Below, piece after piece: positions 1-64,000 of a stretch of 64,000 nt of DNA. The notes under the pieces were generated by a model, which saw only the letters and a list, made by a program, of their open reading frames with translations, did no database searches and was not told the origin of the DNA. Source of the stretch: Streptomyces griseoviridis (lineage in GTDB: Bacteria; Actinomycetota; Actinomycetes; Streptomycetales; Streptomycetaceae); NCBI RefSeq assembly GCF_005222485.1, contig NZ_CP029078.1:7875501-7939500 (forward strand), in the 5' to 3' direction. Position numbers and translations under genes: made by a program. Position 1 is the stretch's first letter. The number at the start of each line of letters is the position of its first letter.

Positions 1-66
1 CCGTCCGAGGTCCTCGACCGCCCGCGGCACGAACGGACCCGGGACTTCCTGAGCAAGGTCCTCTGA
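1..66 (+). CDS. ABC transporter ATP-binding protein, C-terminal end (partial)
   Basis: Frame 1 reads 21 sense codons and a TGA at 64-66. The tail (DRPRHERTRDFLSKVL) matches the usual end of polar amino-acid importer ATPases of the GlnQ type, where a switch-loop region is followed by a 'HERTRxFLxxVL' terminus. The gene enters from outside the window, so no catalytic motif is visible. It lies 69 bp before the GNAT gene, in the same direction as the sulfur-type monooxygenases, and could power a cystine or S-alkylcysteine importer. The identity rests only on the C-terminal signature. Confidence 0.6.
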   Translation, partial: PSEVLDRPRHERTRDFLSKVL

Positions 67-135
67 ACACCGGCGCCCCCGTGCCCCGCAGCTCCGACGC
101 CACCCCCGCTCACCCGCTCCGGAGAACGCCACCCG

Positions 136-1014
136 ATGTCCACCGCACCCGCCCCGGCCACCGCACCCTCACCCGCCCCGGCCACCGCACCCGCACCCGC
201 CGCACCCGGCTCCGACCTCCTCACCCCGGCCCCCTCCGACCTCCAGGACGACCCGGGCGACCCCTCCCACCCCCTCGACAACCCCGCCTGGGCCGCGCTC
301 ACCGGCCCGCACGCCCACTTCGCCGAACGCGTCGGCCGCGCCGCCCGCTACCCCGCCGACGTGGCCCCCTTCCACGCCGTCTCCGACCCCCGCGACCCCC
401 GGGCCTGGGCCGACCTGGCGCGACTCGTCGGTCCCGGCGGCATCGCCTCCGTGCGCGGGGTGACCGGCGGCCCGGCCGGCTGGGAGACCGTGCGCACCGG
501 GTACGGCGTCCAGCTCGTCGACACCGCGCTGCGCGCCGAGGACGACCCCGAGGCCGTCCGCCTCGGACCCGACGACGTGCCGGAGATCCTCGACCTCGTC
601 GCCCGCACCGAACCCGGCCCCTACCTGCCCCGCACCGTCGAGCTGGGCACCTACCTCGGCATCCGGCGGCACGGCCGGCTGATCGCGCTGGCCGGGGAGC
701 GGCTGCGGCCGGCCGGCTGGACCGAGATCAGCGCGGTCTGCACCGACCCGGCCCACCGCGGCCAGGGTCTCGCCACCCGCCTGGTCCGCGCGGTCGCCGC
801 GGGCGTCAGGGCCCGCGGCGAGCAGCCGTTCCTGCACGCGGCGGCCGACAACACCGACGCGATCCGGCTCTACGAGTCGATCGGCTTCACGCTCCGCCGC
901 CGGACCGTCTTCACCCGGGTCCGCCGCACGGCAGCCGCGGAGCCCGCCGGGACGTCCGCACCGTCCGAGCGACCGCGCGCGATCCGGGCCGCCGCGCAGG
1001 AAGAAACCGCGTAG
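136..1014 (+). CDS. GNAT family N-acetyltransferase
   Basis: 292 aa. It starts at ATG 136 with a GGAGAA ribosome site at 121-126. The first 45 residues are a low-complexity Ala/Pro/Thr tract carried by a short DNA direct repeat. The C-terminal half (about 140-270) is an acetyltransferase fold with the acetyl-CoA loop HRGQGLATRL (207-216) and the closing YESIGF element near 250. It sits between an amino-acid ABC ATPase and a Cys leader plus two flavin monooxygenases. In Bacillus sulfur operons (ytm, yxe) an acetyltransferase, an ABC importer and monooxygenases act together on S-alkylcysteines, so N-acetylation of such a substrate is a reasonable inference. The substrate cannot be read from the sequence. 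Confidence 0.85.
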   Translation: MSTAPAPATAPSPAPATAPAPAAPGSDLLTPAPSDLQDDPGDPSHPLDNPAWAALTGPHAHFAERVGRAARYPADVAPFHAVSDPRDPRAWADLARLVGPGGIASVRGVTGGPAGWETVRTGYGVQLVDTALRAEDDPEAVRLGPDDVPEILDLVARTEPGPYLPRTVELGTYLGIRRHGRLIALAGERLRPAGWTEISAVCTDPAHRGQGLATRLVRAVAAGVRARGEQPFLHAAADNTDAIRLYESIGFTLRRRTVFTRVRRTAAAEPAGTSAPSERPRAIRAAAQEETA

Positions 1015-1064
1015 CCGTGCGGTTGGCCCCAGAGACGACGGCCGAGCGGACGGAGGGACGGACC

Positions 1065-1175
1065 ATGACCCGCGTGCTCTGTGTCCGCGCCCTGAACCCG
1101 CGCCGTCGCGTGCGCCTCACCTCCCGGCCGCACATCGACCTCCAGCGCGTGGCCGGCGCGCTCTGTTGCTCCTGA
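1065..1175 (+). CDS. Cys-Cys leader peptide upstream of flavin monooxygenases
   Basis: 36 codons. ATG 1065 is preceded by GGAGGGA (1052-1058). The peptide is basic in the middle, carries the block SRPHIDLQRVAGALCC and ends Cys-Cys-Ser-stop, with one more Cys at position 6. This block (SRxHIDLxRVAxAxC) is the hallmark of the small leader peptides found before sulfur-metabolism genes in streptomycetes. Polycysteine leaders in mycobacteria are established cysteine-responsive attenuators. Here the stop is 74 bp before the first monooxygenase. Stalling at the tandem Cys codons when Cys-tRNA is low is the likely control mechanism. That it acts on these genes is inferred from position. Confidence 0.8.
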   Translation: MTRVLCVRALNPRRRVRLTSRPHIDLQRVAGALCCS

Positions 1176-1249
1176 CCCGTTGCCCCAGCCGCCGCGCGCC
1201 CGCTCATGCGGCCCGGTGATCTCGTACGGACCTCCAGGAAGGCACCCTC

Positions 1250-2470
1250 GTGTCCCCGACACCCTCGACGCACTCGACCAGTTCGACGTCGCCGTCCTCC
1301 CCTCTGCATCTCGCCGTCGCGCTCGACGGCACCGGCTGGCACCCCGCCTCCTGGCGTGAGCCGGTGGCCAGGCCCCGGGACCTGTTCACCGCCGGATACT
1401 GGGCCGACCTCGTCGCCGAGGCCGAGCGCGGACTGCTCGACTTCGTGACCATCGAGGACGGACTCGGCCTCCAGTCCTCCCGCTACGGCGAGCCGGACGG
1501 CCGCACCGACCAGGTCCGCGGCCGGCTCGACGCCGTTCTCATCGCGTCCCGGGTGGCGCCCCTGACCCGGCACATCGGCCTGGTGCCGACCGTGGTGACC
1601 ACCCACACCGAGCCGTTCCACCTCTCCAAGGCGATCGCCACCCTCGACTACGTGAGCACCGGCCGCGCCGGGCTGCGCGTGCAGGTCACCGCGCGCCCCT
1701 TCGAGGCCGACCACTTCGGGCGCCGGGTGATCCCGCCCTTCGAGGACTACGACCGCCCCGCCGTCACCGAACTCTTCGAGGAGGCCGCCGACTACGTCGA
1801 GGTCGTGCGCCGGCTCTGGGACAGTTGGGAGGACGACGCGGAGATCAGGGACGTCGCCACCGGACGCTTCGTCGACCGCGCGAAACTCCACTACATCGAC
1901 TTCGAGGGCGCGTACTTCAGCGTCAAGGGCCCCTCCATCACCCCGCGTCCGCCGCAGGGCCAGCCGCTCGTCACCGCCCTCGCCCACCAGAGCGCCCCCT
2001 ACCGGCTCGTGGGCCGCCAGGCCGACGTCGGCTACGTCACCCCGCACGACACAGGACAGGCCCGCGCGATCGTCGCCGAGATCCGCGCCGAACAGGAGCG
2101 GGCCGGACGCGCGGGACAACCCCTGCACGTCTTCGGCGACCTGGTGGTCTTCCTCGACGACGAGCGGAGCGCGGCCGAGGACCGCCGCGACCGCCTCGAC
2201 GCGCTGGCCGGCGAGCCGTACACCAGCGACGCCCTCGTCTTCGCCGGGACGGCGTCCCAACTGGCCGACCTGTTGCAGGAGTTCGCCGAGGCCGGGCTCA
2301 GCGGGTTCAGGCTGCGGCCGGCCGTCGCCGGACACGACCTGCCCGCCGTCACCCGGGCGCTGGTCCCCGAACTCCAGCGCCGGGGCGCCTTCCGCACCGC
2401 GTACCGGGCCGACACCCTGCGCGGGAACCTGGGCCTCGACCGGCCCGCCAACCGCTACGCCGCCGCCTGA
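1250..2470 (+). CDS. LLM-class flavin-dependent monooxygenase (CmoO/YtmO-like)
   Basis: 406 aa from GTG 1250, with AGGAAGG at 1237-1243. The protein follows the bacterial luciferase-like TIM-barrel pattern: LHLAVALDGTGWHP near residue 20, a GLVPTVVTTHTEPFHLSK strand-helix around 110, and a C-terminal FRTAYRADTLRGNLGL signature shared with the next gene. Such enzymes use FMNH2 from a separate reductase to oxidise or cleave C-S bonds in sulfur-limited cells. The next gene starts 20 bp downstream, so the two are co-transcribed. The Cys leader upstream supports a sulfur role. The exact substrate is unknown. YtmO/CmoO is the closest functional analogy I can offer, from gene order rather than alignment. 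Confidence 0.88.
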   Translation: MSPTPSTHSTSSTSPSSPLHLAVALDGTGWHPASWREPVARPRDLFTAGYWADLVAEAERGLLDFVTIEDGLGLQSSRYGEPDGRTDQVRGRLDAVLIASRVAPLTRHIGLVPTVVTTHTEPFHLSKAIATLDYVSTGRAGLRVQVTARPFEADHFGRRVIPPFEDYDRPAVTELFEEAADYVEVVRRLWDSWEDDAEIRDVATGRFVDRAKLHYIDFEGAYFSVKGPSITPRPPQGQPLVTALAHQSAPYRLVGRQADVGYVTPHDTGQARAIVAEIRAEQERAGRAGQPLHVFGDLVVFLDDERSAAEDRRDRLDALAGEPYTSDALVFAGTASQLADLLQEFAEAGLSGFRLRPAVAGHDLPAVTRALVPELQRRGAFRTAYRADTLRGNLGLDRPANRYAAA

Positions 2471-2490
2471 GCCGGAAGGACCGCACCGAC

Positions 2491-3867
2491 ATGAGCAAGC
2501 CGCTGAAGCAGATCCATCTGGCCGCGCACTTCCCCGGCGTCAACAACACCACCGTGTGGAGCGACCCCGAGGCCGGCAGCCACATCGAGTTCTCGTCGTT
2601 CGCGCACTTCGCGCGCACCGCCGAACGCGCCAAGTTCGACTTCCTGTTCCTCGCCGAGGGGCTGAGGCTGCGCGAACAGGGCGGCGAGATCTACGATCTG
2701 GACGTCGTCGGCCGCCCCGACACCTTCACCGTGCTGGCCGCGCTCGCCGCCGTCACCGAGCGCCTCGGCCTCACCGGCACCATCAACTCCACCTTCAACG
2801 AGCCCTACGAGGTGGCCCGGCAGTTCGCCAGCCTCGACCACCTCTCCGACGGCCGCGCCGCCTGGAACGTCGTCACCTCCTGGGACGCCTTCACCGGCGA
2901 GAACTTCCGGCGCGGCGGCTTCCTCCCGCAGGAGCACCGGTACTCCCGCGCCAAGGAGTTCCTCGCCACCGTCACCGAACTCGTCGACTCCTGGCACGGC
3001 GACGAGATCCTCGCCGACCAGGCCACCGGTGCCTTCCTGCGGGACGCCAAGGCCGGTTCGTTCGTGCACACCGGACAGCACTTCGACATCCACGGGCAGT
3101 TCAACGTCCCGCGCTCCCCGCAGGGCCGCCCGGTGATCTTCCAGGCCGGCGACTCCGACGAGGGCCGCGAGTTCGCCGCGGCCGGCGCCGACGCCATCTT
3201 CAGCCGGTACGCCACCCTCGACGGAGGGCGGGAGTTCTACGCGGACGTGAAGAACCGGCTCGCCAAGTACGGCCGCAGGAAGGACCAGTTGCTGATCCTG
3301 CCCGCCGCCAGCTTCGTGCTCGCCGACACCGACGCCGAGGCGGAGGACCTCGCCAAGCAGGTGCGCAGGCAGCAGGTCAGCGGCGCCACCGCCCTCAAGC
3401 ACCTGGAGTTCGTCTGGAACCGCGACCTGTCCGGCTACGACCCGGAGGGACCGCTGCCCGACATCGACCCGGACCTGGGGGAGAGCCACATCGCGCGCGG
3501 CCGGGCCCAGGTGCGCATGTACCGGGACCCGCTGGCCACCGCCCGCGAATGGCGCGAACTGGCCGCCGCCCGGGGCTGGTCGATCCGCGACCTGGTCATC
3601 GAGACCGGCAACCGGCAGAACTTCGTGGGCTCACCCGAGACCGTCGCCCGCACCATCAACGAGTACGTCCAGGCCGACGCGAGCGACGGCTTCATCCTCG
3701 TCCCGCACATCACCCCGACCGGCCTCGACGCCTTCGCCGACCAGGTCGTCCCACTCCTCCAGGAACAGGGCGTCTTCCGCGCCGACTACGAGGGCACCAC
3801 CCTCCGCGACCACCTGGGCCTCGCCCACCCCGACAGCGCGGGACAGGACCAGCGCGCGGCCTCCTGA
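2491..3867 (+). CDS. NtaA/SnaA/DszA-family FMN monooxygenase (CmoJ/YtnJ-like)
   Basis: 458 aa from ATG 2491, with GGAAGGA at 2473-2479. The family markers are clear: an N-terminal IHLAAHFPGVNNTTVW block, the LDHLSDGRAAWNVVTSWD region near residue 115-132, PQGRPVIFQAGDSDEG near 210, and a closing FRADYEGTTLRDHLGL. Members are two-component FMNH2 monooxygenases of organosulfur or aminopolycarboxylate compounds. Pairing with the preceding LLM oxidase, a GNAT and an amino-acid transporter resembles the Bacillus ytm S-alkylcysteine gene set. The gene is last in its unit and is followed by a strong stem-loop before a convergent peptidase gene. Confidence 0.93.
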   Translation: MSKPLKQIHLAAHFPGVNNTTVWSDPEAGSHIEFSSFAHFARTAERAKFDFLFLAEGLRLREQGGEIYDLDVVGRPDTFTVLAALAAVTERLGLTGTINSTFNEPYEVARQFASLDHLSDGRAAWNVVTSWDAFTGENFRRGGFLPQEHRYSRAKEFLATVTELVDSWHGDEILADQATGAFLRDAKAGSFVHTGQHFDIHGQFNVPRSPQGRPVIFQAGDSDEGREFAAAGADAIFSRYATLDGGREFYADVKNRLAKYGRRKDQLLILPAASFVLADTDAEAEDLAKQVRRQQVSGATALKHLEFVWNRDLSGYDPEGPLPDIDPDLGESHIARGRAQVRMYRDPLATAREWRELAAARGWSIRDLVIETGNRQNFVGSPETVARTINEYVQADASDGFILVPHITPTGLDAFADQVVPLLQEQGVFRADYEGTTLRDHLGLAHPDSAGQDQRAAS

Positions 3868-3932
3868 AACGGGCGCAACCCCGCAACGGGCCCGGTCGGG
3901 CCCCCTCGACCCGGCCGAGCCCCTGAAACGGC

Positions 3933-3980
3933 GAGACCGGAAGACGCTTCCCTCCCCCGAAGGCAACGTCTCCCGGTCTC
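3933..3980. terminator. Interrupted stem-loop between convergent genes
   Basis: GAGACCGG (3933-3940) pairs with CCGGTCTC (3973-3980), and an inner GACG pairs with CGTC. CTTC/GAAG can extend the loop side. It sits 65 bp after the monooxygenase stop and 55 bp before the end of the opposing peptidase gene, so it can serve both strands. Confidence 0.6.
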
Positions 3981-4035
3981 TCCCCCCGTGCCGGACTGGT
4001 GGTCCAGCCGACCGCGTGGTGCGGTGCGTGTGCCG

Positions 4036-5127
4036 TTACCAGCACATCACCGCGGTCTCCCCCGGACCCCACGCGGAGTACAGACGGACGCGGACGTAGT
4101 AGCGGCGGCCCTTGACGAGCCGGGCGCTGATCGTCGCGTTGTGCCGGCTTCCCCCGTCGTCATGGCCCACGAGGTAACGAGCTTCCCCGTCCCGTTCCTC
4201 GAAGACCACCAGCACACCGTCGCTCGCCCCGAACGTGCCCACCGTGAAATCGCGCGTCTCCGGCGGCTCGACCACGAAGTCCGCCTGCTCCCCGGGGCCG
4301 AGGCCGAGCGGCACCGACCGGAAGGGCACCAGATCCGGCAGCCGCCCCGCGGCGGCCGACGGATACCAGCGCAGGGCGAACTCCTTGTCGGCCGGAGAGA
4401 GCGTCCCGGGCGGGTGGAGCCCCGCCCGCAACTGCTCCGGCTCAAGGATCAACCCCGCGGGAAACGGATACTCCATGATCGACTGCGAGTCCCAGACGGA
4501 GCCGTTGGCCTCGTCCGGGTCCAGCTTGCTCAGGATGTTCGCGAACGTCCGCTCCCGGCCCCAGTAGTTCGGCGGACCTGCCAGTTCGGCGTAGACGGCC
4601 TCGTCGTCCCAGTGGATGCCGGCGAACGGACTCTGGTGCTCGTGCAGCATGCCGAGCGCGTGTCCGATCTCGTGCAGGACGATCCCGCGCCCCCCAGGCA
4701 CGGTCACGTCCCACCCGAGATTCATCGTGCGCTCGTGCACCCCCACCTGGAGGGCGTCCTTGCCGACCGCCGACCAGGAACCGTCACCGAGCTGGAAACC
4801 GATGCGCAGCTCCGCCTCCGAGCGGTCCCCGACCTCGACGAACGTGACGCCGATGCCGAGGTCCCCCCACTCACGGAAGCAGTCGCGCACCACCTCCCGC
4901 TGCTCCTTCGCCCCCACCCACGACACCCGCCGCACCGAGCCGGTCCCCGGTACGGGGATGGCCGACGCGTCGTTGTCGCCGTCGAAGAAGCAGTAGTGCA
5001 GCACGGTGCCGTTGACCCACATCCGGCTCCCGCCGATGAGCGCACCGCGCCGCTCAGCGGTCAGCCCCGGCGCGAACGCGGGGACCGACTGCTGCGCGAG
5101 AGAGCAGTAGCGTCCGGTCATGCGCAC
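4036..5127 (-). CDS. Astacin-like (M12A) zinc metallopeptidase
   Basis: 363 aa. The zinc site is complete: HEIGHALGMLHE (His152, Glu153, His156, Gly159, His162), followed by a Met-turn SIMEY with Met218 and the fifth-ligand Tyr220. Upstream, the IPV...FREWGDLGIGVTF pattern is that of the astacin-like ZnMc domain. The C-terminal 110 residues form a beta-rich region resembling a pre-peptidase C-terminal domain. No signal peptide or pro-domain is evident, which is unusual because astacins are normally secreted zymogens. It may be cytoplasmic or exported by a non-classical route. It is transcribed divergently from the LuxR regulator at 5192, across a 64-bp gap that must hold both promoters. Confidence 0.88.
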   Translation of the reverse strand: MRMTGRYCSLAQQSVPAFAPGLTAERRGALIGGSRMWVNGTVLHYCFFDGDNDASAIPVPGTGSVRRVSWVGAKEQREVVRDCFREWGDLGIGVTFVEVGDRSEAELRIGFQLGDGSWSAVGKDALQVGVHERTMNLGWDVTVPGGRGIVLHEIGHALGMLHEHQSPFAGIHWDDEAVYAELAGPPNYWGRERTFANILSKLDPDEANGSVWDSQSIMEYPFPAGLILEPEQLRAGLHPPGTLSPADKEFALRWYPSAAAGRLPDLVPFRSVPLGLGPGEQADFVVEPPETRDFTVGTFGASDGVLVVFEERDGEARYLVGHDDGGSRHNATISARLVKGRRYYVRVRLYSAWGPGETAVMCW

Positions 5128-5191
5128 AGCCTGCCGCAGCGGCCACCCGGGCGCCTGAGTCGGGATCTACTCAAGTCACCCTGTATCAGGG

Positions 5192-7054
5192 ATGAGTACT
5201 CGCGCTCATACTCCCGTGACGACTTTCGAACGCGATGCGAAGACCCTTGAACTGCCCTGGCCGTTCACCGCACGAGAGGACGAACTGGAGCTGGTCCGCC
5301 GGTCCCTGACCGCCGGCTCGCAGGGCATCCTGGTGACAGGCCCCGCGGGCTGCGGGAAGACCCGGCTGGCCACCGAGGCCGTGCGGGGCACCGACCGGGC
5401 CCGGGTGGCCGGCACACCCGAGACCCGCCACCTCCCCTTCGCCGCGTTCGCCCATCTCCTGCCCGAGACGCTCTCCCTGCACCGCGCGGTCCAACTCCTG
5501 TCCGCCGTGCGCCTGCTGGTGGTCGACGACGCCCACCTCCTCGACGACGCCTCGGCCGCCCTCGTCCACCAGCTCGCCGTCCACGGCCGCACCCGGCTGC
5601 TGGTCGTCGCGGCGGACGGCGCCCCGCTGCCCGGCGCCATCGCCCGGCTGTGGACCGGCGAACTGCTGCCCCGCCTCGCCCTGGAGCCGCTCTCCCGCGA
5701 GGACGTCGAGGAACTGCTCACGGCGGGCGTCGGCGCTCCCCCCGAGCCGCTCACCCTGAGCCGCCTGCACCGCCTCTCCCAGGGCGACCTGCGGCTGCTG
5801 CGCGACCTGGTGACCGCCGCCCGCGACCACGGCGGCCTCGACCGGCGGCCCGACACCGGCACCTGGACCCTCCGGGGACCGCTGCCGCTCACCGCGGCCG
5901 TCCGCGCGCACAGCGCGCGCGTGCTGGAGCGCACCGACCCCGACGACCGCGAGACCCTCGACCGCCTGGCGTTCGCCGAACCGCTGCCGCCGACCGCGGA
6001 CGACTTCGACCTGCGGGTCCTGGAGCGCCTCGAGGCCGACGGCCTGATCCGCACCGACGACCGGGGCGCCGTCCACCTCGCCCACCCCCTGCACGGCCCC
6101 GCCCTGCGCGCGGCGGCGGGACGGCTGCGCGCGCGGCGGCTGGCCCGCACCCCCGGCAGCCACCGGCCGGCCCTGGAGGCGGAGACGGCGGCCCTGGAGC
6201 GGCGGATCGCCCACGGGGACCTCCGGGCCGCGGCGGCGCCCCTGGGGGAGTGGCTCGCCGAGGAGGGCGCGCGGGTGCCCGCCGGGCACGCGGCCGTACG
6301 CGCCAGGACCGCGCGGCTGCGGGGTGAGCTGCGGGAGGCGGCGGCCTGGGCGCGGGAGGGCCTGCGGCAGACACCGCAGGACGCCTCCTGCCGTACCGAA
6401 CTCGTCCTGGCCGCCGCGCAGTCGGGGGACGCCACCGCCGCCGCCGAGGCGGTCGGACCCGGGCCCGTCCCGGCCGGCGCCGCGGTCTGGCTCACGGTCG
6501 TCGCGGGCGACACCGAGGACGCCCTGGAGATGATCTACGACGGCGGTCGCGAACCCCTCGCCCTCTACGACGCCGTACGCCTCGGGGTGCCCGAGAAGGT
6601 CGCCGACCGGCTGCCGCACGGCAGCCTGTTCGCGCTCCACGCCGACGCCCTGGCGCGCGGCGACGGACCCGCCCTCGACCGGGTCGCCGCCGCCCTGGAG
6701 GCGCGCGGACACCTGCTATTCGCGGCCGAGGCGCACGCCCAGGCGGTACCCGCGCACCGGGACCCGAGAGCCGCCCGCACCTCACGCACGCGTGCCGTCG
6801 CGCTGGCCCGCCGCTGCCAGGGCGCCCGCACCCCGGCCCTGTCAGGACTGGTCCTCGGCGAACTGACCGCGCGCCAGCGCCAGATCGTCACCCTCGCCGC
6901 CGCGGGGCTCAGCAACCGTCAGATCGCCGAACAGCTCACCCTGTCCATCCGCACCGTCGGCAACCACCTGTACAGCGCGTACGCACGGCTCGGCGCGAGC
7001 GACCGCGGCGCGCTGCCGTGGCTCGTCCAGCTCCCCGACGCCCGGTCCGCCTGA
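5192..7054 (+). CDS. ATPase-LuxR (LAL-like) transcriptional regulator
   Basis: 620 aa from ATG 5192. The N-terminus carries an AAA-type NTPase with Walker A GPAGCGKTR (50-58) and Walker B LLVVDDAHLLD near 110. A helical middle part without clear TPR spacing follows. The last 65 residues are a LuxR HTH (LTARQRQIVTLAAAGLSNRQ... then IAEQLTLSIRTVGNHL). At 620 residues it is shorter than classical LAL regulators of about 900. No strong ribosome site precedes the ATG. It is divergent from the metallopeptidase and may control it. The inducer is unknown. Confidence 0.92.
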   Translation: MSTRAHTPVTTFERDAKTLELPWPFTAREDELELVRRSLTAGSQGILVTGPAGCGKTRLATEAVRGTDRARVAGTPETRHLPFAAFAHLLPETLSLHRAVQLLSAVRLLVVDDAHLLDDASAALVHQLAVHGRTRLLVVAADGAPLPGAIARLWTGELLPRLALEPLSREDVEELLTAGVGAPPEPLTLSRLHRLSQGDLRLLRDLVTAARDHGGLDRRPDTGTWTLRGPLPLTAAVRAHSARVLERTDPDDRETLDRLAFAEPLPPTADDFDLRVLERLEADGLIRTDDRGAVHLAHPLHGPALRAAAGRLRARRLARTPGSHRPALEAETAALERRIAHGDLRAAAAPLGEWLAEEGARVPAGHAAVRARTARLRGELREAAAWAREGLRQTPQDASCRTELVLAAAQSGDATAAAEAVGPGPVPAGAAVWLTVVAGDTEDALEMIYDGGREPLALYDAVRLGVPEKVADRLPHGSLFALHADALARGDGPALDRVAAALEARGHLLFAAEAHAQAVPAHRDPRAARTSRTRAVALARRCQGARTPALSGLVLGELTARQRQIVTLAAAGLSNRQIAEQLTLSIRTVGNHLYSAYARLGASDRGALPWLVQLPDARSA

Positions 7055-7073
7055 GCACCACCGCCCCAGGACC

Positions 7074-7115
7074 GGCGGTCTGACCCCCACACATCGGGGG
7101 AGGGGTCAGGCCGCC
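7074..7115. terminator. Bidirectional stem-loop
   Basis: GGCGG-T-CTGACCCC (7074-7087) pairs with GGGGTCAG-G-CCGCC (7102-7115), with one mismatched position. It lies 20 bp after the LuxR stop and 31 bp from the end of the convergent CHAT gene. Confidence 0.65.
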
Positions 7116-7146
7116 TCCCGCACGCCCGCGGCGCGCGGAGGCGGCC

Positions 7147-9750
7147 TCACACCGCGCCGAACGCCGTGAACGCCCAGCCCGTCGCCTGGTGCAGCGCGTC
7201 ACCCGGCAGGGCGGCCCGCGCGTCACGCAGCGCCTCCGCGAGCGACAGACCCGTGCTGAGGCCCTTGTGCAGGGCGAGCATCAGGGGCACCACGGCCGCG
7301 TCGTTGACCGGCGCGCTGCTCGCCACCACGCCCGCCGTGCCCAGCGGCAGCAGCGCGGTCACCAGACCGAGCAGTTCGTCCGCGCCCACCGACGCGAGCC
7401 GCGCGGTGTCGCAGCTCGACAGGATGATCCGGTGCGGACTGCGGTCCAGGCGCTCGAAGTCGTGCACGATCAGCGGCCCGTCCGCCATCCGCAGCGACGA
7501 GAACAGCGGGCTGTCGGCGCGGAACGTACCGTGCGCGGCGATGTGCGCGAGCGCCGCCCCGTCCAGCTCCCGCAGCACCCGCGGCACGCGCGCGGCCTCG
7601 TGCTCGAGCAGCGTCGGACGGCCGTACCTGTCGGCGAGTTCCGGCACCTCGGCGCCACCCGACGCCAGCCCGGGACCGCGCACCAGCACCTGCCGGTCGT
7701 CCGGCGGCGGCTCCGTCTCCAGGGCCCGCAGCCAGCTGCTCGCCGACGGCGACACGCTCAGCACCCGCTCCCGCAGCGACGGCAGCAGCGCCCACGGCAC
7801 CCGGTGCAGCCGCCCCGGCGGAACCACCACCACGGGACCCGAACCCAACTGCGCGGCGGCCGGCCCGAGCAGCAGCTCCTCCAGCCGCCGTCCCATCGCC
7901 TCGACCAGCGGCAGCCGCGCCTCCGCCCCCGGATGCGCCAGCCGCCGCAGCCCGGCCTGCACGTGCTCGGCCTCCACCTCGGCCTCCGCGAGGAGCCCGG
8001 CCTCGAACCGCCGCACCCGCCCGTCCCCGCACAGCAGCACCTGCACCCGGCCGTCGAGCACCGCCAGCTCCACCAGCCGCACCCCGTCGAGCCGCGCCAG
8101 CAGCCGGCCGACGTCGAACCGGTCGCCGTCGCCCGGGGTCTCGCCGCGGATGTGCAGCGTCCTGGAGCGGATCTCCCGCTCCAGGCGCCGCTGCTCACGG
8201 TCGAGGGCCGGCACCGGACGCCCGTCGCTGCGGGCCTCCTCCGCGCGCGCGGCGATCTCACGGAACGCCGTCAGGTCACCGAGCAGCGCCGGATCGGCCG
8301 GCGGCCTGGTCGGCGGCGCCGACAGCACCGTGGCCCGCCACCGCTCGCTCCACACCAGCAGCCGGCGCGGCCCGCCCGACTCCAGGCTCGCCTGCTGCGC
8401 CAGCGCCGCCAGCTCCGCGCCCTGCTCGGTGGCGCGGGCCCGCAGCTCCGAGGCGCCCAGCGTGGTCCGGTGGTCGTCCAGCACGTCGAGACCGCGTCTG
8501 CACGCCTCCAGGACACCCCGGCCCGAACCGGCGGACCTGGCCCGCAGCGCCTGCGCCGCCCAGCCCGTCATCCGGGCCAGCGGCGGCCCGCCGTGCCGGC
8601 TGCGGGCGGCGACCGCCAGATGCCGTTCCGCGTCGTCCGTCCAGCCGAGGCCGAGCGCGATCCGGCCGGCGAGCAGCGACGCCTCCGGGGCGGCCGGCGC
8701 CCCGAAGGAGGCCAGCTTCTCCGCGACCGCGGCGGCGTCCGCGACCAGCCGCCCCGAACCCCGCCCCGCCGCCACCCGCGCCTGGATCAGCACCAGCCTG
8801 GCGTGCGTCTCCCACCAGGGGCGTCGCTGCCCCGCGAACAGCCGCACCGCGAGCGCCGCGCGCGCTATCGCGGTGCCGGGATCGCCCGCCAGACGCGCCG
8901 CGCGGGCGGCCACCAGGAGCAGTTCGGCCTTGCGGGTCGACTGCCCGCCGATGCCGTCGAGCACCCCGATCGCCGCGTCCGCCTCGATGACCGCCTCGGA
9001 GGCCAGCCCGGCCGCCATCAGGACCTCGCAGCGCCTGATGTACAGCATGAACGAGGGGGTGCCGAGCTTCGCGTACCGCTCCTCCGCCTCGTCGAACAGC
9101 CGCAGCGCCACCGGGATGTCACCCGAACGGAACGCGGCGAGCCCCCGGCTCTCCACCGCGTCCGCCTTGTCGTGCTCCTGTCCCGTCGTGCCCCAGAGGG
9201 CCTCGGCCGCCGTGAAGTCGGCGTCCGCGCGGTCCACCGCGCCCACCGCCAGATGCACCGTCGCGCGCAGGGTCAGCGCCCGCGCCACCCAGATGACGTC
9301 GTCGACCTGGCGCAGCACCGGTATCGCCCGCCGCACGTCCTCCAGCGCCTCACGGTGCCTGCCGAGCACCCAGTGCGCGTAGGCCCGCCGGTACAGCACC
9401 CGCGCGCGGGTGTGCCCGCTGCCCCGCTCGACCCCGCGCTCCAGGGCGGCGAGACCCTGCTGGGTGCGCCCGGCGTGCACCAGCGCCACCCCGAGGGCGG
9501 CCAGCACGTCCGCCTCCCGTTCCGCGGACTCCGCGCGCGCGGCGAGGTCCCGGGCACGCCGAAGGTGACGCAGGGCGATCCGCATGTCGCCCCAGTCCCG
9601 CTGCCAGATCCCGATCACCTGATGCGCCACGGACGCGTGCAGAGGCGACGGGTCCGCGCCGAGCACACCTTCCGCCCGTGCCAGCGCGTCGTTCGGGGCG
9701 GCGAACACCATGGGCAGAAGTTCGAGTACCGATTCGCTTCCCCCTGTCAC
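7147..9750 (-). CDS. TPR-CHAT caspase-like protease
   Basis: About 867 aa from GTG 9750; an upstream in-frame start at 9786 is possible. Residues about 30-430 are TPR-like helical hairpins rich in Ala/Leu. The C-terminal 350 residues are a CHAT domain. The catalytic His is in HIAAHGTFRADSPLFSSL (about His740) and the Cys is in ILSSCDTA (about Cys780). CHAT proteins are caspase-fold proteases whose TPR part receives a trigger. There is no signal peptide or membrane segment. It is divergent from a subtilisin-sigma-small protein operon, 110 bp away. This pairing suggests a proteolytic signalling module. The substrate is unknown, and the small acidic protein at 11932 or the sigma factor are candidates. 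Confidence 0.9.
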   Translation of the reverse strand: MTGGSESVLELLPMVFAAPNDALARAEGVLGADPSPLHASVAHQVIGIWQRDWGDMRIALRHLRRARDLAARAESAEREADVLAALGVALVHAGRTQQGLAALERGVERGSGHTRARVLYRRAYAHWVLGRHREALEDVRRAIPVLRQVDDVIWVARALTLRATVHLAVGAVDRADADFTAAEALWGTTGQEHDKADAVESRGLAAFRSGDIPVALRLFDEAEERYAKLGTPSFMLYIRRCEVLMAAGLASEAVIEADAAIGVLDGIGGQSTRKAELLLVAARAARLAGDPGTAIARAALAVRLFAGQRRPWWETHARLVLIQARVAAGRGSGRLVADAAAVAEKLASFGAPAAPEASLLAGRIALGLGWTDDAERHLAVAARSRHGGPPLARMTGWAAQALRARSAGSGRGVLEACRRGLDVLDDHRTTLGASELRARATEQGAELAALAQQASLESGGPRRLLVWSERWRATVLSAPPTRPPADPALLGDLTAFREIAARAEEARSDGRPVPALDREQRRLEREIRSRTLHIRGETPGDGDRFDVGRLLARLDGVRLVELAVLDGRVQVLLCGDGRVRRFEAGLLAEAEVEAEHVQAGLRRLAHPGAEARLPLVEAMGRRLEELLLGPAAAQLGSGPVVVVPPGRLHRVPWALLPSLRERVLSVSPSASSWLRALETEPPPDDRQVLVRGPGLASGGAEVPELADRYGRPTLLEHEAARVPRVLRELDGAALAHIAAHGTFRADSPLFSSLRMADGPLIVHDFERLDRSPHRIILSSCDTARLASVGADELLGLVTALLPLGTAGVVASSAPVNDAAVVPLMLALHKGLSTGLSLAEALRDARAALPGDALHQATGWAFTAFGAV

Positions 9751-9757
9751 CCCACGG

Positions 9758-9763
9758 ATGGTA
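9758..9763 (-). promoter_or_regulatory. Putative -10 box of the CHAT gene (leaderless)
   Basis: On the minus strand TACCAT is followed by seven bases and then GTG at 9750. That is the spacing expected if transcription starts at the G of the start codon, giving a leaderless mRNA. No convincing ribosome site precedes this GTG, and the -35 element is weak. Confidence 0.4.
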
Positions 9764-9860
9764 GTCGTCCGGATTGCGCGGGACACCCGTTCGGCGCTGT
9801 ATCAAACGACGGCCAGGTGGATCTGTATGACGACCGGCCGTCCCAGGGGGAGGACACACG

Positions 9861-11279
9861 ATGGCACCACAGCGATTCCGGGAACAGTTCGACCAGATCC
9901 AACGCTCCCTGTCGGGCGTCGCCCTGGCCATGGGGCCTGACGACTCGGCGGAGTTCATCTACGAGAAGGGCGTCGTCCTCGCCCGCGACGGCGACGAGGC
10001 CCGCCTCGTCGAGGACACGGTCCGCACCCACTTCGCCGCCGCCCCCGACCTGGTCGCCGACCACGTGCGCAGGGCGAGCCCGGAGACCAACCGCTCCGGC
10101 ATCACCCGCATCCGCGTCGGCGACCCAGGACAGGGCGACCGGCGCGGTGACCACACGGTGGCCGGCGCGCTGCGCGCGCTGCGCGAGCACGAGAACCGCC
10201 ACGGCCGCCGGCTGGTCAGCCGCAACCACGTGGTGGGGATCGCCGTCAACTCCTGCCCGGGGGACGAACCGGTGCCCGTCGCGCGCGCCGAGGCACCCAA
10301 CCCGGCCGCGGCCGACACCGAGCACGACCGGGACACCGCGGTCCAGGTCCTGGTCATCGACAACGGCCTCACCCACGACCACGCCGCCTACCCGCTGCTC
10401 GCCCACACCCGGGGCGACACCCAGGTGCGGGAGACCGACGACGCCGGGATCCTCCAGCAGTACGTCGGGCACGGCACGTTCATCGCCGGGCTGCTCGCCG
10501 CCGTCGCGCCCAACACCGACATCACCGTCCGCAACACCCTGAGCGACGCGGGCGCGGTCCTGGAGTCCGAGTTCGGGGAGCTGCTGTTCGACGCCGTCGA
10601 GGAGGGCGGCTGGCCGGACATCCTGAGCCTCTCCGCCGGCACGCCCAACGGCCGGGTGGACGGCCTGCTCGGCCTCGACGCGTTCATGCGGGCGCTGCGC
10701 GAGCGGCACACCCTGCTGGTCGCCGCCGCGGGCAACAACTCCAGCGCCACCCCGTTCTGGCCCGCCGCCTACGCGGCCCTGCCCGAGTACCGGGACGCCG
10801 TCCTGTCGGTCGGCGCGCTGCGCGGCGACGGCGAGTTCGGCGCCTGCTTCAGCAACCACGGCCCCTGGGTGCGGGCCTACGCCCCCGGCGAGCGGCTGAC
10901 CAGCTCCCTCACCGGGTTCGACGGACCCGTCCCGTACGTCTACCAGCACAGCACCTACGAGGACTGCCGGTTCGGGTTCGGCTACCGCTGCACGTGCAGC
11001 CACCCGCGCCACGCGGGCGTGCTGAGCGACGAGGGCGCGATCGCCAAACCCGACCAGGTGATGTTCGACGGACTGGCCCAGTGGAGCGGCACCTCGTTCG
11101 CCACCCCCGTCGTCGCCGGCCTCGTCGCCTCCCACATGACGGCGGAGAAGGAGACCGACCCGCGCGAGGCCGCGCGGCAACTCCTCGCCCGCAACACGGA
11201 GTTCGCCGAGGTGCGCGGAGCGCACGTACCGGCGCTCAGGCCGGCCACCTGGCGCCCGGTCGAGGTGAGCACCGCGTGA
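9861..11279 (+). CDS. S8 subtilisin-like serine peptidase, cytoplasmic type
   Basis: 472 aa from ATG 9861, with GGGGGAGG at 9846-9853. The triad is intact: Asp167 (VLVIDNGL), His204 (GHGTFIAG), Ser412 (GTSFATPVVAG), with oxyanion Asn292 (AAAGNNS). The 160-residue N-terminal part has no signal peptide and no inhibitor-like prodomain pattern, so it probably acts inside the cell. A Cys-rich insertion (Cys369, Cys377, Cys379) lies between the oxyanion Asn and the Ser. The sigma gene follows closely. A GTG overlapping its TGA (11276) is in the sigma frame, but a better sigma start lies at 11360. Association with a CHAT protease and sigma factor implies regulated proteolysis. Confidence 0.93.
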   Translation: MAPQRFREQFDQIQRSLSGVALAMGPDDSAEFIYEKGVVLARDGDEARLVEDTVRTHFAAAPDLVADHVRRASPETNRSGITRIRVGDPGQGDRRGDHTVAGALRALREHENRHGRRLVSRNHVVGIAVNSCPGDEPVPVARAEAPNPAAADTEHDRDTAVQVLVIDNGLTHDHAAYPLLAHTRGDTQVRETDDAGILQQYVGHGTFIAGLLAAVAPNTDITVRNTLSDAGAVLESEFGELLFDAVEEGGWPDILSLSAGTPNGRVDGLLGLDAFMRALRERHTLLVAAAGNNSSATPFWPAAYAALPEYRDAVLSVGALRGDGEFGACFSNHGPWVRAYAPGERLTSSLTGFDGPVPYVYQHSTYEDCRFGFGYRCTCSHPRHAGVLSDEGAIAKPDQVMFDGLAQWSGTSFATPVVAGLVASHMTAEKETDPREAARQLLARNTEFAEVRGAHVPALRPATWRPVEVSTA

Positions 11280-11359
11280 ACGTCCTGTCGGCCGGTACAC
11301 GTGCCGGGACGGCCCCTCCCACGGCGTACGATGACATGCCGTACTCGAGGGGTGGGGCC

Positions 11360-11935
11360 GTGGACCGTTCAGATGTCGGCGCGCTTGTCCAGTCGGCGAT
11401 CGACGGTGACGCGGCCGCGTGGAAAGCGCTGGTGGAAGGGCTGAGCCCGCTGGTGTGGTCGGTCGCGCGAGCGCACCGGCTCTCCGACGCCGACGCGCAC
11501 GAGGTCTACCAGACCGTGTGGTTCCGTTTCGCCCAGCACCTGGGCCGGATCAGGGAACCGCAGAAGGCGGGCTCCTGGCTGGCGAGCACCGCCCGCCACG
11601 AGAGCCTGAAGGTGATCAAGAGCCTGCGGCGGCTCACCCCGACGGACGATCCCCAACTGCTCGACCGGGTCAGCGAGGACCGCACCCCCGAGCAGTCGCT
11701 GCTCGACTCGGAGGAGGCCGCCGCCGAGTCCGAGCGCATCCGCCACCTGTGGCAGGAGTTCGAGGAACTGGGCGACCGGTGCAGGCAGTTGCTGCGCGTC
11801 CTGATGGCGTCGCCGCCGCCCAGCTACCAGGAGGTGTCCGCGGCCCTCGGGATCGCCGTGGGCAGCATCGGACCGCTGCGCCAGCGGTGTCTGCGGCGCC
11901 TACGGGCGCGACTCGAAGCACGGGGAGCGGTGTGA
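11360..11935 (+). CDS. ECF-like RNA polymerase sigma factor
   Basis: 191 aa from GTG 11360, chosen because GAGGGG (11347-11352) lies 7 bases upstream and family members begin near DRSDVGALVQ. ATG 11336 is an alternative. Region 2 (SPLVWSVARAHRLSDADAHE, then VYQTVWFRFAQHL) and region 4 (PSYQEVSAALGIAVGSIG) are both visible; no C-terminal extension is present. A TACGAT at 11327-11332 could be an internal -10, giving some independent transcription. Its stop overlaps the start of the small acidic protein by 4 bases, implying translational coupling, as is usual for a sigma and its inhibitor. Confidence 0.9.
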   Translation: MDRSDVGALVQSAIDGDAAAWKALVEGLSPLVWSVARAHRLSDADAHEVYQTVWFRFAQHLGRIREPQKAGSWLASTARHESLKVIKSLRRLTPTDDPQLLDRVSEDRTPEQSLLDSEEAAAESERIRHLWQEFEELGDRCRQLLRVLMASPPPSYQEVSAALGIAVGSIGPLRQRCLRRLRARLEARGAV

Positions 11936-12432
11936 ACGACATGGATGACCTGAGCGGTACGGGCGGCCGGGACGGCGAGGACTCCTTCGCCGTCGAGGAA
12001 CCCGCCCTCGGCCGGCTGGACGGCGAACTGCGCGGGGCCGCCGCGGTCCTCGACCCGGTGCCGACCGCCCTCGAGCAACTGGCCGTGGAGGCGTTCGCGC
12101 TGCACGACCTGGACGCCAGGATCGCCGAGCTGACCTTCGACTCGGTGACCGACGCGATCCCGGTCAGGGGCGCGGTGGAGGCACCGCGCATGCTGACGTT
12201 CCAGGCCGACGGGCTGACCGTCGACGTGGAGCTGACCGGGCACGGCCTGATGGGGCAGGTGCTGCCCCCGCAGACGGCGGCCATCGAGGTGCTGAGCGGC
12301 CCGCGCGCGGGCTCCTCGCTGACCACCGACCCGCTGGGCCGGTTCACCTCGCAGGAGCCCCCGTCCGGCCCGTTCGCGCTGCGGCTGCGCACCGGCGGGG
12401 GCGTCCTCGTCACCGACTGGCTGACGGCCTGA
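11932..12432 (+). CDS. Small acidic protein coupled to the sigma factor (candidate anti-sigma or protease substrate)
   Basis: 166 aa from GTG 11932, sharing GTGA with the sigma stop; ATG 11941 is an alternative. The ribosome site GGGGAG is at 11922-11927. An acidic disordered start is followed by a helix (ALEQLAVEAFALHDLDARIA, then ELTFDSVTD) and a C-terminal beta-rich half with a GRFTSQEPPSGPFALRLR strand pair like a carboxypeptidase-regulatory or transthyretin-like fold. There are no zinc-binding HCC residues and no membrane segment, so it is not a classical ZAS anti-sigma factor. Position and coupling suggest it controls the sigma factor. I do not recognise the family by name. Confidence 0.75.
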   Translation: MNDMDDLSGTGGRDGEDSFAVEEPALGRLDGELRGAAAVLDPVPTALEQLAVEAFALHDLDARIAELTFDSVTDAIPVRGAVEAPRMLTFQADGLTVDVELTGHGLMGQVLPPQTAAIEVLSGPRAGSSLTTDPLGRFTSQEPPSGPFALRLRTGGGVLVTDWLTA

Positions 12433-12453
12433 CGGAGGCGGCGGGACCCGCGC

Positions 12454-13677
12454 TCACCAGGTGACGGGCAGGTTCCGCGGCCCCCGGATCATGGTCCGGC
12501 GCCGCCAGGCCACCTGGTCCGCGGGGACCGCGAGCCGCAGTCCCGGCAGCCGGTCGAGGAGCGTGTCCACGAGCAGTTCGGTCTGCGTGCGGGCCAGTAC
12601 CGCGCCCGTGCAGTAGTGCGGCCCGTTCCCGAACGCCAGATGCGGGTTCGGGGCCCGCTCGACGTCGACGCGGTCCGGGTCGGGGAAGACCTCCGGGTCC
12701 CGGTTGGCGGCCAGGTAGGACACGTACACCGGCTCGCCCGCGGCGATCCGGTGGCCGGCCACCTCGACGTCCTCCAGGGCGATCCTGGCCAGGCCGACGG
12801 AGGAGCGGTGCGGGATGTACCGCAGCAGCTCGTCCAGGACCGGGCCCCGCGCGCCCGGCCCGAGCGCGCGGGTGGCGCGCAGCAGCTCCGGGTCGGTCAG
12901 CATCAGGAACAGCATCTGCCCGCAGTTGTGGGTGACGGCCTCGCCGCCGATCTGCAGCGGCCCGGCGAGCCCGACCGCCTCCTCCTCGCTGATCTCCCCG
13001 CGCCCCACGGCCGCGCCCAGCAGCGCGTACACGTCCTCGCCCGTGCCGCCCGCGCGGGCCCTGATGGTCTCCGCGATCCAGCCGTACAGGCCCTCCTTGG
13101 CCCGGCCCGCGGCCTCGGCTCCGGTGGTGGAGATGATCTCCCGGGTCCAGGAGTGCACCCGCTCCCGGTCCTCGGCCGGCACCCCCATCACCTCGCTGAC
13201 CACGGCGAGCGGGAACGGTTCGAGGACCCGCTCGATCAGATCGGCCGGCGGCCCGTCCCGCACCACGCCGTCCACCAGGTCGTCGAGCAGCCGCTGCGCC
13301 CGGGGCCGCAGCCGTTTCATCGCGGCCACCGTGAACGCGCCCGCGACGGCCTTGCGCAGCCGGTTGTGGTCGGGCTGGTCGGCGAAGGCGAGCGAGCCGG
13401 GGCGCGGCTTGAAGTGCGGTGCCATCCGGGTGACCTGGCGCCGCGTCACCTCGGCGCGGCCGAAGCGCGGATCGTTGGTGACGGCGCGGACGTCGTCGTA
13501 GCGGGTGGCGAGCCACGCCCAGCCCTCGCCGTGCGGCAGCCGGATGCGGGTCAGCGGGCCCTCCCGCATCAGCTCCGCGAGCACCGGGTCGAAGTCGGCG
13601 CCGTCCAGGTCGAGGGCGGGCCACTCCCGCACGGGCGGGGCGGTCGTCGTGGTCAGGAGAGCGGGATCCTCGGTCAT
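12454..13677 (-). CDS. Cytochrome P450
   Basis: 407 aa. The heme loop FGNGPHYCTGAVLAR places the thiolate at Cys356. The K-helix carries DELLRY (ExxR). The I-helix reads LQIGGEAVTHN: the acidic Glu is present but the usual following Thr is Ala, as in EryF-like P450s where substrate hydroxyls assist oxygen activation. The N-terminus is soluble. It lies 57 bp downstream of the amidohydrolase gene in the same direction, so the two may be co-transcribed. No ferredoxin is adjacent. Substrate unknown. Confidence 0.95.
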   Translation of the reverse strand: MTEDPALLTTTTAPPVREWPALDLDGADFDPVLAELMREGPLTRIRLPHGEGWAWLATRYDDVRAVTNDPRFGRAEVTRRQVTRMAPHFKPRPGSLAFADQPDHNRLRKAVAGAFTVAAMKRLRPRAQRLLDDLVDGVVRDGPPADLIERVLEPFPLAVVSEVMGVPAEDRERVHSWTREIISTTGAEAAGRAKEGLYGWIAETIRARAGGTGEDVYALLGAAVGRGEISEEEAVGLAGPLQIGGEAVTHNCGQMLFLMLTDPELLRATRALGPGARGPVLDELLRYIPHRSSVGLARIALEDVEVAGHRIAAGEPVYVSYLAANRDPEVFPDPDRVDVERAPNPHLAFGNGPHYCTGAVLARTQTELLVDTLLDRLPGLRLAVPADQVAWRRRTMIRGPRNLPVTW

Positions 13678-13734
13678 GCGTCCACCCTCACCGCGTCCGG
13701 GGCGGCTGTCGCGCCGGAGTGCGCCAGCCGGTGG

Positions 13735-14532
13735 TCACCGGCTCACCGCGTCGACCAGCGCGGACAGCGCCGCCGCGAGCCGCTCCAGCCCGGCTCCCGC
13801 GGGTCCGCCGGGCTCCGTCATGTAGGTGTCCCGGCGGATCTCCACCATCAGCGCGCTCACCCTCGGGTCGCTGCGGTGGAACGCCAGCGGCACATAAGTC
13901 CCGCCGAACGGGCTGTCCACGCCCGTCCCGCCGCACCCGGCGAACGCCTCCCGGGCCGCCGCCAGCAGGGCGGGCGGGGTGTGGAAGGCGTCGGTGCCCA
14001 GGCAGACCGGCGGGCGGGGACCGGTGCCGTGCAGCTCGTAGGGCAGGGCCCGGCTCGGGTAGGAGTGCACGTCCACGATCACGGCCCGTTCGGTGGCGGC
14101 CAGCCGGTCGGCGACCGCCTCGGCCATCGCCGCCGCGTAGGGGCGGAACCACCGGGCGAGCAGCGGCTCGGGGTCGGTGTCCTCGGCGCGCAGCGGCTCG
14201 CGGTGCGCGGTACGGGTGTAGACGGCGCCCATGCCGACGGCGCGCATCTCCTCCCGCTCGTCCGGGAACCGCTCCGGGTCGACGACCAGCCGCGAGAGCC
14301 CGTTCACGAACCGCCACGGGGTGACGGCGGACCGCGCGGCCGCCGCCTCGGCCAGCTCGGCGGTGTGCGCGTCGGTGAGGTGGTCGAGCTCCCGCTCCAG
14401 CGCCGCGTCGTCGAGCAGGATGCCCGCGCGCACCTCCGCCGGTACCGCCCGCGCCCCGTGCGGCACGTGCAGGACGACGGGGGAGCCGGCCGCGCCGGGC
14501 AGCAGGGCGAACGGCGGTGCGGCGGACGGCAT
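13735..14532 (-). CDS. N-formylglutamate amidohydrolase family protein
   Basis: 265 aa from ATG 14532, with a GGGAG ribosome site. Family features are SPVVLHVPHGARAVP at the N-terminus, LDHLTDAHTAEL, VNGLSRLVVDPERF and the metal-site strand VIVDVHSYPS. The family hydrolyses N-formylglutamate or related N-acyl amino acids using zinc. There is no hut gene nearby, so a histidine-degradation role is not supported by context. The coding end forms a near-perfect palindrome (13726-13743) just before the P450 gene. Confidence 0.85.
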   Translation of the reverse strand: MPSAAPPFALLPGAAGSPVVLHVPHGARAVPAEVRAGILLDDAALERELDHLTDAHTAELAEAAAARSAVTPWRFVNGLSRLVVDPERFPDEREEMRAVGMGAVYTRTAHREPLRAEDTDPEPLLARWFRPYAAAMAEAVADRLAATERAVIVDVHSYPSRALPYELHGTGPRPPVCLGTDAFHTPPALLAAAREAFAGCGGTGVDSPFGGTYVPLAFHRSDPRVSALMVEIRRDTYMTEPGGPAGAGLERLAAALSALVDAVSR

Positions 14533-14718
14533 GGCGGCTCCCGGGGGCGTTGTCAGTGGCGTGACGCATCATCAAGGTGTCACATCGGCGACCGCCCGCG
14601 AGGGCCGCTGGGGGAAGGGGGAGCGCCATGCGCGTCAGCCGTGCGGTGCGGCGGCCTGGAGGCCGCGGGCGGCGGGGCGCCCGCCTGTCGCCGCGCCGGT
14701 GGGGCCCGGCATGGCTCC

Positions 14719-14746
14719 GCCCCGGCGGCCGAGGGCACGCCGGGGC
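14719..14746 (-). terminator. Terminator of icd
   Basis: GCCCCGGCG (14719-14727) pairs perfectly with CGCCGGGGC (14738-14746) around a 10-base loop. It lies 38 bases after the icd stop on the minus strand. No T-run is present, which is common in this genus. Confidence 0.6.
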
Positions 14747-14783
14747 GGAGGTGACACGGTCGTCGGCCGTGGCCGGACGGGCG

Positions 14784-17003
<2,220 letters not shown>

Positions 17004-17378
17004 CGGGTGCTCCGCTCCACGTCTGCAACATTGCTCGACATCAAGATATCTCGTGACGGACCCCGACTCGACAGGGGTCCGGCCCTGCGGCCGGTTCAGG
17101 ACCGCCCCGCCGGGGCGACCCGGACGCCACGGCGGTCCCGTGAGCCGGGCCGGACCCGGCGGTCGATCTTGGACGCGGGCGGAGGGCGGACGCCCGCCGG
17201 CGTCGGACTCCTGCGGAAGGCGGACAGCCGCCGGCCCGACGGTTCGCCGAACCGCCATCGCGACGGTTCACCGAACCGACATCGCGACGGCTCGCCGAAC
17301 CGACATCGCGCCGGCTCGGCGACCCGCCGTCCCGACGGCTCAGCGAGCCGCCGGCCCCACGGCGCGGCGAACCGCCGG
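17004..17378. other. 375-bp gap upstream of icd, largely repeat
   Basis: No gene is supported here. It should hold the icd promoter near 17020-17080 (the sequence around 17030-17050, with TTGCTCGACATC, is the least GC-rich part). Its left half near 17100-17200 is plain GC-rich DNA, and its right half is the 24-bp hairpin repeat array listed separately. Confidence 0.5.
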
Positions 17379-17381
17379 TCA
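17238..17381. repeat. Six 24-bp tandem repeats, each a small hairpin
   Basis: Units start at 17238, 17262, 17286, 17310, 17334 and 17358, with the form GACGGTTCGCCGAACCGNCA plus four bases. A degenerate unit precedes them at 17214. The core CGGTTC-GCC-GAACCG is an inverted repeat (6-bp arms, 3-base loop), best kept in units 1-3 and partly compensated in unit 5 (CGGCTC...GAGCCG). The array ends at the mscS stop codon and lies upstream of icd. Confidence 0.85.
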
Positions 17382-18473
17382 GTCCAGGCGGGTGATCTGG
17401 GTGTCGCCCGCCTCCTGGGCGGTCCGCTGCTGCGGGATGACCACCGCGCCCTGGTGCAGCGCCACGGTCCTGGCCGGCGCCGGGATGCGGATGCCCTCCC
17501 GCTGGTAGCGCCGGTGCAGCCGCTTGATGAACTCGTGCTTGATCCGGTACTGGTCGCTGAACTCGCCGACGCCCAGGATGACCGTGAAACCGATCCGCGA
17601 GTCCCCGAACGTGTGGAAGCGCACGGCCGGTTCGTGCTCCGGGATCGCCCCCGTGATCTCCGTCATCACCTCGGCGACCACCTCCATGGTGACCCGCTCG
17701 ACCTGTTCCAGATCACTGTCGTAGGCCACGCCCGCCTGCACCAGGATCGTCAACTGCTGCTCCGGGCGCATGTAGTTGGTCATGTTCGCCTTGGCGAGCT
17801 GGCCGTTGGGGATCACGACCAGGTTGTTGGAGAGCGCGCGCACCGTGGTCTGCCGCCAGTTGATGTCCTCGACATAGCCCTCCTCGCCGCTGCTCAGCCG
17901 GATGTAGTCGCCGGGCTGCACGGTCTTCGAGGCCAGGATGTGGATGCCCGCGAAGAGGTTCGCGAGAGTGTCCTGGAGGGCGAGCGCGACGGCGAGACCG
18001 CCGACCCCCAGGGCGGTCAGCATGGGCGCGATGGAGATGCCCAGGGTCTGGAGCACCACCAGGAAGCCGATGGCCAGCACCAGCACCCGGGTGATGTTCA
18101 CGAAGATCGTGGCCGACCCCGCGACCCCGGAGCGGGACTGCGTCACCGTCTGCACCAGACCGGCGATCACCCGGGCCGCCGCCAGCGTGCACACGAAGAT
18201 CAGCAGCACCGTCAGCGACTGGTTGACGTGCGTGTGGACCGTCCTGGTCAGCGGCAGCGTCGCCGCCGCCGACGCGGCGCCGGCCACCACGGCCGCCCAC
18301 GGCACCACCCTGCGCAGCGCCTCCACGATGACGTCGTCACCGCTCCAGCGGGTGCGGTCGGCGTGCTTCGCCAGCCAGCGCAGCACGACGCGCGCGAGGA
18401 ACGCCGCCAGCAGGCCGGCCGCCAGGGCGATCCCGGCGAACGCCAGATCGTCCACGGTCACCGCCCGGCTCAC
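17379..18473 (-). CDS. MscS-family mechanosensitive ion channel
   Basis: 364 aa from GTG 18473, with CGGAG 10-15 bases upstream. Four N-terminal hydrophobic helices end in the pore helix LTALGVGGLAVALALQDTLA, followed by the beta-domain GDYIRLSSGEEGYVEDINWR and NNLVVIPNGQLAKANMTNY, both classic MscS signatures. It releases osmolytes on hypo-osmotic shock. No downstream partner shares a transcript obviously; the hairpin repeat array begins at its stop codon. Confidence 0.93.
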   Translation of the reverse strand: MSRAVTVDDLAFAGIALAAGLLAAFLARVVLRWLAKHADRTRWSGDDVIVEALRRVVPWAAVVAGAASAAATLPLTRTVHTHVNQSLTVLLIFVCTLAAARVIAGLVQTVTQSRSGVAGSATIFVNITRVLVLAIGFLVVLQTLGISIAPMLTALGVGGLAVALALQDTLANLFAGIHILASKTVQPGDYIRLSSGEEGYVEDINWRQTTVRALSNNLVVIPNGQLAKANMTNYMRPEQQLTILVQAGVAYDSDLEQVERVTMEVVAEVMTEITGAIPEHEPAVRFHTFGDSRIGFTVILGVGEFSDQYRIKHEFIKRLHRRYQREGIRIPAPARTVALHQGAVVIPQQRTAQEAGDTQITRLD

Positions 18474-18661
18474 CGGCCCGCTCCGGGGGACATCGAGGGC
18501 CGGATGCGAAGAGTCGTCACGTTGCCACCTGCTCGGATTCGGGGAATGCGCTCGCTCATCCTGCCGTATCCGTACGGGAGTTCGTGCCGGTCGGTGCGCC
18601 GGCCCGGCGGCGCCCCGCCCCGGTGGACGGCCGGTGCTGCCGGGGTGGCGCGGGACCGCTC

Positions 18662-19750
18662 TCAGATCACCTTCCACCGCACCAGCGCGCCCAACGTCAG
18701 CGCGCCCGGCAGCAGCGGCAGCCACACCGTGATGACGCGGAACGCGAGGACCACCGCCGTCGCCACCGCGGCTGGGCCGCCCGCCGCCACCAGGGCCACC
18801 ACGAGCGCCGCCTCGACGGAACCGAGGCCGCCCGGGGTCGGCACCAGCGCCACCGTCACCGTCGCCGCCAGATACGCCACGGCCATCCCCGCGGGCGACA
18901 CCGGCAGGCCCAACGCCTGCCCCACCAGGACCAGTCCGGTCGCCTGGAGCGCGGGGAACGCGAACGAACCGCCCCACAGGGCGAGCGCGCGGGAGGGCCG
19001 GGCGTGCACCGAGCGCGCCTCGCCGAGGGCCGTCCGCAGGAAGGCCAGGACGGCCGTCCGCAGCCGTCGCACCGCGAGCAGCACGAGCGCCGCCACGACC
19101 ACCGCACCGACCGCCGCCGCCAGCAGCGGTCCCGCCGCGGCCTCCGGGAGCAGCGCGCCAAGCCGCAGCGCGCCGGGGAACGCGAGCAGCAGCGCCGCCA
19201 GGAGCGTGAGCCTGGCCACGCACTCGGCCAGCAGATACAGGGCCAGCGCGGCCGACGAACGGGCCAGCGGAACCCCGCACACCGTCATGAACCGCAGGTT
19301 GACGGCGCTCGCGCCGAGGCCGGTCGGCAGCAGATGGTTGGCCGCGCCCGCAGCGAACTGGGTGGCGAGCAGCCGCCGTCTCGGCAGCCGTTCCACGACC
19401 GCGCCCTGCCGGGTGACGGCGGCCGCCACCCAGGTCAGACAGGTCGCGCCGACCGCCGCCAGCAGCCACGGCCACTCGGCGTGCTGAAGCTGCCCGAGGC
19501 CCTCCGCGAGCACGGACCTGTGCCGGACCGCGACCACGGCCACCAGCGCGAGCGGCACCAGGCACAGGACGCGCCGGACCGGGACGCGCCGGACCGGGAC
19601 GCGGCCCGGGAGCCGACCCTCGGGGGAGCGCGGCGGCCCGGAGCGGGTGGGGAGTTCGGGGAGCTGCACGGCTGTCACACTCCGAAAGCCTCCGCGCCCC
19701 ACGCCAACGGCGGGTTGCGGAGGCGTCGACAGCGGCTTACGCGCGGTCAT
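18662..19750 (-). CDS. Lysylphosphatidylglycerol synthase TM region/UPF0104-like membrane protein
   Basis: 362 aa from ATG 19750, or 338 aa from GTG 19678. After a basic N-terminus there are about eight hydrophobic helices, with the family signatures LLPTGLGASAVNLRFM near the middle and ALVPTPGGLGSVEAALVVAL near the end. The family is the flippase-type integral membrane part of MprF-like proteins, without a synthase domain here. ATG 19750 is directly preceded on the minus strand by reiterated GAAGGAGCC units that supply several ribosome sites. It is divergent from the ABC exporter. Confidence 0.85.
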   Translation of the reverse strand: MTARKPLSTPPQPAVGVGRGGFRSVTAVQLPELPTRSGPPRSPEGRLPGRVPVRRVPVRRVLCLVPLALVAVVAVRHRSVLAEGLGQLQHAEWPWLLAAVGATCLTWVAAAVTRQGAVVERLPRRRLLATQFAAGAANHLLPTGLGASAVNLRFMTVCGVPLARSSAALALYLLAECVARLTLLAALLLAFPGALRLGALLPEAAAGPLLAAAVGAVVVAALVLLAVRRLRTAVLAFLRTALGEARSVHARPSRALALWGGSFAFPALQATGLVLVGQALGLPVSPAGMAVAYLAATVTVALVPTPGGLGSVEAALVVALVAAGGPAAVATAVVLAFRVITVWLPLLPGALTLGALVRWKVI

Positions 19751-19751
19751 C

Positions 19752-19814
19752 GGCTCCTTCGGCTCCTTCGGCTCCTTCGGGTCCTTCGAGTTCTTCGGGT
19801 TCTTCGGGATCTTC
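19752..19814. repeat. Seven 9-bp tandem repeats at a gene start
   Basis: GGCTCCTTC occurs three times (19752-19778), then four variants run to 19814. Read on the minus strand these are GAAGGAGCC units, that is repeated Shine-Dalgarno-like sequences, ending immediately before ATG 19750. If read in the gene frame they would encode Lys-Glu-Pro and Lys-Asn-Pro triplets. Confidence 0.85.
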
Positions 19815-19907
19815 GGCAGCCGGGTGACGGGAGAGGGAGGCGAGGCAGCCGGCCGGGTGGGGGCGGAGGGCGTGGGGACGGCTGGCGCGGGACGCGGCCG
19901 TACGGCA

Positions 19908-19938
19908 TTGACCTCAACGTCGCTCGAGGTCCTACCGT
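19908..19938 (+). promoter_or_regulatory. SoxR/MerR-type operator-promoter
   Basis: TTGACC (19908-19913) and TACCGT (19933-19938) are 19 bp apart, the overlong spacing typical of MerR-family targets. The spacer holds the dyad ACCTC-N10-GAGGT (19911-19930), matching the SoxR box pattern CCTCAA...TTGAGG in its outer bases. The expected start point, seven bases on, is ATG 19946 itself, so the transcript would be leaderless. Confidence 0.7.
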
Positions 19939-19945
19939 CACTGCC

Positions 19946-21943
19946 ATGAGCATGGAGACCACGGCGTGGACACAGCTGCACAGTGTCATGAACGCCCGAG
20001 ACGAGACCCGCCCCTTCGCCCGCGCCACCCTCCGCCGCATCGCCGCCTTCGCCCGTCCGCACCGCTCGCGCATCATCCGGTTCGTGGTCCTCGGGGTGGT
20101 GACCGCGCTGCTCGCCGTCGCGACCCCCGTCCTCGCCGGGCGGGTCGTCGACGCGATCGTGACGGGCGGCGACGAGCGCACCGTCGTCCACCTCGCCCTG
20201 CTCATCGCGCTCATCGCCGTCGCGGAGGCGGCACTCGGGCTGCTGGGCCGCAGGCTCTCGGCGGCGCTCGGCGAGGGACTCATCCTCGATCTCCGCACGG
20301 CTGTGTTCGATCATGTGCAGCGCATGCCGGTCGCGTTCTTCACACGTACGCGTACGGGGGCGCTCGTCAGTCGTCTCAACAACGATGTCATCGGCGCCCA
20401 ACGCGCCTTCAGCAACACCCTGTCCGGAGTGGTGAGCAACCTGGTCACACTGGTGCTCACGCTCGCCGTGATGCTCACCCTGTCCTGGCAGATCACTCTG
20501 CTCGCGCTCGCCCTGCTGCCGGTGTTCGTGGTCCCCGCGCGCCGGATGGGCGGCCGGATGGCCCGGATGCAGCGCGAGGCGGCGACCCTCAACGCGGCCA
20601 TGGGCACCCGGATGACCGAACGCTTCTCGGCGCCGGGCGCCACCCTCGTGAAACTCTTCGGGCGCCCGGCCCAGGAGTCCGAGGAGTTCGCGGCCCGCGC
20701 CCGCCGGGTGCGCGACATCGGGGTGCGCACCGCGACCGCCCAGACGGCGTTCATCACCTCCCTCACCCTGGTGTCGTCCCTGGCGCTCGCCCTCGTCTAC
20801 GGCCTCGGCGGCTGGTTCGCGCTGCGCGGCACCCTGGAGCCCGGCGCCGTCGTCTCCCTCGCGCTGCTGCTGACCCGGCTGTACGCGCCGCTCACCGCGC
20901 TGGCGGGCGCCCGCGTCGAGGTGATGAGCGCCCTGGTCAGCTTCGAGCGGGTCTTCGAAGTGCTCGACCTGCGGCCGCTGATCGACGAGAAACCCGACGC
21001 GCGGGACGTCCCCGAGGGCCCCGTCGCCGTCGAGTTCGACAACGTGCGCTTCGGCTACCCGGCCGCCGACCAGGTCTCCCTCGCCTCCCTCGAAGAGGTC
21101 GCCGCCCTCGACACCCGGGGCGGGGACGAGGTCCTGCGCGGCATCTCCTTCCACGCCGCCCCCGGCAGCACCACCGCCCTGGTCGGCTCCTCCGGCGCCG
21201 GAAAGTCCACGATCGCCCAGCTCCTGCCGCGCCTGTACGACGTCGACGAGGGCGCCGTCCGGATCGGCGGCACCGATGTCCGCGACCTCACCGCCGACTC
21301 CCTGCGCGCCACCGTCGGCATGGTGACCCAGGACGGCCACCTCTTCCACGACACGGTCCGCGCCAATCTGCTGCTGTCCCGGCCGACGGCCACCGAACCC
21401 GAGGTCTGGGACGCCCTGCGCCGCGCCCGCCTCGACGACCTCGTACGCTCCCTGCCCGACGGCCTCGACACGGTCGTCGGCGAACGCGGCTACCGGCTCT
21501 CCGGTGGCGAACGGCAGCGCCTGACCATCGCCCGGCTGCTGCTCGCCCGGCAGCGTGTCGTCATCCTCGACGAGGCCACCGCCCACCTCGACAACACGTC
21601 GGAGGCGGCCGTCCAGGAGGCCCTGGCGGAGGCGCTGGAGGGGCGGACCGCGGTGGTCATCGCCCACCGCCTCTCCACGGTCCGCACGGCCGACCAGATC
21701 CTGGTCGTCGAGGCGGGCCAGATCGTGGAGCGGGGCCGGCACGACGAACTGCTCGCGGCGGGCGGCAGGTACGCCGAACTGCACAGGACGCAGTTCGCGG
21801 CGGGTGGGGAGGACGCGGAGGACATGGGGTACGCGGAGGATGCGGCGAGCGGGTATCCCGAAGGAGCCGACGGTACCCCCGGTACCCCCGGTTCCAGCGG
21901 TTCCCGTGGGTTCGACGGCAGTGAGGACGCCGTCGCCGTCTGA
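19946..21943 (+). CDS. ABC exporter, fused permease-ATPase, probable SoxR regulon member
   Basis: 665 aa from ATG 19946. Residues about 30-320 carry six membrane helices. The ATPase has Walker A GSSGAGKST (about 414-422), signature LSGGERQR (about 516), Walker B VVILDEAT and the H-loop AHRLST. An unusual 20-residue insert (SLASLEEVAALDTRGGDE) precedes the Walker A region. The C-terminus is a Gly/Ser/Pro-rich tail. The promoter carries a SoxR-type dyad. In S. coelicolor SoxR responds to redox-active antibiotics and, from memory, one target (SCO7008) is an ABC transporter near icd (SCO7000). Export of redox-active metabolites is therefore plausible. Confidence 0.93.
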   Translation: MSMETTAWTQLHSVMNARDETRPFARATLRRIAAFARPHRSRIIRFVVLGVVTALLAVATPVLAGRVVDAIVTGGDERTVVHLALLIALIAVAEAALGLLGRRLSAALGEGLILDLRTAVFDHVQRMPVAFFTRTRTGALVSRLNNDVIGAQRAFSNTLSGVVSNLVTLVLTLAVMLTLSWQITLLALALLPVFVVPARRMGGRMARMQREAATLNAAMGTRMTERFSAPGATLVKLFGRPAQESEEFAARARRVRDIGVRTATAQTAFITSLTLVSSLALALVYGLGGWFALRGTLEPGAVVSLALLLTRLYAPLTALAGARVEVMSALVSFERVFEVLDLRPLIDEKPDARDVPEGPVAVEFDNVRFGYPAADQVSLASLEEVAALDTRGGDEVLRGISFHAAPGSTTALVGSSGAGKSTIAQLLPRLYDVDEGAVRIGGTDVRDLTADSLRATVGMVTQDGHLFHDTVRANLLLSRPTATEPEVWDALRRARLDDLVRSLPDGLDTVVGERGYRLSGGERQRLTIARLLLARQRVVILDEATAHLDNTSEAAVQEALAEALEGRTAVVIAHRLSTVRTADQILVVEAGQIVERGRHDELLAAGGRYAELHRTQFAAGGEDAEDMGYAEDAASGYPEGADGTPGTPGSSGSRGFDGSEDAVAV

Positions 21944-22263
21944 GCCGGACGCACCCGGTCCTCAGGGTCGCGCGCGACTTCCGGGGGCCGGGCCGCGACC
22001 GCTGCCCGCCGGGCCGTGGGCGGGGTCGTCGTGCGCGTCGTCTCCCGGACGGCTGGCCACGACCACAGGGCGTAACCGGAACCGGCCAATACCCGGCGTC
22101 CCGCGCGGAAGGCCGCACCGCCCCGCACGCGTCAGGCGGCCGTTTTCCCGGGCCACGGGACCGCTCGAAACCGGACAGCGGCCCGTCATCGCCCCCCGCC
22201 CGCACACGGCCTGCGGATATCGTTGTCAGGCCTTAACGCGCTGATCGAGGCTTTCGGGGAACG
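21944..22263. other. 320-bp gap upstream of the SARP gene
   Basis: No gene or strong terminator is seen. The last 60 bases are the least GC-rich and should contain the SARP promoter; GATATCGTTGTCAGGCCTTAA lies around 22216-22236. No operator-like dyad stands out. Confidence 0.4.
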
Positions 22264-25200
22264 ATGATCGAAGTGCGCCTGCTGGGGCCGGTCGAGGTGT
22301 GGGACGACGGCACCCGACGTCTGCGCCTGGGCGGGGCGAGACCGGTGGCGCTGCTGTCCGCGCTCGTCGTCCACCTCGGCGAGGTCCTCTCCACCCAACG
22401 CCTGGTCGACCTGGTCTGGGAGGAACGGGCACCGGCCACCGCCGGCGCCCTGGTCGCCTCGCACGTGGCCGCCGTGCGCCGCGCCCTGGCACCCGCGGGC
22501 GCGTCCTCGGCGATCCGCACCCGGGCCCCCGGCTACCTCGCCGATCTCCCGCCCGGCCAGGTCGACGCCCGCCGCTTCGAGCAACTGCTCTCCGCCGGGC
22601 GCCGCGCCGCCGCCGAGGGCCGTGACACCGACGCCCTCGACCTGTTCACCGCCTCCCTCGACCTGTGGCGCGGGCAGGACGCCCTCGAAGGCGTCGGCCA
22701 GTCCTTCGCCAGGATCGAGGCCGCCCGGCTGAAGGAACTGCGGCTCGTCACCCTGGAGCACCTCTACGATCTGCGGCTGCGGCTCGGCCACGACAGCGAG
22801 ATCGTCGCCCCGCTCCTCTCCCACGTCGCCGCCCATCCGCTGCGCGAGCGACCGCGCGCCCAGCTGATGACCGCCCTGTTCCGGGTCGGCCGGGCCCCGG
22901 ACGCGCTCCGGGTCTTCCAGGAGGGCCGCGACATCCTCCGCACCGACCTTGGCCTCGACCCCGGCCCCGAACTGCGCGCCCTGCACCTGGCGGTCCTGCG
23001 CAACGACCCCGCGCTCACGGCACCGGGACGCACCGGGAGCCCCAACGCCCCAGGCGGGGAAGGCGGTTCGCCTCGGTGGCCGCCGGCCGGTCGTGCCGGG
23101 GCCGGACCTGCTGAACCGGCGTCCCCGGCCGGGTCCACGCGTCCCGGCCCACCGCTTCCGCCGGGCGCCCCCGGCTCGGGCCCACCGTCTCCGCCGGGCG
23201 CCCCCGGCTCGGGCCCACCGTCTCCGCCGGGCGCCCCCGGCTCTGCCCCACCGTCTCCGCCGGGCGCCCCCGGCTCGGGCCCACCGTCTCCGCCGGGCGC
23301 CCCCGGCTCGGGCCCACCGTCTCCGCCGGGCGCCCCCGGCTCGGGCCCACCGTCTCCGCCGGGCGCCCCCGGCTCGGGCCCACCGCTTCCGCCGGGCGCC
23401 CCCGGCTCGGGCCCACCGCTTCCGCCGGGCGCCCCCGGCTCGGGCCCACCGCTTCCGCCGGGCGTCGTCAGCCCCGGCCCACCGTCTCCGCCGGGTGCGC
23501 TCCCAGCCGGTACGCCGCTCCCGCCCGGCTCTCCGCGCCCCGATCCGCCGCTCCTCCCCAGCCCTTCCCGACCGGCCGATCCCGACCCCGACCTCGCCAC
23601 CGTGCCGTCCGTGCCGCCCGTGCCCGTGACGGTGCCCGCGGTCCTGCCGGTCCTGCCGCCCTCCCATCTGCCGCCGGACGTCGCCGACTTCGTCGGCAGG
23701 GCACGGCAGGTCGGCTGGGCGACCGGGCTGCTCGACCAGGCCCGTGAGCCCGCCAGGACCGCGCCGCCGATCGGGGTGATCTCCGGACGGCCCGGCATGG
23801 GCAAGACGGCCCTCGCCGTGCACGCGGCCCACCGCGCCGCCCACCTCTTCCCGGACGGCCGCCTCTTCCTCGACCTGCGCGCCTCGGACACCGCCCCGCT
23901 GGCCGTCGCCGACGCCCTCGCGCGGCTGCTGCGCGCCCTCGGCGTCGACCCCGAAGCCGCCCACGGCACCGACGACTTGATCGGCCTGTACCGGACCCGG
24001 GTGGCGGGCAGGCGCATCCTGCTGGTCCTCGACAACGCCCCGAGCGAGGCCCAGCTACGGCCGCTGCTGCCGCCCGGCCCCGGCTCGGCCGTCCTGGTCA
24101 CCAGCCGTCGACGGCTGACGGCGCTCGAAGGCGCCGTCCGTCTCGATCTGTCGGTGCCAGGGACGGCCGAGGCGCTCGAGCTGCTGACCACGGTCGCCGG
24201 AAGGAACCGGGCGCCAGGACCCGCACCGACGACGGATTCCGCGCCTGCGGGAGATCCCGCGCCGGGAGCGGAGCCCGCGCCGGGAACGGTGGTCGGACCG
24301 GGAACGGTGGTCGGACCGGGAACGCCGGTCGGGCCGCGGACGACGCCCGCACCGCCGCAGGACCCCGCAACGCCCCTCGATCCCGCACCGCCCGTCGGCT
24401 CCGCACCATCCGTCGATCCCGCCCCCGGCGACCTCGCCGAGATCGTCGCCCTCTGCGGTCAACTCCCCCTCGCCCTGCGCATCGCGGGGGCCCGGCTGGC
24501 CGCGCGGCCGCACTGGGGTCCTGGACACCTCGCCGGACGGCTGCGGGACGAGCGCAGGCGCCTCAACGAACTGCGGGTGGGCGACCTGGAGGTGCGCACC
24601 AGCCTCGAACTCGGCTACGCGGAACTCGACCCGCCCGAACGCCGGGCGCTGCGCCGGCTCGCGCTGATGGACCTGCCCGACTTCGCCGCCTCGATCGCCG
24701 CGCCCCTCCTCGACATCGGCACCGAGGAGGCCGAGGAGGCGGTCGAACGGCTCGTCGACCGGCATCTCATCGAGGTGCTCGCCGCCGACGGGACCGGCGA
24801 GAACCGCTACCGCATCCACGACCTCGTCAGGGAGCACGCCCGTGAGCGCTGCCTGACCGAGGAGAGCCCCGCCGAACGCGCGGCGGCCGTACGCCGGTTG
24901 GTCGCCTGCTGGCTCACGCTCGCCGACCGCGCCGCCGTCCGGGGCCCCGGCGGTGTCTCCTGGCTGCTGCCCGCGCCCAAGGCGGAGTGCCCCCTCGAAC
25001 CCGCCGTCCAGGAAAGGCTGTTGGCTCGGCCCGCCGCCTGGTTCGCCGCCGAACAGAACTGCCTGGTCGCGGCCGTCCACCACTGCGCGGCCCAGGGCAT
25101 GACCCGGGCGGCACGCGAGCTGGCGGGCGCCCTGATAGCGAGTTCCGCCGCCCTGTACAACCAGTTCGACGTCTGGGCGCAGACCCACACCGTGGCCCTC

Positions 25201-26124
25201 GACGCGGTGCGCCGCGAGGGGGACGGCGAGGGCGAGGCCTGGCTGCTCGTCGGACTCGGCCAACTCCGTTACGAACAGGACAGGTTCGAGGACGCCCACG
25301 CCTGCCTGGTGCGCGCCCTGCGGCTGTTCGACGAGCAGAAGGCCGCTGCCCGGGACGACGCCGCCGTCCTCGACGCCCTGCGCGGGAGCGCCACGGCACT
25401 GGTCGGCATGGGCACCATCCGCCGCGAACAGGCCCGCTTCGCCGAGGCGTCCGCGACCCTCGCGGCCGCCCTCGAACGCTACGACACCCTGGGCGACGAC
25501 GCGGGCCTGGCCAGGACGCTGTACGGGATCGGGTACGTCCACCGCGAACAGGGGCGCGCCGACGAGGCCAGGCGGGCGCTGACCCGGTCGCTCGCGCTGT
25601 TCAGCCGGGTCGGCGACCACCAGGGCGAGGCCCTCACCCTGCGCTCCCTCGCGCTCTGCGAACGGGCCCGCGGCGCGCTGGCTGAGGCGACGGACCTGCT
25701 CGCCGAGGCCCTGCGCGTCTTCACCGGACTCGGTGACACCTTCGGCCTGATGTACACCGAACAGGCGCTGGCCAAGGTGGAGTTGAGGCAGGGCCTGTTC
25801 GAGCGGGCGCGGGAGCGGCTCGGCCGCTGCCTCGAGGTGGCCAGGGAGCGCCAGGACGACTTCGGGGAGGCCCTGGTGCTGCGGACCCGGGGCGAGTGGC
25901 ACCTGGCGGCGGGCGACCCGGTCGGCGCCGAGGGCCCGCTGCGGGCCGCGCTGGCGCTCTGGGAGAGCCTCGGCCTGCCGCTGTGGCGGGCCCGCACGCT
26001 CCGCGACCTGGCCGAGGTGCACGCCGCCCGGGGCGAGCACCGGGCCGCCGATGACGCCCGTCGGCAGGCGCACACGGCGTTCCACGCGCTGGGCAGCCGC
26101 GAGGCCTGGGAGGACCGCCCCTAG
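22264..26124 (+). CDS. AfsR/SARP-family STAND regulator with collagen-like repeat linker
   Basis: 1286 aa from ATG 22264. Order: OmpR-like winged helix (1-95), BTAD helical domain (100-245, ending LGLDPGPELRALHLAVL), an 11-residue Pro/Gly/Ser repeat linker (about 295-415), NB-ARC ATPase with Walker A GRPGMGKTA near 507 and Walker B ILLVLDNA near 582, a second Pro-rich insertion inside the ATPase (about 651-722), and C-terminal TPRs (about 950-1280). SARPs activate transcription from 11-bp-spaced direct repeats. Such repeats occur right after this gene, before the VanX-like gene. No adjacent kinase or AfsS is visible. The two low-complexity insertions are unusual. Confidence 0.93.
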   Translation: MIEVRLLGPVEVWDDGTRRLRLGGARPVALLSALVVHLGEVLSTQRLVDLVWEERAPATAGALVASHVAAVRRALAPAGASSAIRTRAPGYLADLPPGQVDARRFEQLLSAGRRAAAEGRDTDALDLFTASLDLWRGQDALEGVGQSFARIEAARLKELRLVTLEHLYDLRLRLGHDSEIVAPLLSHVAAHPLRERPRAQLMTALFRVGRAPDALRVFQEGRDILRTDLGLDPGPELRALHLAVLRNDPALTAPGRTGSPNAPGGEGGSPRWPPAGRAGAGPAEPASPAGSTRPGPPLPPGAPGSGPPSPPGAPGSGPPSPPGAPGSAPPSPPGAPGSGPPSPPGAPGSGPPSPPGAPGSGPPSPPGAPGSGPPLPPGAPGSGPPLPPGAPGSGPPLPPGVVSPGPPSPPGALPAGTPLPPGSPRPDPPLLPSPSRPADPDPDLATVPSVPPVPVTVPAVLPVLPPSHLPPDVADFVGRARQVGWATGLLDQAREPARTAPPIGVISGRPGMGKTALAVHAAHRAAHLFPDGRLFLDLRASDTAPLAVADALARLLRALGVDPEAAHGTDDLIGLYRTRVAGRRILLVLDNAPSEAQLRPLLPPGPGSAVLVTSRRRLTALEGAVRLDLSVPGTAEALELLTTVAGRNRAPGPAPTTDSAPAGDPAPGAEPAPGTVVGPGTVVGPGTPVGPRTTPAPPQDPATPLDPAPPVGSAPSVDPAPGDLAEIVALCGQLPLALRIAGARLAARPHWGPGHLAGRLRDERRRLNELRVGDLEVRTSLELGYAELDPPERRALRRLALMDLPDFAASIAAPLLDIGTEEAEEAVERLVDRHLIEVLAADGTGENRYRIHDLVREHARERCLTEESPAERAAAVRRLVACWLTLADRAAVRGPGGVSWLLPAPKAECPLEPAVQERLLARPAAWFAAEQNCLVAAVHHCAAQGMTRAARELAGALIASSAALYNQFDVWAQTHTVALDAVRREGDGEGEAWLLVGLGQLRYEQDRFEDAHACLVRALRLFDEQKAAARDDAAVLDALRGSATALVGMGTIRREQARFAEASATLAAALERYDTLGDDAGLARTLYGIGYVHREQGRADEARRALTRSLALFSRVGDHQGEALTLRSLALCERARGALAEATDLLAEALRVFTGLGDTFGLMYTEQALAKVELRQGLFERARERLGRCLEVARERQDDFGEALVLRTRGEWHLAAGDPVGAEGPLRAALALWESLGLPLWRARTLRDLAEVHAARGEHRAADDARRQAHTAFHALGSREAWEDRP
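23146..23508. repeat. Eleven in-frame 33-bp tandem repeats in the SARP gene
   Basis: Units begin every 33 bp from 23146 (pattern GGCCCACCGTCTCCGCCGGG then CGCCCCCGGCTCG). They encode GPP(S/L)PPGAPGS. Units 2-9 are nearly identical, while the last two diverge. The length keeps the reading frame, so copy number can vary without breaking the protein. Confidence 0.92.
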
Positions 26125-26175
26125 GGCAGGGCCAGGGGTGGGCGGGAGCACGCGCACGCGCGGGCCTGCAGGGCG

Positions 26176-26195
26176 TTTGCAGAGCTTTTGCAGAG
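26176..26195 (+). promoter_or_regulatory. SARP-type direct repeat upstream of the VanX-like gene
   Basis: TTTGCAGAG occurs at 26176-26184 and 26187-26195, an 11-bp period as in SARP binding sites. The sequence GGACGCT that follows is where a -10 would fall, and GTG 26216 is the expected leaderless start. The site lies 52 bp after the SARP stop codon. Confidence 0.5.
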
Positions 26196-26215
26196 GCGTC
26201 GGGGACGCTCGGTGC

Positions 26216-26872
26216 GTGACCGACATCATCACTCTCTCCGATCCCCGCGTCGCCGCCGTCGTCGTCGACGAGTGCGGTGAACCCCTGGTCGACGTACGGG
26301 ACATACCTGAGCTGCGGCTCGATGCCAGGCAGGCGGCCGACGACGGCGCGTACGCCCTGCTCAGATCAGGGGTGCTCGGCCGGCTCCTGGAGGCGCAGCG
26401 GGCGCTCCCCGCGGGGCTGCGCTTCCTGGTCGTGGAGGGCTACCGGCCGCCCGGGTTGCAGCGCCGCTACTACGACACGTACGCGACCGCCCTGCGCGCC
26501 GCCCACCCCGACGCCTCGCCGGCCCGGGTCAGAGAGCTGGCCAGCGCCTACATCTCGCCGCCCGAGGTCGCCCCGCACGTCTGCGGCGGCGCGCTCGATC
26601 TGACCCTGTGCACCGAGGACGGCGCCGAACTGCCCCTCGGGACCGAGGTCAACGCCACCCCGGAGGAGAGCGCGGGCGCCTGCCGCACGGACGCGCCCGG
26701 CATCAGCGCCTCCGCCCGCGCCAACCGGGCCGTGATGCGGGAGGCGCTGACGTCCGCCGGATTCGTCAACTACCCCACGGAGTGGTGGCACTGGTCCTAC
26801 GGGGACCGCTACTGGGCCCTGCTCTCCCACCGTCCCGCCGCCCTCTACGGGCCCGTGGACCCGCCTGCCTGA
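26216..26872 (+). CDS. VanX-like D-Ala-D-Ala dipeptidase (M15D)
   Basis: 218 aa from GTG 26216. Zinc ligands are His121 and Asp128 (HVCGGALD) and His192 in EWWHW, with catalytic Glu189. The FLVVEGYRPPGLQRRYY stretch is family-typical. In VanX the motif is SxHSRGxAxD; here CGG replaces SRG, so substrate preference may differ. There is no signal peptide, so it is cytoplasmic and could trim D-Ala-D-Ala or other dipeptides. No vanHA genes are nearby, so glycopeptide resistance is not implied. There is no ribosome site; a leaderless start under SARP control is suggested. Confidence 0.88.
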   Translation: MTDIITLSDPRVAAVVVDECGEPLVDVRDIPELRLDARQAADDGAYALLRSGVLGRLLEAQRALPAGLRFLVVEGYRPPGLQRRYYDTYATALRAAHPDASPARVRELASAYISPPEVAPHVCGGALDLTLCTEDGAELPLGTEVNATPEESAGACRTDAPGISASARANRAVMREALTSAGFVNYPTEWWHWSYGDRYWALLSHRPAALYGPVDPPA

Positions 26873-27036
26873 GCCCACCCGCACCCACGCGCGCCCACGC
26901 GTTCGAGCCCAAGCACCCTCGACCTCACGGGAGTTCAGCCCGCACGACCGGCCGGCGCAAGGGGCGCCGGCCGGGACCAGCACACACCTGGCGCCGCCCG
27001 ACCAGCGGGACGCCGGGCACATGGGGGATACGTCAG

Positions 27037-27582
27037 ATGAACAGAAGCGAGCCCTGCGACACCGTCCTCGACCGTCCGCTCGACCGCATGGACCCCGACG
27101 AGTTCGACGCGGTCTTCACCGAGGTCATGCCCCGGCTGCGCCGTCGGCTGCTGGCCCTGACCGGCAATCCGTACGACGCCGACGACCTGGTCCAGGACAC
27201 CTACATGCGGCTCGCCCGGCGGGCCAGGGGCCGCGCCCTGGCCCCGCAGCAGCACCCGTACGCCTACGCCTCCGCCACCGCGCTCAACCTGCTGCGCGAC
27301 TCCTGGACGCGCTCGTCCCGGCGCGAGACCTGCACCGACCGGCTGCCGGAACCCGGTTGGGACGGCGGCGTCGAACGCTGTGAGGCCCGGTGCGCGGCGC
27401 TCGCGCTGCTCGCCCTGCTGTCACCGAAGGAGGCCGCCGCCGTCATCCTCGTCGACCTGGAGGGGCTCAGCCACGACGCGGCCGGGGAACTGCTCGGCGC
27501 GCACCGGGGGACCGTGCAGCGCAACCGGATGCGAGGGCTCGCCAAGATGCGGGACGCGCTGGCCGACGCCAGGGCCCGCTGA
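27037..27582 (+). CDS. ECF-type RNA polymerase sigma factor
   Basis: 181 aa from ATG 27037. Region 2 reads LLALTGNPYDADDLVQDTYM with the conserved DADDLVQDT helix. Region 4 (SPKEAAAVILVDLEGLSHDA then AGELLGAHRGTVQRNRMRG) is a helix-turn-helix. No ribosome site is obvious before the ATG. There is no neighbouring anti-sigma gene: the next gene, 118 bp on, is an exported NlpC/P60 hydrolase, which could be one of its targets. Confidence 0.85.
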   Translation: MNRSEPCDTVLDRPLDRMDPDEFDAVFTEVMPRLRRRLLALTGNPYDADDLVQDTYMRLARRARGRALAPQQHPYAYASATALNLLRDSWTRSSRRETCTDRLPEPGWDGGVERCEARCAALALLALLSPKEAAAVILVDLEGLSHDAAGELLGAHRGTVQRNRMRGLAKMRDALADARAR

Positions 27583-27700
27583 CGCCACCGCGCGGGGGAA
27601 GCGCCACGGAAACCCCTCTCGTGTGGCGCAGGTCACACGAGGTGAGGCATACCGGCACTTCCCCCGGGCGGTCTCCCAGGTGACACACCGTCAACAGAGG

Positions 27701-28873
27701 ATGTGCTCCTTGAACACCACGATCAGGCCGCGCCGACCCGCGGGCCGAAGCCTCGCCGCCGTCGCCGTCGTCGCCCTCTCCGCCGCTCTGCCCGCCGCCC
27801 TGCCCGCGACGGCCCGAGCCGCCACCGCCACCGCGGAGGCGGCGAGCTGCGCCGTCCTCGCACCGGGCGCCTCGGCGACCGCCGAGGCCGCCGTCCGGGC
27901 CGCCTGCGGCCAACTCGGCGTCTGGTACAGCTGGGGCGGCGGCCACGGCGCCACCCCGGGCCCCACCTTCGGCTACTACGACGGCTCCGACCCCGACAGC
28001 CTGCACGACGGCGAGCGCAAGGGCTTCGACTGCTCGGGCCTGGCCCGCTACGCCTACGCCCAGGCCACCGGCAGGGACCTGCTCAACGGCACGGCGAACG
28101 ACCAGTTCCACACCTCGCACGCGGCGGCCCGCTTCACGGCGGGACAGGGCACCGCGCCGCTGCTGCCGGGCGACCTGATGTTCTGGGGCAGCGGCCACAT
28201 CCACCACGTCGCGCTCTACCTCGGCGCCGGGCAGATGGTGGAGGCGTACGAGTCGGGCACCCACATCCGGGTGGCGCCGGTGCGGACCGGCGGCGACTAC
28301 GCGGGCGCCGTCCGCGTCGACGGCTCCGGCAGCGTGCCGCCCCCGCCCGCCAACGGCGGCACCACGTTCGAGACCTGGGGGACCCGGGTCCGCACCCACT
28401 CGTCGCCGAGCGTGAACGCGTCCGTCGTCGACACCTTCCCGGGCCCGAGCCAGGTGTCCGTGATGTGCCAGCAGCACGCGGAGACGGTCACCGCCGAGGG
28501 GTACACCAACGACATCTGGTCGAAGCTGTCCGACGGCTCCTGGCTGACGAACATCTACATCAAGGGCCCGGCCTCGCTGCCCGGAATCCCGGACTGCGGC
28601 GGCAGCCCCACCCCGCCGCCGAGCGGCGGCAGCAAGCCGTTCCAGACCTGGGGCACCGGCGTGCGCACCCACGCGTCGGCCGCCGTCGGCGCCGCCGTCG
28701 TCGACTACTTCCCGCAGCCGACCACCGTCAACGTCGTCTGCCAGGCCCACGCCCAGACGGTCACCGCCGAGGGCTACACCAACGACGCCTGGTCCCGCCT
28801 CACCGGCGGCTCCTGGATGACCAACATCTACATCAAGGGCCCGGAGTGGCTGCCCGGCGTCCCCACCTGCTGA
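27701..28873 (+). CDS. Secreted NlpC/P60 endopeptidase with two SH3-like repeats
   Basis: 390 aa from ATG 27701. TTG 27710, in frame, is better spaced from the AGAGG at 27696-27700 and may be the true start. A signal peptide ends near ATARAATATA. The catalytic Cys is in GFDCSGLARYAYAQ (about Cys111) and the His is in HIHHVALYLGAG. Two C-terminal copies of a 75-residue module follow, each with TWGT.VRTH, TVTAEGYTND and NIYIKGP, joined by Pro-rich linkers. They are probably wall-binding. The enzyme is expected to cut peptidoglycan stem peptides. It follows a sigma factor gene that may regulate it. Confidence 0.92.
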   Translation: MCSLNTTIRPRRPAGRSLAAVAVVALSAALPAALPATARAATATAEAASCAVLAPGASATAEAAVRAACGQLGVWYSWGGGHGATPGPTFGYYDGSDPDSLHDGERKGFDCSGLARYAYAQATGRDLLNGTANDQFHTSHAAARFTAGQGTAPLLPGDLMFWGSGHIHHVALYLGAGQMVEAYESGTHIRVAPVRTGGDYAGAVRVDGSGSVPPPPANGGTTFETWGTRVRTHSSPSVNASVVDTFPGPSQVSVMCQQHAETVTAEGYTNDIWSKLSDGSWLTNIYIKGPASLPGIPDCGGSPTPPPSGGSKPFQTWGTGVRTHASAAVGAAVVDYFPQPTTVNVVCQAHAQTVTAEGYTNDAWSRLTGGSWMTNIYIKGPEWLPGVPTC

Positions 28874-28954
28874 ACCCGGCCGCCCCGACGGTGCGGTGAT
28901 CATCGTCGGTTACCCTCGGGCGACCGGCGTGACCCCCGCACCAGGAGCGTGCCC

Positions 28955-29299
28955 ATGAGCGACATCGAGATCCGTGACGACCGGGCGGCGGGCCGCCTCG
29001 AGGCCGTCGTCGACGGCCAACCGGTCGGCCGCGTCGAGTACTTCGTCCTCACCGACCCGCGGCGCGCGCTGGTCCCCGTGCACACCGTCGTGGAGCCCGC
29101 CCACGAGGGCCGGGGCATCGCCGGTTCGCTCGCCCGCGAGCTGTACGCCGTCGCCGCCCGCGAGGACGTGCCGGTGGCGCCGCTGTGCCCGTACGTCACC
29201 CAGTGGATCGCCCGCCACCCCGACGTCGCCCCGGCCGGCGACCCCGAGCTGCTGGACGCGGCGAAGCAGTGGCTGCGGGACCACCCGGGCCGCTTCTGA
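28955..29299 (+). CDS. Small GNAT acetyltransferase (YjdJ-like)
   Basis: 114 aa from ATG 28955, with AGGAG 8 bases upstream. It has the compact single-domain form: GRVEYFVLTDP, HTVVEPAHEGRGIAGSLARE as the CoA loop, and VAPLCPYVTQWIARHPD at the end, typical of the YjdJ/GCN5-related subfamily of unknown substrate. It is probably monocistronic. Confidence 0.9.
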   Translation: MSDIEIRDDRAAGRLEAVVDGQPVGRVEYFVLTDPRRALVPVHTVVEPAHEGRGIAGSLARELYAVAAREDVPVAPLCPYVTQWIARHPDVAPAGDPELLDAAKQWLRDHPGRF

Positions 29300-29507
29300 G
29301 GCCGCCCAGGCCGGCCGGGAGCGGGGCGCGGGGGACGGCCGCCGGACGCCGCGCCGAGGACCGGACGTAGCAGAGGCGCCGTCCGCGCACCGCCGGGGTG
29401 ATCCACCTGGCACGGACGGTCCTGCCCCGGGGTGAGTCAGAGCGACGGGGCTGGGTACGCGGGGGATAGTCCAGAGCGGACACGCAACCGAGAGGCCGGA
29501 GGTTCGG

Positions 29508-29729
29508 ATGACCGACCCCTTCCCCGCACCCACCCCGCCGGGGCCCACCCCGGGTCCCGACCCTTACCCCGCCCCGGGCCCGGAGCCCGCGCCGCCCGGC
29601 CCCGCGCCGACGCCGCACCCGCCGCCCGCGCCCGCACCCACCCCGCCCACCCCCAAGCCCGCCCCGCCGGGCCCCGCCCCGACCCCGGAGCCGGTGCCCG
29701 ACCCCGAGCCGGGCCCGCCGCTGTCCTGA
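29508..29729 (+). CDS. Small proline-rich protein
   Basis: 73 aa, more than half proline, with repeated PAP/PTP/PGP triplets and a few acidic residues near the end. GGAGG lies 7-8 bases before ATG 29508, which is the main support for translation. There is no signal peptide or membrane segment. Composition alone gives no function; it could be a disordered linker-type peptide or a spurious ORF with a good ribosome site. Confidence 0.5.
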   Translation: MTDPFPAPTPPGPTPGPDPYPAPGPEPAPPGPAPTPHPPPAPAPTPPTPKPAPPGPAPTPEPVPDPEPGPPLS

Positions 29730-29802
29730 CCGGCCCCGCGCCGCGCCGGACGACGGGTTCGCCGGACCCGGCGGTTCCGCGCACGCAGGCCCTCCGCACA
29801 CG

Positions 29803-29846
29803 ACGACGGCGGTGGATGCCCCTTCCCGGGCACCCACCGCCGTCGT
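29803..29846. terminator. Strong bidirectional terminator at the end of gnd
   Basis: ACGACGGCGGTGG-A-TGCCC (29803-29821) pairs with GGGCA-C-CCACCGCCGTCGT (29828-29846): 18 paired bases and one mismatch around CTTCCC. It lies 18 bases from the gnd stop. Confidence 0.85.
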
Positions 29847-29864
29847 GTCGCGTCCGCCGTACGG

Positions 29865-31304
29865 TTACGCGGAGACCTCCGAGCGGTCACCGCCCCACAG
29901 CGTGTGGAACGAGCCGTCCTTGTCGGTGCGCCGGTAGGTGTGGGCACCGAAGAAGTCCCGCTGCCCCTGCGTCAGCGCGGCCGGCAGCCGCTCGGCGCGC
30001 AGCCCGTCGTAGTAGGCGAGCGCCGCCGCGAAGCCCGGCGTGGCCACACCCTGCCGGGTCGCGGCGATGACGACCTCGCGCCAGTCGTCCTGCGCGTCCG
30101 CGATCTCGCTCGCGAACGTCGCGTCGGACAGCAGGCTCGGCAGGTCGGGCCGGGCGTCGTAGGCGGCCCGGATGCGGTCGAGGAACGCGGCCCTGATGAT
30201 GCAGCCGCCGCGCCAGATGGCGGAGACCGCGCCGAGGTCGATGTCCCAGTCGTACTCCTCGCTGCCCGCCGCGATCTCGTGGAAGCCCTGCGTGTACGAC
30301 ACGATCTTCGACGCGTACAGCGCCTGCTCGACCCGGTCCGCGAAGGCCGCCGCCTCCGCCTCGCCCAGCGCGGTGGGGGTCGGCCCCGCCAGGTCGCGGG
30401 ACGCCTCGCGCAGCGCCGCGTGCCCGGAGAGCGAACGGGCGAACACCGCCTCCGCGATACCGGAGACCGGGACACCGAGGTCGAGGGCGATCTGGACGGT
30501 CCAGCGTCCGGTGCCCTTCTGCTCGGCCTGGTCGACCACCACGTCGACGAACGGCTTGCCGGTGTCCTCGTCCACGTGGGACAGCACCTCGGCGGTGATC
30601 TCGATCAGGTAGGAGTCGAGACGGCCGGTGTTCCAGGTGCGGAAGATCCCGGCGATCTGCGCGGGGGAGTACCCGGCCACGTCCCGCAGCAGCTGGTACG
30701 CCTCGCCGATCAGCTGCATGTCGGCGTACTCGATGCCGTTGTGCACCATCTTCACGAAGTGCCCGGCGCCGTCGGGACCCACATGGGTCACGCAGGGGGA
30801 GCCGTCGTCGGCCTTCGCGGAGATCTTCTCCAGCATCGGGCCCAGCGAGTCGTACGACTCGGCCGGGCCGCCCGGCATGATGCTCGGCCCGTTCAGCGCG
30901 CCCTCCTCGCCGCCCGAGACGCCCATGCCGACGAAGTGGATGCCCTGCTCGCGCAGTTCGCGCTCGCGGCGCCTGGTGTCCGCGAAGTGCGCGTTGCCGC
31001 CGTCGATGATCATGTCGCCGGGCTCCAGGAGCGGCGCGAACTCCTGGATCACCGCGTCGGTCGGGTCACCCGCCTTGACCATGACGACCAGCCGCCTGGG
31101 CCGCTCCAGTGCCGCGACGAACTCCTTGGCGGTCTCGGCCGCGACGAAGTCGCCCTCCTGCCCGAACTCCTCCACCAGCGCGTGCGTCTTCGAGGCCGTC
31201 CGGTTGTGCAGCGCCACCGTGTAGCCGTTGCGTGCGAAGTTCCGGGCCAGATTGCGGCCCATGACCGCGAGTCCTGTGACGCCGATCTGGGCTGACGTGC
31301 TCAT
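29865..31304 (-). CDS. gnd: 6-phosphogluconate dehydrogenase (decarboxylating)
   Basis: 479 aa from ATG 31304, with AGGAG 8 bases upstream. The Rossmann start is GVTGLAVMGRNLARNFARNG and the NADP-site Asn-Arg-Thr follows (LHNRTASK). Substrate and catalytic signatures are VGMGVSGGEEGALNGPSIMPGG, HFVKMVHNGIEYADMQ and the C-terminal QGQRDFFGAHTYRR. It makes ribulose 5-phosphate and NADPH in the pentose phosphate pathway. It is divergent from the Rpf gene. From memory, SCO0975 (gnd) and SCO0974 (rpfD) are neighbours in S. coelicolor. Confidence 0.97.
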   Translation of the reverse strand: MSTSAQIGVTGLAVMGRNLARNFARNGYTVALHNRTASKTHALVEEFGQEGDFVAAETAKEFVAALERPRRLVVMVKAGDPTDAVIQEFAPLLEPGDMIIDGGNAHFADTRRRERELREQGIHFVGMGVSGGEEGALNGPSIMPGGPAESYDSLGPMLEKISAKADDGSPCVTHVGPDGAGHFVKMVHNGIEYADMQLIGEAYQLLRDVAGYSPAQIAGIFRTWNTGRLDSYLIEITAEVLSHVDEDTGKPFVDVVVDQAEQKGTGRWTVQIALDLGVPVSGIAEAVFARSLSGHAALREASRDLAGPTPTALGEAEAAAFADRVEQALYASKIVSYTQGFHEIAAGSEEYDWDIDLGAVSAIWRGGCIIRAAFLDRIRAAYDARPDLPSLLSDATFASEIADAQDDWREVVIAATRQGVATPGFAAALAYYDGLRAERLPAALTQGQRDFFGAHTYRRTDKDGSFHTLWGGDRSEVSA

Positions 31305-31563
31305 GCGGTTGGCTCCTAGTGCGTCCGTGGTTCGGTGCTGCCGGTCCTGCCCGTAAGTATCGCCCCACCTGCCATCCTGACGTGCCGGTGTGCGGGGCGC
31401 ATGTCCGGGGTGCGGGACCGGGCACCGCCTCATACGGGTGAGAGGCCCCGTGTGCCTCACCGGTTCCGCAACTCCGGTGCCCTCATGGTGTCTTGCCGGA
31501 CGACAAGGCTGATTTGCCGTCTTGTCATGGCCTGTTCGCGGCCCTTACTTTTGGCCCTTCTGA

Positions 31564-34150
<2,587 letters not shown>

Positions 34151-34360
34151 GGGCGGCTCCTCTGCGTGAGACGGGGGCGGTGACCCCTGCGCGGCGAACG
34201 GTCGGCCTTCATGGGGAACACGATGCCCTCTCCCGGTGTTCCCGTCGTCGTCCCTGAGCAGGCAATCCGTCCTACTGCCGATGGAGTACGAATCGGGCAC
34301 CGTCCTCCCCAAGACGGGTGACACGAGCCGCACTCCCCGTGCGGGTGCCCCCTGAGGGAC

Positions 34361-35116
34361 TTGGTACTACTGCTGTTCGTGGACCTCGACCCCGAACTCG
34401 CCGCCCTCGCCCCGCTCGGCGGCTTCTTCCTCCTACACACGGGGGCACCCCCGGACCCCGCGCTCCCGACCCTCGCCGACGCCTACGCACCCCTGTCATC
34501 GGATGTTTACCCGGATCCGCTGACTTTCCGGATCCGCAAGGTCACCACCGCGCTGGGCGCCCCCGCACCGCGCGTCGCCGCCTCCCTCGCCCAGCAGGGG
34601 CTCGCCGCCCGCCTCTGGTCGGTGGCGCTCGGCAGCGCCGTCCGCTACGGCCGCCTGCCCGACCTCGACCCGCGGCTGCTGCGCTGGGACCCCGACGGCA
34701 GCGCCCCCGACGACCTGTGGCTCACCGAGGTGCGCCCGCTGCCCGCCGACCCGGGGAGCATCGCCGACGCCGTCCTCGGCGGCCACCTCGAACCGCTGGC
34801 CGCGGCCCTGCGCGCCCGCCACCGGATCGCCCCCGGCCTGCTGTGGGGCAACGCCGGTTCCGCGCTCGCCGGGACCGCCCGCCAGCTCGGCCAGTGGGCC
34901 CGCGCGCACGACCGGCCCGACGTCGCCGCCCGCACCCGCGACCTCACCGCGCGGCTGCTCAGCCACCCCCTGCTGGCCGGCACCGGCACCCTGACCGGCA
35001 CCGCGTTCCGCCGCCGCAGCTGCTGCCTCTACTACCGGGTGCCCGGCGGCGGGGTCTGCGGGGACTGCTGCTTCCCACGACCCCCGCGCCCTTCCGCCCG
35101 CGGCACATCTGGGTGA
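34361..35116 (+). CDS. FhuF-like [2Fe-2S] ferric-siderophore reductase family protein
   Basis: About 251 aa from TTG 34361, which has GAGGG close by; GTG 34379 is an alternative. The C-terminus carries SCCLYYRVPGGGVCGDC, the CC-x10-C-x2-C cluster ligand pattern specific to FhuF-type reductases. The body contains WGNAGSALAGTARQL, as in the family. It is likely to reduce ferric siderophores in the cytoplasm, but no siderophore transporter is adjacent. It is divergent from the DMT gene, and glgA follows 37 bp downstream in the same direction. Confidence 0.8.
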   Translation: MVLLLFVDLDPELAALAPLGGFFLLHTGAPPDPALPTLADAYAPLSSDVYPDPLTFRIRKVTTALGAPAPRVAASLAQQGLAARLWSVALGSAVRYGRLPDLDPRLLRWDPDGSAPDDLWLTEVRPLPADPGSIADAVLGGHLEPLAAALRARHRIAPGLLWGNAGSALAGTARQLGQWARAHDRPDVAARTRDLTARLLSHPLLAGTGTLTGTAFRRRSCCLYYRVPGGGVCGDCCFPRPPRPSARGTSG

Positions 35117-35153
35117 CCATGGGGAACCTGCCGCGGAGATCAGGGGGTAGCGG

Positions 35154-36314
35154 GTGCGAGTGGGACTGCTGACCCGGGAGTACCCGCCGGACGTGTACGG
35201 CGGAGCGGGCGTCCATGTCGAGTTCCTCGCCAGGGAGTTGACCTCACTGGTCGACCTGGAGGTGCACTCCTGGGGCGAGGGCCGCGGGGTCGGCGTCAGA
35301 CGCCACCGCTCCTGGGCCGCCCTCGACACCGCCAACGACGCGCTGCGCACCTTCTCCGTGGACCTCGCGATGGCCGCCGGCCTGGAGAGCCGCGACCTCG
35401 TCCACTCCCACACCTGGTACGCCAACCTCGCAGGCCACCTCGGCAAGTTGCTGTACGGCATCCCGCACGTGATGACCGCGCACTCCCTGGAACCCCTGCG
35501 CCCCTGGAAGGCCGAGCAACTCGGCGGCGGGTACGCCCTGTCGAGCTGGGCCGAACGCACCGCCGTCGAGACCGCCGACGCGGTGATCGCCGTCTCCGGG
35601 GCCATGCGCGAGGACATCCTCGGCTGCTACCCGGCGCTCGACCCGGCCCGGGTGCGGGTCGTGCACAACGGCATCGACACCACCCTCTACCGCCCCGACC
35701 GCGCCACCGACGTCCTGGACCGCGTCGGCCTCGACCGGACCCGCCCGTACGTCCTCTTCGTCGGCCGCATCACCCGGCAGAAGGGCGTGCCCCATCTGCT
35801 GCGCGCGGTACGGGACATCGACCCGCGCGCCCAGGTCGTGCTCTGCGCGGGAGCCCCCGACACCCCGGAGATCGACCGGGAGTTCCGGGACCTCTTCCAG
35901 GAGTTGAGCCGGGTCCGCGAGGGTGTGCGCTGGATCCCGCAGATGCTGCCGCGCCTTGAGGTCATCCAACTCCTCACGCACGCCGCCGCGTTCGTCTGCC
36001 CGTCGGTCTACGAGCCGCTCGGCATCGTCAACCTGGAGGCGATGGCCTGCGGAACCCCGGTGGTGGCCTCCCGGGTCGGCGGCATCCCGGAGGTCGTCGA
36101 CGACGGCAAGACGGGGCTGCTGGTGCCGATGGACGACGACCCCGAGATCTTCGAGGCCGGGCTCGCCCGCGCGCTCGACGCGGTCCTCGACGACCCGGAG
36201 GGCGCCCGGCGGATGGGCGAGGCGGGACGGGAGCGCGCGGTCGGCGAGTTCGGCTGGGACACCGTCGCCCGCCGCACGGTCCGGCTCTACGAGGAGATCG
36301 TCGCACAGGGGTAG
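35154..36314 (+). CDS. glgA: Actinobacterial glycogen synthase/maltose-1-phosphate synthase (GT4)
   Basis: 386 aa from GTG 35154, with AGGGGG 7-12 bases upstream. The GT4 fold is clear: [20 protein letters not shown] at the N-terminus, [29 protein letters not shown], and the donor site [20 protein letters not shown]. It uses ADP-glucose, presumably supplied by the glgC gene 89 bp downstream. In mycobacteria the homologous enzyme acts as GlgM, making maltose 1-phosphate for the GlgE pathway, so either product is possible here. No glgE or glgB is in the window. Confidence 0.93.
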
Positions 36315-36403
36315 GGGCGGCGGGCGAGCCCTCGAACAGGCTTACCCCGTGCGGCTCCAGGGCAAATGGTCACTCCAGGGTGACCAAGGAGAGGGGAGCG
36401 GCC

Positions 36404-37624
36404 ATGCGCCGTGGCGGACCTTCGGTGCTCGGGATCGTACTGGCGGGCGGTGAGGGCAAACGGCTGATGCCCCTCACCGCCGACCGCGCGAAACCCGCGG
36501 TGACCTTCGGCGGCACGTACCGCCTCGTCGACTTCGTCCTGTCCAACCTCGTCAACGCCGACATCCTGCGCATCTGCGTGCTCACGCAGTACAAGTCGCA
36601 CTCGCTCGACCGGCACATCACCACCACCTGGCGGATGTCGAGCCTGCTCGGCAACTACGTCACGCCGGTGCCCGCGCAGCAGCGGCTCGGCCCGCGCTGG
36701 TACCTGGGCAGCGCCGACGCGATCCTCCAGTCCCTGAACCTCGTCCACGACGAACAGCCCGAGTACGTCGCGGTGTTCGGCGCCGACCACGTCTACCGGA
36801 TGGACCCGCGCCAGATGCTCACCCAGCATGTGGAGAGCGGCGCGGGGGTGACCGTCGCGGGCATCAGGGTGCCGCGCGCGGAGTCCTCGGCGTTCGGGGT
36901 GATCACCCCAGGCTCCGACGGGCAGACGGTGGAGCGGTTCCTGGAGAAGCCCGCCGACCCGCCGGGGCTGCCGGACGACCCGGAGTGCGTCTTCGCGTCG
37001 ATGGGCAACTACCTCTTCACCACCAAGGTGCTCATCGAGGCGCTGCAACGGGACGCCGAGGACGAGCACTCCGTGCACGACATGGGCGGCTCGATCCTGC
37101 CCCAGCTCACCGACCGCGGCGAGGCCGGGCTGTACGACTTCAGCGCCAACCACGTGCCGGGCGAGACCAGCAGGGACCAGGGGTACTGGCGGGACGTCGG
37201 CACCCTCGACGCCTACTACGACGCCCACATGGACCTGATCGCCGAGCGGCCCGCGTTCAACCTCTACAACCGAAGCTGGCCCGTCTACACGCACTCCTAC
37301 CAGCTCTCGCCCGCCCGCTTCAACGCGGGCGGCATCGCGGGGGAGTCCATCATCAGCGCGGGCTGCCTGATCCGCGGGCAGGTGACGCGGTCGGTGCTCT
37401 CGCCGGGTGTGGTGGTCGACCCCGGAGCGGTGGTGCAGGGGTCGGTCCTGCACGACAACGTCCACATCGGCCGGGGCGCCGTGGTGCGCGGGGCGATCCT
37501 GGACAAGAACGTCGAGGTACCGCCCGGCGCCACCATCGGCGTGAACCCGGAGCGGGACGCCGAGCTGTACACCGTCTCCCCGGGCGGGGTGATCGCCCTG
37601 GGCAAGGGCCAGATCGTCACCTAG
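36404..37624 (+). CDS. glgC: Glucose-1-phosphate adenylyltransferase
   Basis: 406 aa from ATG 36404, behind AAGGAGAGGGGAG (36386-36398). The nucleotidyltransferase signature [17 protein letters not shown] is followed by [18 protein letters not shown], the [10 protein letters not shown] and [11 protein letters not shown] substrate motifs, [17 protein letters not shown], and a left-handed beta-helix C-terminal domain. It makes ADP-glucose from glucose 1-phosphate and ATP. It is tandem with glgA, which suggests joint control. Just after its stop is a GAAGCC hexanucleotide run. Confidence 0.97.
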
Positions 37625-37626
37625 CC

Positions 37627-37662
37627 GAAGCCGAAGCCGAAGCTGAAGCCGAAGCCGAAGCC
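37627..37662. repeat. Six GAAGCC hexanucleotide repeats
   Basis: GAAGCC x6, one unit reading GAAGCT, begins two bases after the glgC stop. C-rich CCCCTCACCCCG-type repeats follow to about 37720, before the end of the convergent permease gene. No hairpin is evident. Confidence 0.85.
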
Positions 37663-37732
37663 GGCCCCTCACCCCGCCCCCCTCACCCCGCCCCGCTCAC
37701 CCGGCCCCCTCACCCGGGCCGCCGGCCGTCGT

Positions 37733-38764
37733 TCACAGCACCCGGCGCCGGCGGCCCAGCCAGGTCTGCGCGATCACCACCACGGCCAGGAAGGCTCCGC
37801 TGACCACCTGCTGGTAGGCGGAGTCGAGGGACCCGATCTGGTTGATCACGTTCTGGATGACCTTCAGCAGCAGCACCCCCACGAGGGAGCCGCTGATGAA
37901 GCCGGAGCCGCCGGTCAGCAGGGTGCCGCCGATGACCACGGCGGAGATCGCCTCCAGCTCCATCCCGGTGCCGAGGATGGTCACCCCGGACGCCAGCCAG
38001 GCCGCGTTCAGCGCGCCCGCGAGCCCGGCGCAGAGCCCCGACAGCGTGTACACGGTGATCTTGGTGCGGGCGACCGGGGCACCCATCAGCGCGCCCGCGT
38101 CCTCGTTGCCGCCGACCGCGTACACGTACTGCCCGAACCGGGTGCGCCGCAGCGCCACCGCGCCCGCCGCGAACAGCGCCAGCGTGATCCACACCGGTAC
38201 CCCGACGCCGAGCAGCGTGCCCTGGCCGAGGGTCGCGAGGAACGACTCCTTGTCGACCAGATACGTCCGCGACCCCTCGTCGGTGAGCGCGAGCAGCAGC
38301 CCGCGGGCGCCCAGCATGGCGGCCAGCGTGACGATGAAGGGGGCGAGCCTGACCCGGGCGATCAGCAACCCGTTGACCAGGCCGATCAGCCCGCACACGG
38401 CGAGCGGCAGCAGCAGCGCGACGACGGTCCCGTACCGCGAGCCCCAGGCCGCGAGCACCCCTCCGAGCGCGAACAGCGACCCCACCGACAGATCGATCCC
38501 GCCGGTGACGATCACGAACGTCATGCCGAGCGCGACCACGGCGAGGAACGCCGAGGAGAGCGCCATGTTCTCCAGGTTGTCGCCGGTCAGGAAGGTGTCG
38601 AAGCTCAGCGACGCGACGACCATGGCGATCACCAGGGTCACCAGCGCGCCGTGCTGCTGGGCCAGGGCGCTGAGCCGCTCGGAGCGGTCGGTGCGCGGGG
38701 GAGCGTCCCCGGCCGCCTCGACGGTGGGTGCCGGCACGCCGGCCTCCTCGGTGTGCGCGGTCAT
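37733..38764 (-). CDS. Sugar ABC transporter permease (YjfF/RbsC-like)
   Basis: 343 aa from ATG 38764, overlapping the preceding permease stop by four bases. It has eight to nine membrane helices with the family motifs LGMTFVIVTGGIDLSVGSLFA and AISAVVIGGTLLTGGSGFISG. It is the second permease of a heterodimeric furanose/ribose-type importer encoded with the genes upstream at 38761-42332. A Pro/Glu-rich N-terminus of about 25 residues precedes the first helix. Confidence 0.93.
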   Translation of the reverse strand: MTAHTEEAGVPAPTVEAAGDAPPRTDRSERLSALAQQHGALVTLVIAMVVASLSFDTFLTGDNLENMALSSAFLAVVALGMTFVIVTGGIDLSVGSLFALGGVLAAWGSRYGTVVALLLPLAVCGLIGLVNGLLIARVRLAPFIVTLAAMLGARGLLLALTDEGSRTYLVDKESFLATLGQGTLLGVGVPVWITLALFAAGAVALRRTRFGQYVYAVGGNEDAGALMGAPVARTKITVYTLSGLCAGLAGALNAAWLASGVTILGTGMELEAISAVVIGGTLLTGGSGFISGSLVGVLLLKVIQNVINQIGSLDSAYQQVVSGAFLAVVVIAQTWLGRRRRVL

Positions 38765-39723
38765 CGTCTGCCTCGTTCCCGGGCCGCGTAGACGGCGAGG
38801 ACGATCACCGCGGCCTGGGCGATCTGGGTCCAGGACGGCGGCAGATCGTGCTTGATCAGGGTGGTGGTGAGCAACTGGATGAGCACCGCGCCGGCGACCG
38901 TGCCGCCGACGCGCACCCGCCCGCCGCTGAGCGGGGTGCCCCCGACGACGACGGCGGTGATCGCGGACAGCTCCATCAGGGTGCCGAGCGACGTCGGGTC
39001 GCTCGCCGAGAGCCGGGCCGTCGCGAGGACGCCCGCGACCGCGGCGAGGGCGCCGCAGCAGACGTAGACCACCACGAGGACGCGCCCGACCGGGAGCCCG
39101 GCGAGGCGGGCCGCGGGGCGGCTGTCGCCGATCGCGAGGACCTGCCGGCCGAAGGTGGTGCGGCGCACCACGAACGCCGTCAGCAGGGCTAGCCCGGCCG
39201 CGATCAGCACCAGGTACGGCACGCCCAGCACGGCACCCGAGCCGAGCGCCGCCATGCCCGGGTCGCGGACGTCCTTCAGCTGCGGCAGCAGCACCAGGGC
39301 CACCCCGCGCCCCGCGACCATCAGGGCGAGGGTGGCGACGATCGGCTGGACGCCCACGAACGCGATGAGCGCGCCGTTGGCGACGCCGACCACGATGCCG
39401 CCCGCCACCGCGATCAGCACGGCGATCCACGGCCCGTACCCGAGGTAGAGGGAGACCAGGGACGTCGACAGGGCCATCACCGAGCCCACCGACAGATCGA
39501 CGCCCTCGGTGCCGATGGCCAGCGCCATGCCGAGCGCGACGACCAGCACGGGCGCGACCTGCACGGCCTGGGTGCGGAAGTTCTCCACGGACAGGAAGTG
39601 CGGGGTGAAGGCGACGTCGAACAGCAGCAGCACCAGGACGCCCGCGTAGACGCCGTACTCCTGGAGCAGCCGCAGCAGCCGCGCGCGGTCCAACGACGGT
39701 CGCGTGAAAGCCAGTTCAGTCAT
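38761..39723 (-). CDS. Sugar ABC transporter permease (YtfT/RbsC-like)
   Basis: 320 aa from ATG 39723. It shows the same family core (LGMALAIGTEGVDLSVGSVM; ITAVVVGGTPLSGGRVRVGG) with about eight membrane helices. It overlaps the ATPase gene by 8 bp and the next permease by 4 bp, so the three are translationally coupled. Two different permeases plus one double ATPase is the arrangement of the galactofuranose system YtfQRT-YjfF. Confidence 0.93.
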   Translation of the reverse strand: MTELAFTRPSLDRARLLRLLQEYGVYAGVLVLLLFDVAFTPHFLSVENFRTQAVQVAPVLVVALGMALAIGTEGVDLSVGSVMALSTSLVSLYLGYGPWIAVLIAVAGGIVVGVANGALIAFVGVQPIVATLALMVAGRGVALVLLPQLKDVRDPGMAALGSGAVLGVPYLVLIAAGLALLTAFVVRRTTFGRQVLAIGDSRPAARLAGLPVGRVLVVVYVCCGALAAVAGVLATARLSASDPTSLGTLMELSAITAVVVGGTPLSGGRVRVGGTVAGAVLIQLLTTTLIKHDLPPSWTQIAQAAVIVLAVYAARERGRR

Positions 39724-41233
39724 CGGGTCCTCCCGCCGGGACGGCGGCTATCGCGCGCATCAGCGCGTCCTCGGTCACCGCGGCTCCGGTCAACTCGCTC
39801 ACCACCACACCCTCCTTGAGGACCACCACCCGGTCGCTGCCCTCGATCAGCTCCTCGGTGTCGGAGGAGATCAGCAGCACGGCGAGACCGTCGTCGGCGA
39901 GTTCGTCGATGAGGGCCTGCACCTCCGCCTTGGCGCCGACGTCGATGCCCCGGGTCGGCTCGTCGAGGAGCAGCACCTTCGGGTGCAGGGCGAGCCAGCG
40001 GGCCAGCAGCACCTTCTGCTGGTTGCCGCCCGACAGCTCGCCCACCTTCTGGTGCGGGCCCGCCGCCTTGATGCGCAGCCGCTTCATGAACGTCTCGACG
40101 ATCCGGTCGATCCTGGCGTCGTCCACCAGGCCGAACCGGGAGAGCGAGGGCAGCGCGGCCAGCGCGATGTTCTCCCGCACCGAGAGTCCTGGCACGACGC
40201 CCTCGGCCTTGCGGTCCTCGGGCAGCAGACTGATCCCGGCCCTGATGGCGGCGGCGGTCGAGCCGGGGCGCACCGCCGTGCCGGCGACGCTCACCCGGCC
40301 CGCGTCGGTGGGCAGCGCACCGGCGATGGCCTTCGCGGTCTCGCTGCGGCCCGAGCCGAGCAGCCCGCCGAGCCCCACCACCTCACCGGGCCGCACCGAG
40401 AGCGACACCCCGCACAGCCGGTGACGTACCGTCAGATCCGTTGCGGTCAGGACGGGTTCGGCCGCGGTGTCGTGCGTACCGGAGAACTTGGTCAGGCCCT
40501 CCGCGCGCACCTCGCCGATCTCCCGGCCGAGCATCAGGGAGACCAGCCGCAGCCGGTCGAGCCCGGCCAGCGGCCCGGTGTGCACCACCCGGCCGTCCCG
40601 CAACACGGTGACCTCGTCGCAGATCTCGTACAGCTCGTCCATCCGGTGGCTGACGTAGACCACCGCCACGCCCTGCCCGCGCAGCATGCGGATCACCCCG
40701 AAGAGGGTGGCCACCTCGCGCGGTTCGAGTGAGGAGGTCGGCTCGTCCATCACGACCACCCGGGCGTCCACCGCCACGGCGCGGGCGAGGGCGACCATCT
40801 GCTGGGCGCCGACGCCGAGTTCGCGCAGCGGACGGCGGACGTCGACCCGCAGGCCGAGCCGGCCGAGCGCCTCCTCGGCCTCCCGGTGCATGCGCCGGAA
40901 GTCGATCAGACCGAGCCGGCCGCGCGGTTCACGGCCGAGGCAGAGGTTGCGGGCCACGCTCATCAGCGGGACGAGGTTCACCTCCTGGTAGATGGTGGAG
41001 ATGCCCGCCCGCTGGGCCGCGAGCGGGGTGGCGAAGCGCACCGGCGCCCCGTCGTACACCACCTCGCCCGCGTCCGGCCGGTAGACCCCGGTGAGCACCT
41101 TGATGAGCGTCGACTTGCCCGCGCCGTTCTCCCCGACGAGCGCGTGCACCGTCCCGGCGCGCATGGTGAGGTCCACGTCGGACAGCGCCCGCACGCCGGG
41201 GAAGGACTTGCCGAGGCCGGTGACCGCGAGCAC
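39716..41233 (-). CDS. Sugar ABC transporter ATP-binding protein, tandem ABC domains
   Basis: 505 aa from GTG 41233, one base after the solute-binding gene stop. The N-terminal ABC domain has Walker A GENGAGKSTL and Walker B VVVMDEPTSSL; its signature region LGVGAQQM is degenerate, as usual in this family. The C-terminal domain has a degenerate Walker A-like GLLGSGRSET, signature LSGGNQQKVLLAR and VLLLDEPTRGID. RbsA/YtfR type, energising the two permeases. Confidence 0.95.
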   Translation of the reverse strand: MLAVTGLGKSFPGVRALSDVDLTMRAGTVHALVGENGAGKSTLIKVLTGVYRPDAGEVVYDGAPVRFATPLAAQRAGISTIYQEVNLVPLMSVARNLCLGREPRGRLGLIDFRRMHREAEEALGRLGLRVDVRRPLRELGVGAQQMVALARAVAVDARVVVMDEPTSSLEPREVATLFGVIRMLRGQGVAVVYVSHRMDELYEICDEVTVLRDGRVVHTGPLAGLDRLRLVSLMLGREIGEVRAEGLTKFSGTHDTAAEPVLTATDLTVRHRLCGVSLSVRPGEVVGLGGLLGSGRSETAKAIAGALPTDAGRVSVAGTAVRPGSTAAAIRAGISLLPEDRKAEGVVPGLSVRENIALAALPSLSRFGLVDDARIDRIVETFMKRLRIKAAGPHQKVGELSGGNQQKVLLARWLALHPKVLLLDEPTRGIDVGAKAEVQALIDELADDGLAVLLISSDTEELIEGSDRVVVLKEGVVVSELTGAAVTEDALMRAIAAVPAGGPDD

Positions 41234-41234
41234 G

Positions 41235-42332
41235 TCAGTAGGCCTTGCCGAGGTCCGCGCGGGCGTTGCTCCCGGTGTAGGAGCTGTCCTCGATGACGAT
41301 GTCCTGGCTCACCTTCTCGCCCCGGGTGAAGGTGTCGAGGGTCTGGAAGGCGAGCGGCCCGAAGCGCGGGTTGGACTCGATGACGCCCTGGATCCAGCCG
41401 TCCACGATGCCCTGGACGGCGTTGCGGGTGCCGTCGATGGTCACGATCTTGACCGCGCCCGGCTTCTTGCCCGCGCCCTTGAGGGCGTTGACGGCGCCGA
41501 GGCCCATCTCGTCGTTCTCGGCGTAGATCCCGGTGATGCCCGGCTTGGACTGGATGAGGTTCTCGGTGACCGACTGGCCCTTCTCGCGGGCGAAGTCGCC
41601 GGTCTGCCGGAACACGATCTTCAGGTCGGGCGCCTTCTCCTTGATCCGCTGCTCGAACCCCTTGGTGCGCTCGGTCGTCACGTTGTTGCCGGCCGCGCCG
41701 AGCAGGATCGCGATCTCGCCCTTGCCGCCGGTCGCCTCGATCATCTGGTCGGCGGCCCGCTTGCCCTGCTCGACGAAGTCGGAGCCGATGAAGCTCACGT
41801 AGTCCTTGCAGGCGGTGGCGTTGATCTTCCGGTCGATGGTCACGATCGGGATGTGCTTGGCGGAGGCGGCGCGCAGCACCGGTTCCCAGCCGTCGGAGTT
41901 GAGCGGTGCGATGACCAGCAGGTCGGCGCCCTTGGCGATGAGGTCCTGGACGTCGCTGATCTGCTTGGAGAACTGCGACTGGGCGTTGGCGGTGAGCAGT
42001 TTGACGCCCCGCTTGCCCGCCTCGGCCTTGAGGGAGGCCGTCTCCGCGATCCGGAACGGGTTGGCCTCCTTCTCGGACTGGGAGAAGCCCACGGTGGCGT
42101 TCTTCAGGTCGAGCTTCTCGCCGCCGTAGGCGTCGAGCGCGCAGCTGGGTCCCGATCCGGTGCTCGGTGAGGACACCACCTGGCCCGCGTCGTTCTGCGG
42201 GGAGGCGGAGTCGCCCTTGGCCGAGTCGTCCTCGGACTTGGTGCAGGCGCTGACGAGCGCGAGGCTCGCCACGAGGCCCACGGTGAGGAGGTGGCGTGCG
42301 GAGGTGCGACGGACGGATGCGGTCGGCTTCAT
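41235..42332 (-). CDS. Sugar ABC transporter solute-binding lipoprotein (YtfQ-like)
   Basis: 365 aa from ATG 42332, with GGGGA upstream. The signal peptide ends in lipobox LVSACT. A Ser/Asp linker is followed by a periplasmic-binding-protein type 1 fold: VGFSQSEKEANPFRIAETAS, LLVIAPLNSDGWEPVL, IVTIDRKI and GIYAENDEMGLGAVNALKGAG. The SQ-x-x-NPFR start resembles galactofuranose-binding YtfQ. It is first in the operon and follows LacI-type operators. With a GH127 enzyme nearby, an arabinofuranose or galactofuranose ligand is reasonable. Confidence 0.93.
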   Translation of the reverse strand: MKPTASVRRTSARHLLTVGLVASLALVSACTKSEDDSAKGDSASPQNDAGQVVSSPSTGSGPSCALDAYGGEKLDLKNATVGFSQSEKEANPFRIAETASLKAEAGKRGVKLLTANAQSQFSKQISDVQDLIAKGADLLVIAPLNSDGWEPVLRAASAKHIPIVTIDRKINATACKDYVSFIGSDFVEQGKRAADQMIEATGGKGEIAILLGAAGNNVTTERTKGFEQRIKEKAPDLKIVFRQTGDFAREKGQSVTENLIQSKPGITGIYAENDEMGLGAVNALKGAGKKPGAVKIVTIDGTRNAVQGIVDGWIQGVIESNPRFGPLAFQTLDTFTRGEKVSQDIVIEDSSYTGSNARADLGKAY

Positions 42333-42363
42333 GGGAGTCCCCAAACGCGCGGCCCCGGCGCGT

Positions 42364-42375
42364 GAGAGCGCTCTC
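42364..42375. promoter_or_regulatory. LacI-type operator GAGAGCGCTCTC
   Basis: A perfect 12-bp palindrome with a central CG lies 32 bp upstream of the solute-binding protein start. It matches the GGGAGCGCTCCC class of LacI-family operators in streptomycetes. Confidence 0.65.
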
Positions 42376-42426
42376 GGGGAGGCTGGCTCTTGCGGTCAAC
42401 TCGGTGTGCACGTCGTTCAGGGGAGG

Positions 42427-42455
42427 TTTTTACATCGTTGGAAGGACCGTGTAAA
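42427..42455 (-). promoter_or_regulatory. Probable promoter with AACGTT-like site for the sugar ABC operon
   Basis: On the minus strand TTTACA is followed, 15-17 bases later, by an AT-rich TGTAAAAA, plausible -35 and -10 elements. Between them lies CCAACGATGT, close to the ACAACGTTGT core seen upstream of the GH92 gene. Confidence 0.45.
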
Positions 42456-42475
42456 CCCCTCCGTCCGAAATCTCG

Positions 42476-43489
42476 TCACCGCCGGCCCAGCGTGCTCTCC
42501 CGCTCCACCAGCCGGAAATCCGCGGTCAGTTCACGTCCGCCGGGCACCTCGCGCCCCGACAGACTGCGCAGCAGCGAGGCGACCGCCATCCGCGCGATGG
42601 CCTGCTTGTCGGGCGAGACCGTGGTCAGCGTGACGGCCCCGAACCGGCCCTCGGCGAGATCGTCGAAGCCGACCACCGCCACGTCCCACGGCACCCGCAG
42701 CCCCCGCTCGTGCAGCACCCGCATCGCCCCGATCGCGATCAGGTCGTTGAACGCGAAGACCGCGTCGGGACGCACCCCCGCGTCCAGGAGTTCGGCCATC
42801 GCGCGCGCCCCGTCGTCCCGGTCCCAGCCGCCCACCGGCACCACCAGGCTGTCCGGCGCCGGCACCCCGGCCTCGGCCAACTCCGCCCGCCAGCCGTCCA
42901 GTCGAAGATGCGCCGGCCGGTTCGCCGAGTCGGTGCGGGCGCCGAGGTAGGCGATCCTGGTCCGGCCCCGGTCGAGCAGATGGCGCACCGCGCACCGGGC
43001 CGCCGCCACGTTGTCGATCGCGATGTGGTCGTAGGGCACGTCGTACTCGCGCTCCCCGAGCAGCACCAGCGGCACGTCGTCCGCGCGGCCCCGCAGATCC
43101 TCCGCCTCAAGCTCCAGCGGCGAGAGGATCAGACCGTCGATCACCCGGGCCCGGTACCCCTGGCTGACCAGCACCTCCTGCTCGCGCTCGCCCCTGGTGT
43201 GGTCGAGCAGCACGGTGAACTCGTGCTCGGTCGCCGCGTCGATCACCGCCCCGGCCAGCTCCGCGAAGTACGGGTTGCCCAGCTCGGGCACGGCCAGCGC
43301 GATGATCCCGGTCCGCCCCTTGCGCAGATGGCGCGCGGTCAGATTGGGCCGGTAGCCCAGCTCGTCGATGGCCGCCTGCACCCGGGCCCGCATCGCCGGG
43401 GTGACGTGCGGATAGTTGTTCACCACGTTGGAGACGGTCTTGATCGAGACGCCGGCGCGTTCCGCCACGTCCTTCAGGCTCGCCCGCAA
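42476..43489 (-). CDS. LacI-family transcriptional regulator
   Basis: 337 aa from TTG 43489, with GAGGAG upstream. The HTH is LKDVAERAGVSIKTVSNVVN and the hinge helix NLTARHLRKGRT keeps the Leu that inserts at a central CpG. The sensor domain follows the ribose-binding fold (NPYFAELAGAVIDAA; FAFNDLIAIGAMRVL). It lies between the sugar ABC operon and three glycoside hydrolase genes and most likely represses them until a sugar ligand is present. Confidence 0.95.
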   Translation of the reverse strand: MRASLKDVAERAGVSIKTVSNVVNNYPHVTPAMRARVQAAIDELGYRPNLTARHLRKGRTGIIALAVPELGNPYFAELAGAVIDAATEHEFTVLLDHTRGEREQEVLVSQGYRARVIDGLILSPLELEAEDLRGRADDVPLVLLGEREYDVPYDHIAIDNVAAARCAVRHLLDRGRTRIAYLGARTDSANRPAHLRLDGWRAELAEAGVPAPDSLVVPVGGWDRDDGARAMAELLDAGVRPDAVFAFNDLIAIGAMRVLHERGLRVPWDVAVVGFDDLAEGRFGAVTLTTVSPDKQAIARMAVASLLRSLSGREVPGGRELTADFRLVERESTLGRR

Positions 43490-43646
43490 GGGTTCTCCTC
43501 AGCGTCGATGGATGGCCCGTCCTCGGAGCCTTTGTCATGACCCTGGACAGCGGCCCGGAGCCGTGCTCTCATGCCAACTGCCGTTCCTTCCGACGTTGTA
43601 CAGACTGAAGCAGCGAGCCGCCACCCTTCCTCACCAAGGAGGATCC

Positions 43647-46250
43647 GTGCGCATCAGACCTCTCGGACGACGCCTCGCCCTGCTGCTCGCAGCAGCGCTC
43701 GGGGTCGCCGGACTCACCACGGCCCCCAGCGCCGACGCGGCGGACGACCCCGTCGAAGTCCACGGGCTCAAGGGGGAGTACTACACCCAGTCCGCCCCCG
43801 GCGCCTTCGATTTCCACCAGCTCAAGGCGACCGGATTCGACCCGAACCTGGACTTCGCCACCCTGGAGCCGCGTCTGGCCTTCGCCACCGGCCAGTCGGA
43901 CGACGTCAACGTCCGCTGGACCGGCAAGATCGTGCCGGAGAAATCGGGACCGACCACCTTCTCGGTCATCGGCGACAACGGCTTCCGCCTCTGGGTCGGC
44001 GACCGGCTCGTCATCGACCACTGGGTCGACGACTGGGACCGCGAACAGACCGCCCAGCCCATCGAGTTGACCGCGGGACAGGCCTACGACTTCAAGGTCG
44101 AGTACTTCGAGCACTTCGGGGGCTCCAACCTCCATGTGCGCTGGACCCCGCCGGGCGGCGCCAAGACCGCCGTGCCCCAGTCCGCGTTCCGGCTGCCCGA
44201 CGGCTTCGACTACGACGGAGCCATCGACACCACCGTCCGCGCCGACGGCCGCACCCTGAAGCTCGACTTCGCTCAGCCCCTCACCGCGCCCCCGGCCGGT
44301 CTCGCCGACCACCTCGACGCGGTGATCGGCGGCGCCACCTGGCCGCTGGGCACGGCCCGGCTCGACCCCGCCGACCCCACCTCGCTCCTGGTCACGCTGA
44401 AGGAGCCGGTCGTCGGCAACAAGACCGGCACCGCACCCGGCCTCGCCGACGTCCGCTACGACGGCGAAGGCGGCCTGAGCGGCAGGAACGGCAACGTTGT
44501 CAACGCCTTCTGGAGCAGCGGCGGCAACCGTTCCACCTACGAGCTGAGCACCCCCTGGGCCGACGACGTCTCCGCCCGCAACGCCCACCCGGAGTACCCG
44601 CGGCCCCAGTTGACCCGCGACGACTGGCAGAACCTCAACGGCTCCTGGCAGTTCGCCGCCGCCACCGCGGGTGAGCGGCCGCCGGTCGGCAAGAACCTCC
44701 GCGAGAAGATCCTCGTCCCGTACCCGGTCGAGTCCCAGCTGTCGGGCATCGAACGGCACGAGGACCGCATGTGGTACCGGCGCACCTTCACGGTCCCCGC
44801 CGACTGGCGGATCGGCTCGGCCAAGCGCCTCCAGCTGAACTTCGGCGCCGTCGACTGGCGGGCCGAGGTCTACGTCAACGGCACGAAGGTGACCGAACAC
44901 CAGGGCGGCTACGACAAGTTCAGCGCCGACGTCACCGACGCCCTCAAGCCGGGCCGCACCCAGGAGCTGATCGTCGGCGTCTACGACCCGACCGACGCGG
45001 CCGACGGCGAGAACCCGCCGCTCGGCAAGCAGCGCCTCGACCCGAGCGGCATCTGGTACACGCCGTCCTCCGGGATCTGGCAGACCGTGTGGATGGAGCC
45101 GGTCGCGGCCGATCACGTCGACACGCTGAAGCTCACCCCCGACGCGGCCAAGGGCACCGTCACGATCGCACCGCAGGGCGTCCGCTCCGGCCTCCCGGTC
45201 ACCGTCACCGCCTACGACGGCAAGCGCCGGGTGGCCGCGGTCACCGGGCGCAGCGGCACCCCGCTGACCCTGAAGATCCCGCGCGCCCACCTGTGGTCGC
45301 CCGACGACCCGTTCCTGTACGACCTGAAGGTGAGCGTCGGCAAGGACCGGGTCGGCAGCTACGTCGGGCTGCGCTCCATCGCCGTCGAGAAGGTGAACGG
45401 CGTGCCGCGCACGGTCCTCAACGGCAAGCCCGTCTTCCTGATGGCCACCCTCGACCAGGGCTTCTGGCCGGACGGCCTGCACACCGCGCCGACCGACGAG
45501 GCGCTCGCCTACGACCTCAAGCTGCACAAGCAGTTGGGCTTCAACTCGGTCCGCAAGCACATCAAGGTGGAGCCCGACCGCTGGTTCTACTGGGCCGACC
45601 GGCTCGGCCTGCTGGTCTGGCAGGACATGCCGGCGATGACCGCGGGGGTGAACCCGTCGGCCGCCGCCCGCGCCGAGTACGAGCGCGAGATGAAGCAGGT
45701 CATCGACGAGCACATCAGCAGCCCCTCGGTCGTCATGTGGGTCACCTTCAACGAGGGCTGGGGCCAGTACGACATGGCCAGGATCGCCGACCAGGCCAAG
45801 GCGTGGGACCCGAGCCGGCTGGTCAACAGCATGTCGGGCCTCAACCTCGGCGCCGACGGCGGCACCGGCGACATCATGGACGAACACGGCTACCCGAGCC
45901 CCGCCCTGCCGCCGCGTCCTGACGGCGTACGGGCCCAGGTCACCGGCGAGTACGGCGGCCTGGGACTCGCGGTGCCCGGACACGCCTGGTCGGTGCAGCA
46001 GTCGTACGTGGACGTCGACCCGTCGACCTACACGGACGACTACCTCGAGAAGCTCGACGAGGTGCACGCGCTGGCCTGCCAGGGCAGCAACGGCGCCGTC
46101 TACACGCAGATCTCGGACGTCGAGGGCGAGTTGAACGGCCTGGTGACGTACGACCGCAAGGTCGTCAAGCCCGACGTCAAGCGCGTGAAGGCGGCCCAGC
46201 GGGCGCTGATCGCCGACGCCTCCCGGGCGACACCGGCCGGCTGCGCCTGA
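43647..46250 (+). CDS. Secreted PA14-containing glycoside hydrolase family 2 enzyme
   Basis: 867 aa from GTG 43647, with AAGGAGG just upstream (43637-43643). The signal peptide ends near SADAADD. A PA14 domain (about 40-190: VHGLKGEYYT, VNVRWTGKIVP, VEYFEHFGGSNLHVRWTPP) precedes the GH2 sugar-binding, Ig-like and TIM-barrel domains (about 310-860). Likely acid/base Glu703 lies in TFNEGWGQYD, with a nucleophile candidate Glu768 in TGEYGG. GH2 members act on beta-galactosides, beta-mannosides or beta-glucuronides, and the exact linkage cannot be told. It is divergent from lacI. Confidence 0.92.
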   Translation: MRIRPLGRRLALLLAAALGVAGLTTAPSADAADDPVEVHGLKGEYYTQSAPGAFDFHQLKATGFDPNLDFATLEPRLAFATGQSDDVNVRWTGKIVPEKSGPTTFSVIGDNGFRLWVGDRLVIDHWVDDWDREQTAQPIELTAGQAYDFKVEYFEHFGGSNLHVRWTPPGGAKTAVPQSAFRLPDGFDYDGAIDTTVRADGRTLKLDFAQPLTAPPAGLADHLDAVIGGATWPLGTARLDPADPTSLLVTLKEPVVGNKTGTAPGLADVRYDGEGGLSGRNGNVVNAFWSSGGNRSTYELSTPWADDVSARNAHPEYPRPQLTRDDWQNLNGSWQFAAATAGERPPVGKNLREKILVPYPVESQLSGIERHEDRMWYRRTFTVPADWRIGSAKRLQLNFGAVDWRAEVYVNGTKVTEHQGGYDKFSADVTDALKPGRTQELIVGVYDPTDAADGENPPLGKQRLDPSGIWYTPSSGIWQTVWMEPVAADHVDTLKLTPDAAKGTVTIAPQGVRSGLPVTVTAYDGKRRVAAVTGRSGTPLTLKIPRAHLWSPDDPFLYDLKVSVGKDRVGSYVGLRSIAVEKVNGVPRTVLNGKPVFLMATLDQGFWPDGLHTAPTDEALAYDLKLHKQLGFNSVRKHIKVEPDRWFYWADRLGLLVWQDMPAMTAGVNPSAAARAEYEREMKQVIDEHISSPSVVMWVTFNEGWGQYDMARIADQAKAWDPSRLVNSMSGLNLGADGGTGDIMDEHGYPSPALPPRPDGVRAQVTGEYGGLGLAVPGHAWSVQQSYVDVDPSTYTDDYLEKLDEVHALACQGSNGAVYTQISDVEGELNGLVTYDRKVVKPDVKRVKAAQRALIADASRATPAGCA

Positions 46251-46364
46251 TCCGCGGACGGGCCGGCCACGCCTGACCACGGCACCGGCCGGCCCGCTCA
46301 CGGCCCACGCCCCCCGGCGCACCAGGGGACGATCCGAACCGGTCGGGCCCGGCCGAGGCCCGGC

Positions 46365-46500
46365 CCTGAAGGACGGTGTCCTGACTCGGGGGAACGTTCC
46401 CGGCGCAGAGGGACGGTGTCCTGGCTCGGAAGGGCCGGGGCCCGACCGGAAGGGCTGTGTCCCGGCTCGGAGGAACGTGTCCCGGCTCGGAAGGGCCGAG
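46365..46500. repeat. Degenerate ~20-bp repeat with GTGTCCYGRCTCGG core
   Basis: The core occurs at 46376, 46416, 46457 and 46477, spaced by about 40, 41 and 20 bases and followed by GAAGG or GGAAC variants. The array includes the palindrome GGGAACGTTCCC (46390-46401). Confidence 0.7.
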
Positions 46501-46580
46501 GTCCGCTCCGCGGGGGTGGTGGCCGGCGGAAGACCTTTCTGCCGGACGCCCCTCCGCACCGCGCCGTCTCCGCCGCACGT

Positions 46581-46660
46581 CGCGTCGCACCGCGTCGCAC
46601 CGCGCCGCCCCGCACCGCCCCGCACCGCCCCGCACCGCCCCGCTCCGCACCGCGCCGCCT
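46581..46660. repeat. Eight 10-bp tandem repeats (CGCACCGCCC type)
   Basis: The units are CGCGTCGCAC x2, CGCGCCGCCC, CGCACCGCCC x3, CGCTCCGCAC and CGCGCCGCCT. It is noncoding, lies about 140 bp before the GH127 start, and continues more loosely to 46700. Confidence 0.8.
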
Positions 46661-46795
46661 CCGCCGCGCACCGCCCCGCACCGCGCACCGACGCCGTCCG
46701 CCCGCCGCCTCCCCGGCAGGCGGGCGGCACCCCGGGGTACCGTCCCCGACCGCACCTCCTCCCTCCTTCCCCACGCAGGACGACAGGAGAGCCGT

Positions 46796-49204
46796 ATGCC
46801 GTTCGACCGGCGACACTTCCTGCGGACCGGCACGCTCGCCGCCGGTTCCCTGGCCGCGGGCGTCCCGCTCGCGACGGCGTCCGCCGCCGCGCCCGCCCCC
46901 GGCACCCTCGCCCCGCAAGGTCTCGCCCCCGACGCCTTCACCCGCCTGCCGCCGGGCAGCATCACCGCCCGCGGCTGGCTCGCGGGCCGGCTGCGCGCCC
47001 AACTGGCGGGCCTGTGCGGCCGGTTCGCCGAACGCTCGCACTTCCTCGACCCCGCGACCAGCGGCTGGACCCACCCGGAGAACGACGGCTGGGAGGAACT
47101 GCCCTACTGGCTGCGCGGATACGTCCCGCTCGCCATCGCCACCCGGGACGCCACCGCCCTCGACCGCTCCCGCCGCTGGATCGACGCGATCCTCGCCACC
47201 GAGCAGTCCGACGGGTTCTTCGGACCGCGCGCGCTGCGCACCGCCCTGAACGGCGGCCCCGACTTCTGGCCCTACCTGCCGCTGCTCCAAGCCCTGCGCG
47301 GCTACGAGGAGTTCACCCACGACGCGCGGATCGTGCCGTTCCTCGGCCGGTTCCTGCGGTTCATGAACGCCCAGGGGCGCGGCGCGTTCGACAGCAGCTG
47401 GGTCTCGCTGCGCTGGGGCGACGGCATGGACGTCGCGCTCTGGCTCCACCGGCGCACCGGGGAGGCGTTCCTGCTCGACCTCGTCGACCGGATGCACGCC
47501 TGGGGCGCCGACTGGACGGGACCGCTGCCCAGTCCGCACAACGTGAACATCGCCCAGGGCTTCCGCGAACCGGCCCAGTACGCCCAGCGGTCGGGCGACT
47601 TGGAGCTGACCCGGGCCGCCTACCGCACCTACGAGCAGGTCATCGGCGGCTACGGCCAGTTCCCCGGCGGCGGGTTCGCGGGCGACGAGAACATCAGGCC
47701 CGGCTTCGGCGACCCCCGGCAGGGCTTCGAGACCTGCGGCATCGTCGAGTTCATGGCCAGCCACGAACTGCTCACCCGGATCACCGGCGACCCGGTGTGG
47801 GCGGACAGGTGCGAGGAACTGGCGTTCAACCTGCTGCCCGCCGCCCTCGACCCGGAGGGCAAGAGCGTCCACTACGTCACCAGCGCCAACAGCGTCGACC
47901 TGGACAACGCCCCCAAGACGCAGGGCCAGTTCCAGAACGGCTTCGCCATGCAGTCGCTGCGGCCGGGCGTCGACCAGTACCGCTGCTGCCCGCACAACTA
48001 CGGCATGGGCTGGCCCTGTTTCACCGAGGAACTCTGGCTCGCCACCCCCGACGGCGGACTGGCCGCCGCGATGTACGCGCCCGCCACCGTCCGCGCCACC
48101 GTCGGGCAGGGCACCGAGGTCACCCTCACCGAGGAGACCGACTACCCCTTCGACGGCACCGTCACCCTGACCCTCGCCACCCCGCGCCCGGTCGCCTTCC
48201 CGCTGCTGCTGCGGGTGCCCGGCTGGTGCCAGGGCCCGACCCTGCGGGTGAACGGCGCCCCCGTGGCGGCCGGCGACGGACCGTCGTTCGCGCGCGTCGA
48301 GCGCACCTGGCGGGACGGCGACCGGGTCACCCTGACGCTGCCCCAGCGCACCACCGTCCGCGCCTGGCCCGCGCAGCGCGACGCGGTGAGCGTCGTCCGC
48401 GGCCCGCTCACCTACGCGCTGCGGATCGGCGAGCGCTATGTCCGCACCGGCGGCGACGCCGACTTCCCCGAGTACGACGTGCACGCCACCACGCCCTGGA
48501 ACTACGGCCTCGTCCCGGGCACCACCCCGGTGGCGCGACGCGTGCAAGGGCCGCTGCCCGCCGACCCGTTCACCCTCGCCACCACCCCGCTCACCCTCAC
48601 CGCGCGGGCCCGCAAGATCCCGGAGTGGATCGCCGACGACGAGCACGTGGTCGCCCCGCTCCAGCAGAGCCCGGCCCGCGCGACCGGCGCCGTCGAGGAG
48701 GTCACGCTCGTCCCGATGGGCGCGGCCCGGCTGCGCGTCACGTCGTTCCCGACAGCGGCCCCCGACGGCAGGCCCTGGACTCCGGAACCGCCGTACCGGC
48801 GCGTGCAGAACAAGCACAGCCGGAAGGTGCTCGCGGTCGACGGGATGTCCACGGCGAACAGCGCCCGGGTCGTGCAGTACGACAACACCGGGACGGGCGA
48901 CCACGCCTGGCAGCTGGTCGACCGGGGCGCGGGCTGGTTCCTGGTGCGCAACGGCCACAGCGGCAAGGTGCTCGGCGTCGACGGCATGTCGACCGCGAAC
49001 AGCGCCGTCGTCGTCCAGTACGAGGACAACGGCACCGACGACCACCTGTGGACCCTGGACGAACGGGGCGGCGGCTGGTTCCTGGTGCGCAACCGGCACA
49101 GCGGCAAGGTCCTGGGGGTGGACGGCATGTCGACGGCGAACAGCGCGCAGGTCGTGCAGTTCGAGGACAACGGCACCGACGACCACCTCTGGCGGCTGCT
49201 CTGA
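46796..49204 (+). CDS. Tat-exported GH127 beta-L-arabinofuranosidase-type enzyme with ricin-type lectin repeats
   Basis: 802 aa from ATG 46796, with CAGGAGA upstream. A twin-arginine signal (DRRHFLRTGTLAAGS) precedes an alpha/alpha barrel. The zinc-thiolate site of GH127 is visible: Glu312 and Cys314 (ETCG) with Cys397-Cys398 (RCCPHNYG), corresponding to Glu338, Cys340, Cys417 and Cys418 of HypBA1, where the first of the paired Cys is the nucleophile. From about 665 three 45-residue lectin repeats follow (VLAVDGMSTANSA or VLGVDGMSTANSA). The enzyme is expected to remove beta-L-arabinofuranose from hydroxyproline-rich plant glycoproteins or related glycans. Confidence 0.93.
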   Translation: MPFDRRHFLRTGTLAAGSLAAGVPLATASAAAPAPGTLAPQGLAPDAFTRLPPGSITARGWLAGRLRAQLAGLCGRFAERSHFLDPATSGWTHPENDGWEELPYWLRGYVPLAIATRDATALDRSRRWIDAILATEQSDGFFGPRALRTALNGGPDFWPYLPLLQALRGYEEFTHDARIVPFLGRFLRFMNAQGRGAFDSSWVSLRWGDGMDVALWLHRRTGEAFLLDLVDRMHAWGADWTGPLPSPHNVNIAQGFREPAQYAQRSGDLELTRAAYRTYEQVIGGYGQFPGGGFAGDENIRPGFGDPRQGFETCGIVEFMASHELLTRITGDPVWADRCEELAFNLLPAALDPEGKSVHYVTSANSVDLDNAPKTQGQFQNGFAMQSLRPGVDQYRCCPHNYGMGWPCFTEELWLATPDGGLAAAMYAPATVRATVGQGTEVTLTEETDYPFDGTVTLTLATPRPVAFPLLLRVPGWCQGPTLRVNGAPVAAGDGPSFARVERTWRDGDRVTLTLPQRTTVRAWPAQRDAVSVVRGPLTYALRIGERYVRTGGDADFPEYDVHATTPWNYGLVPGTTPVARRVQGPLPADPFTLATTPLTLTARARKIPEWIADDEHVVAPLQQSPARATGAVEEVTLVPMGAARLRVTSFPTAAPDGRPWTPEPPYRRVQNKHSRKVLAVDGMSTANSARVVQYDNTGTGDHAWQLVDRGAGWFLVRNGHSGKVLGVDGMSTANSAVVVQYEDNGTDDHLWTLDERGGGWFLVRNRHSGKVLGVDGMSTANSAQVVQFEDNGTDDHLWRLL

Positions 49205-49269
49205 CCGCCGCCGGTCCTGCCCTCGCCCGGCCCGTCCCCTGGACCCCGACCGACACACCCCGCACAACC

Positions 49270-49322
49270 TTGACGAGTACACGTCCACGTCGAAGAATGA
49301 GCGCGGCTGTGACAACGTTGTC
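49270..49322 (+). promoter_or_regulatory. Promoter and LacI-type operator of the GH92 gene
   Basis: TTGACG (49270-49275), 17 bases, then AAGAAT (49293-49298) form a sigma-70-like promoter. The perfect palindrome GACAACGTTGTC (49311-49322) covers the expected initially transcribed region, suited to repression. Confidence 0.65.
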
Positions 49323-49349
49323 CGCGCGTTCGAGGAGGCACTTCCGCCC

Positions 49350-51674
49350 ATGAGAAGGACCACATGGCTACGCGGCGCGCTGAGGGGGCTGACGGCGGCC
49401 GCGCTCCTCGGCGCCGCGCTCTCGGGCCCGTCGGCGCTCGCGGCCGACCGGGACGGTTTTCTCACCGACCTGGTCAACCCGTTCATCGGCACCCAGAACG
49501 AGGGCAACACCTACCCGGGCGCGGCCGTGCCCTTCGGGATGGTGCAGTTCTCGCCCGACACCGGCCACAACACCGGCTACGACTACGCCCAGGACCACAT
49601 CCGCGGCTTCTCCCTCGTCCACCTCTCCGGCGTCGGCTGCGGCCTCGGCGGCGACCTGCCGGTACTGCCCACGACCGGCGAGGTGACACGGACCGACAAC
49701 GCCGCCTACGCCGCCGGGTTCGGCCACGACGACGAGAGCGCGAGCCCCGGCTACTACCGGGTCGGCCTGGCGACCGGTATCGAGGCCGAACTCACCGCGA
49801 CCGCCCGCACCGGCGTGCAGCGCTACACCTTCCCGGCCACCGACAAGGCCAACGTCCTGCTGAACGCGGCCCAGTCCCTGCACTCCGGGGTCTCGGCGAA
49901 GGTCGAGGTCCTGGACAGCAGGACCGTGCGCACCGCCATCACGGGGCGCGGCTTCTGCCAGGACACCGAGCCCTACACCGTCTACACCGTGACCCGCTTC
50001 GACCGGCCGTTCACCGCCCACGGCACCTGGGACGGCGCCACCGTGACGGCGGGCGCGCGCAGCGGCACCGGCGGCGCCTACGTCCGCTTCGACACCACGA
50101 AGGACCGGACCGTCGAGGCGACCACCGCGCTGTCCTACGTCGACGCGCACGGCGCCGCCGTCAACCTCCGCGCCGAGGGCGGCCGTTCGTTCGACAGCGT
50201 CCGCGACCGGGCCCGCCGGAGCTGGGAGGACCGGCTCGACGACGTCCGCGCCACGGGCGGCGGCGACAGCCTGCGCCGGACCTTCTACTCGTCCCTGTAC
50301 CGGTCCTTCCTCGCCCCCAACATCGGCAGCGACGCCGACGGCCGCTACACCGGCTGGGACCAGCGGATCCACCGGGCGAAGGGCTTCACGTACTACCAGA
50401 ACTGGTCCCTGTGGGACACCTACCGCACCCAGTCCCAACTGCTGTCCCTGCTCGCGCCGCGCGAGGCCAGGGACATGGCGGTCTCGGTGATCAGGATCTC
50501 CGAGGAGAGCGGCTGGCTGCCCAAGTGGGGCTACGGCACGGTCGAGACGAACATCATGACCGGCGACCCGGTCACCCCGTTCCTCACCAACGCCTACCAG
50601 CAAGGCCTGCTGCACGGCTACGAGGACCGGGCCTACCGGGCCCTGAAGCGCAACGCCGACGGCGTGCCGCCCGCGGACTCACCGGCCGTCGGCCGCGAGG
50701 CGAACCGCGAGTACCTCGCCGACGGCTACGCGCCCTACGTCAAGGGCCGTCCGCACGCCAAGCCGGGCGACTCCGACTACGACCACGGCGCCTCGGCCAC
50801 CCTGGAGTACGCCCTGTCGGACGCGATGCTCGCGCGGATGGCCCGCGACCTCGGCCACCGCGCGGACGCCGAACGGTACGCGGCCCGCGCCCAGAACTAC
50901 CGCAGCGTCTTCGACCCGACGACCGGCTTCTTCCGGGCCCGCGACGCCTCGGGCGCCTTCACGGGACCCGCCGACCCGGCGCGGAGCGAGGGCTTCCACG
51001 AGGGCACCTCCTGGCAGTACCAGTGGCTGGTGCCGCAGGACCTGCCCGGCATGATCGACCTGATCGGCGGCCGGCAGGCGGCCAACGACCGGCTCGACGC
51101 CTTCTTCGCCTACGACCGGCTGCTCGCCGACCCGGCGGGCACCGCCCGCGAGGTGTGGGTCAACGGCCCCTACGACTACTACAACGCCGACAAGTACAAC
51201 CCGCAGAACGAACCCGACCTGATCGCCCCGTACACCTACCTGTCGACCGGGCAGCCCTGGAAGACCACCGACGTGGTGCACGCGGCCCTGACCCTCTTCA
51301 CCGACACCCCGACCGGCATGACCGGCAACGACGACCTCGGCACCATGTCGGCCTGGAACGTGCTGTCGTCGCTCGGGATCTTCCCGGTGCAGCCGGGCGA
51401 CGCCGTCTGGGGCCTGTCCACACCGGTCTTCGACCGGGTCGACCTGACCCTCGATCGCCGCTACTACCCGCACGGCGCCCTGACGATCACCGCCCGCGGC
51501 ACCTCGGCCACCGACCGGTACGTCCAGTCGGCCCGCGCGGACGGCGCGGCCCTCGACCGCACGTATCTGACGACCGACGCGCTGCGCTCGCTGCACCGGC
51601 TCGACTTCACGGTCGGCCCGCGCCCGTCGGAGTGGGGTACGTCGCACCCGGCCGCGCCGCCGGCGCCGAAGTGA
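49350..51674 (+). CDS. Secreted GH92 alpha-mannosidase
   Basis: 774 aa from ATG 49350, with GAGGAGG upstream. The signal peptide ends at SALAAD. GH92 markers are LVNPFIGTQNEGNTYPGAAV, the SLWDTYRTQSQLL and PKWGYGTVETNIMTGDP stretches, EGTSWQYQWLVPQD with candidate acid Glu551, and GNDDLGTMSAWNV with Asp661/662. These calcium-dependent exo-alpha-mannosidases trim N-glycans and fungal mannans. It has its own promoter and operator and is followed by a strong terminator. Confidence 0.95.
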   Translation: MRRTTWLRGALRGLTAAALLGAALSGPSALAADRDGFLTDLVNPFIGTQNEGNTYPGAAVPFGMVQFSPDTGHNTGYDYAQDHIRGFSLVHLSGVGCGLGGDLPVLPTTGEVTRTDNAAYAAGFGHDDESASPGYYRVGLATGIEAELTATARTGVQRYTFPATDKANVLLNAAQSLHSGVSAKVEVLDSRTVRTAITGRGFCQDTEPYTVYTVTRFDRPFTAHGTWDGATVTAGARSGTGGAYVRFDTTKDRTVEATTALSYVDAHGAAVNLRAEGGRSFDSVRDRARRSWEDRLDDVRATGGGDSLRRTFYSSLYRSFLAPNIGSDADGRYTGWDQRIHRAKGFTYYQNWSLWDTYRTQSQLLSLLAPREARDMAVSVIRISEESGWLPKWGYGTVETNIMTGDPVTPFLTNAYQQGLLHGYEDRAYRALKRNADGVPPADSPAVGREANREYLADGYAPYVKGRPHAKPGDSDYDHGASATLEYALSDAMLARMARDLGHRADAERYAARAQNYRSVFDPTTGFFRARDASGAFTGPADPARSEGFHEGTSWQYQWLVPQDLPGMIDLIGGRQAANDRLDAFFAYDRLLADPAGTAREVWVNGPYDYYNADKYNPQNEPDLIAPYTYLSTGQPWKTTDVVHAALTLFTDTPTGMTGNDDLGTMSAWNVLSSLGIFPVQPGDAVWGLSTPVFDRVDLTLDRRYYPHGALTITARGTSATDRYVQSARADGAALDRTYLTTDALRSLHRLDFTVGPRPSEWGTSHPAAPPAPK

Positions 51675-51690
51675 CACCAGACGCCCCATG

Positions 51691-51718
51691 AGTCCCGCCC
51701 CTCCCCAGGGGCGGGACT
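51691..51718 (+). terminator. Terminator after the GH92 gene
   Basis: AGTCCCGCCCCT and AGGGGCGGGACT form a perfect 12-bp stem around CCCC, followed by TTA. It lies 17 bases after the stop codon. Confidence 0.9.
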
Positions 51719-51818
51719 TAATCTGCCGTTAACTGAGCGTAGCCTGATCGTACTTGACCGTAATCGTCGGATGGCGCTTGACTGCTTGTTCACCCTGTCC
51801 TCGACGCGAGGCAAGCAA

Positions 51819-53153
51819 TTGACTTCCGACCCGCTCGCCCCTCTCGATCTGGCGTTCTGGAACATCGAGTCCGCCGCCCACCCCATGCACCTCGGCGCCC
51901 TCGGCGTCTTCGCGGCCCACGCGCCCACCGCGGGCGCCCACGCGGCCGACCTGCTCGCCGCGCGGGCCGCCGGGGTGCCTGGACTGCGCATGCGGATCAG
52001 GGACGTCTGGCAACCGCGGGCCCGCGCCCCGCTCGCGTTCGGCGGCGCCACCCGCGAGAGCGACCCGGACTTCGACCCCCTCGCCCACGTCAGGCTGCAC
52101 GCCCCCACCCGCGACTTCCACGCCGACGCCGGCCGGCTCATGCAGCGCCCGCTGGAGCGCGGCAGGCCCCCGTGGGAGGCGCACGTCCTGCCCGCCGAGG
52201 ACGGCGCCTCCTTCGCCGTCCTCTTCAAGTTCCACCACGCCCTCGCCGACGGACTGCGCGCCCTCGCCCTCGCCGCCGCCCTCCTCGACCCGATGGACCT
52301 GCCCGCGCCGAGAACGCGCCCCGAGGAGCCGCCGCGCGGCCTGCTGCCCGACGTGCGCAGGCTCCCGGAGCTGGTCAGGGGCGCCCTCTCCGACGTCGGC
52401 AGGGCCCTCGACATCGGCGCCTCCGTCGCCGTCTCAGGGCTGGGAGTGCGCTCCTCGGCCGCGCTCACCTCCGAGGCCACCGGCACCCGCCGCACCGCGG
52501 GCGTGATCATCGACCTCGACGACGTGCACCTGGTCCGCAAGACCGCGGGCGGCACCGTCAACGACGTCCTGATCGCCGTCGTCGCGGGCGCCCTGCGGCG
52601 CTGGCTCGACGAACGCGGCGACGGCAGCGAGGGCGTCGCGCCCCGCGCCCTGATCCCGGTGTCGAGGCGCCGCCCGCGCACCGCCCAGCCGCCGGGCAAC
52701 CGGCTCTCCGGGTACGTCATGAGGCTCCCCGTGCACGACCCCGACCCGCTCGGCAGGCTCCGCGCCGTGCGGGCCGCCATGGACCGCAACAAGGACGCCG
52801 GACCCCACCGCGGCGCGGGCGCCGTCGCCCTGCTCGCCGACCATGTGCCGCCGCTCGCCCACCGGCTCGGCGGGCCCCTGGTCGGCCAGGCGGCCCGGCT
52901 CTGGTTCGACATCCTGGTGACCAGCGTGCCGCTGCCCAGCCTCGGTCTGAAGCTCGGCGGGCACCCGGTCACCGCCGTCTTCCCGTTCGCCCCGCTGGCC
53001 CGCGGCCAGTCCCTCGCGGTCGCCGTCTCCACCTACCGCGGCCGTGTCCACTACGGCCTGGTCGCCGACGCGGCGGCCGTCCCCGACCTGGACCGGCTGG
53101 CCGCCGCGCTCACCGACGAGGTGGCCGCGCTGCGCGCCGTCTGCGGCTCCTGA
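51819..53153 (+). CDS. Wax ester synthase/diacylglycerol acyltransferase (WS/DGAT)
   Basis: 444 aa from TTG 51819, chosen because GAGG lies 8-9 bases upstream and family proteins begin TSDPLAPLDLAFWNIE; an ATG at 51771 would add 16 unlikely residues. The active-site motif HHxxxDG is FHHALADG (His139-His140). The C-terminal half has VNDVLIAVVAGALRRWL and PLARGQSLAVAVSTYRGRV, as usual. It transfers acyl-CoA to diacylglycerol or alcohols to make storage lipid. From memory, SCO0958 of S. coelicolor is the characterised relative. Confidence 0.93.
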   Translation: MTSDPLAPLDLAFWNIESAAHPMHLGALGVFAAHAPTAGAHAADLLAARAAGVPGLRMRIRDVWQPRARAPLAFGGATRESDPDFDPLAHVRLHAPTRDFHADAGRLMQRPLERGRPPWEAHVLPAEDGASFAVLFKFHHALADGLRALALAAALLDPMDLPAPRTRPEEPPRGLLPDVRRLPELVRGALSDVGRALDIGASVAVSGLGVRSSAALTSEATGTRRTAGVIIDLDDVHLVRKTAGGTVNDVLIAVVAGALRRWLDERGDGSEGVAPRALIPVSRRRPRTAQPPGNRLSGYVMRLPVHDPDPLGRLRAVRAAMDRNKDAGPHRGAGAVALLADHVPPLAHRLGGPLVGQAARLWFDILVTSVPLPSLGLKLGGHPVTAVFPFAPLARGQSLAVAVSTYRGRVHYGLVADAAAVPDLDRLAAALTDEVAALRAVCGS

Positions 53154-53257
53154 GGGGACCGGGTTTGGAGGACGGGCCGGGCGCTCCGTAAAATTCCCCG
53201 TTCGACAGCGGGCGCGACCGGAGCGCCGCGACGGCAGACCAGGGAACGGCAGCGGCC

Positions 53258-54733
53258 ATGACGGTGACAGACAACGGCTCGACGACCACGGACGAGGTCG
53301 TCTTCGGGCCCGGCATCGACCCCGAGCGGCTCGCCGTCTGCCTCAGCGTGCTCGACGAACTCGACCGGCTCGACGTCGACCACCCCGACGCGATCGCCGT
53401 GCGCCGGGCCACCGCCGGGATCTACCGCACGGTCAAGCAGCGCCGCCGCCAGGAGCGCCGGGCCTCCAAGACCGCCCACGACAAGGCGGTCACCGAGGCC
53501 ACCGCGACCGGCTCCGCCCAGCGCATCGACGACGAGACCGAGGGCATCCTGCCCTCCTCGGTCACCGAGCAGGGCCAGATCGCCGGGATACTCCAGCGGC
53601 CCCGCTCCTGCTACACCTGCAAGACCCGCTATGTCGAGGTCGACTACTTCTACCACCAGCTCTGCCAGAAGTGCGCCGCCGAGAACCGCGCCCGCCGCGA
53701 GGCCCGCGCCGACCTCACCGGCAAGCGCGCCCTGCTCACCGGCGGCCGGGCCAAGATCGGCATGTACATCGCGCTGCGGCTGCTGCGCGACGGCGCCCAC
53801 ACCACCATCACCACCCGCTTCCCGAGCGACGCGATCCGCCGGTTCAAGGCGCAGCCCGACAGCGCCGACTGGATCCACCGGCTGAAGATCGTCGGCATCG
53901 ACCTGCGCGACCCGGCCCAGGTCGTCGCGCTCGCCGACTCGGTGGCCGCCGAGGGCCCGCTCGACATCCTGATCAACAACGCGGCGCAGACGGTGCGCCG
54001 CTCCCCACAGGCCTACAGCGAGCTGGTCACCGCCGAGTCCGCCCCGCTGCCCGCGGGCGAGCTGCCCGCCTCCGAGGTGATCGGCACCTTCGGCTCGGGC
54101 GCGGTCGCCGCCCTCCCGGTGGCCGGCGGCGGCGCCCTCACCGCGCACGACGTCACCGGCCTCGCGCTGGTCTCCGGGTCGGCCTCCCTGGAGCGCATCG
54201 CGGCGGGCACCGCCATCGACGCCGGTGGTCTGGTGCCCGACCTGCACGACACCAACAGCTGGATCCAGGCCGTGGAGGAGGTCACCCCGGTCGAGCTGCT
54301 CGAAGTGCAGCTGTGCAACTCGACGGCGCCGTTCATCCTGATCAGCAGGTTGCGCGCGGCGATGGCCGCCGCCGAGGCGCCCCGCACCTACATCGTCAAC
54401 GTCTCCGCCATGGAGGGCGTCTTCAGCCGCGGCTACAAGGGCGCCGGACACCCGCACACCAACATGGCCAAGGCCGCCCTGAACATGCTCACCCGCACCA
54501 GCGCCCAGGAGATGTTCGAGAAGGACGGCATCCTGATGACGGCCGTCGACACCGGCTGGATCACGGACGAGCGCCCGCACCCCGACAAGATCAGGATGGC
54601 CGAGGCGGGCTTCCACGCCCCGCTCGACCTGATCGATGGGGCCGCCCGGGTATACGATCCTATTGTGCGTGGAGAGCAGGGCGAGGACCTGTACGGCGTC
54701 TTCATGAAGGACTACGCACCCGGCAAGTGGTGA
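53258..54733 (+). CDS. SDR-family oxidoreductase with N-terminal zinc ribbon
   Basis: 491 aa from ATG 53258. An N-terminal helical region (about 1-115) is followed by a C-x2-C-x14-C-x2-C zinc ribbon (Cys118, 121, 136, 139). The Rossmann domain then begins at ALLTGGRAKIGMYIAL and continues with DLRDPAQV and DILINNAAQTV. The usual catalytic YxxxK is replaced: the segment reads HPHTNMAKAAL, with Thr in the Tyr position. An insertion of about 60 residues lies after NNAAQTVRRSP. The chemistry is therefore uncertain. The gene is followed by a hairpin and a small membrane protein gene. Confidence 0.85.
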   Translation: MTVTDNGSTTTDEVVFGPGIDPERLAVCLSVLDELDRLDVDHPDAIAVRRATAGIYRTVKQRRRQERRASKTAHDKAVTEATATGSAQRIDDETEGILPSSVTEQGQIAGILQRPRSCYTCKTRYVEVDYFYHQLCQKCAAENRARREARADLTGKRALLTGGRAKIGMYIALRLLRDGAHTTITTRFPSDAIRRFKAQPDSADWIHRLKIVGIDLRDPAQVVALADSVAAEGPLDILINNAAQTVRRSPQAYSELVTAESAPLPAGELPASEVIGTFGSGAVAALPVAGGGALTAHDVTGLALVSGSASLERIAAGTAIDAGGLVPDLHDTNSWIQAVEEVTPVELLEVQLCNSTAPFILISRLRAAMAAAEAPRTYIVNVSAMEGVFSRGYKGAGHPHTNMAKAALNMLTRTSAQEMFEKDGILMTAVDTGWITDERPHPDKIRMAEAGFHAPLDLIDGAARVYDPIVRGEQGEDLYGVFMKDYAPGKW

Positions 54734-54762
54734 TCCGCCTGCCCCGTGCGCGACCCTGAGCC

Positions 54763-54778
54763 GGCCGGGAAACCGGCC
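54763..54778 (+). terminator. GNRA-capped hairpin after the SDR gene
   Basis: GGCCGG-GAAA-CCGGCC forms a perfect 6-bp stem with a GAAA tetraloop, 30 bases after the SDR stop. Confidence 0.5.
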
Positions 54779-54806
54779 CCGCGGAACATCCGCGCCGGGA
54801 GCAGTC

Positions 54807-55043
54807 ATGGCAAGTCCGAGTCCACACATCGATCCGCGCGCCTTCGGGGACGCGCGGAACCACTACTCGACCGACGACCAGTTCTACGGCAGCGACCGGC
54901 CCGAGCGGCCCCTGCTGCCCGAGGACAGGCCGCGCGGCGGCGTCACGGGCGAGGTCGCCAGGCACCGGGGCACCTGGGCCACCGTGGGCCTGGTGGCGCT
55001 CATCGTCCTGATCGTCCTGATCGGGATCGCCCTCTTCCCGTGA
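54807..55043 (+). CDS. Small single-pass membrane protein
   Basis: 78 aa from ATG 54807, with GGGAG 8 bases upstream. A hydrophilic N-terminus (about 55 residues, rich in Asp/Arg/Pro) ends in one membrane helix (TVGLVALIVLIVLIGIALFP) that finishes the protein, a tail-anchored layout with the N-terminus inside. I do not recognise the family. The repeated codons of its helix (CTGATCGTC) resemble the CTGATCGGG core of the repeats that start directly after its stop. Confidence 0.75.
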   Translation: MASPSPHIDPRAFGDARNHYSTDDQFYGSDRPERPLLPEDRPRGGVTGEVARHRGTWATVGLVALIVLIVLIGIALFP

Positions 55044-55047
55044 CGAT

Positions 55048-55262
55048 CTGATCGGGGACGCGGCGATGCCGATCACGCTCTGATCGGGACCGCGCCGAAG
55101 TCGGGCCATGTCCTGATCGGGTCCGCGCCGACGCCGGGTCACGTCTTGATCGGGACCGCGCCGACACCGGGTCATGTCCTGATCGGGTCCGCGCCGACGC
55201 CGGGTCACGTCTTGATCGGGACCGCACCGAGCCGGATCGCGTCCTGATCGGGACCGGCGGTA
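55048..55262. repeat. Seven 33-bp tandem repeats (CTGATCGGGACCGCGCCGA type)
   Basis: Units start at 55048, 55080, 55113, 55146, 55179, 55212 and 55244; the first and last are shorter or divergent. Units 3 and 5 are identical and unit 4 differs from them at a few positions. The array starts 4 bases after a stop codon and encodes no supported protein, although the minus strand is open in one frame. Confidence 0.88.
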
Positions 55263-55565
55263 GGTGTAGGTGCAGCTGCCGTTCCGATCGGGACCGACCC
55301 GACGGCGGAGGCCGTCGCCGCTCGCCGTCCTGAGCGGGATCGCCCTGAGCAGGATCGCCCTCGGCGGGATCGTCGACGGATCGCGGGGCCCGTATGCCCC
55401 TACCTCTACCTCCGTCGCGTCCGCGCGGTCGCGCACACGCGTGCATCCGCCGCCCGCTGGGCCCACTGCCCGCCCGATCCAGCGCGGCGCCCCGGTCACG
55501 ATCGCCCGGCCCACCGTCGACCCCGTACGAGGGTGTCACCTCCGCGCCGGTTCGATGACGGCCCG
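55263..55565. other. Gap between the repeat array and the HD-domain gene
   Basis: 303 bases without a convincing gene. Small CTGAGCGGGATCGCCCTGAG-like echoes of the repeat occur at 55330-55370. No clear terminator for the HD gene was seen. Confidence 0.4.
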
Positions 55566-56015
55566 TCAGTCCACGGCGCCCAGACGGGAGTTGCGGTCCG
55601 CGACCAGTTCCAGGACGGTCCGCCAGTCCTCCAGGACCCCGGCGTCGAAACCGCCGTGGCGGCTCTCCTCGTCCGCGTGCCGCAGCCGCAGCAGGTCGTC
55701 GTCGCTGTCGGGGCCCGCGCGGTGGTGGGAGCGCACCAGGCGGGCGACCCGTTCGCCGAGCAGCGCGCGCACCGCGTCCGCCGCGCGGTCGGGGTGCGCG
55801 TGCCCGGCGCCGGGCGACAGCAGCGGCCCGATGGCGTGCACCAGCCCCGCCACCTGCAACTCCTTGTCGGCCGGGCGCCCGCGACGCAGCAGTGCGGCGG
55901 TCCGCAGCGCGTGCTGGTGCAGGTCCGCGCGGCCGTCCGGCGGACCGGGGGAGTCCCACGAACCCCGGCACGCGTACAGCAGGTCCATCACCTCGTCGAC
56001 ACTGCGCAGCTCCAT
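55566..56015 (-). CDS. HD-domain protein with degenerate active site
   Basis: 149 aa from ATG 56015, with GGAGAGGA upstream. The helical pattern DLHQHALRTAALLRR, ELQVAGLVHAIGPLLSPG, ALLGERVARLVRSHHRAG matches PhnZ/myo-inositol-oxygenase-like HD proteins, but the central HD pair reads His-Ala (VHAIG). Loss of the metal-bridging Asp suggests altered or no catalysis. It stands alone and is divergent from the 58-residue peptide gene. Confidence 0.7.
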   Translation of the reverse strand: MELRSVDEVMDLLYACRGSWDSPGPPDGRADLHQHALRTAALLRRGRPADKELQVAGLVHAIGPLLSPGAGHAHPDRAADAVRALLGERVARLVRSHHRAGPDSDDDLLRLRHADEESRHGGFDAGVLEDWRTVLELVADRNSRLGAVD

Positions 56016-56473
56016 GCGCCGGTCCTCTCCGCCGGACGAGCCGTTGCCGCGCGCCAGCAGATCATGGCCGCCTTGCGAATCGGCCAACGGGACCTGAACT
56101 GCGCGCCGGCCGGAGCGCCCCCGACCGAGCCTGCTGTAGGCCGTTCGAGTGAACCTACATCGGGTCGTACCCGAGCAAATAGTGCCCTACCATGTCCATT
56201 GGGTGCGGGCGGACTTGGGGCATTTACACGTTGTTTCCACTCCCTATCGAGCGAGGCTCCGCTCATCTGGTTACTGTTGACCCGACGGACAGCAACAGGG
56301 TTCCACCCACACCCACGTCCGTCCCGGGGCAAGCCGGTGCACAGCGGCCTGCCCGTTCGAAAGACCGGCGCCACCGCGTCCGAACTGCTCGACCCACACC
56401 CGAGCGGGGTGTCCCAGATCGGTCCGGACGACCGGCCCGCCCCGAGGGTGACCCGACACATAAGGAGTGCGCG
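56016..56473. other. 458-bp divergent intergenic region
   Basis: It separates the HD gene from the 58-aa peptide gene. A relatively AT-rich stretch (56130-56290) carries two adjacent dyads and probable promoters (for example TTTACACGTTGTTTCC near 56225). The part from 56300 to 56460 is GC-rich and could be a long 5' leader for the peptide. Confidence 0.5.
56135..56174. promoter_or_regulatory. Two adjoining inverted repeats
   Basis: TGTAGG-N13-CCTACA (56135-56159) abuts TCGGGT-CGT-ACCCGA (56160-56174). Both are perfect and together look like a compound operator upstream of one or both divergent genes. Confidence 0.5.
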
Positions 56474-56650
56474 GTGACACCAGAAGAGACGACGACTCGC
56501 GTCGAACGCCCCAAGGAACCCATGAAGGCCGTCGGCCGTCGCAAGGGACAGCTCGGCAGCCTCGACGTGTGGGCCAGGTCCGCGCCGATCCGGCTGGCCG
56601 GCTACGAGGACGACCTCGCCGAGCCGCACATCCTGCCCAGCGTCGACTGA
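56474..56650 (+). CDS. 58-residue peptide of unknown function
   Basis: GTG 56474 is preceded by a good ribosome site, AAGGAG, six bases upstream. The N-terminal half is charged (ETTTRVERPKEP, GRRKGQ). The C-terminal half is the distinctive SLDVWARSAPIRLAGYEDD followed by LAEPHILPSVD. There is no signal peptide, membrane helix or Cys. The leader/core-like division is reminiscent of a ribosomally made precursor, but no modifying enzyme is adjacent; the next gene is a GNAT 57 bp on. Function unknown. Confidence 0.7.
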   Translation: MTPEETTTRVERPKEPMKAVGRRKGQLGSLDVWARSAPIRLAGYEDDLAEPHILPSVD

Positions 56651-56707
56651 GCCGCCGACCCCGGCCCCCCGGGCCGCCGCCCGCGTGGGCGTGACAGACT
56701 CACGCCC

Positions 56708-57190
56708 ATGCTCATCAGGGAAGCCGCAGCCGCCGACTGGCCGCAGATCTGGCCTTTCTGGCACCGGATCGTCGCCGCCGCCGAGACCTACGCCTGGGAC
56801 CCGGACACCTCCGAGGAGGCCGCCCGGGTCCTGTGGATGAACCCGGCGAAGCGCGTCTTCGTCGTCGAGGACGAGACCGGGGCCGTCGTCGCCTCCGCCT
56901 ACCTCACCCCGAACTACGCGGGCCCCGCCGACCGCATCGCCAACGCGGGCTTCATGGTCGACCCCGACCGCTCGGGCCACGGCTACGGCCGCGCCCTCGC
57001 CGAACACCTGCTGACGGCCGCCGCCGAGGACGGCTACCGGGGCATGGTCTTCAACGCCGTCGTCGAGACCAACCCGGCCGTCCGCCTCTGGACCTCCCTC
57101 GGCTTCACCGTTCTGGGCACCGTCCCGGACGCGTTCGAACACCCACGGCACGGCCTGGTAGGGCTGCACGTGATGTACAGGGCGCTGTAG
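56708..57190 (+). CDS. GNAT family N-acetyltransferase
   Basis: 160 aa from ATG 56708. A complete GNAT domain: IREAAAADWPQIWPFW at the start, VASAYLTPNYAGPADRIANA, the CoA loop RSGHGYGRALAEHLL, and FNAVVETNPAVRLWTSLGF near the end, as in phosphinothricin or amino-group acetyltransferases. It is co-directional with the 58-aa peptide 57 bp upstream and convergent with the HAD-like gene 15 bp away. Confidence 0.93.
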   Translation: MLIREAAAADWPQIWPFWHRIVAAAETYAWDPDTSEEAARVLWMNPAKRVFVVEDETGAVVASAYLTPNYAGPADRIANAGFMVDPDRSGHGYGRALAEHLLTAAAEDGYRGMVFNAVVETNPAVRLWTSLGFTVLGTVPDAFEHPRHGLVGLHVMYRAL

Positions 57191-57205
57191 TCCGCCGGCC
57201 GCCCG

Positions 57206-57793
57206 TCACCGGGCCTGCCGCGCCGCCCACGCCGCCAGCGTCGCGAAGTCGGCGTCCACGAGGCCGCGCCGCGGGTCGACGCGGTGCAGCAGGGCCGGGC
57301 CGCGATGGTGCTCCCGCACCCAGGCGCGGTCCGCCCCGGTGATCTCGTCGTCCACCCAGGCGAAGGCCCGGCCGCCGGCCCACGCGACGATCTGCGGGGT
57401 CTTCCAGAACACTCCCTCCGGAGCCTCGGGGCGCGGCGACGACCACCGCACACACGGCAGTTCGGGCAGGCCGAGGACCGGCGCGATGAACGTGTTCGCC
57501 TCCTCCTCCCAGGTGGTCGCCCACACCAGGTCGAAGGGGAGCGCGGCAAGTGCCGGGCCGTGCCCGGGATCGAGCCAGACCCGCAGCGGCCTCACCGGCC
57601 GGTCCGCGAGCCCCCACTCGGCGAGCCGGCGCCGCTCGGCCGCCGCCCAGCGGGGCGGCAGCATCCGGTACGTCCGGTAGCCCGCGGGACGGCGTTCCCG
57701 CTGGGCCGCGTACGGGTTCAGCGGTCCGTCGACATCCAGCAGCAGCAACGGGCGCACCGGCGCGGTCAGTCGAGCGGTGCGGTCCGCCGCCAC
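57206..57793 (-). CDS. HAD-like hydrolase family protein
   Basis: 195 aa from GTG 57793, with AGAGG 8 bases upstream; GTG 57754 is an alternative. Motif I is LLLLDVDGPLNPY (Asp20, Asp22). A WATTWEEEANTFI stretch could hold motif II, and AFAWVDDEITGAD gives the acidic motif IV. The cap region is small. Its start lies inside the amidase gene (28-bp overlap), so the two are coupled. Substrate unknown. Confidence 0.8.
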   Translation of the reverse strand: MAADRTARLTAPVRPLLLLDVDGPLNPYAAQRERRPAGYRTYRMLPPRWAAAERRRLAEWGLADRPVRPLRVWLDPGHGPALAALPFDLVWATTWEEEANTFIAPVLGLPELPCVRWSSPRPEAPEGVFWKTPQIVAWAGGRAFAWVDDEITGADRAWVREHHRGPALLHRVDPRRGLVDADFATLAAWAARQAR

Positions 57794-59118
57794 GGGCGCA
57801 GCCTCTCGAACTCCGCGGCCACGTCCAGCAGTTCCTGCTCAGAGCCGGGCAGGCCGGCCAACTGCACGGCGCAGGGCGCACCCGAGGGCAGCACACCGAA
57901 CGGGACCGACACCGCCGGCCAGCCGGTCAGGTTCCACGGCGGGGACAGCGGTGAACAGGCGCTGTTCACCGCCGCGTTGCGCAGCCAGCTCCGCTCGTGC
58001 CACGGCTCGGCAGCGGGGGAGCGGCGGGCCAGGGCCGGGGTGAGCAGAACGTCGTGCTCCGCGAAGAACGGCTCCAGGCGCCGGCGCAGCGTGTCCCTCG
58101 CGGTGCTCGCGCGGACCCCCTTCAGGAAACGGCGTCCGATGGCGGCCTGGGTGCGGGTGCGGCGGTCGAGAAGGCGTGGGTCGAGGCCCTCGGCGTCGAC
58201 GGCGACGGCCGCCGTCCAGTGCGTGAGGGAGGTCGTGGCCAGGGACGCGGGGTACGGCGGATCGGCCCGCCTGACCTGGTGACCGGCCTTGATCAGCACC
58301 CCGGCCGCCTCCCGGACGGCGGCCCGGAACGGCGCGGTGACCGTGACGCCGAGCAGCGGACTGCGCAGCGAGACGGCGACCTTGCGCATCCCGGTCGGCG
58401 GCACCCGCGACGGCCACCGCCGCTCGGAGCCCGCGAGGAGCGCGCACATCAGCCGGGCGTCCGCGACCGTCGTCGCCAGCGGGCCGTTCTCCGACATCCC
58501 GAACCAGTCGCCTCCGCCGATCCCGGCGGGCAGCACCCCGTACCCCGGCTTCAGCGTGAGAAGACCGCAGTTGGCGGCCGGGATGCGCAGCGAGCCCATG
58601 CCGTCGTTGCCGAGGGCGATCGGCGCCATCCCGGCGGCGACCGCGGCCGCGCTGCCGCCCGAGGAGCCCCCTGCCGTCCTGGTGAGGTCCCAGGGGTTGC
58701 GGGTGATGCCGTGGACGCCGTCGGTGGTACCGAAGACACACAGCTCGGGCACGTTCGTGAGGCCGATCACCACCGCGCCCGCCGCCCGCAGCCTGGCCAC
58801 CGTCACATGGTCCGCCGCCGCGGGCGTGTCAGGGGTCGCCGCCGAGCCGTTCCGCTTCGACTCGCCGCGCACGTCGAGATTGTCCTTGACGGCCAACGGG
58901 ACCCCGGCGAGCGGGAGTTCGGCCAGGTCGTCGCGGGCGGCCAGCTCGTCGGCCTCGGCGAGCGCGGCCTCGGCCCTGACCCGCCGGAACGCCCCGACGC
59001 GCCCGTCGAGCCGCGCGATCCGGTCGAGGTGCTCGGCCACCACCTCCCGGGGAGTCGCCCGCTTCTCGCGGACGGCGGCGGCGATCTCGACGGCGCTCCG
59101 GCCGACCCAACTGGTCAC
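57766..59118 (-). CDS. Amidase signature family enzyme
   Basis: 450 aa from GTG/ATG 59118. The Ser-cisSer-Lys triad is visible: Lys78 (LAVKDN), cis-Ser151 (AGGSSGGSAAAVAAG) and nucleophile Ser175 (NDGMGSLRIPAANCG). The family hydrolyses carboxamides, including indole acetamide, aryl amides and carbamates. It is not GatA, since no gatB/C lie nearby. It is followed by, and overlaps, the HAD-like gene. Confidence 0.93.
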   Translation of the reverse strand: MTSWVGRSAVEIAAAVREKRATPREVVAEHLDRIARLDGRVGAFRRVRAEAALAEADELAARDDLAELPLAGVPLAVKDNLDVRGESKRNGSAATPDTPAAADHVTVARLRAAGAVVIGLTNVPELCVFGTTDGVHGITRNPWDLTRTAGGSSGGSAAAVAAGMAPIALGNDGMGSLRIPAANCGLLTLKPGYGVLPAGIGGGDWFGMSENGPLATTVADARLMCALLAGSERRWPSRVPPTGMRKVAVSLRSPLLGVTVTAPFRAAVREAAGVLIKAGHQVRRADPPYPASLATTSLTHWTAAVAVDAEGLDPRLLDRRTRTQAAIGRRFLKGVRASTARDTLRRRLEPFFAEHDVLLTPALARRSPAAEPWHERSWLRNAAVNSACSPLSPPWNLTGWPAVSVPFGVLPSGAPCAVQLAGLPGSEQELLDVAAEFERLRPWRRTAPLD

Positions 59119-59425
59119 TACGGCTCCTCGGGGTGCGATGCGGCGTTCGGGCGTGGTGCCCGGCTACTCGGGAGTACGAGACGCACTCTGCCCGGCCCGG
59201 CGCCGCACGTCGAGAGCGGCGGGCCGGGGAGGCGGTCCGGTGTCCTCGACCGGCCGTCGCGGGCGTCCGGCGCTCTCACGCGTACCCGGCCGGCCGACGC
59301 CCGCCCCCGTACGGCACGTGAGCGCGAACTGCCCGGGGGAGCGGCGGCCGTCCCTCACCGCCACCCGGACCGCGGAGTCCGGCCTGTACCGTTCCGGCGG
59401 CGACGGCCCGAGAGGCACCCGCCCG
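59119..59425. other. 307-bp gap upstream of the amidase gene
   Basis: No gene is seen. The short palindrome TACTC-GG-GAGTA at 59165-59176 lies 47 bp before the amidase start and could be an operator. The rest is plain GC-rich sequence. Confidence 0.4.
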
Positions 59426-60478
59426 CTACCGTGCCGAACGGCGGGCCGCCGCCGTGCTGTCCCGCACGATCAGACGCGGTACCGGCACCCGGACGGTCCT
59501 GGCCGGGCCCGCGTCGAGCAGGGCCGTCAGCTCCCTCGCGGCCGTCCTGCCGAACTCCACGCTGTCCCGGGACAGCGCGGACAGCCAGGGCTTGACCATG
59601 CGGCAGAGCGCCGAGTCCTCCCAGGCCACCACCGACACATCGGCCGGCACCGCGAACCCGAGGTCGATGGCGGCGGCCACCCCGGCGACGGCCATCACGT
59701 CGTTGTCGTAGATCAGCGCCGTGGGGGCGGCGGCGGCCTCCAGGACCCGGCGGGTGACGGCGGCGCCCTGGGCGTCCGAGTAGTCCGTCGTCACCGACTC
59801 CACCCCGGTGAGACCGCGCCGCCCGGCCTCGGCGCGCAGCGCGCGGATCCGGCGTTCGGTGTGCGCGAGGCCCGGCAGCCCGGCGATGTGCACGATCCGG
59901 CGGTGGCCGAGCCGGTACAACTCGTCGACGACGGCGGCCATCGCGCCCGCGTCGTCCGCCCACACCGTCGAGAGGCCGGGGTGCCGTTCGTCGGGCTCGC
60001 CGCCGATCACCACGGCGGGCAGGCCGAGTTCGTCGAGCAGGCCGGTGCGCGGGTCGTCGGTGCGCGGATCGACCACCAGGACGCCGTCCACCCGGTGTTC
60101 GGCCCACCAGCGCCGGTAGACCGCGCACTCGTCGGTGACGTCCTCCACCACCTGGAACAGCAGGCCGAGATGGCGTTCGGCCAGCACCTCCTGGATACCG
60201 GAGACGAGTTGCAGGAAGAACGAGTCGACGCCGAGCGTGTCCGCGGGGCGCGCCAGCACGAAGCCGACCGTGGCCGCACCCTCACCGGAGAGCGCGCGGG
60301 CCGCCGTGCTGGGCCGCCAGCCGAGCTGCTCGGCGACCCGGCGGACCCGGTCGCGGGTCACCTCGGAGACTCCCGGGCGGTCGTTGAGCGCGAAGGAGAC
60401 CGCGCTCTCGGAGACTCCGGCCCGCCGCGCGATGTCCTTCATCGTCGGCCGGCGGGCCGGGGACCGCTTCGCAGGCAT
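59426..60478 (-). CDS. LacI-family transcriptional regulator
   Basis: 350 aa from ATG 60478. The HTH is MKDIARRAGVSESAVSFALN, and the hinge segment RPSTAARALSGEG keeps the CpG-inserting Leu. The sensor domain (FFLQLVSGIQEVLAERHLGL; LIYDNDVMAVAGVAAAIDLG) is the usual type-1 binding fold. It is divergent from the ABC sugar operon at 60699, with two matching 14-bp operators between them. Confidence 0.95.
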   Translation of the reverse strand: MPAKRSPARRPTMKDIARRAGVSESAVSFALNDRPGVSEVTRDRVRRVAEQLGWRPSTAARALSGEGAATVGFVLARPADTLGVDSFFLQLVSGIQEVLAERHLGLLFQVVEDVTDECAVYRRWWAEHRVDGVLVVDPRTDDPRTGLLDELGLPAVVIGGEPDERHPGLSTVWADDAGAMAAVVDELYRLGHRRIVHIAGLPGLAHTERRIRALRAEAGRRGLTGVESVTTDYSDAQGAAVTRRVLEAAAAPTALIYDNDVMAVAGVAAAIDLGFAVPADVSVVAWEDSALCRMVKPWLSALSRDSVEFGRTAARELTALLDAGPARTVRVPVPRLIVRDSTAAARRSAR

Positions 60479-60507
60479 GGTGCTTCCCGCTTTCTCGCTG
60501 ATGACAG

Positions 60508-60545
60508 CTAATGCGCTTGAGTGCCAGCACCCTAAAGCGCATTAG
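60508..60545. promoter_or_regulatory. Paired LacI operators (CTAATGCGCTTGAG, CTAAAGCGCATTAG)
   Basis: Two 14-bp sites, 60508-60521 and 60532-60545, share the form CTAAnGCGCnTNAG around a GCGC core, with centres 24 bp apart. They fall in the 220-bp gap between the LacI gene and the sugar transporter operon. Confidence 0.75.
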
Positions 60546-60698
60546 TCATCCAGCGCAAGCTTTCGGCCATACGGCTCTGACCTGCACTAATGAGGATCGG
60601 ATTTCTTTAGCGGCGCCGAATCCATTGACTTTGCCGGAAGGCCCCGGGCATGGTCCTGGCATCCTCGCCGCCGACGCCGTCAAGGGAGCCCTGTCACC

Positions 60699-61991
60699 GT
60701 GCCCAGAACCCGCGGAGCACTCGCAGCCGCCGCCGTAGCCGCCCTCCTCCTGCCGCTCAGCGCCTGCGGCTCCGCCGACTCGGGCGGCGGGTCGACCGAC
60801 GCCTCGGGCAAGGTCGAGGGCGACATCACCTTCCAGACCTGGAACCTGCGGGCCAACTTCAAGCCCTACTTCGAGGGCGTGGTCGCCGACTTCGAGAAGA
60901 AGTACCCGGACACCGAGGTCAAGTGGATCGACCAGCCCGCCGAGGGCTACGCCGACAAGATCAGCGCCGACGCGGCCGGCGGCACCCTGCCCGACGTCGT
61001 CAACGTCTCCCCCGACCTGGTCGCCCCGCTCGCCAAGGCCGGCCTCGCGCTCGACCTGGACAAGGCCGCCGCCGACTACCGCAAGGAGTACCTGGACGGC
61101 GCCTGGGCCAGCCACCGGATCCCCGGCATGACCGGCACCTACGCCTTCCCCTGGTACCTCAACACCGGGCCGCTGTTCTACAACAAGACCCTCTTCACCG
61201 AGGCGGGACTCGACGCCGGCCATCCGCCGACGACCTACGACGACCTCTTCGCGCAGGCCCGCAAGCTCGCCCAGAAGACCCACGGCAAGGTCGCCACCCT
61301 CGCCAACGTGCCCACCATCGAGGACTTCGGCCGCTACGGCGTCGAGCTGATGAACAAGGAAGGCACCGCGTTCGCCTTCAACGACCCGAAGGGCGTCGAA
61401 CTCCTCACCAAGTACAAGGAGTTGTACGACGCGAAGGCGCTCGACCCGCAGGCGCTCACCGCCACCCCCGAGTCCTCGGGCAAGAAGTTCCTCACCGGCG
61501 CCGTCGCCATGAACCCCGGCAGCGCCCTCGACCTCGGCAACTTCAAGAAGCAGGCGCCGAACCTGTACAAGAACATCGGCATCACCGACCAGATCACCAG
61601 CACCGGCCACGTCAACATGTACGTCATGGGCGTCATGGTCAACGCCAGGACCAAGCACACCGCCGCCTCCGTCGCCTTCGCGCACTTCGTGACCGACGCC
61701 CAGCGGCAGATGTCGTTCGCGAAGCAGGTCGCCATCTTCCCGAGCACCGCGGGCTCGCTCGACGACCCGTACTTCACCGAGGAGGACGGCACCGACGAGA
61801 CCCGGGTCCGGGTCGCCGCCGCCAAGTCCCTTAAGAACGCCGTCAATTACACACCGGTGCTGTTCAGCGAGCAGATGAAGACCGCGCTGCGCAACGAGGT
61901 CGCCAAGGCCCTCCAGGGCAAGGAGAGCCCCAAGGCGGCCCTCGACAACGCTGTCAAGGCGTGCGACACCCTCCTCGCGCAGCAGGGCTGA
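60699..61991 (+). CDS. Sugar ABC transporter solute-binding lipoprotein (family 1)
   Basis: 430 aa from GTG 60699, with AGGGAG upstream. Lipoprotein signal: LLLPLSACGS. The mature protein shows the CUT1-type pattern: ITFQTWNLRANFKPYFEGVV, EKKYPDTEVKWIDQPAEGY, PDVVNVSPDLVAPLAKAG and YAFPWYLNTGPLFYNKTLF. It delivers a sugar or oligosaccharide to the two permeases downstream. An ATPase gene is absent, as is common where a shared MsiK serves many systems. Confidence 0.95.
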   Translation: MPRTRGALAAAAVAALLLPLSACGSADSGGGSTDASGKVEGDITFQTWNLRANFKPYFEGVVADFEKKYPDTEVKWIDQPAEGYADKISADAAGGTLPDVVNVSPDLVAPLAKAGLALDLDKAAADYRKEYLDGAWASHRIPGMTGTYAFPWYLNTGPLFYNKTLFTEAGLDAGHPPTTYDDLFAQARKLAQKTHGKVATLANVPTIEDFGRYGVELMNKEGTAFAFNDPKGVELLTKYKELYDAKALDPQALTATPESSGKKFLTGAVAMNPGSALDLGNFKKQAPNLYKNIGITDQITSTGHVNMYVMGVMVNARTKHTAASVAFAHFVTDAQRQMSFAKQVAIFPSTAGSLDDPYFTEEDGTDETRVRVAAAKSLKNAVNYTPVLFSEQMKTALRNEVAKALQGKESPKAALDNAVKACDTLLAQQG

Positions 61992-61996
61992 CCGTC

Positions 61997-62899
61997 ATGG
62001 CGAGCCCCACTGCCCCGGCCACCACCCGCATCCGGCGTCAACTGCCGACCAGCCCCTGGCTGTTCGCGGCGCCCGGACTGCTGATCGTCGGCGTGTTCAT
62101 CCTGTACCCGTTCCTCTCCACGCTGGTGAACTCCTTCACCGACCGGCGGACCCTGCTGCCCGGCCGCTTCGTGGGCCTCGCCAACTTCCGTGAACTGCTC
62201 CACGACGACATGTTCTGGATCGGACTGCGCAACAGTTGCCTCTACGTCCTCGGCGTGGTGCCCGCCCTGGTCGTCCTGCCGCTGCTGCTCGCGCTCCTGG
62301 TGCGCAAGAACATCCCCGGCATCACCTTCTTCCGCTCCGCCTTCTACACCCCGGTCGTCGCCTCCATCGTCGTGGTCGGCCTGATCTGGGTCTGGCTCCT
62401 CGACGAACGCGGCCTCGTCAACGCGCTGCTGGAGGCGGTCGGGGTGGGCCGGGTCGGCTTCCTCAGCGACCAGTGGCTGCTGCTGATGAGCGCCATGGCC
62501 GTCACGGTCTGGAAGGGCCTCGGCTACTACATGATCATCTATCTGGCCGCGCTGGCGAACGTGCCCCGCGAACTCCACGAGGCGGCCGCCGTGGACGGCG
62601 CGGGCGCCCTGCGCCGCTTCCTCTCCGTCACCGTGCCCGCCGTCCGCTCCACCATGGTGCTGGTCGGCGCGCTCTCCTCGGTCGCCGCCTTCAAGGTGTT
62701 CTCCGAGGTCTACTTGATGGCCGGCCCGAGCGGCGGCCCCGCGGGCGAGGACACCACCCTCGTCATGCTGGTCCAGCGCACCGGCACCGGCCTCACCGGC
62801 CGGGTCGGCTACGCCTCCGCCCTCTCCGTCGTCGTCTTCGCCGTCACCGTCGCCCTGATGCTGCTCGTGCTGCGCGCCGACCGGAAGGACGCGTCATGA
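61997..62899 (+). CDS. Sugar ABC transporter permease (MalF-type)
   Basis: 300 aa from ATG 61997, five bases after the binding-protein stop. Six membrane helices start at PWLFAAPGLLIVGVFILYPF. The ATPase-contact EAA loop is ELHEAAAVDGAGALRRFLSV. It forms the channel with the next gene, which overlaps its stop by four bases. Confidence 0.95.
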   Translation: MASPTAPATTRIRRQLPTSPWLFAAPGLLIVGVFILYPFLSTLVNSFTDRRTLLPGRFVGLANFRELLHDDMFWIGLRNSCLYVLGVVPALVVLPLLLALLVRKNIPGITFFRSAFYTPVVASIVVVGLIWVWLLDERGLVNALLEAVGVGRVGFLSDQWLLLMSAMAVTVWKGLGYYMIIYLAALANVPRELHEAAAVDGAGALRRFLSVTVPAVRSTMVLVGALSSVAAFKVFSEVYLMAGPSGGPAGEDTTLVMLVQRTGTGLTGRVGYASALSVVVFAVTVALMLLVLRADRKDAS

Positions 62900-63810
62900 G
62901 CGTCCTCGACCGGGCACGCCCCGCACCCGGGCGGGCCGCCGCCCGCACGCCGCGCGGGCCCCGCTTCGCCGACGAGCACGGCCGCCGGCTGCGCGGCTGG
63001 GAACTCGCCCTGCGCTACCTGCTGCTGCTCGCCGTCCTGGCGCTGACCGTCGGCCCGTTCCTGTGGCAGCTGTCCACCTCGCTCAAGGGCCCCACCGAGG
63101 ACATCTACAGCTCCCCGCCGAGCTTCCTGCCCGGCCACCCCACCCTGCACAACTACGAACGGGTCGCGGAGACCATCCCGGTCTGGGACTACGCCCTCAA
63201 CTCGCTGAAGGTCGCGGGCGCCAACGTCGTCACCAACTGCGTCGGTTCGGCGCTCGCCGGGTACGCGCTGGCCAGGCTCCGCTACCGGGGCCGCAAGGCC
63301 GCGACGCTCGTCTTCGTCCTGGCCATGCTGGTGCCGGTGGAGGGCATCATCATCGCCCAGTTCACCACCATGCGGGAGCTGGGCCTCAACAACACCCTGA
63401 TCGGAGTCGTGCTGCCCGGCTGCGTCAGCGCGCTGAACGTCCTGCTGATGCGCAACGCCTTCCTCAGCCTCCCGCACGAGATCGACGAGGCCGCCTACGT
63501 CGACGGCGCCGACGTCTGGCAGCGGTTCCTGCGGATCGCGCTGCCGTCCGTGAAGGGCACCCTCGCCGTCGTCGCGATCTTCGCCTTCATGGGCGCCTGG
63601 GACGACTTCCTGTGGCCGCTGATCGTCCTCAGCGACCCGTCCCGCTTCACCCTGACCATCGGGCTCAACTACCTGCACGGCACCTTCGCCAACGACGAAC
63701 GGCTCGTCGCCGCCGGCACGATCATCGCCGTCGCCCCGCTCATCGCCCTCTTCGCCTGCCTCCAGCGGTACTTCTTCCGCGGCGTCGGCGAAGGAGCCGT
63801 CAAGGGCTGA
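62896..63810 (+). CDS. Sugar ABC transporter permease (MalG-type)
   Basis: 304 aa from ATG 62896. A 45-residue charged N-terminus precedes six membrane helices. The EAA loop is EIDEAAYVDGADVWQRFLRI, and the end (GTIIAVAPLIALFACLQRYF) is typical of the MalG class. Coupled to the MalF-type gene by ATGA overlap. Confidence 0.95.
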   Translation: MSVLDRARPAPGRAAARTPRGPRFADEHGRRLRGWELALRYLLLLAVLALTVGPFLWQLSTSLKGPTEDIYSSPPSFLPGHPTLHNYERVAETIPVWDYALNSLKVAGANVVTNCVGSALAGYALARLRYRGRKAATLVFVLAMLVPVEGIIIAQFTTMRELGLNNTLIGVVLPGCVSALNVLLMRNAFLSLPHEIDEAAYVDGADVWQRFLRIALPSVKGTLAVVAIFAFMGAWDDFLWPLIVLSDPSRFTLTIGLNYLHGTFANDERLVAAGTIIAVAPLIALFACLQRYFFRGVGEGAVKG

Positions 63811-63819
63811 ACCCGCCAC

Positions 63820-63837
63820 CGGAACAGCGCCGTTCCG
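63820..63837 (+). promoter_or_regulatory. Small inverted repeat between permease and hydrolase genes
   Basis: CGGAAC-AGCGCC-GTTCCG: a 6-bp stem and 6-base loop, ten bases after the permease stop. It may reduce transcription into the next gene. Confidence 0.35.
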
Positions 63838-63878
63838 CTCCGACCGGCCGACACCACCTCGCCCCGCAAGGACACCGC

Positions 63879-64000
63879 ATGCCTGCTGCCGTGCGCTTCG
63901 GCGTCAACTACACCCCCAGCCAGGGGTGGTTCCACCACTGGCTCGACTTCGACCTCGACGCGGTCAGGGCCGACCTCGACTCCATCGCCGCGCTCGGCCT
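63879..64000 (+). CDS. Glycoside hydrolase, N-terminal end (partial)
   Basis: 40 complete codons from ATG 63879 run off the window. VRFGVNYTPSQGWFHHWLDF, then DLDAVRADLDSIAALGL, is the first strand and helix of a TIM-barrel glycosidase of the GH5/GH42-like type. Position behind a LacI-controlled sugar importer suggests that it hydrolyses the imported oligosaccharide. No signal peptide is present, so it acts in the cytoplasm. Confidence 0.65.
   Translation, partial: MPAAVRFGVNYTPSQGWFHHWLDFDLDAVRADLDSIAALG

Follow-up and report, generated by a model that had tools for sequence, protein, structure and literature searches.

Four adjacent genes of Streptomyces griseoviridis, found within a stretch of 64,000 nucleotides (the window), encode a TPR-CHAT protease, an S8 subtilase, an ECF-type sigma factor and a small acidic protein; judged from sequence, the four form a real unit. 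The reading that we favour, with moderate confidence, is a proteolysis-gated, autoregulated sigma switch in which the small protein acts as an anti-sigma factor and is cut by TPR-CHAT and perhaps by S8 as well. The small protein would bind and silence sigma, and TPR-CHAT, for which the window holds no promoter element of the kind described below, would already be present as the sensor. A ligand or partner on the TPR repeats would activate TPR-CHAT, which would then cut the small protein. The likeliest site would be Arg79, in the linker that joins the helices of the small protein to its beta sandwich; separases cut after Arg. The freed sigma factor would recognise TGTATCA-N16-CTC, a step strongly supported by sequence, and would turn on the S8-sigma-small operon and the adjoining LuxR gene; in about half of the sampled genomes that carry the module, it would also turn on a G-rich repeat RNA. 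New S8 and fresh small protein made from one operon could amplify the response and later shut it off.

Table 1 Features of the module and its surroundings, in window positions
Feature	Position	Strand	Remarks
Astacin-like metalloprotease	4036..5127	-	PF01400; no visible signal peptide; outer neighbour
Promoter element before LuxR gene	5182..5207	+	Same element as that of the S8-sigma-small operon
ATPase-LuxR (LAL-type) regulator, probable output gene	5216..7054	+	GerE above cut-off; AAA_16 below cut-off
TPR-CHAT protease (separase/Csx29-like)	7147..9786	-	Pfam CHAT and TPRs
Promoter element of S8-sigma-small operon	9798..9823	+	TGTATCA-N17-TC
Intracellular subtilase (S8)	9861..11279	+	PF00082; catalytic residues intact; Cys/His insert before catalytic Ser
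ECF-type sigma factor	11276..11935	+	Sigma70_r2 match; TIGR02937; regions 2 and 4
Small acidic protein, candidate anti-sigma	11932..12432	+	Overlaps sigma by GTGA

Gene order and co-inheritance

A preliminary description of this DNA had placed the TPR-CHAT gene divergent from an operon of an intact, signal-less subtilisin, an ECF-like sigma factor and a small acidic protein coupled to sigma by a GTGA overlap, and had named co-occurrence of the four families in other genomes as a check. Gene order and orientation are as described, with the small-protein start lying inside the sigma gene. The hypothesis offered there, in which the small protein holds sigma until a stress or invasion signal makes one or both proteases cleave it, is partly supported. 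In addition, the GTG of sigma at 11276 overlaps the S8 stop, so that S8 and sigma are also coupled. A -4 start is available at the S8/sigma junction in 40 of 47 loci, at the sigma/small junction in 39 and at both in 32.

Co-occurrence likewise holds, with all four genes present in the same 47 of 150 Streptomyces genomes. Counted singly in these 150, the small protein and S8 are each found 47 times, sigma 52 times (47 full matches at at least 80% identity, one contig fragment and four near 40%) and CHAT 48 times, one of these a fragment. In a second set of 80 named loci, which overlaps the first genus set, 77 hold all four and the remaining 3 begin close to a contig end. Outside Streptomyces, the four occur together in 9 of 20 matching genomes, in several gene orders. 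The genes flanking the module encode astacin-like, LuxR, P450 and FGase proteins. The astacin-like gene, matched by tblastn in 73 of 80 named loci and missing near several four-gene loci, is a frequent outer neighbour and not part of the core.

Proteases, sigma factor and candidate anti-sigma factor

Pfam CHAT matches the TPR-CHAT protein at 100.9 bits (cut-off 24), TPRs are also matched, and the predicted structure resembles separase and Csx29. The caspase-like dyad proposed earlier is borne out: His752 (7531-7533) and Cys792 (7411-7413) are each found in 47 of the 48 genus loci, the sole exception (L043) carrying both residues in another frame past a low-complexity insert. Two observations count against the proposed switch: Asp828 is conserved in 13 of 14, and three of the 47 loci fetched (L023, L035 and L043) have a CHAT gene broken by a stop or a change of frame, through error or decay. 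A TGA reported in the CHAT gene of another genome (G146) apparently lies at the very start of that match.

The second protease belongs to subtilase family S8, with an Asp-His-Ser triad and a PF00082 score of 63.1 bits (cut-off 21.8). Asp167, His204, Asn292 and Ser412 are kept in 48 of 48 genus loci, as are the insert residues C369, C377, C379 and H384, and inspection by eye revealed no signal peptide. The location of S8 in the sigma operon, with its frequent -4 start, and the company that both proteases keep with sigma and the small protein in the 9 distant genomes would suit a two-step cascade of the DegS/RseP type, with S8 as the trigger protease and CHAT at an earlier step, where it might for instance mature S8. 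We regard this as distinctly unlikely: one genome (G378) has CHAT with sigma and the small protein and no S8 found in the stretch, and, should the promoter element be the sole S8 promoter, S8 production would have to wait for active sigma.

The sigma factor scores 67.5 bits against TIGR02937 (cut-off 42.9) and matches Sigma70_r2; region 4 was read by eye, and the possession of only regions 2 and 4 places it among the ECF sigma factors. The small protein (166 aa, pI 4.2) has a variable acidic N-terminus, two helices and an Ig-like beta sandwich; these two are the only helices outside the sandwich in its structural model, which speaks against the anti-sigma role. It has no match in Pfam or NCBIfam at E up to 0.1; a PDB search with its profile, at E up to 1, returned Transcobalamin-2 alone (E 0.31) and neither Csx30 nor any anti-sigma chain, and Foldseek finds no match to the model at E ≤ 0.001. 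Arg79 (12166-12168), in the linker, is invariant. It may be structural, because 6 genomes with only sigma and the small protein, and orphan copies too, keep it without a CHAT gene nearby.

A different role for the small protein, which we consider rather unlikely, is that of an adaptor or co-activator that links sigma with TPR-CHAT or without which sigma is inactive, the proteases being effectors on other cell proteins. Such a role would agree with the sigma gene adjoining the query small-protein gene in 17 of 20 genomes from outside Streptomyces, with the partner-binding habit of TPR scaffolds, with three adjoining protease genes whose products lack visible signals, and with S8 itself standing behind the promoter element, as expected of an output. 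However, 6 of the 20 genomes have sigma/small pairs and, within the stretch read, no gene for a protease, and in one locus (L097) the element is followed by an orphan small-protein gene. Both observations suit a feedback inhibitor better and fit the proposed anti-sigma role of the small protein.

Promoter element and its probable target genes

An element of this kind at these genes is new here. Its consensus is TGTATCA-N16-CTC, and the window's operon copy has ATC where most relatives have CTC. The element precedes the operon in every one of the 48 genus loci, 61 to 177 bases ahead of S8, a count that does not amount to 48 independent events because related species share history; it is also found in 79 of 80 named loci (exception L279) and, in all 70 named loci that could be tested, before the LuxR gene. 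The window contains 2 matches, and 100 shuffles gave none. A relaxed form, chosen after a first look at the distant loci, has 19 sites in them, whereas 30 shuffles gave 0.87 on average and never more than 3, and the reversed pattern has 0. Several of these sites precede sigma or S8 genes, and 6 of 22 distant stretches lack the relaxed form. Such conservation of an ECF-type promoter element before the operon, together with its recurrence in distant loci, makes it very probable that the operon is under the control of the sigma factor that it encodes.

At the second site in the window, the element covers ATG 5192, which had been taken as the LuxR start and was replaced; the start is thus probably GTG 5216. 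Only 8 bases separate this GTG from the CTC of the element, and the LuxR transcript is therefore probably leaderless.

With one search pattern, the element was found before G-rich repeats in 22 of 48 module genomes compared with 0 of 102 others; the same pattern found none in the window's own genome. The repeats behind the element are probably an RNA gene. An Rfam search of five loci gave no match above the gathering score, the lone match being anti-hemB (23.1 bits against 49.5, E 0.18), which falls just upstream of the element in one locus (L133) and outside the transcript. A bolder and quite unlikely extension is an ancient, CRISPR-free, separase-type switch in actinobacteria, in which TPR-CHAT would release a sigma factor whose promoter specificity is deeply conserved and whose regulon extends to the G-rich repeat RNA, and this RNA, with its many ACGGGGGA units, may act back on TPR-CHAT or on ribosomes. 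If true, RNA-regulated CHAT proteolysis would be older than CRISPR and independent of it.

Relation to known systems

The precedent for the protease-sigma logic of the module is type III-E CASP/Craspase (Csx29 TPR-CHAT, Csx30 and CASP-sigma), in which Csx30 binds and inhibits CASP-sigma and Csx29 cuts Csx30 (PMC10028731). The module shares with it a TPR-CHAT protein with a His-Cys dyad and separase-like fold. However, its small protein has 166 aa against 565 aa for Csx30, with no match between them, and the module further includes S8 and, in most cases, a LuxR regulator and is spread across actinobacteria. The absence of CRISPR noted in the preliminary description holds for the DNA searched: a search of window positions 1-30000 for direct repeats (at least 20 long, spacing at most 150) returned three tandem-type families and no CRISPR-like array, and no gRAMP/Cas7-11 gene was seen among the genes examined beside the module. 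The further statement that no four-part system of this kind is known agrees with our searches of the printed literature, made without preprints and most subscription papers, which yielded no description of the module.

Other systems share parts of this logic. DdvA is itself a transmembrane anti-sigma factor, whereas the TPR-CHAT protein of the window has no visible membrane segment and retains its dyad; no DdvA paper was found in the literature searched. CalpL is a Lon-SAVED protease with cyclic oligoadenylate input, unlike the module. In the CalpL (Lon; PMC11417357)/CalpT/CalpS system of type III CRISPR a protease likewise frees sigma from an inhibitor. RseA/DegS and RsiW proteolysis also free sigma by cutting its inhibitor (named in PMC10028731), although RseA is a membrane anti-sigma factor with an envelope signal and the module parts all appear cytoplasmic.

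Neighbourhoods of EACC2 and caspase genes combine a caspase-like protease, an ECF sigma factor and a TPR protein in adjacent genes, with EACC2, TRADD-N and DUF1822 as partners and, within the portion of the source at hand, neither S8 nor the module's small protein (PMC8195603). The co-occurrence of caspase-like protease and ECF sigma genes in conflict systems proposed there, and PADLOC matches of S8 to 'subtilase' (40.7 bits) and, weakly, IetS, would accord with an abortive-infection or cell-death defence module whose sigma merely expresses the proteases. This is very unlikely, as PADLOC matches neither CHAT, sigma nor the small protein and, on five flanking proteins, returns only two CARF3 models at the HTH end of LuxR; the lack of a CRISPR-like array in the positions searched also counts against it.

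Envelope stress and CRISPR already provide examples of sigma factors gated by a protease, and the caspase-like version had looked CRISPR-specific. Its occurrence on the chromosome of about one third of the Streptomyces sampled, and in further lineages of actinobacteria, suggests that CRISPR may have taken the device over from an older source. With four genes, a promoter known by sequence and harmless hosts, the module offers a tractable system in which to identify the signals and substrates of a bacterial separase-like protease, and an unexplained G-rich repeat is now tied to a regulator.

Co-inheritance of the four module genes

The TPR-CHAT protease, subtilase (S8), ECF-type sigma factor and small acidic protein are located and constituted as the preliminary description had them, in a genome of 8.96 Mb assembled as a single contig. 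The His/Cys dyad attributed to the CHAT protein is retained, with His752 and Cys792 each present in 47 of 48 Streptomyces loci, and the subtilase described as intact keeps its catalytic residues in all 48. Because the sigma gene starts inside the S8 stop, S8, sigma and the small protein make up a single, tightly coupled operon. At the S8/sigma junction a −4 start is available in 40 of 47 loci, at sigma/small in 39 and at both in 32. C369, C377, C379 and H384, which lie in an insert preceding the catalytic Ser of S8, are present in 48/48 genus members and could constitute a metal or redox site; the insert was not seen in the eight distant S8 proteins read. Separately, the CHAT genes of loci L040 and L043 carry a Pro/Gly-rich insertion ahead of the catalytic His (about 180 residues in L040).

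Co-occurrence, proposed as a check on the module, was borne out within the genus: among 150 Streptomyces genomes, the window's own included, an identical set of 47 holds all four genes. The small protein and S8 are each found in 47 genomes; CHAT in 48, counting a contig fragment (G061) in addition to the 47; and sigma in 52, comprising 47 at ≥80% identity, one fragment on a short contig (G156) and four genomes whose relatives are at about 40%. At L059–L062, sigma relatives of roughly 40% identity have no small protein or CHAT and look to sit inside biosynthetic gene clusters. All 47 fetched loci, one of them (G060) drawn from the family sample, match all four genes, and the LuxR, astacin-like protease and P450 neighbours are absent near some of them. 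A second collection, overlapping the first in strains, took the best 80 of at least 479 confirmed CHAT matches (79 named Streptomyces, one 'Actinobacteria bacterium'); 77 of these 80 named loci hold all four genes, and the other three (L219, L225 and L227) begin at a contig end.

Outside the genus the same check also yielded four-gene sets. A small-protein profile matched 27 of 396 phylum genomes, 7 in the genus and 20 outside. All four genes lie within the stretch read in 9 of the 20 (G242, G251, G257, G275, G297, G398, G420, G472, with CHAT in pieces, and G522). CHAT, sigma and small protein occur in two (G378 and G492, the contig of the latter beginning within CHAT); six have just the sigma and small-protein genes (G286, G501, G510 and G578, of one genus; G317; and G430, at a contig start); and two (G384 and G462) have the small protein with no sigma recognised. 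The remaining match, G477, covers 34 residues only and is probably false. In G297 a further small protein, CHAT and S8 adjoin the first set, where no additional sigma was recognised, and G242 has two further small-protein genes elsewhere. CHAT may be divergent from S8–sigma–small, CHAT–sigma–small may accompany a divergent S8, or all may lie in line (G297); that the genes stay together through such rearrangement argues for joint function.

Coordinates of features in the window, its genome and a distant locus
Feature	Sequence	Position	Detail
Astacin-like third protease gene	window	4036-5127	no visible signal peptide; match in 73/80 named loci
S8 with Cys/His insert	window	9861-11279	
Sigma start	window	11276	GTG
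Tandem array	window	23078-23539	33-nt unit, ~14 units
Relaxed element	L104	9363 and 14639	before secreted-looking protein and unknown gene after CHAT
Loose element (L139)	G000 (window's genome) contig 1	5131452	~134 bases before likely start of HemL-like gene
Repeat loci (L202-L211)	G000 contig 1	4221405; 5516736; 5546802-5547498; 6598299-6598419	

A conserved promoter element ahead of the sigma operon and the LuxR gene

TGTATCA lies upstream of S8 in 48/48 genus loci, at distances of 61 to 177, followed after 16 mostly variable bases by C (45/48), T (48/48) and C (48/48). In the best 80 of at least 479 CHAT matches, the element precedes S8 in 79 (L279 excepted) and LuxR in all 70 testable loci, five others having no LuxR match and five no LuxR N-terminus. 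TGTATCA-N17-TC occurs at exactly two window sites, before S8 and before LuxR, and never in 100 shuffles. Genus-wide, the strict pattern matches in 108 of 150 genomes at counts near the reversed control in many, so lone matches elsewhere mean little. For the loose element matched at L139, a few chance matches are to be expected (reversed control, 3 in the window's genome).

Across 22 stretches (320 kb) from 20 distant genomes, [CT]GTATCA-N15-17-CTC, a relaxed form defined after a first look at these same stretches, occurs at 19 sites, compared with a mean of 0.87 and a maximum of 3 in 30 dinucleotide shuffles and 0 for the reversed pattern. By eye, sites precede sigma operons (L095, L098, L101, L103, L104 and L105, four of one genus), S8 (L108, L113 and L115) and an orphan small-protein gene (L097); none was found in 6 of the 22 stretches (L096, L106, L107, L110, L112 and L116). 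Specificity held over this depth is best explained as the work of the adjacent encoded sigma factor. Two additional L104 genes behind the element are possible further regulon members.

A candidate G-rich repeat RNA

Some third element sites are intergenic; behind these lie multiple ACGGGGGA units together with a strong hairpin whose loop is G-rich, and at 12 of 15 such candidate-RNA loci no ORF of 60 aa was called on that strand within 200 bases. Applying one pattern to all 150 genomes, we found the promoter with four or more repeat units within 200 nt in 22 of 48 module genomes (the 47 plus G061; 21 from the uniform count and G198 seen separately) versus 0 of 102 others (G156 included), uncorrected for relatedness. 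Non-module G087, G116 and G159 match with one repeat unit; module genomes G052, G120, G141 and G175 match without an array; and G184 and G185, also module genomes, have a repeat-linked site at another spacing, picked among the matches listed. In an alignment of 19 of 24 hairpins (L126, L127, L128, L148 and L159 omitted as different), 5 of 16 base pairs have two-sided changes that preserve pairing, and one is broken in five sequences. One candidate folds with a z of −4.36 against shuffles, and Rfam held no family for five loci searched. Distant L099, L100, L102 and L111 have hairpin-rich DNA with G runs behind the element, clear repeats not being present in all. No element-plus-repeat site was found in the window's own genome.

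Since ACGGGGGA-like repeats occur genus-wide irrespective of the module, the module sigma apparently drives one locus among several of this kind. Directional ACGGGGGA loci were seen in 137 of the 150 Streptomyces genomes, most genomes giving 0 for the reversed-pattern control; they could represent an RNA or leader-sequence family.

Relation to the CRISPR-associated form

The literature found on TPR-CHAT with a sigma factor was CRISPR work only, including the one Science paper retrieved for separase/CHAT with bacterial sigma/anti-sigma. Nothing was found on CHAT with ECF in Streptomyces, or joining CHAT, sigma factor, subtilase and TPR; ECF sigma, CHAT and serine protease in Actinobacteria returned only irrelevant papers, judging by titles and abstract openings. 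TGTATCA with a Streptomyces sigma factor gave nothing relevant, and none of the listed matches for CGGGGGA in Streptomyces evidently concerned this repeat. A published description elsewhere is possible. For the CRISPR form, PMC10028731 describes CASP-sigma bound and blocked by Csx30, whose flexible loop is cut by Csx29, and sigma motifs within the locus.

At the level of sequence, the module is a conserved unit with intact catalytic residues and with the element at both the sigma operon and LuxR. Beyond this, we infer that the small protein would be an anti-sigma factor and that the mechanism would include a cleavage step, a trigger and an order of protease action.
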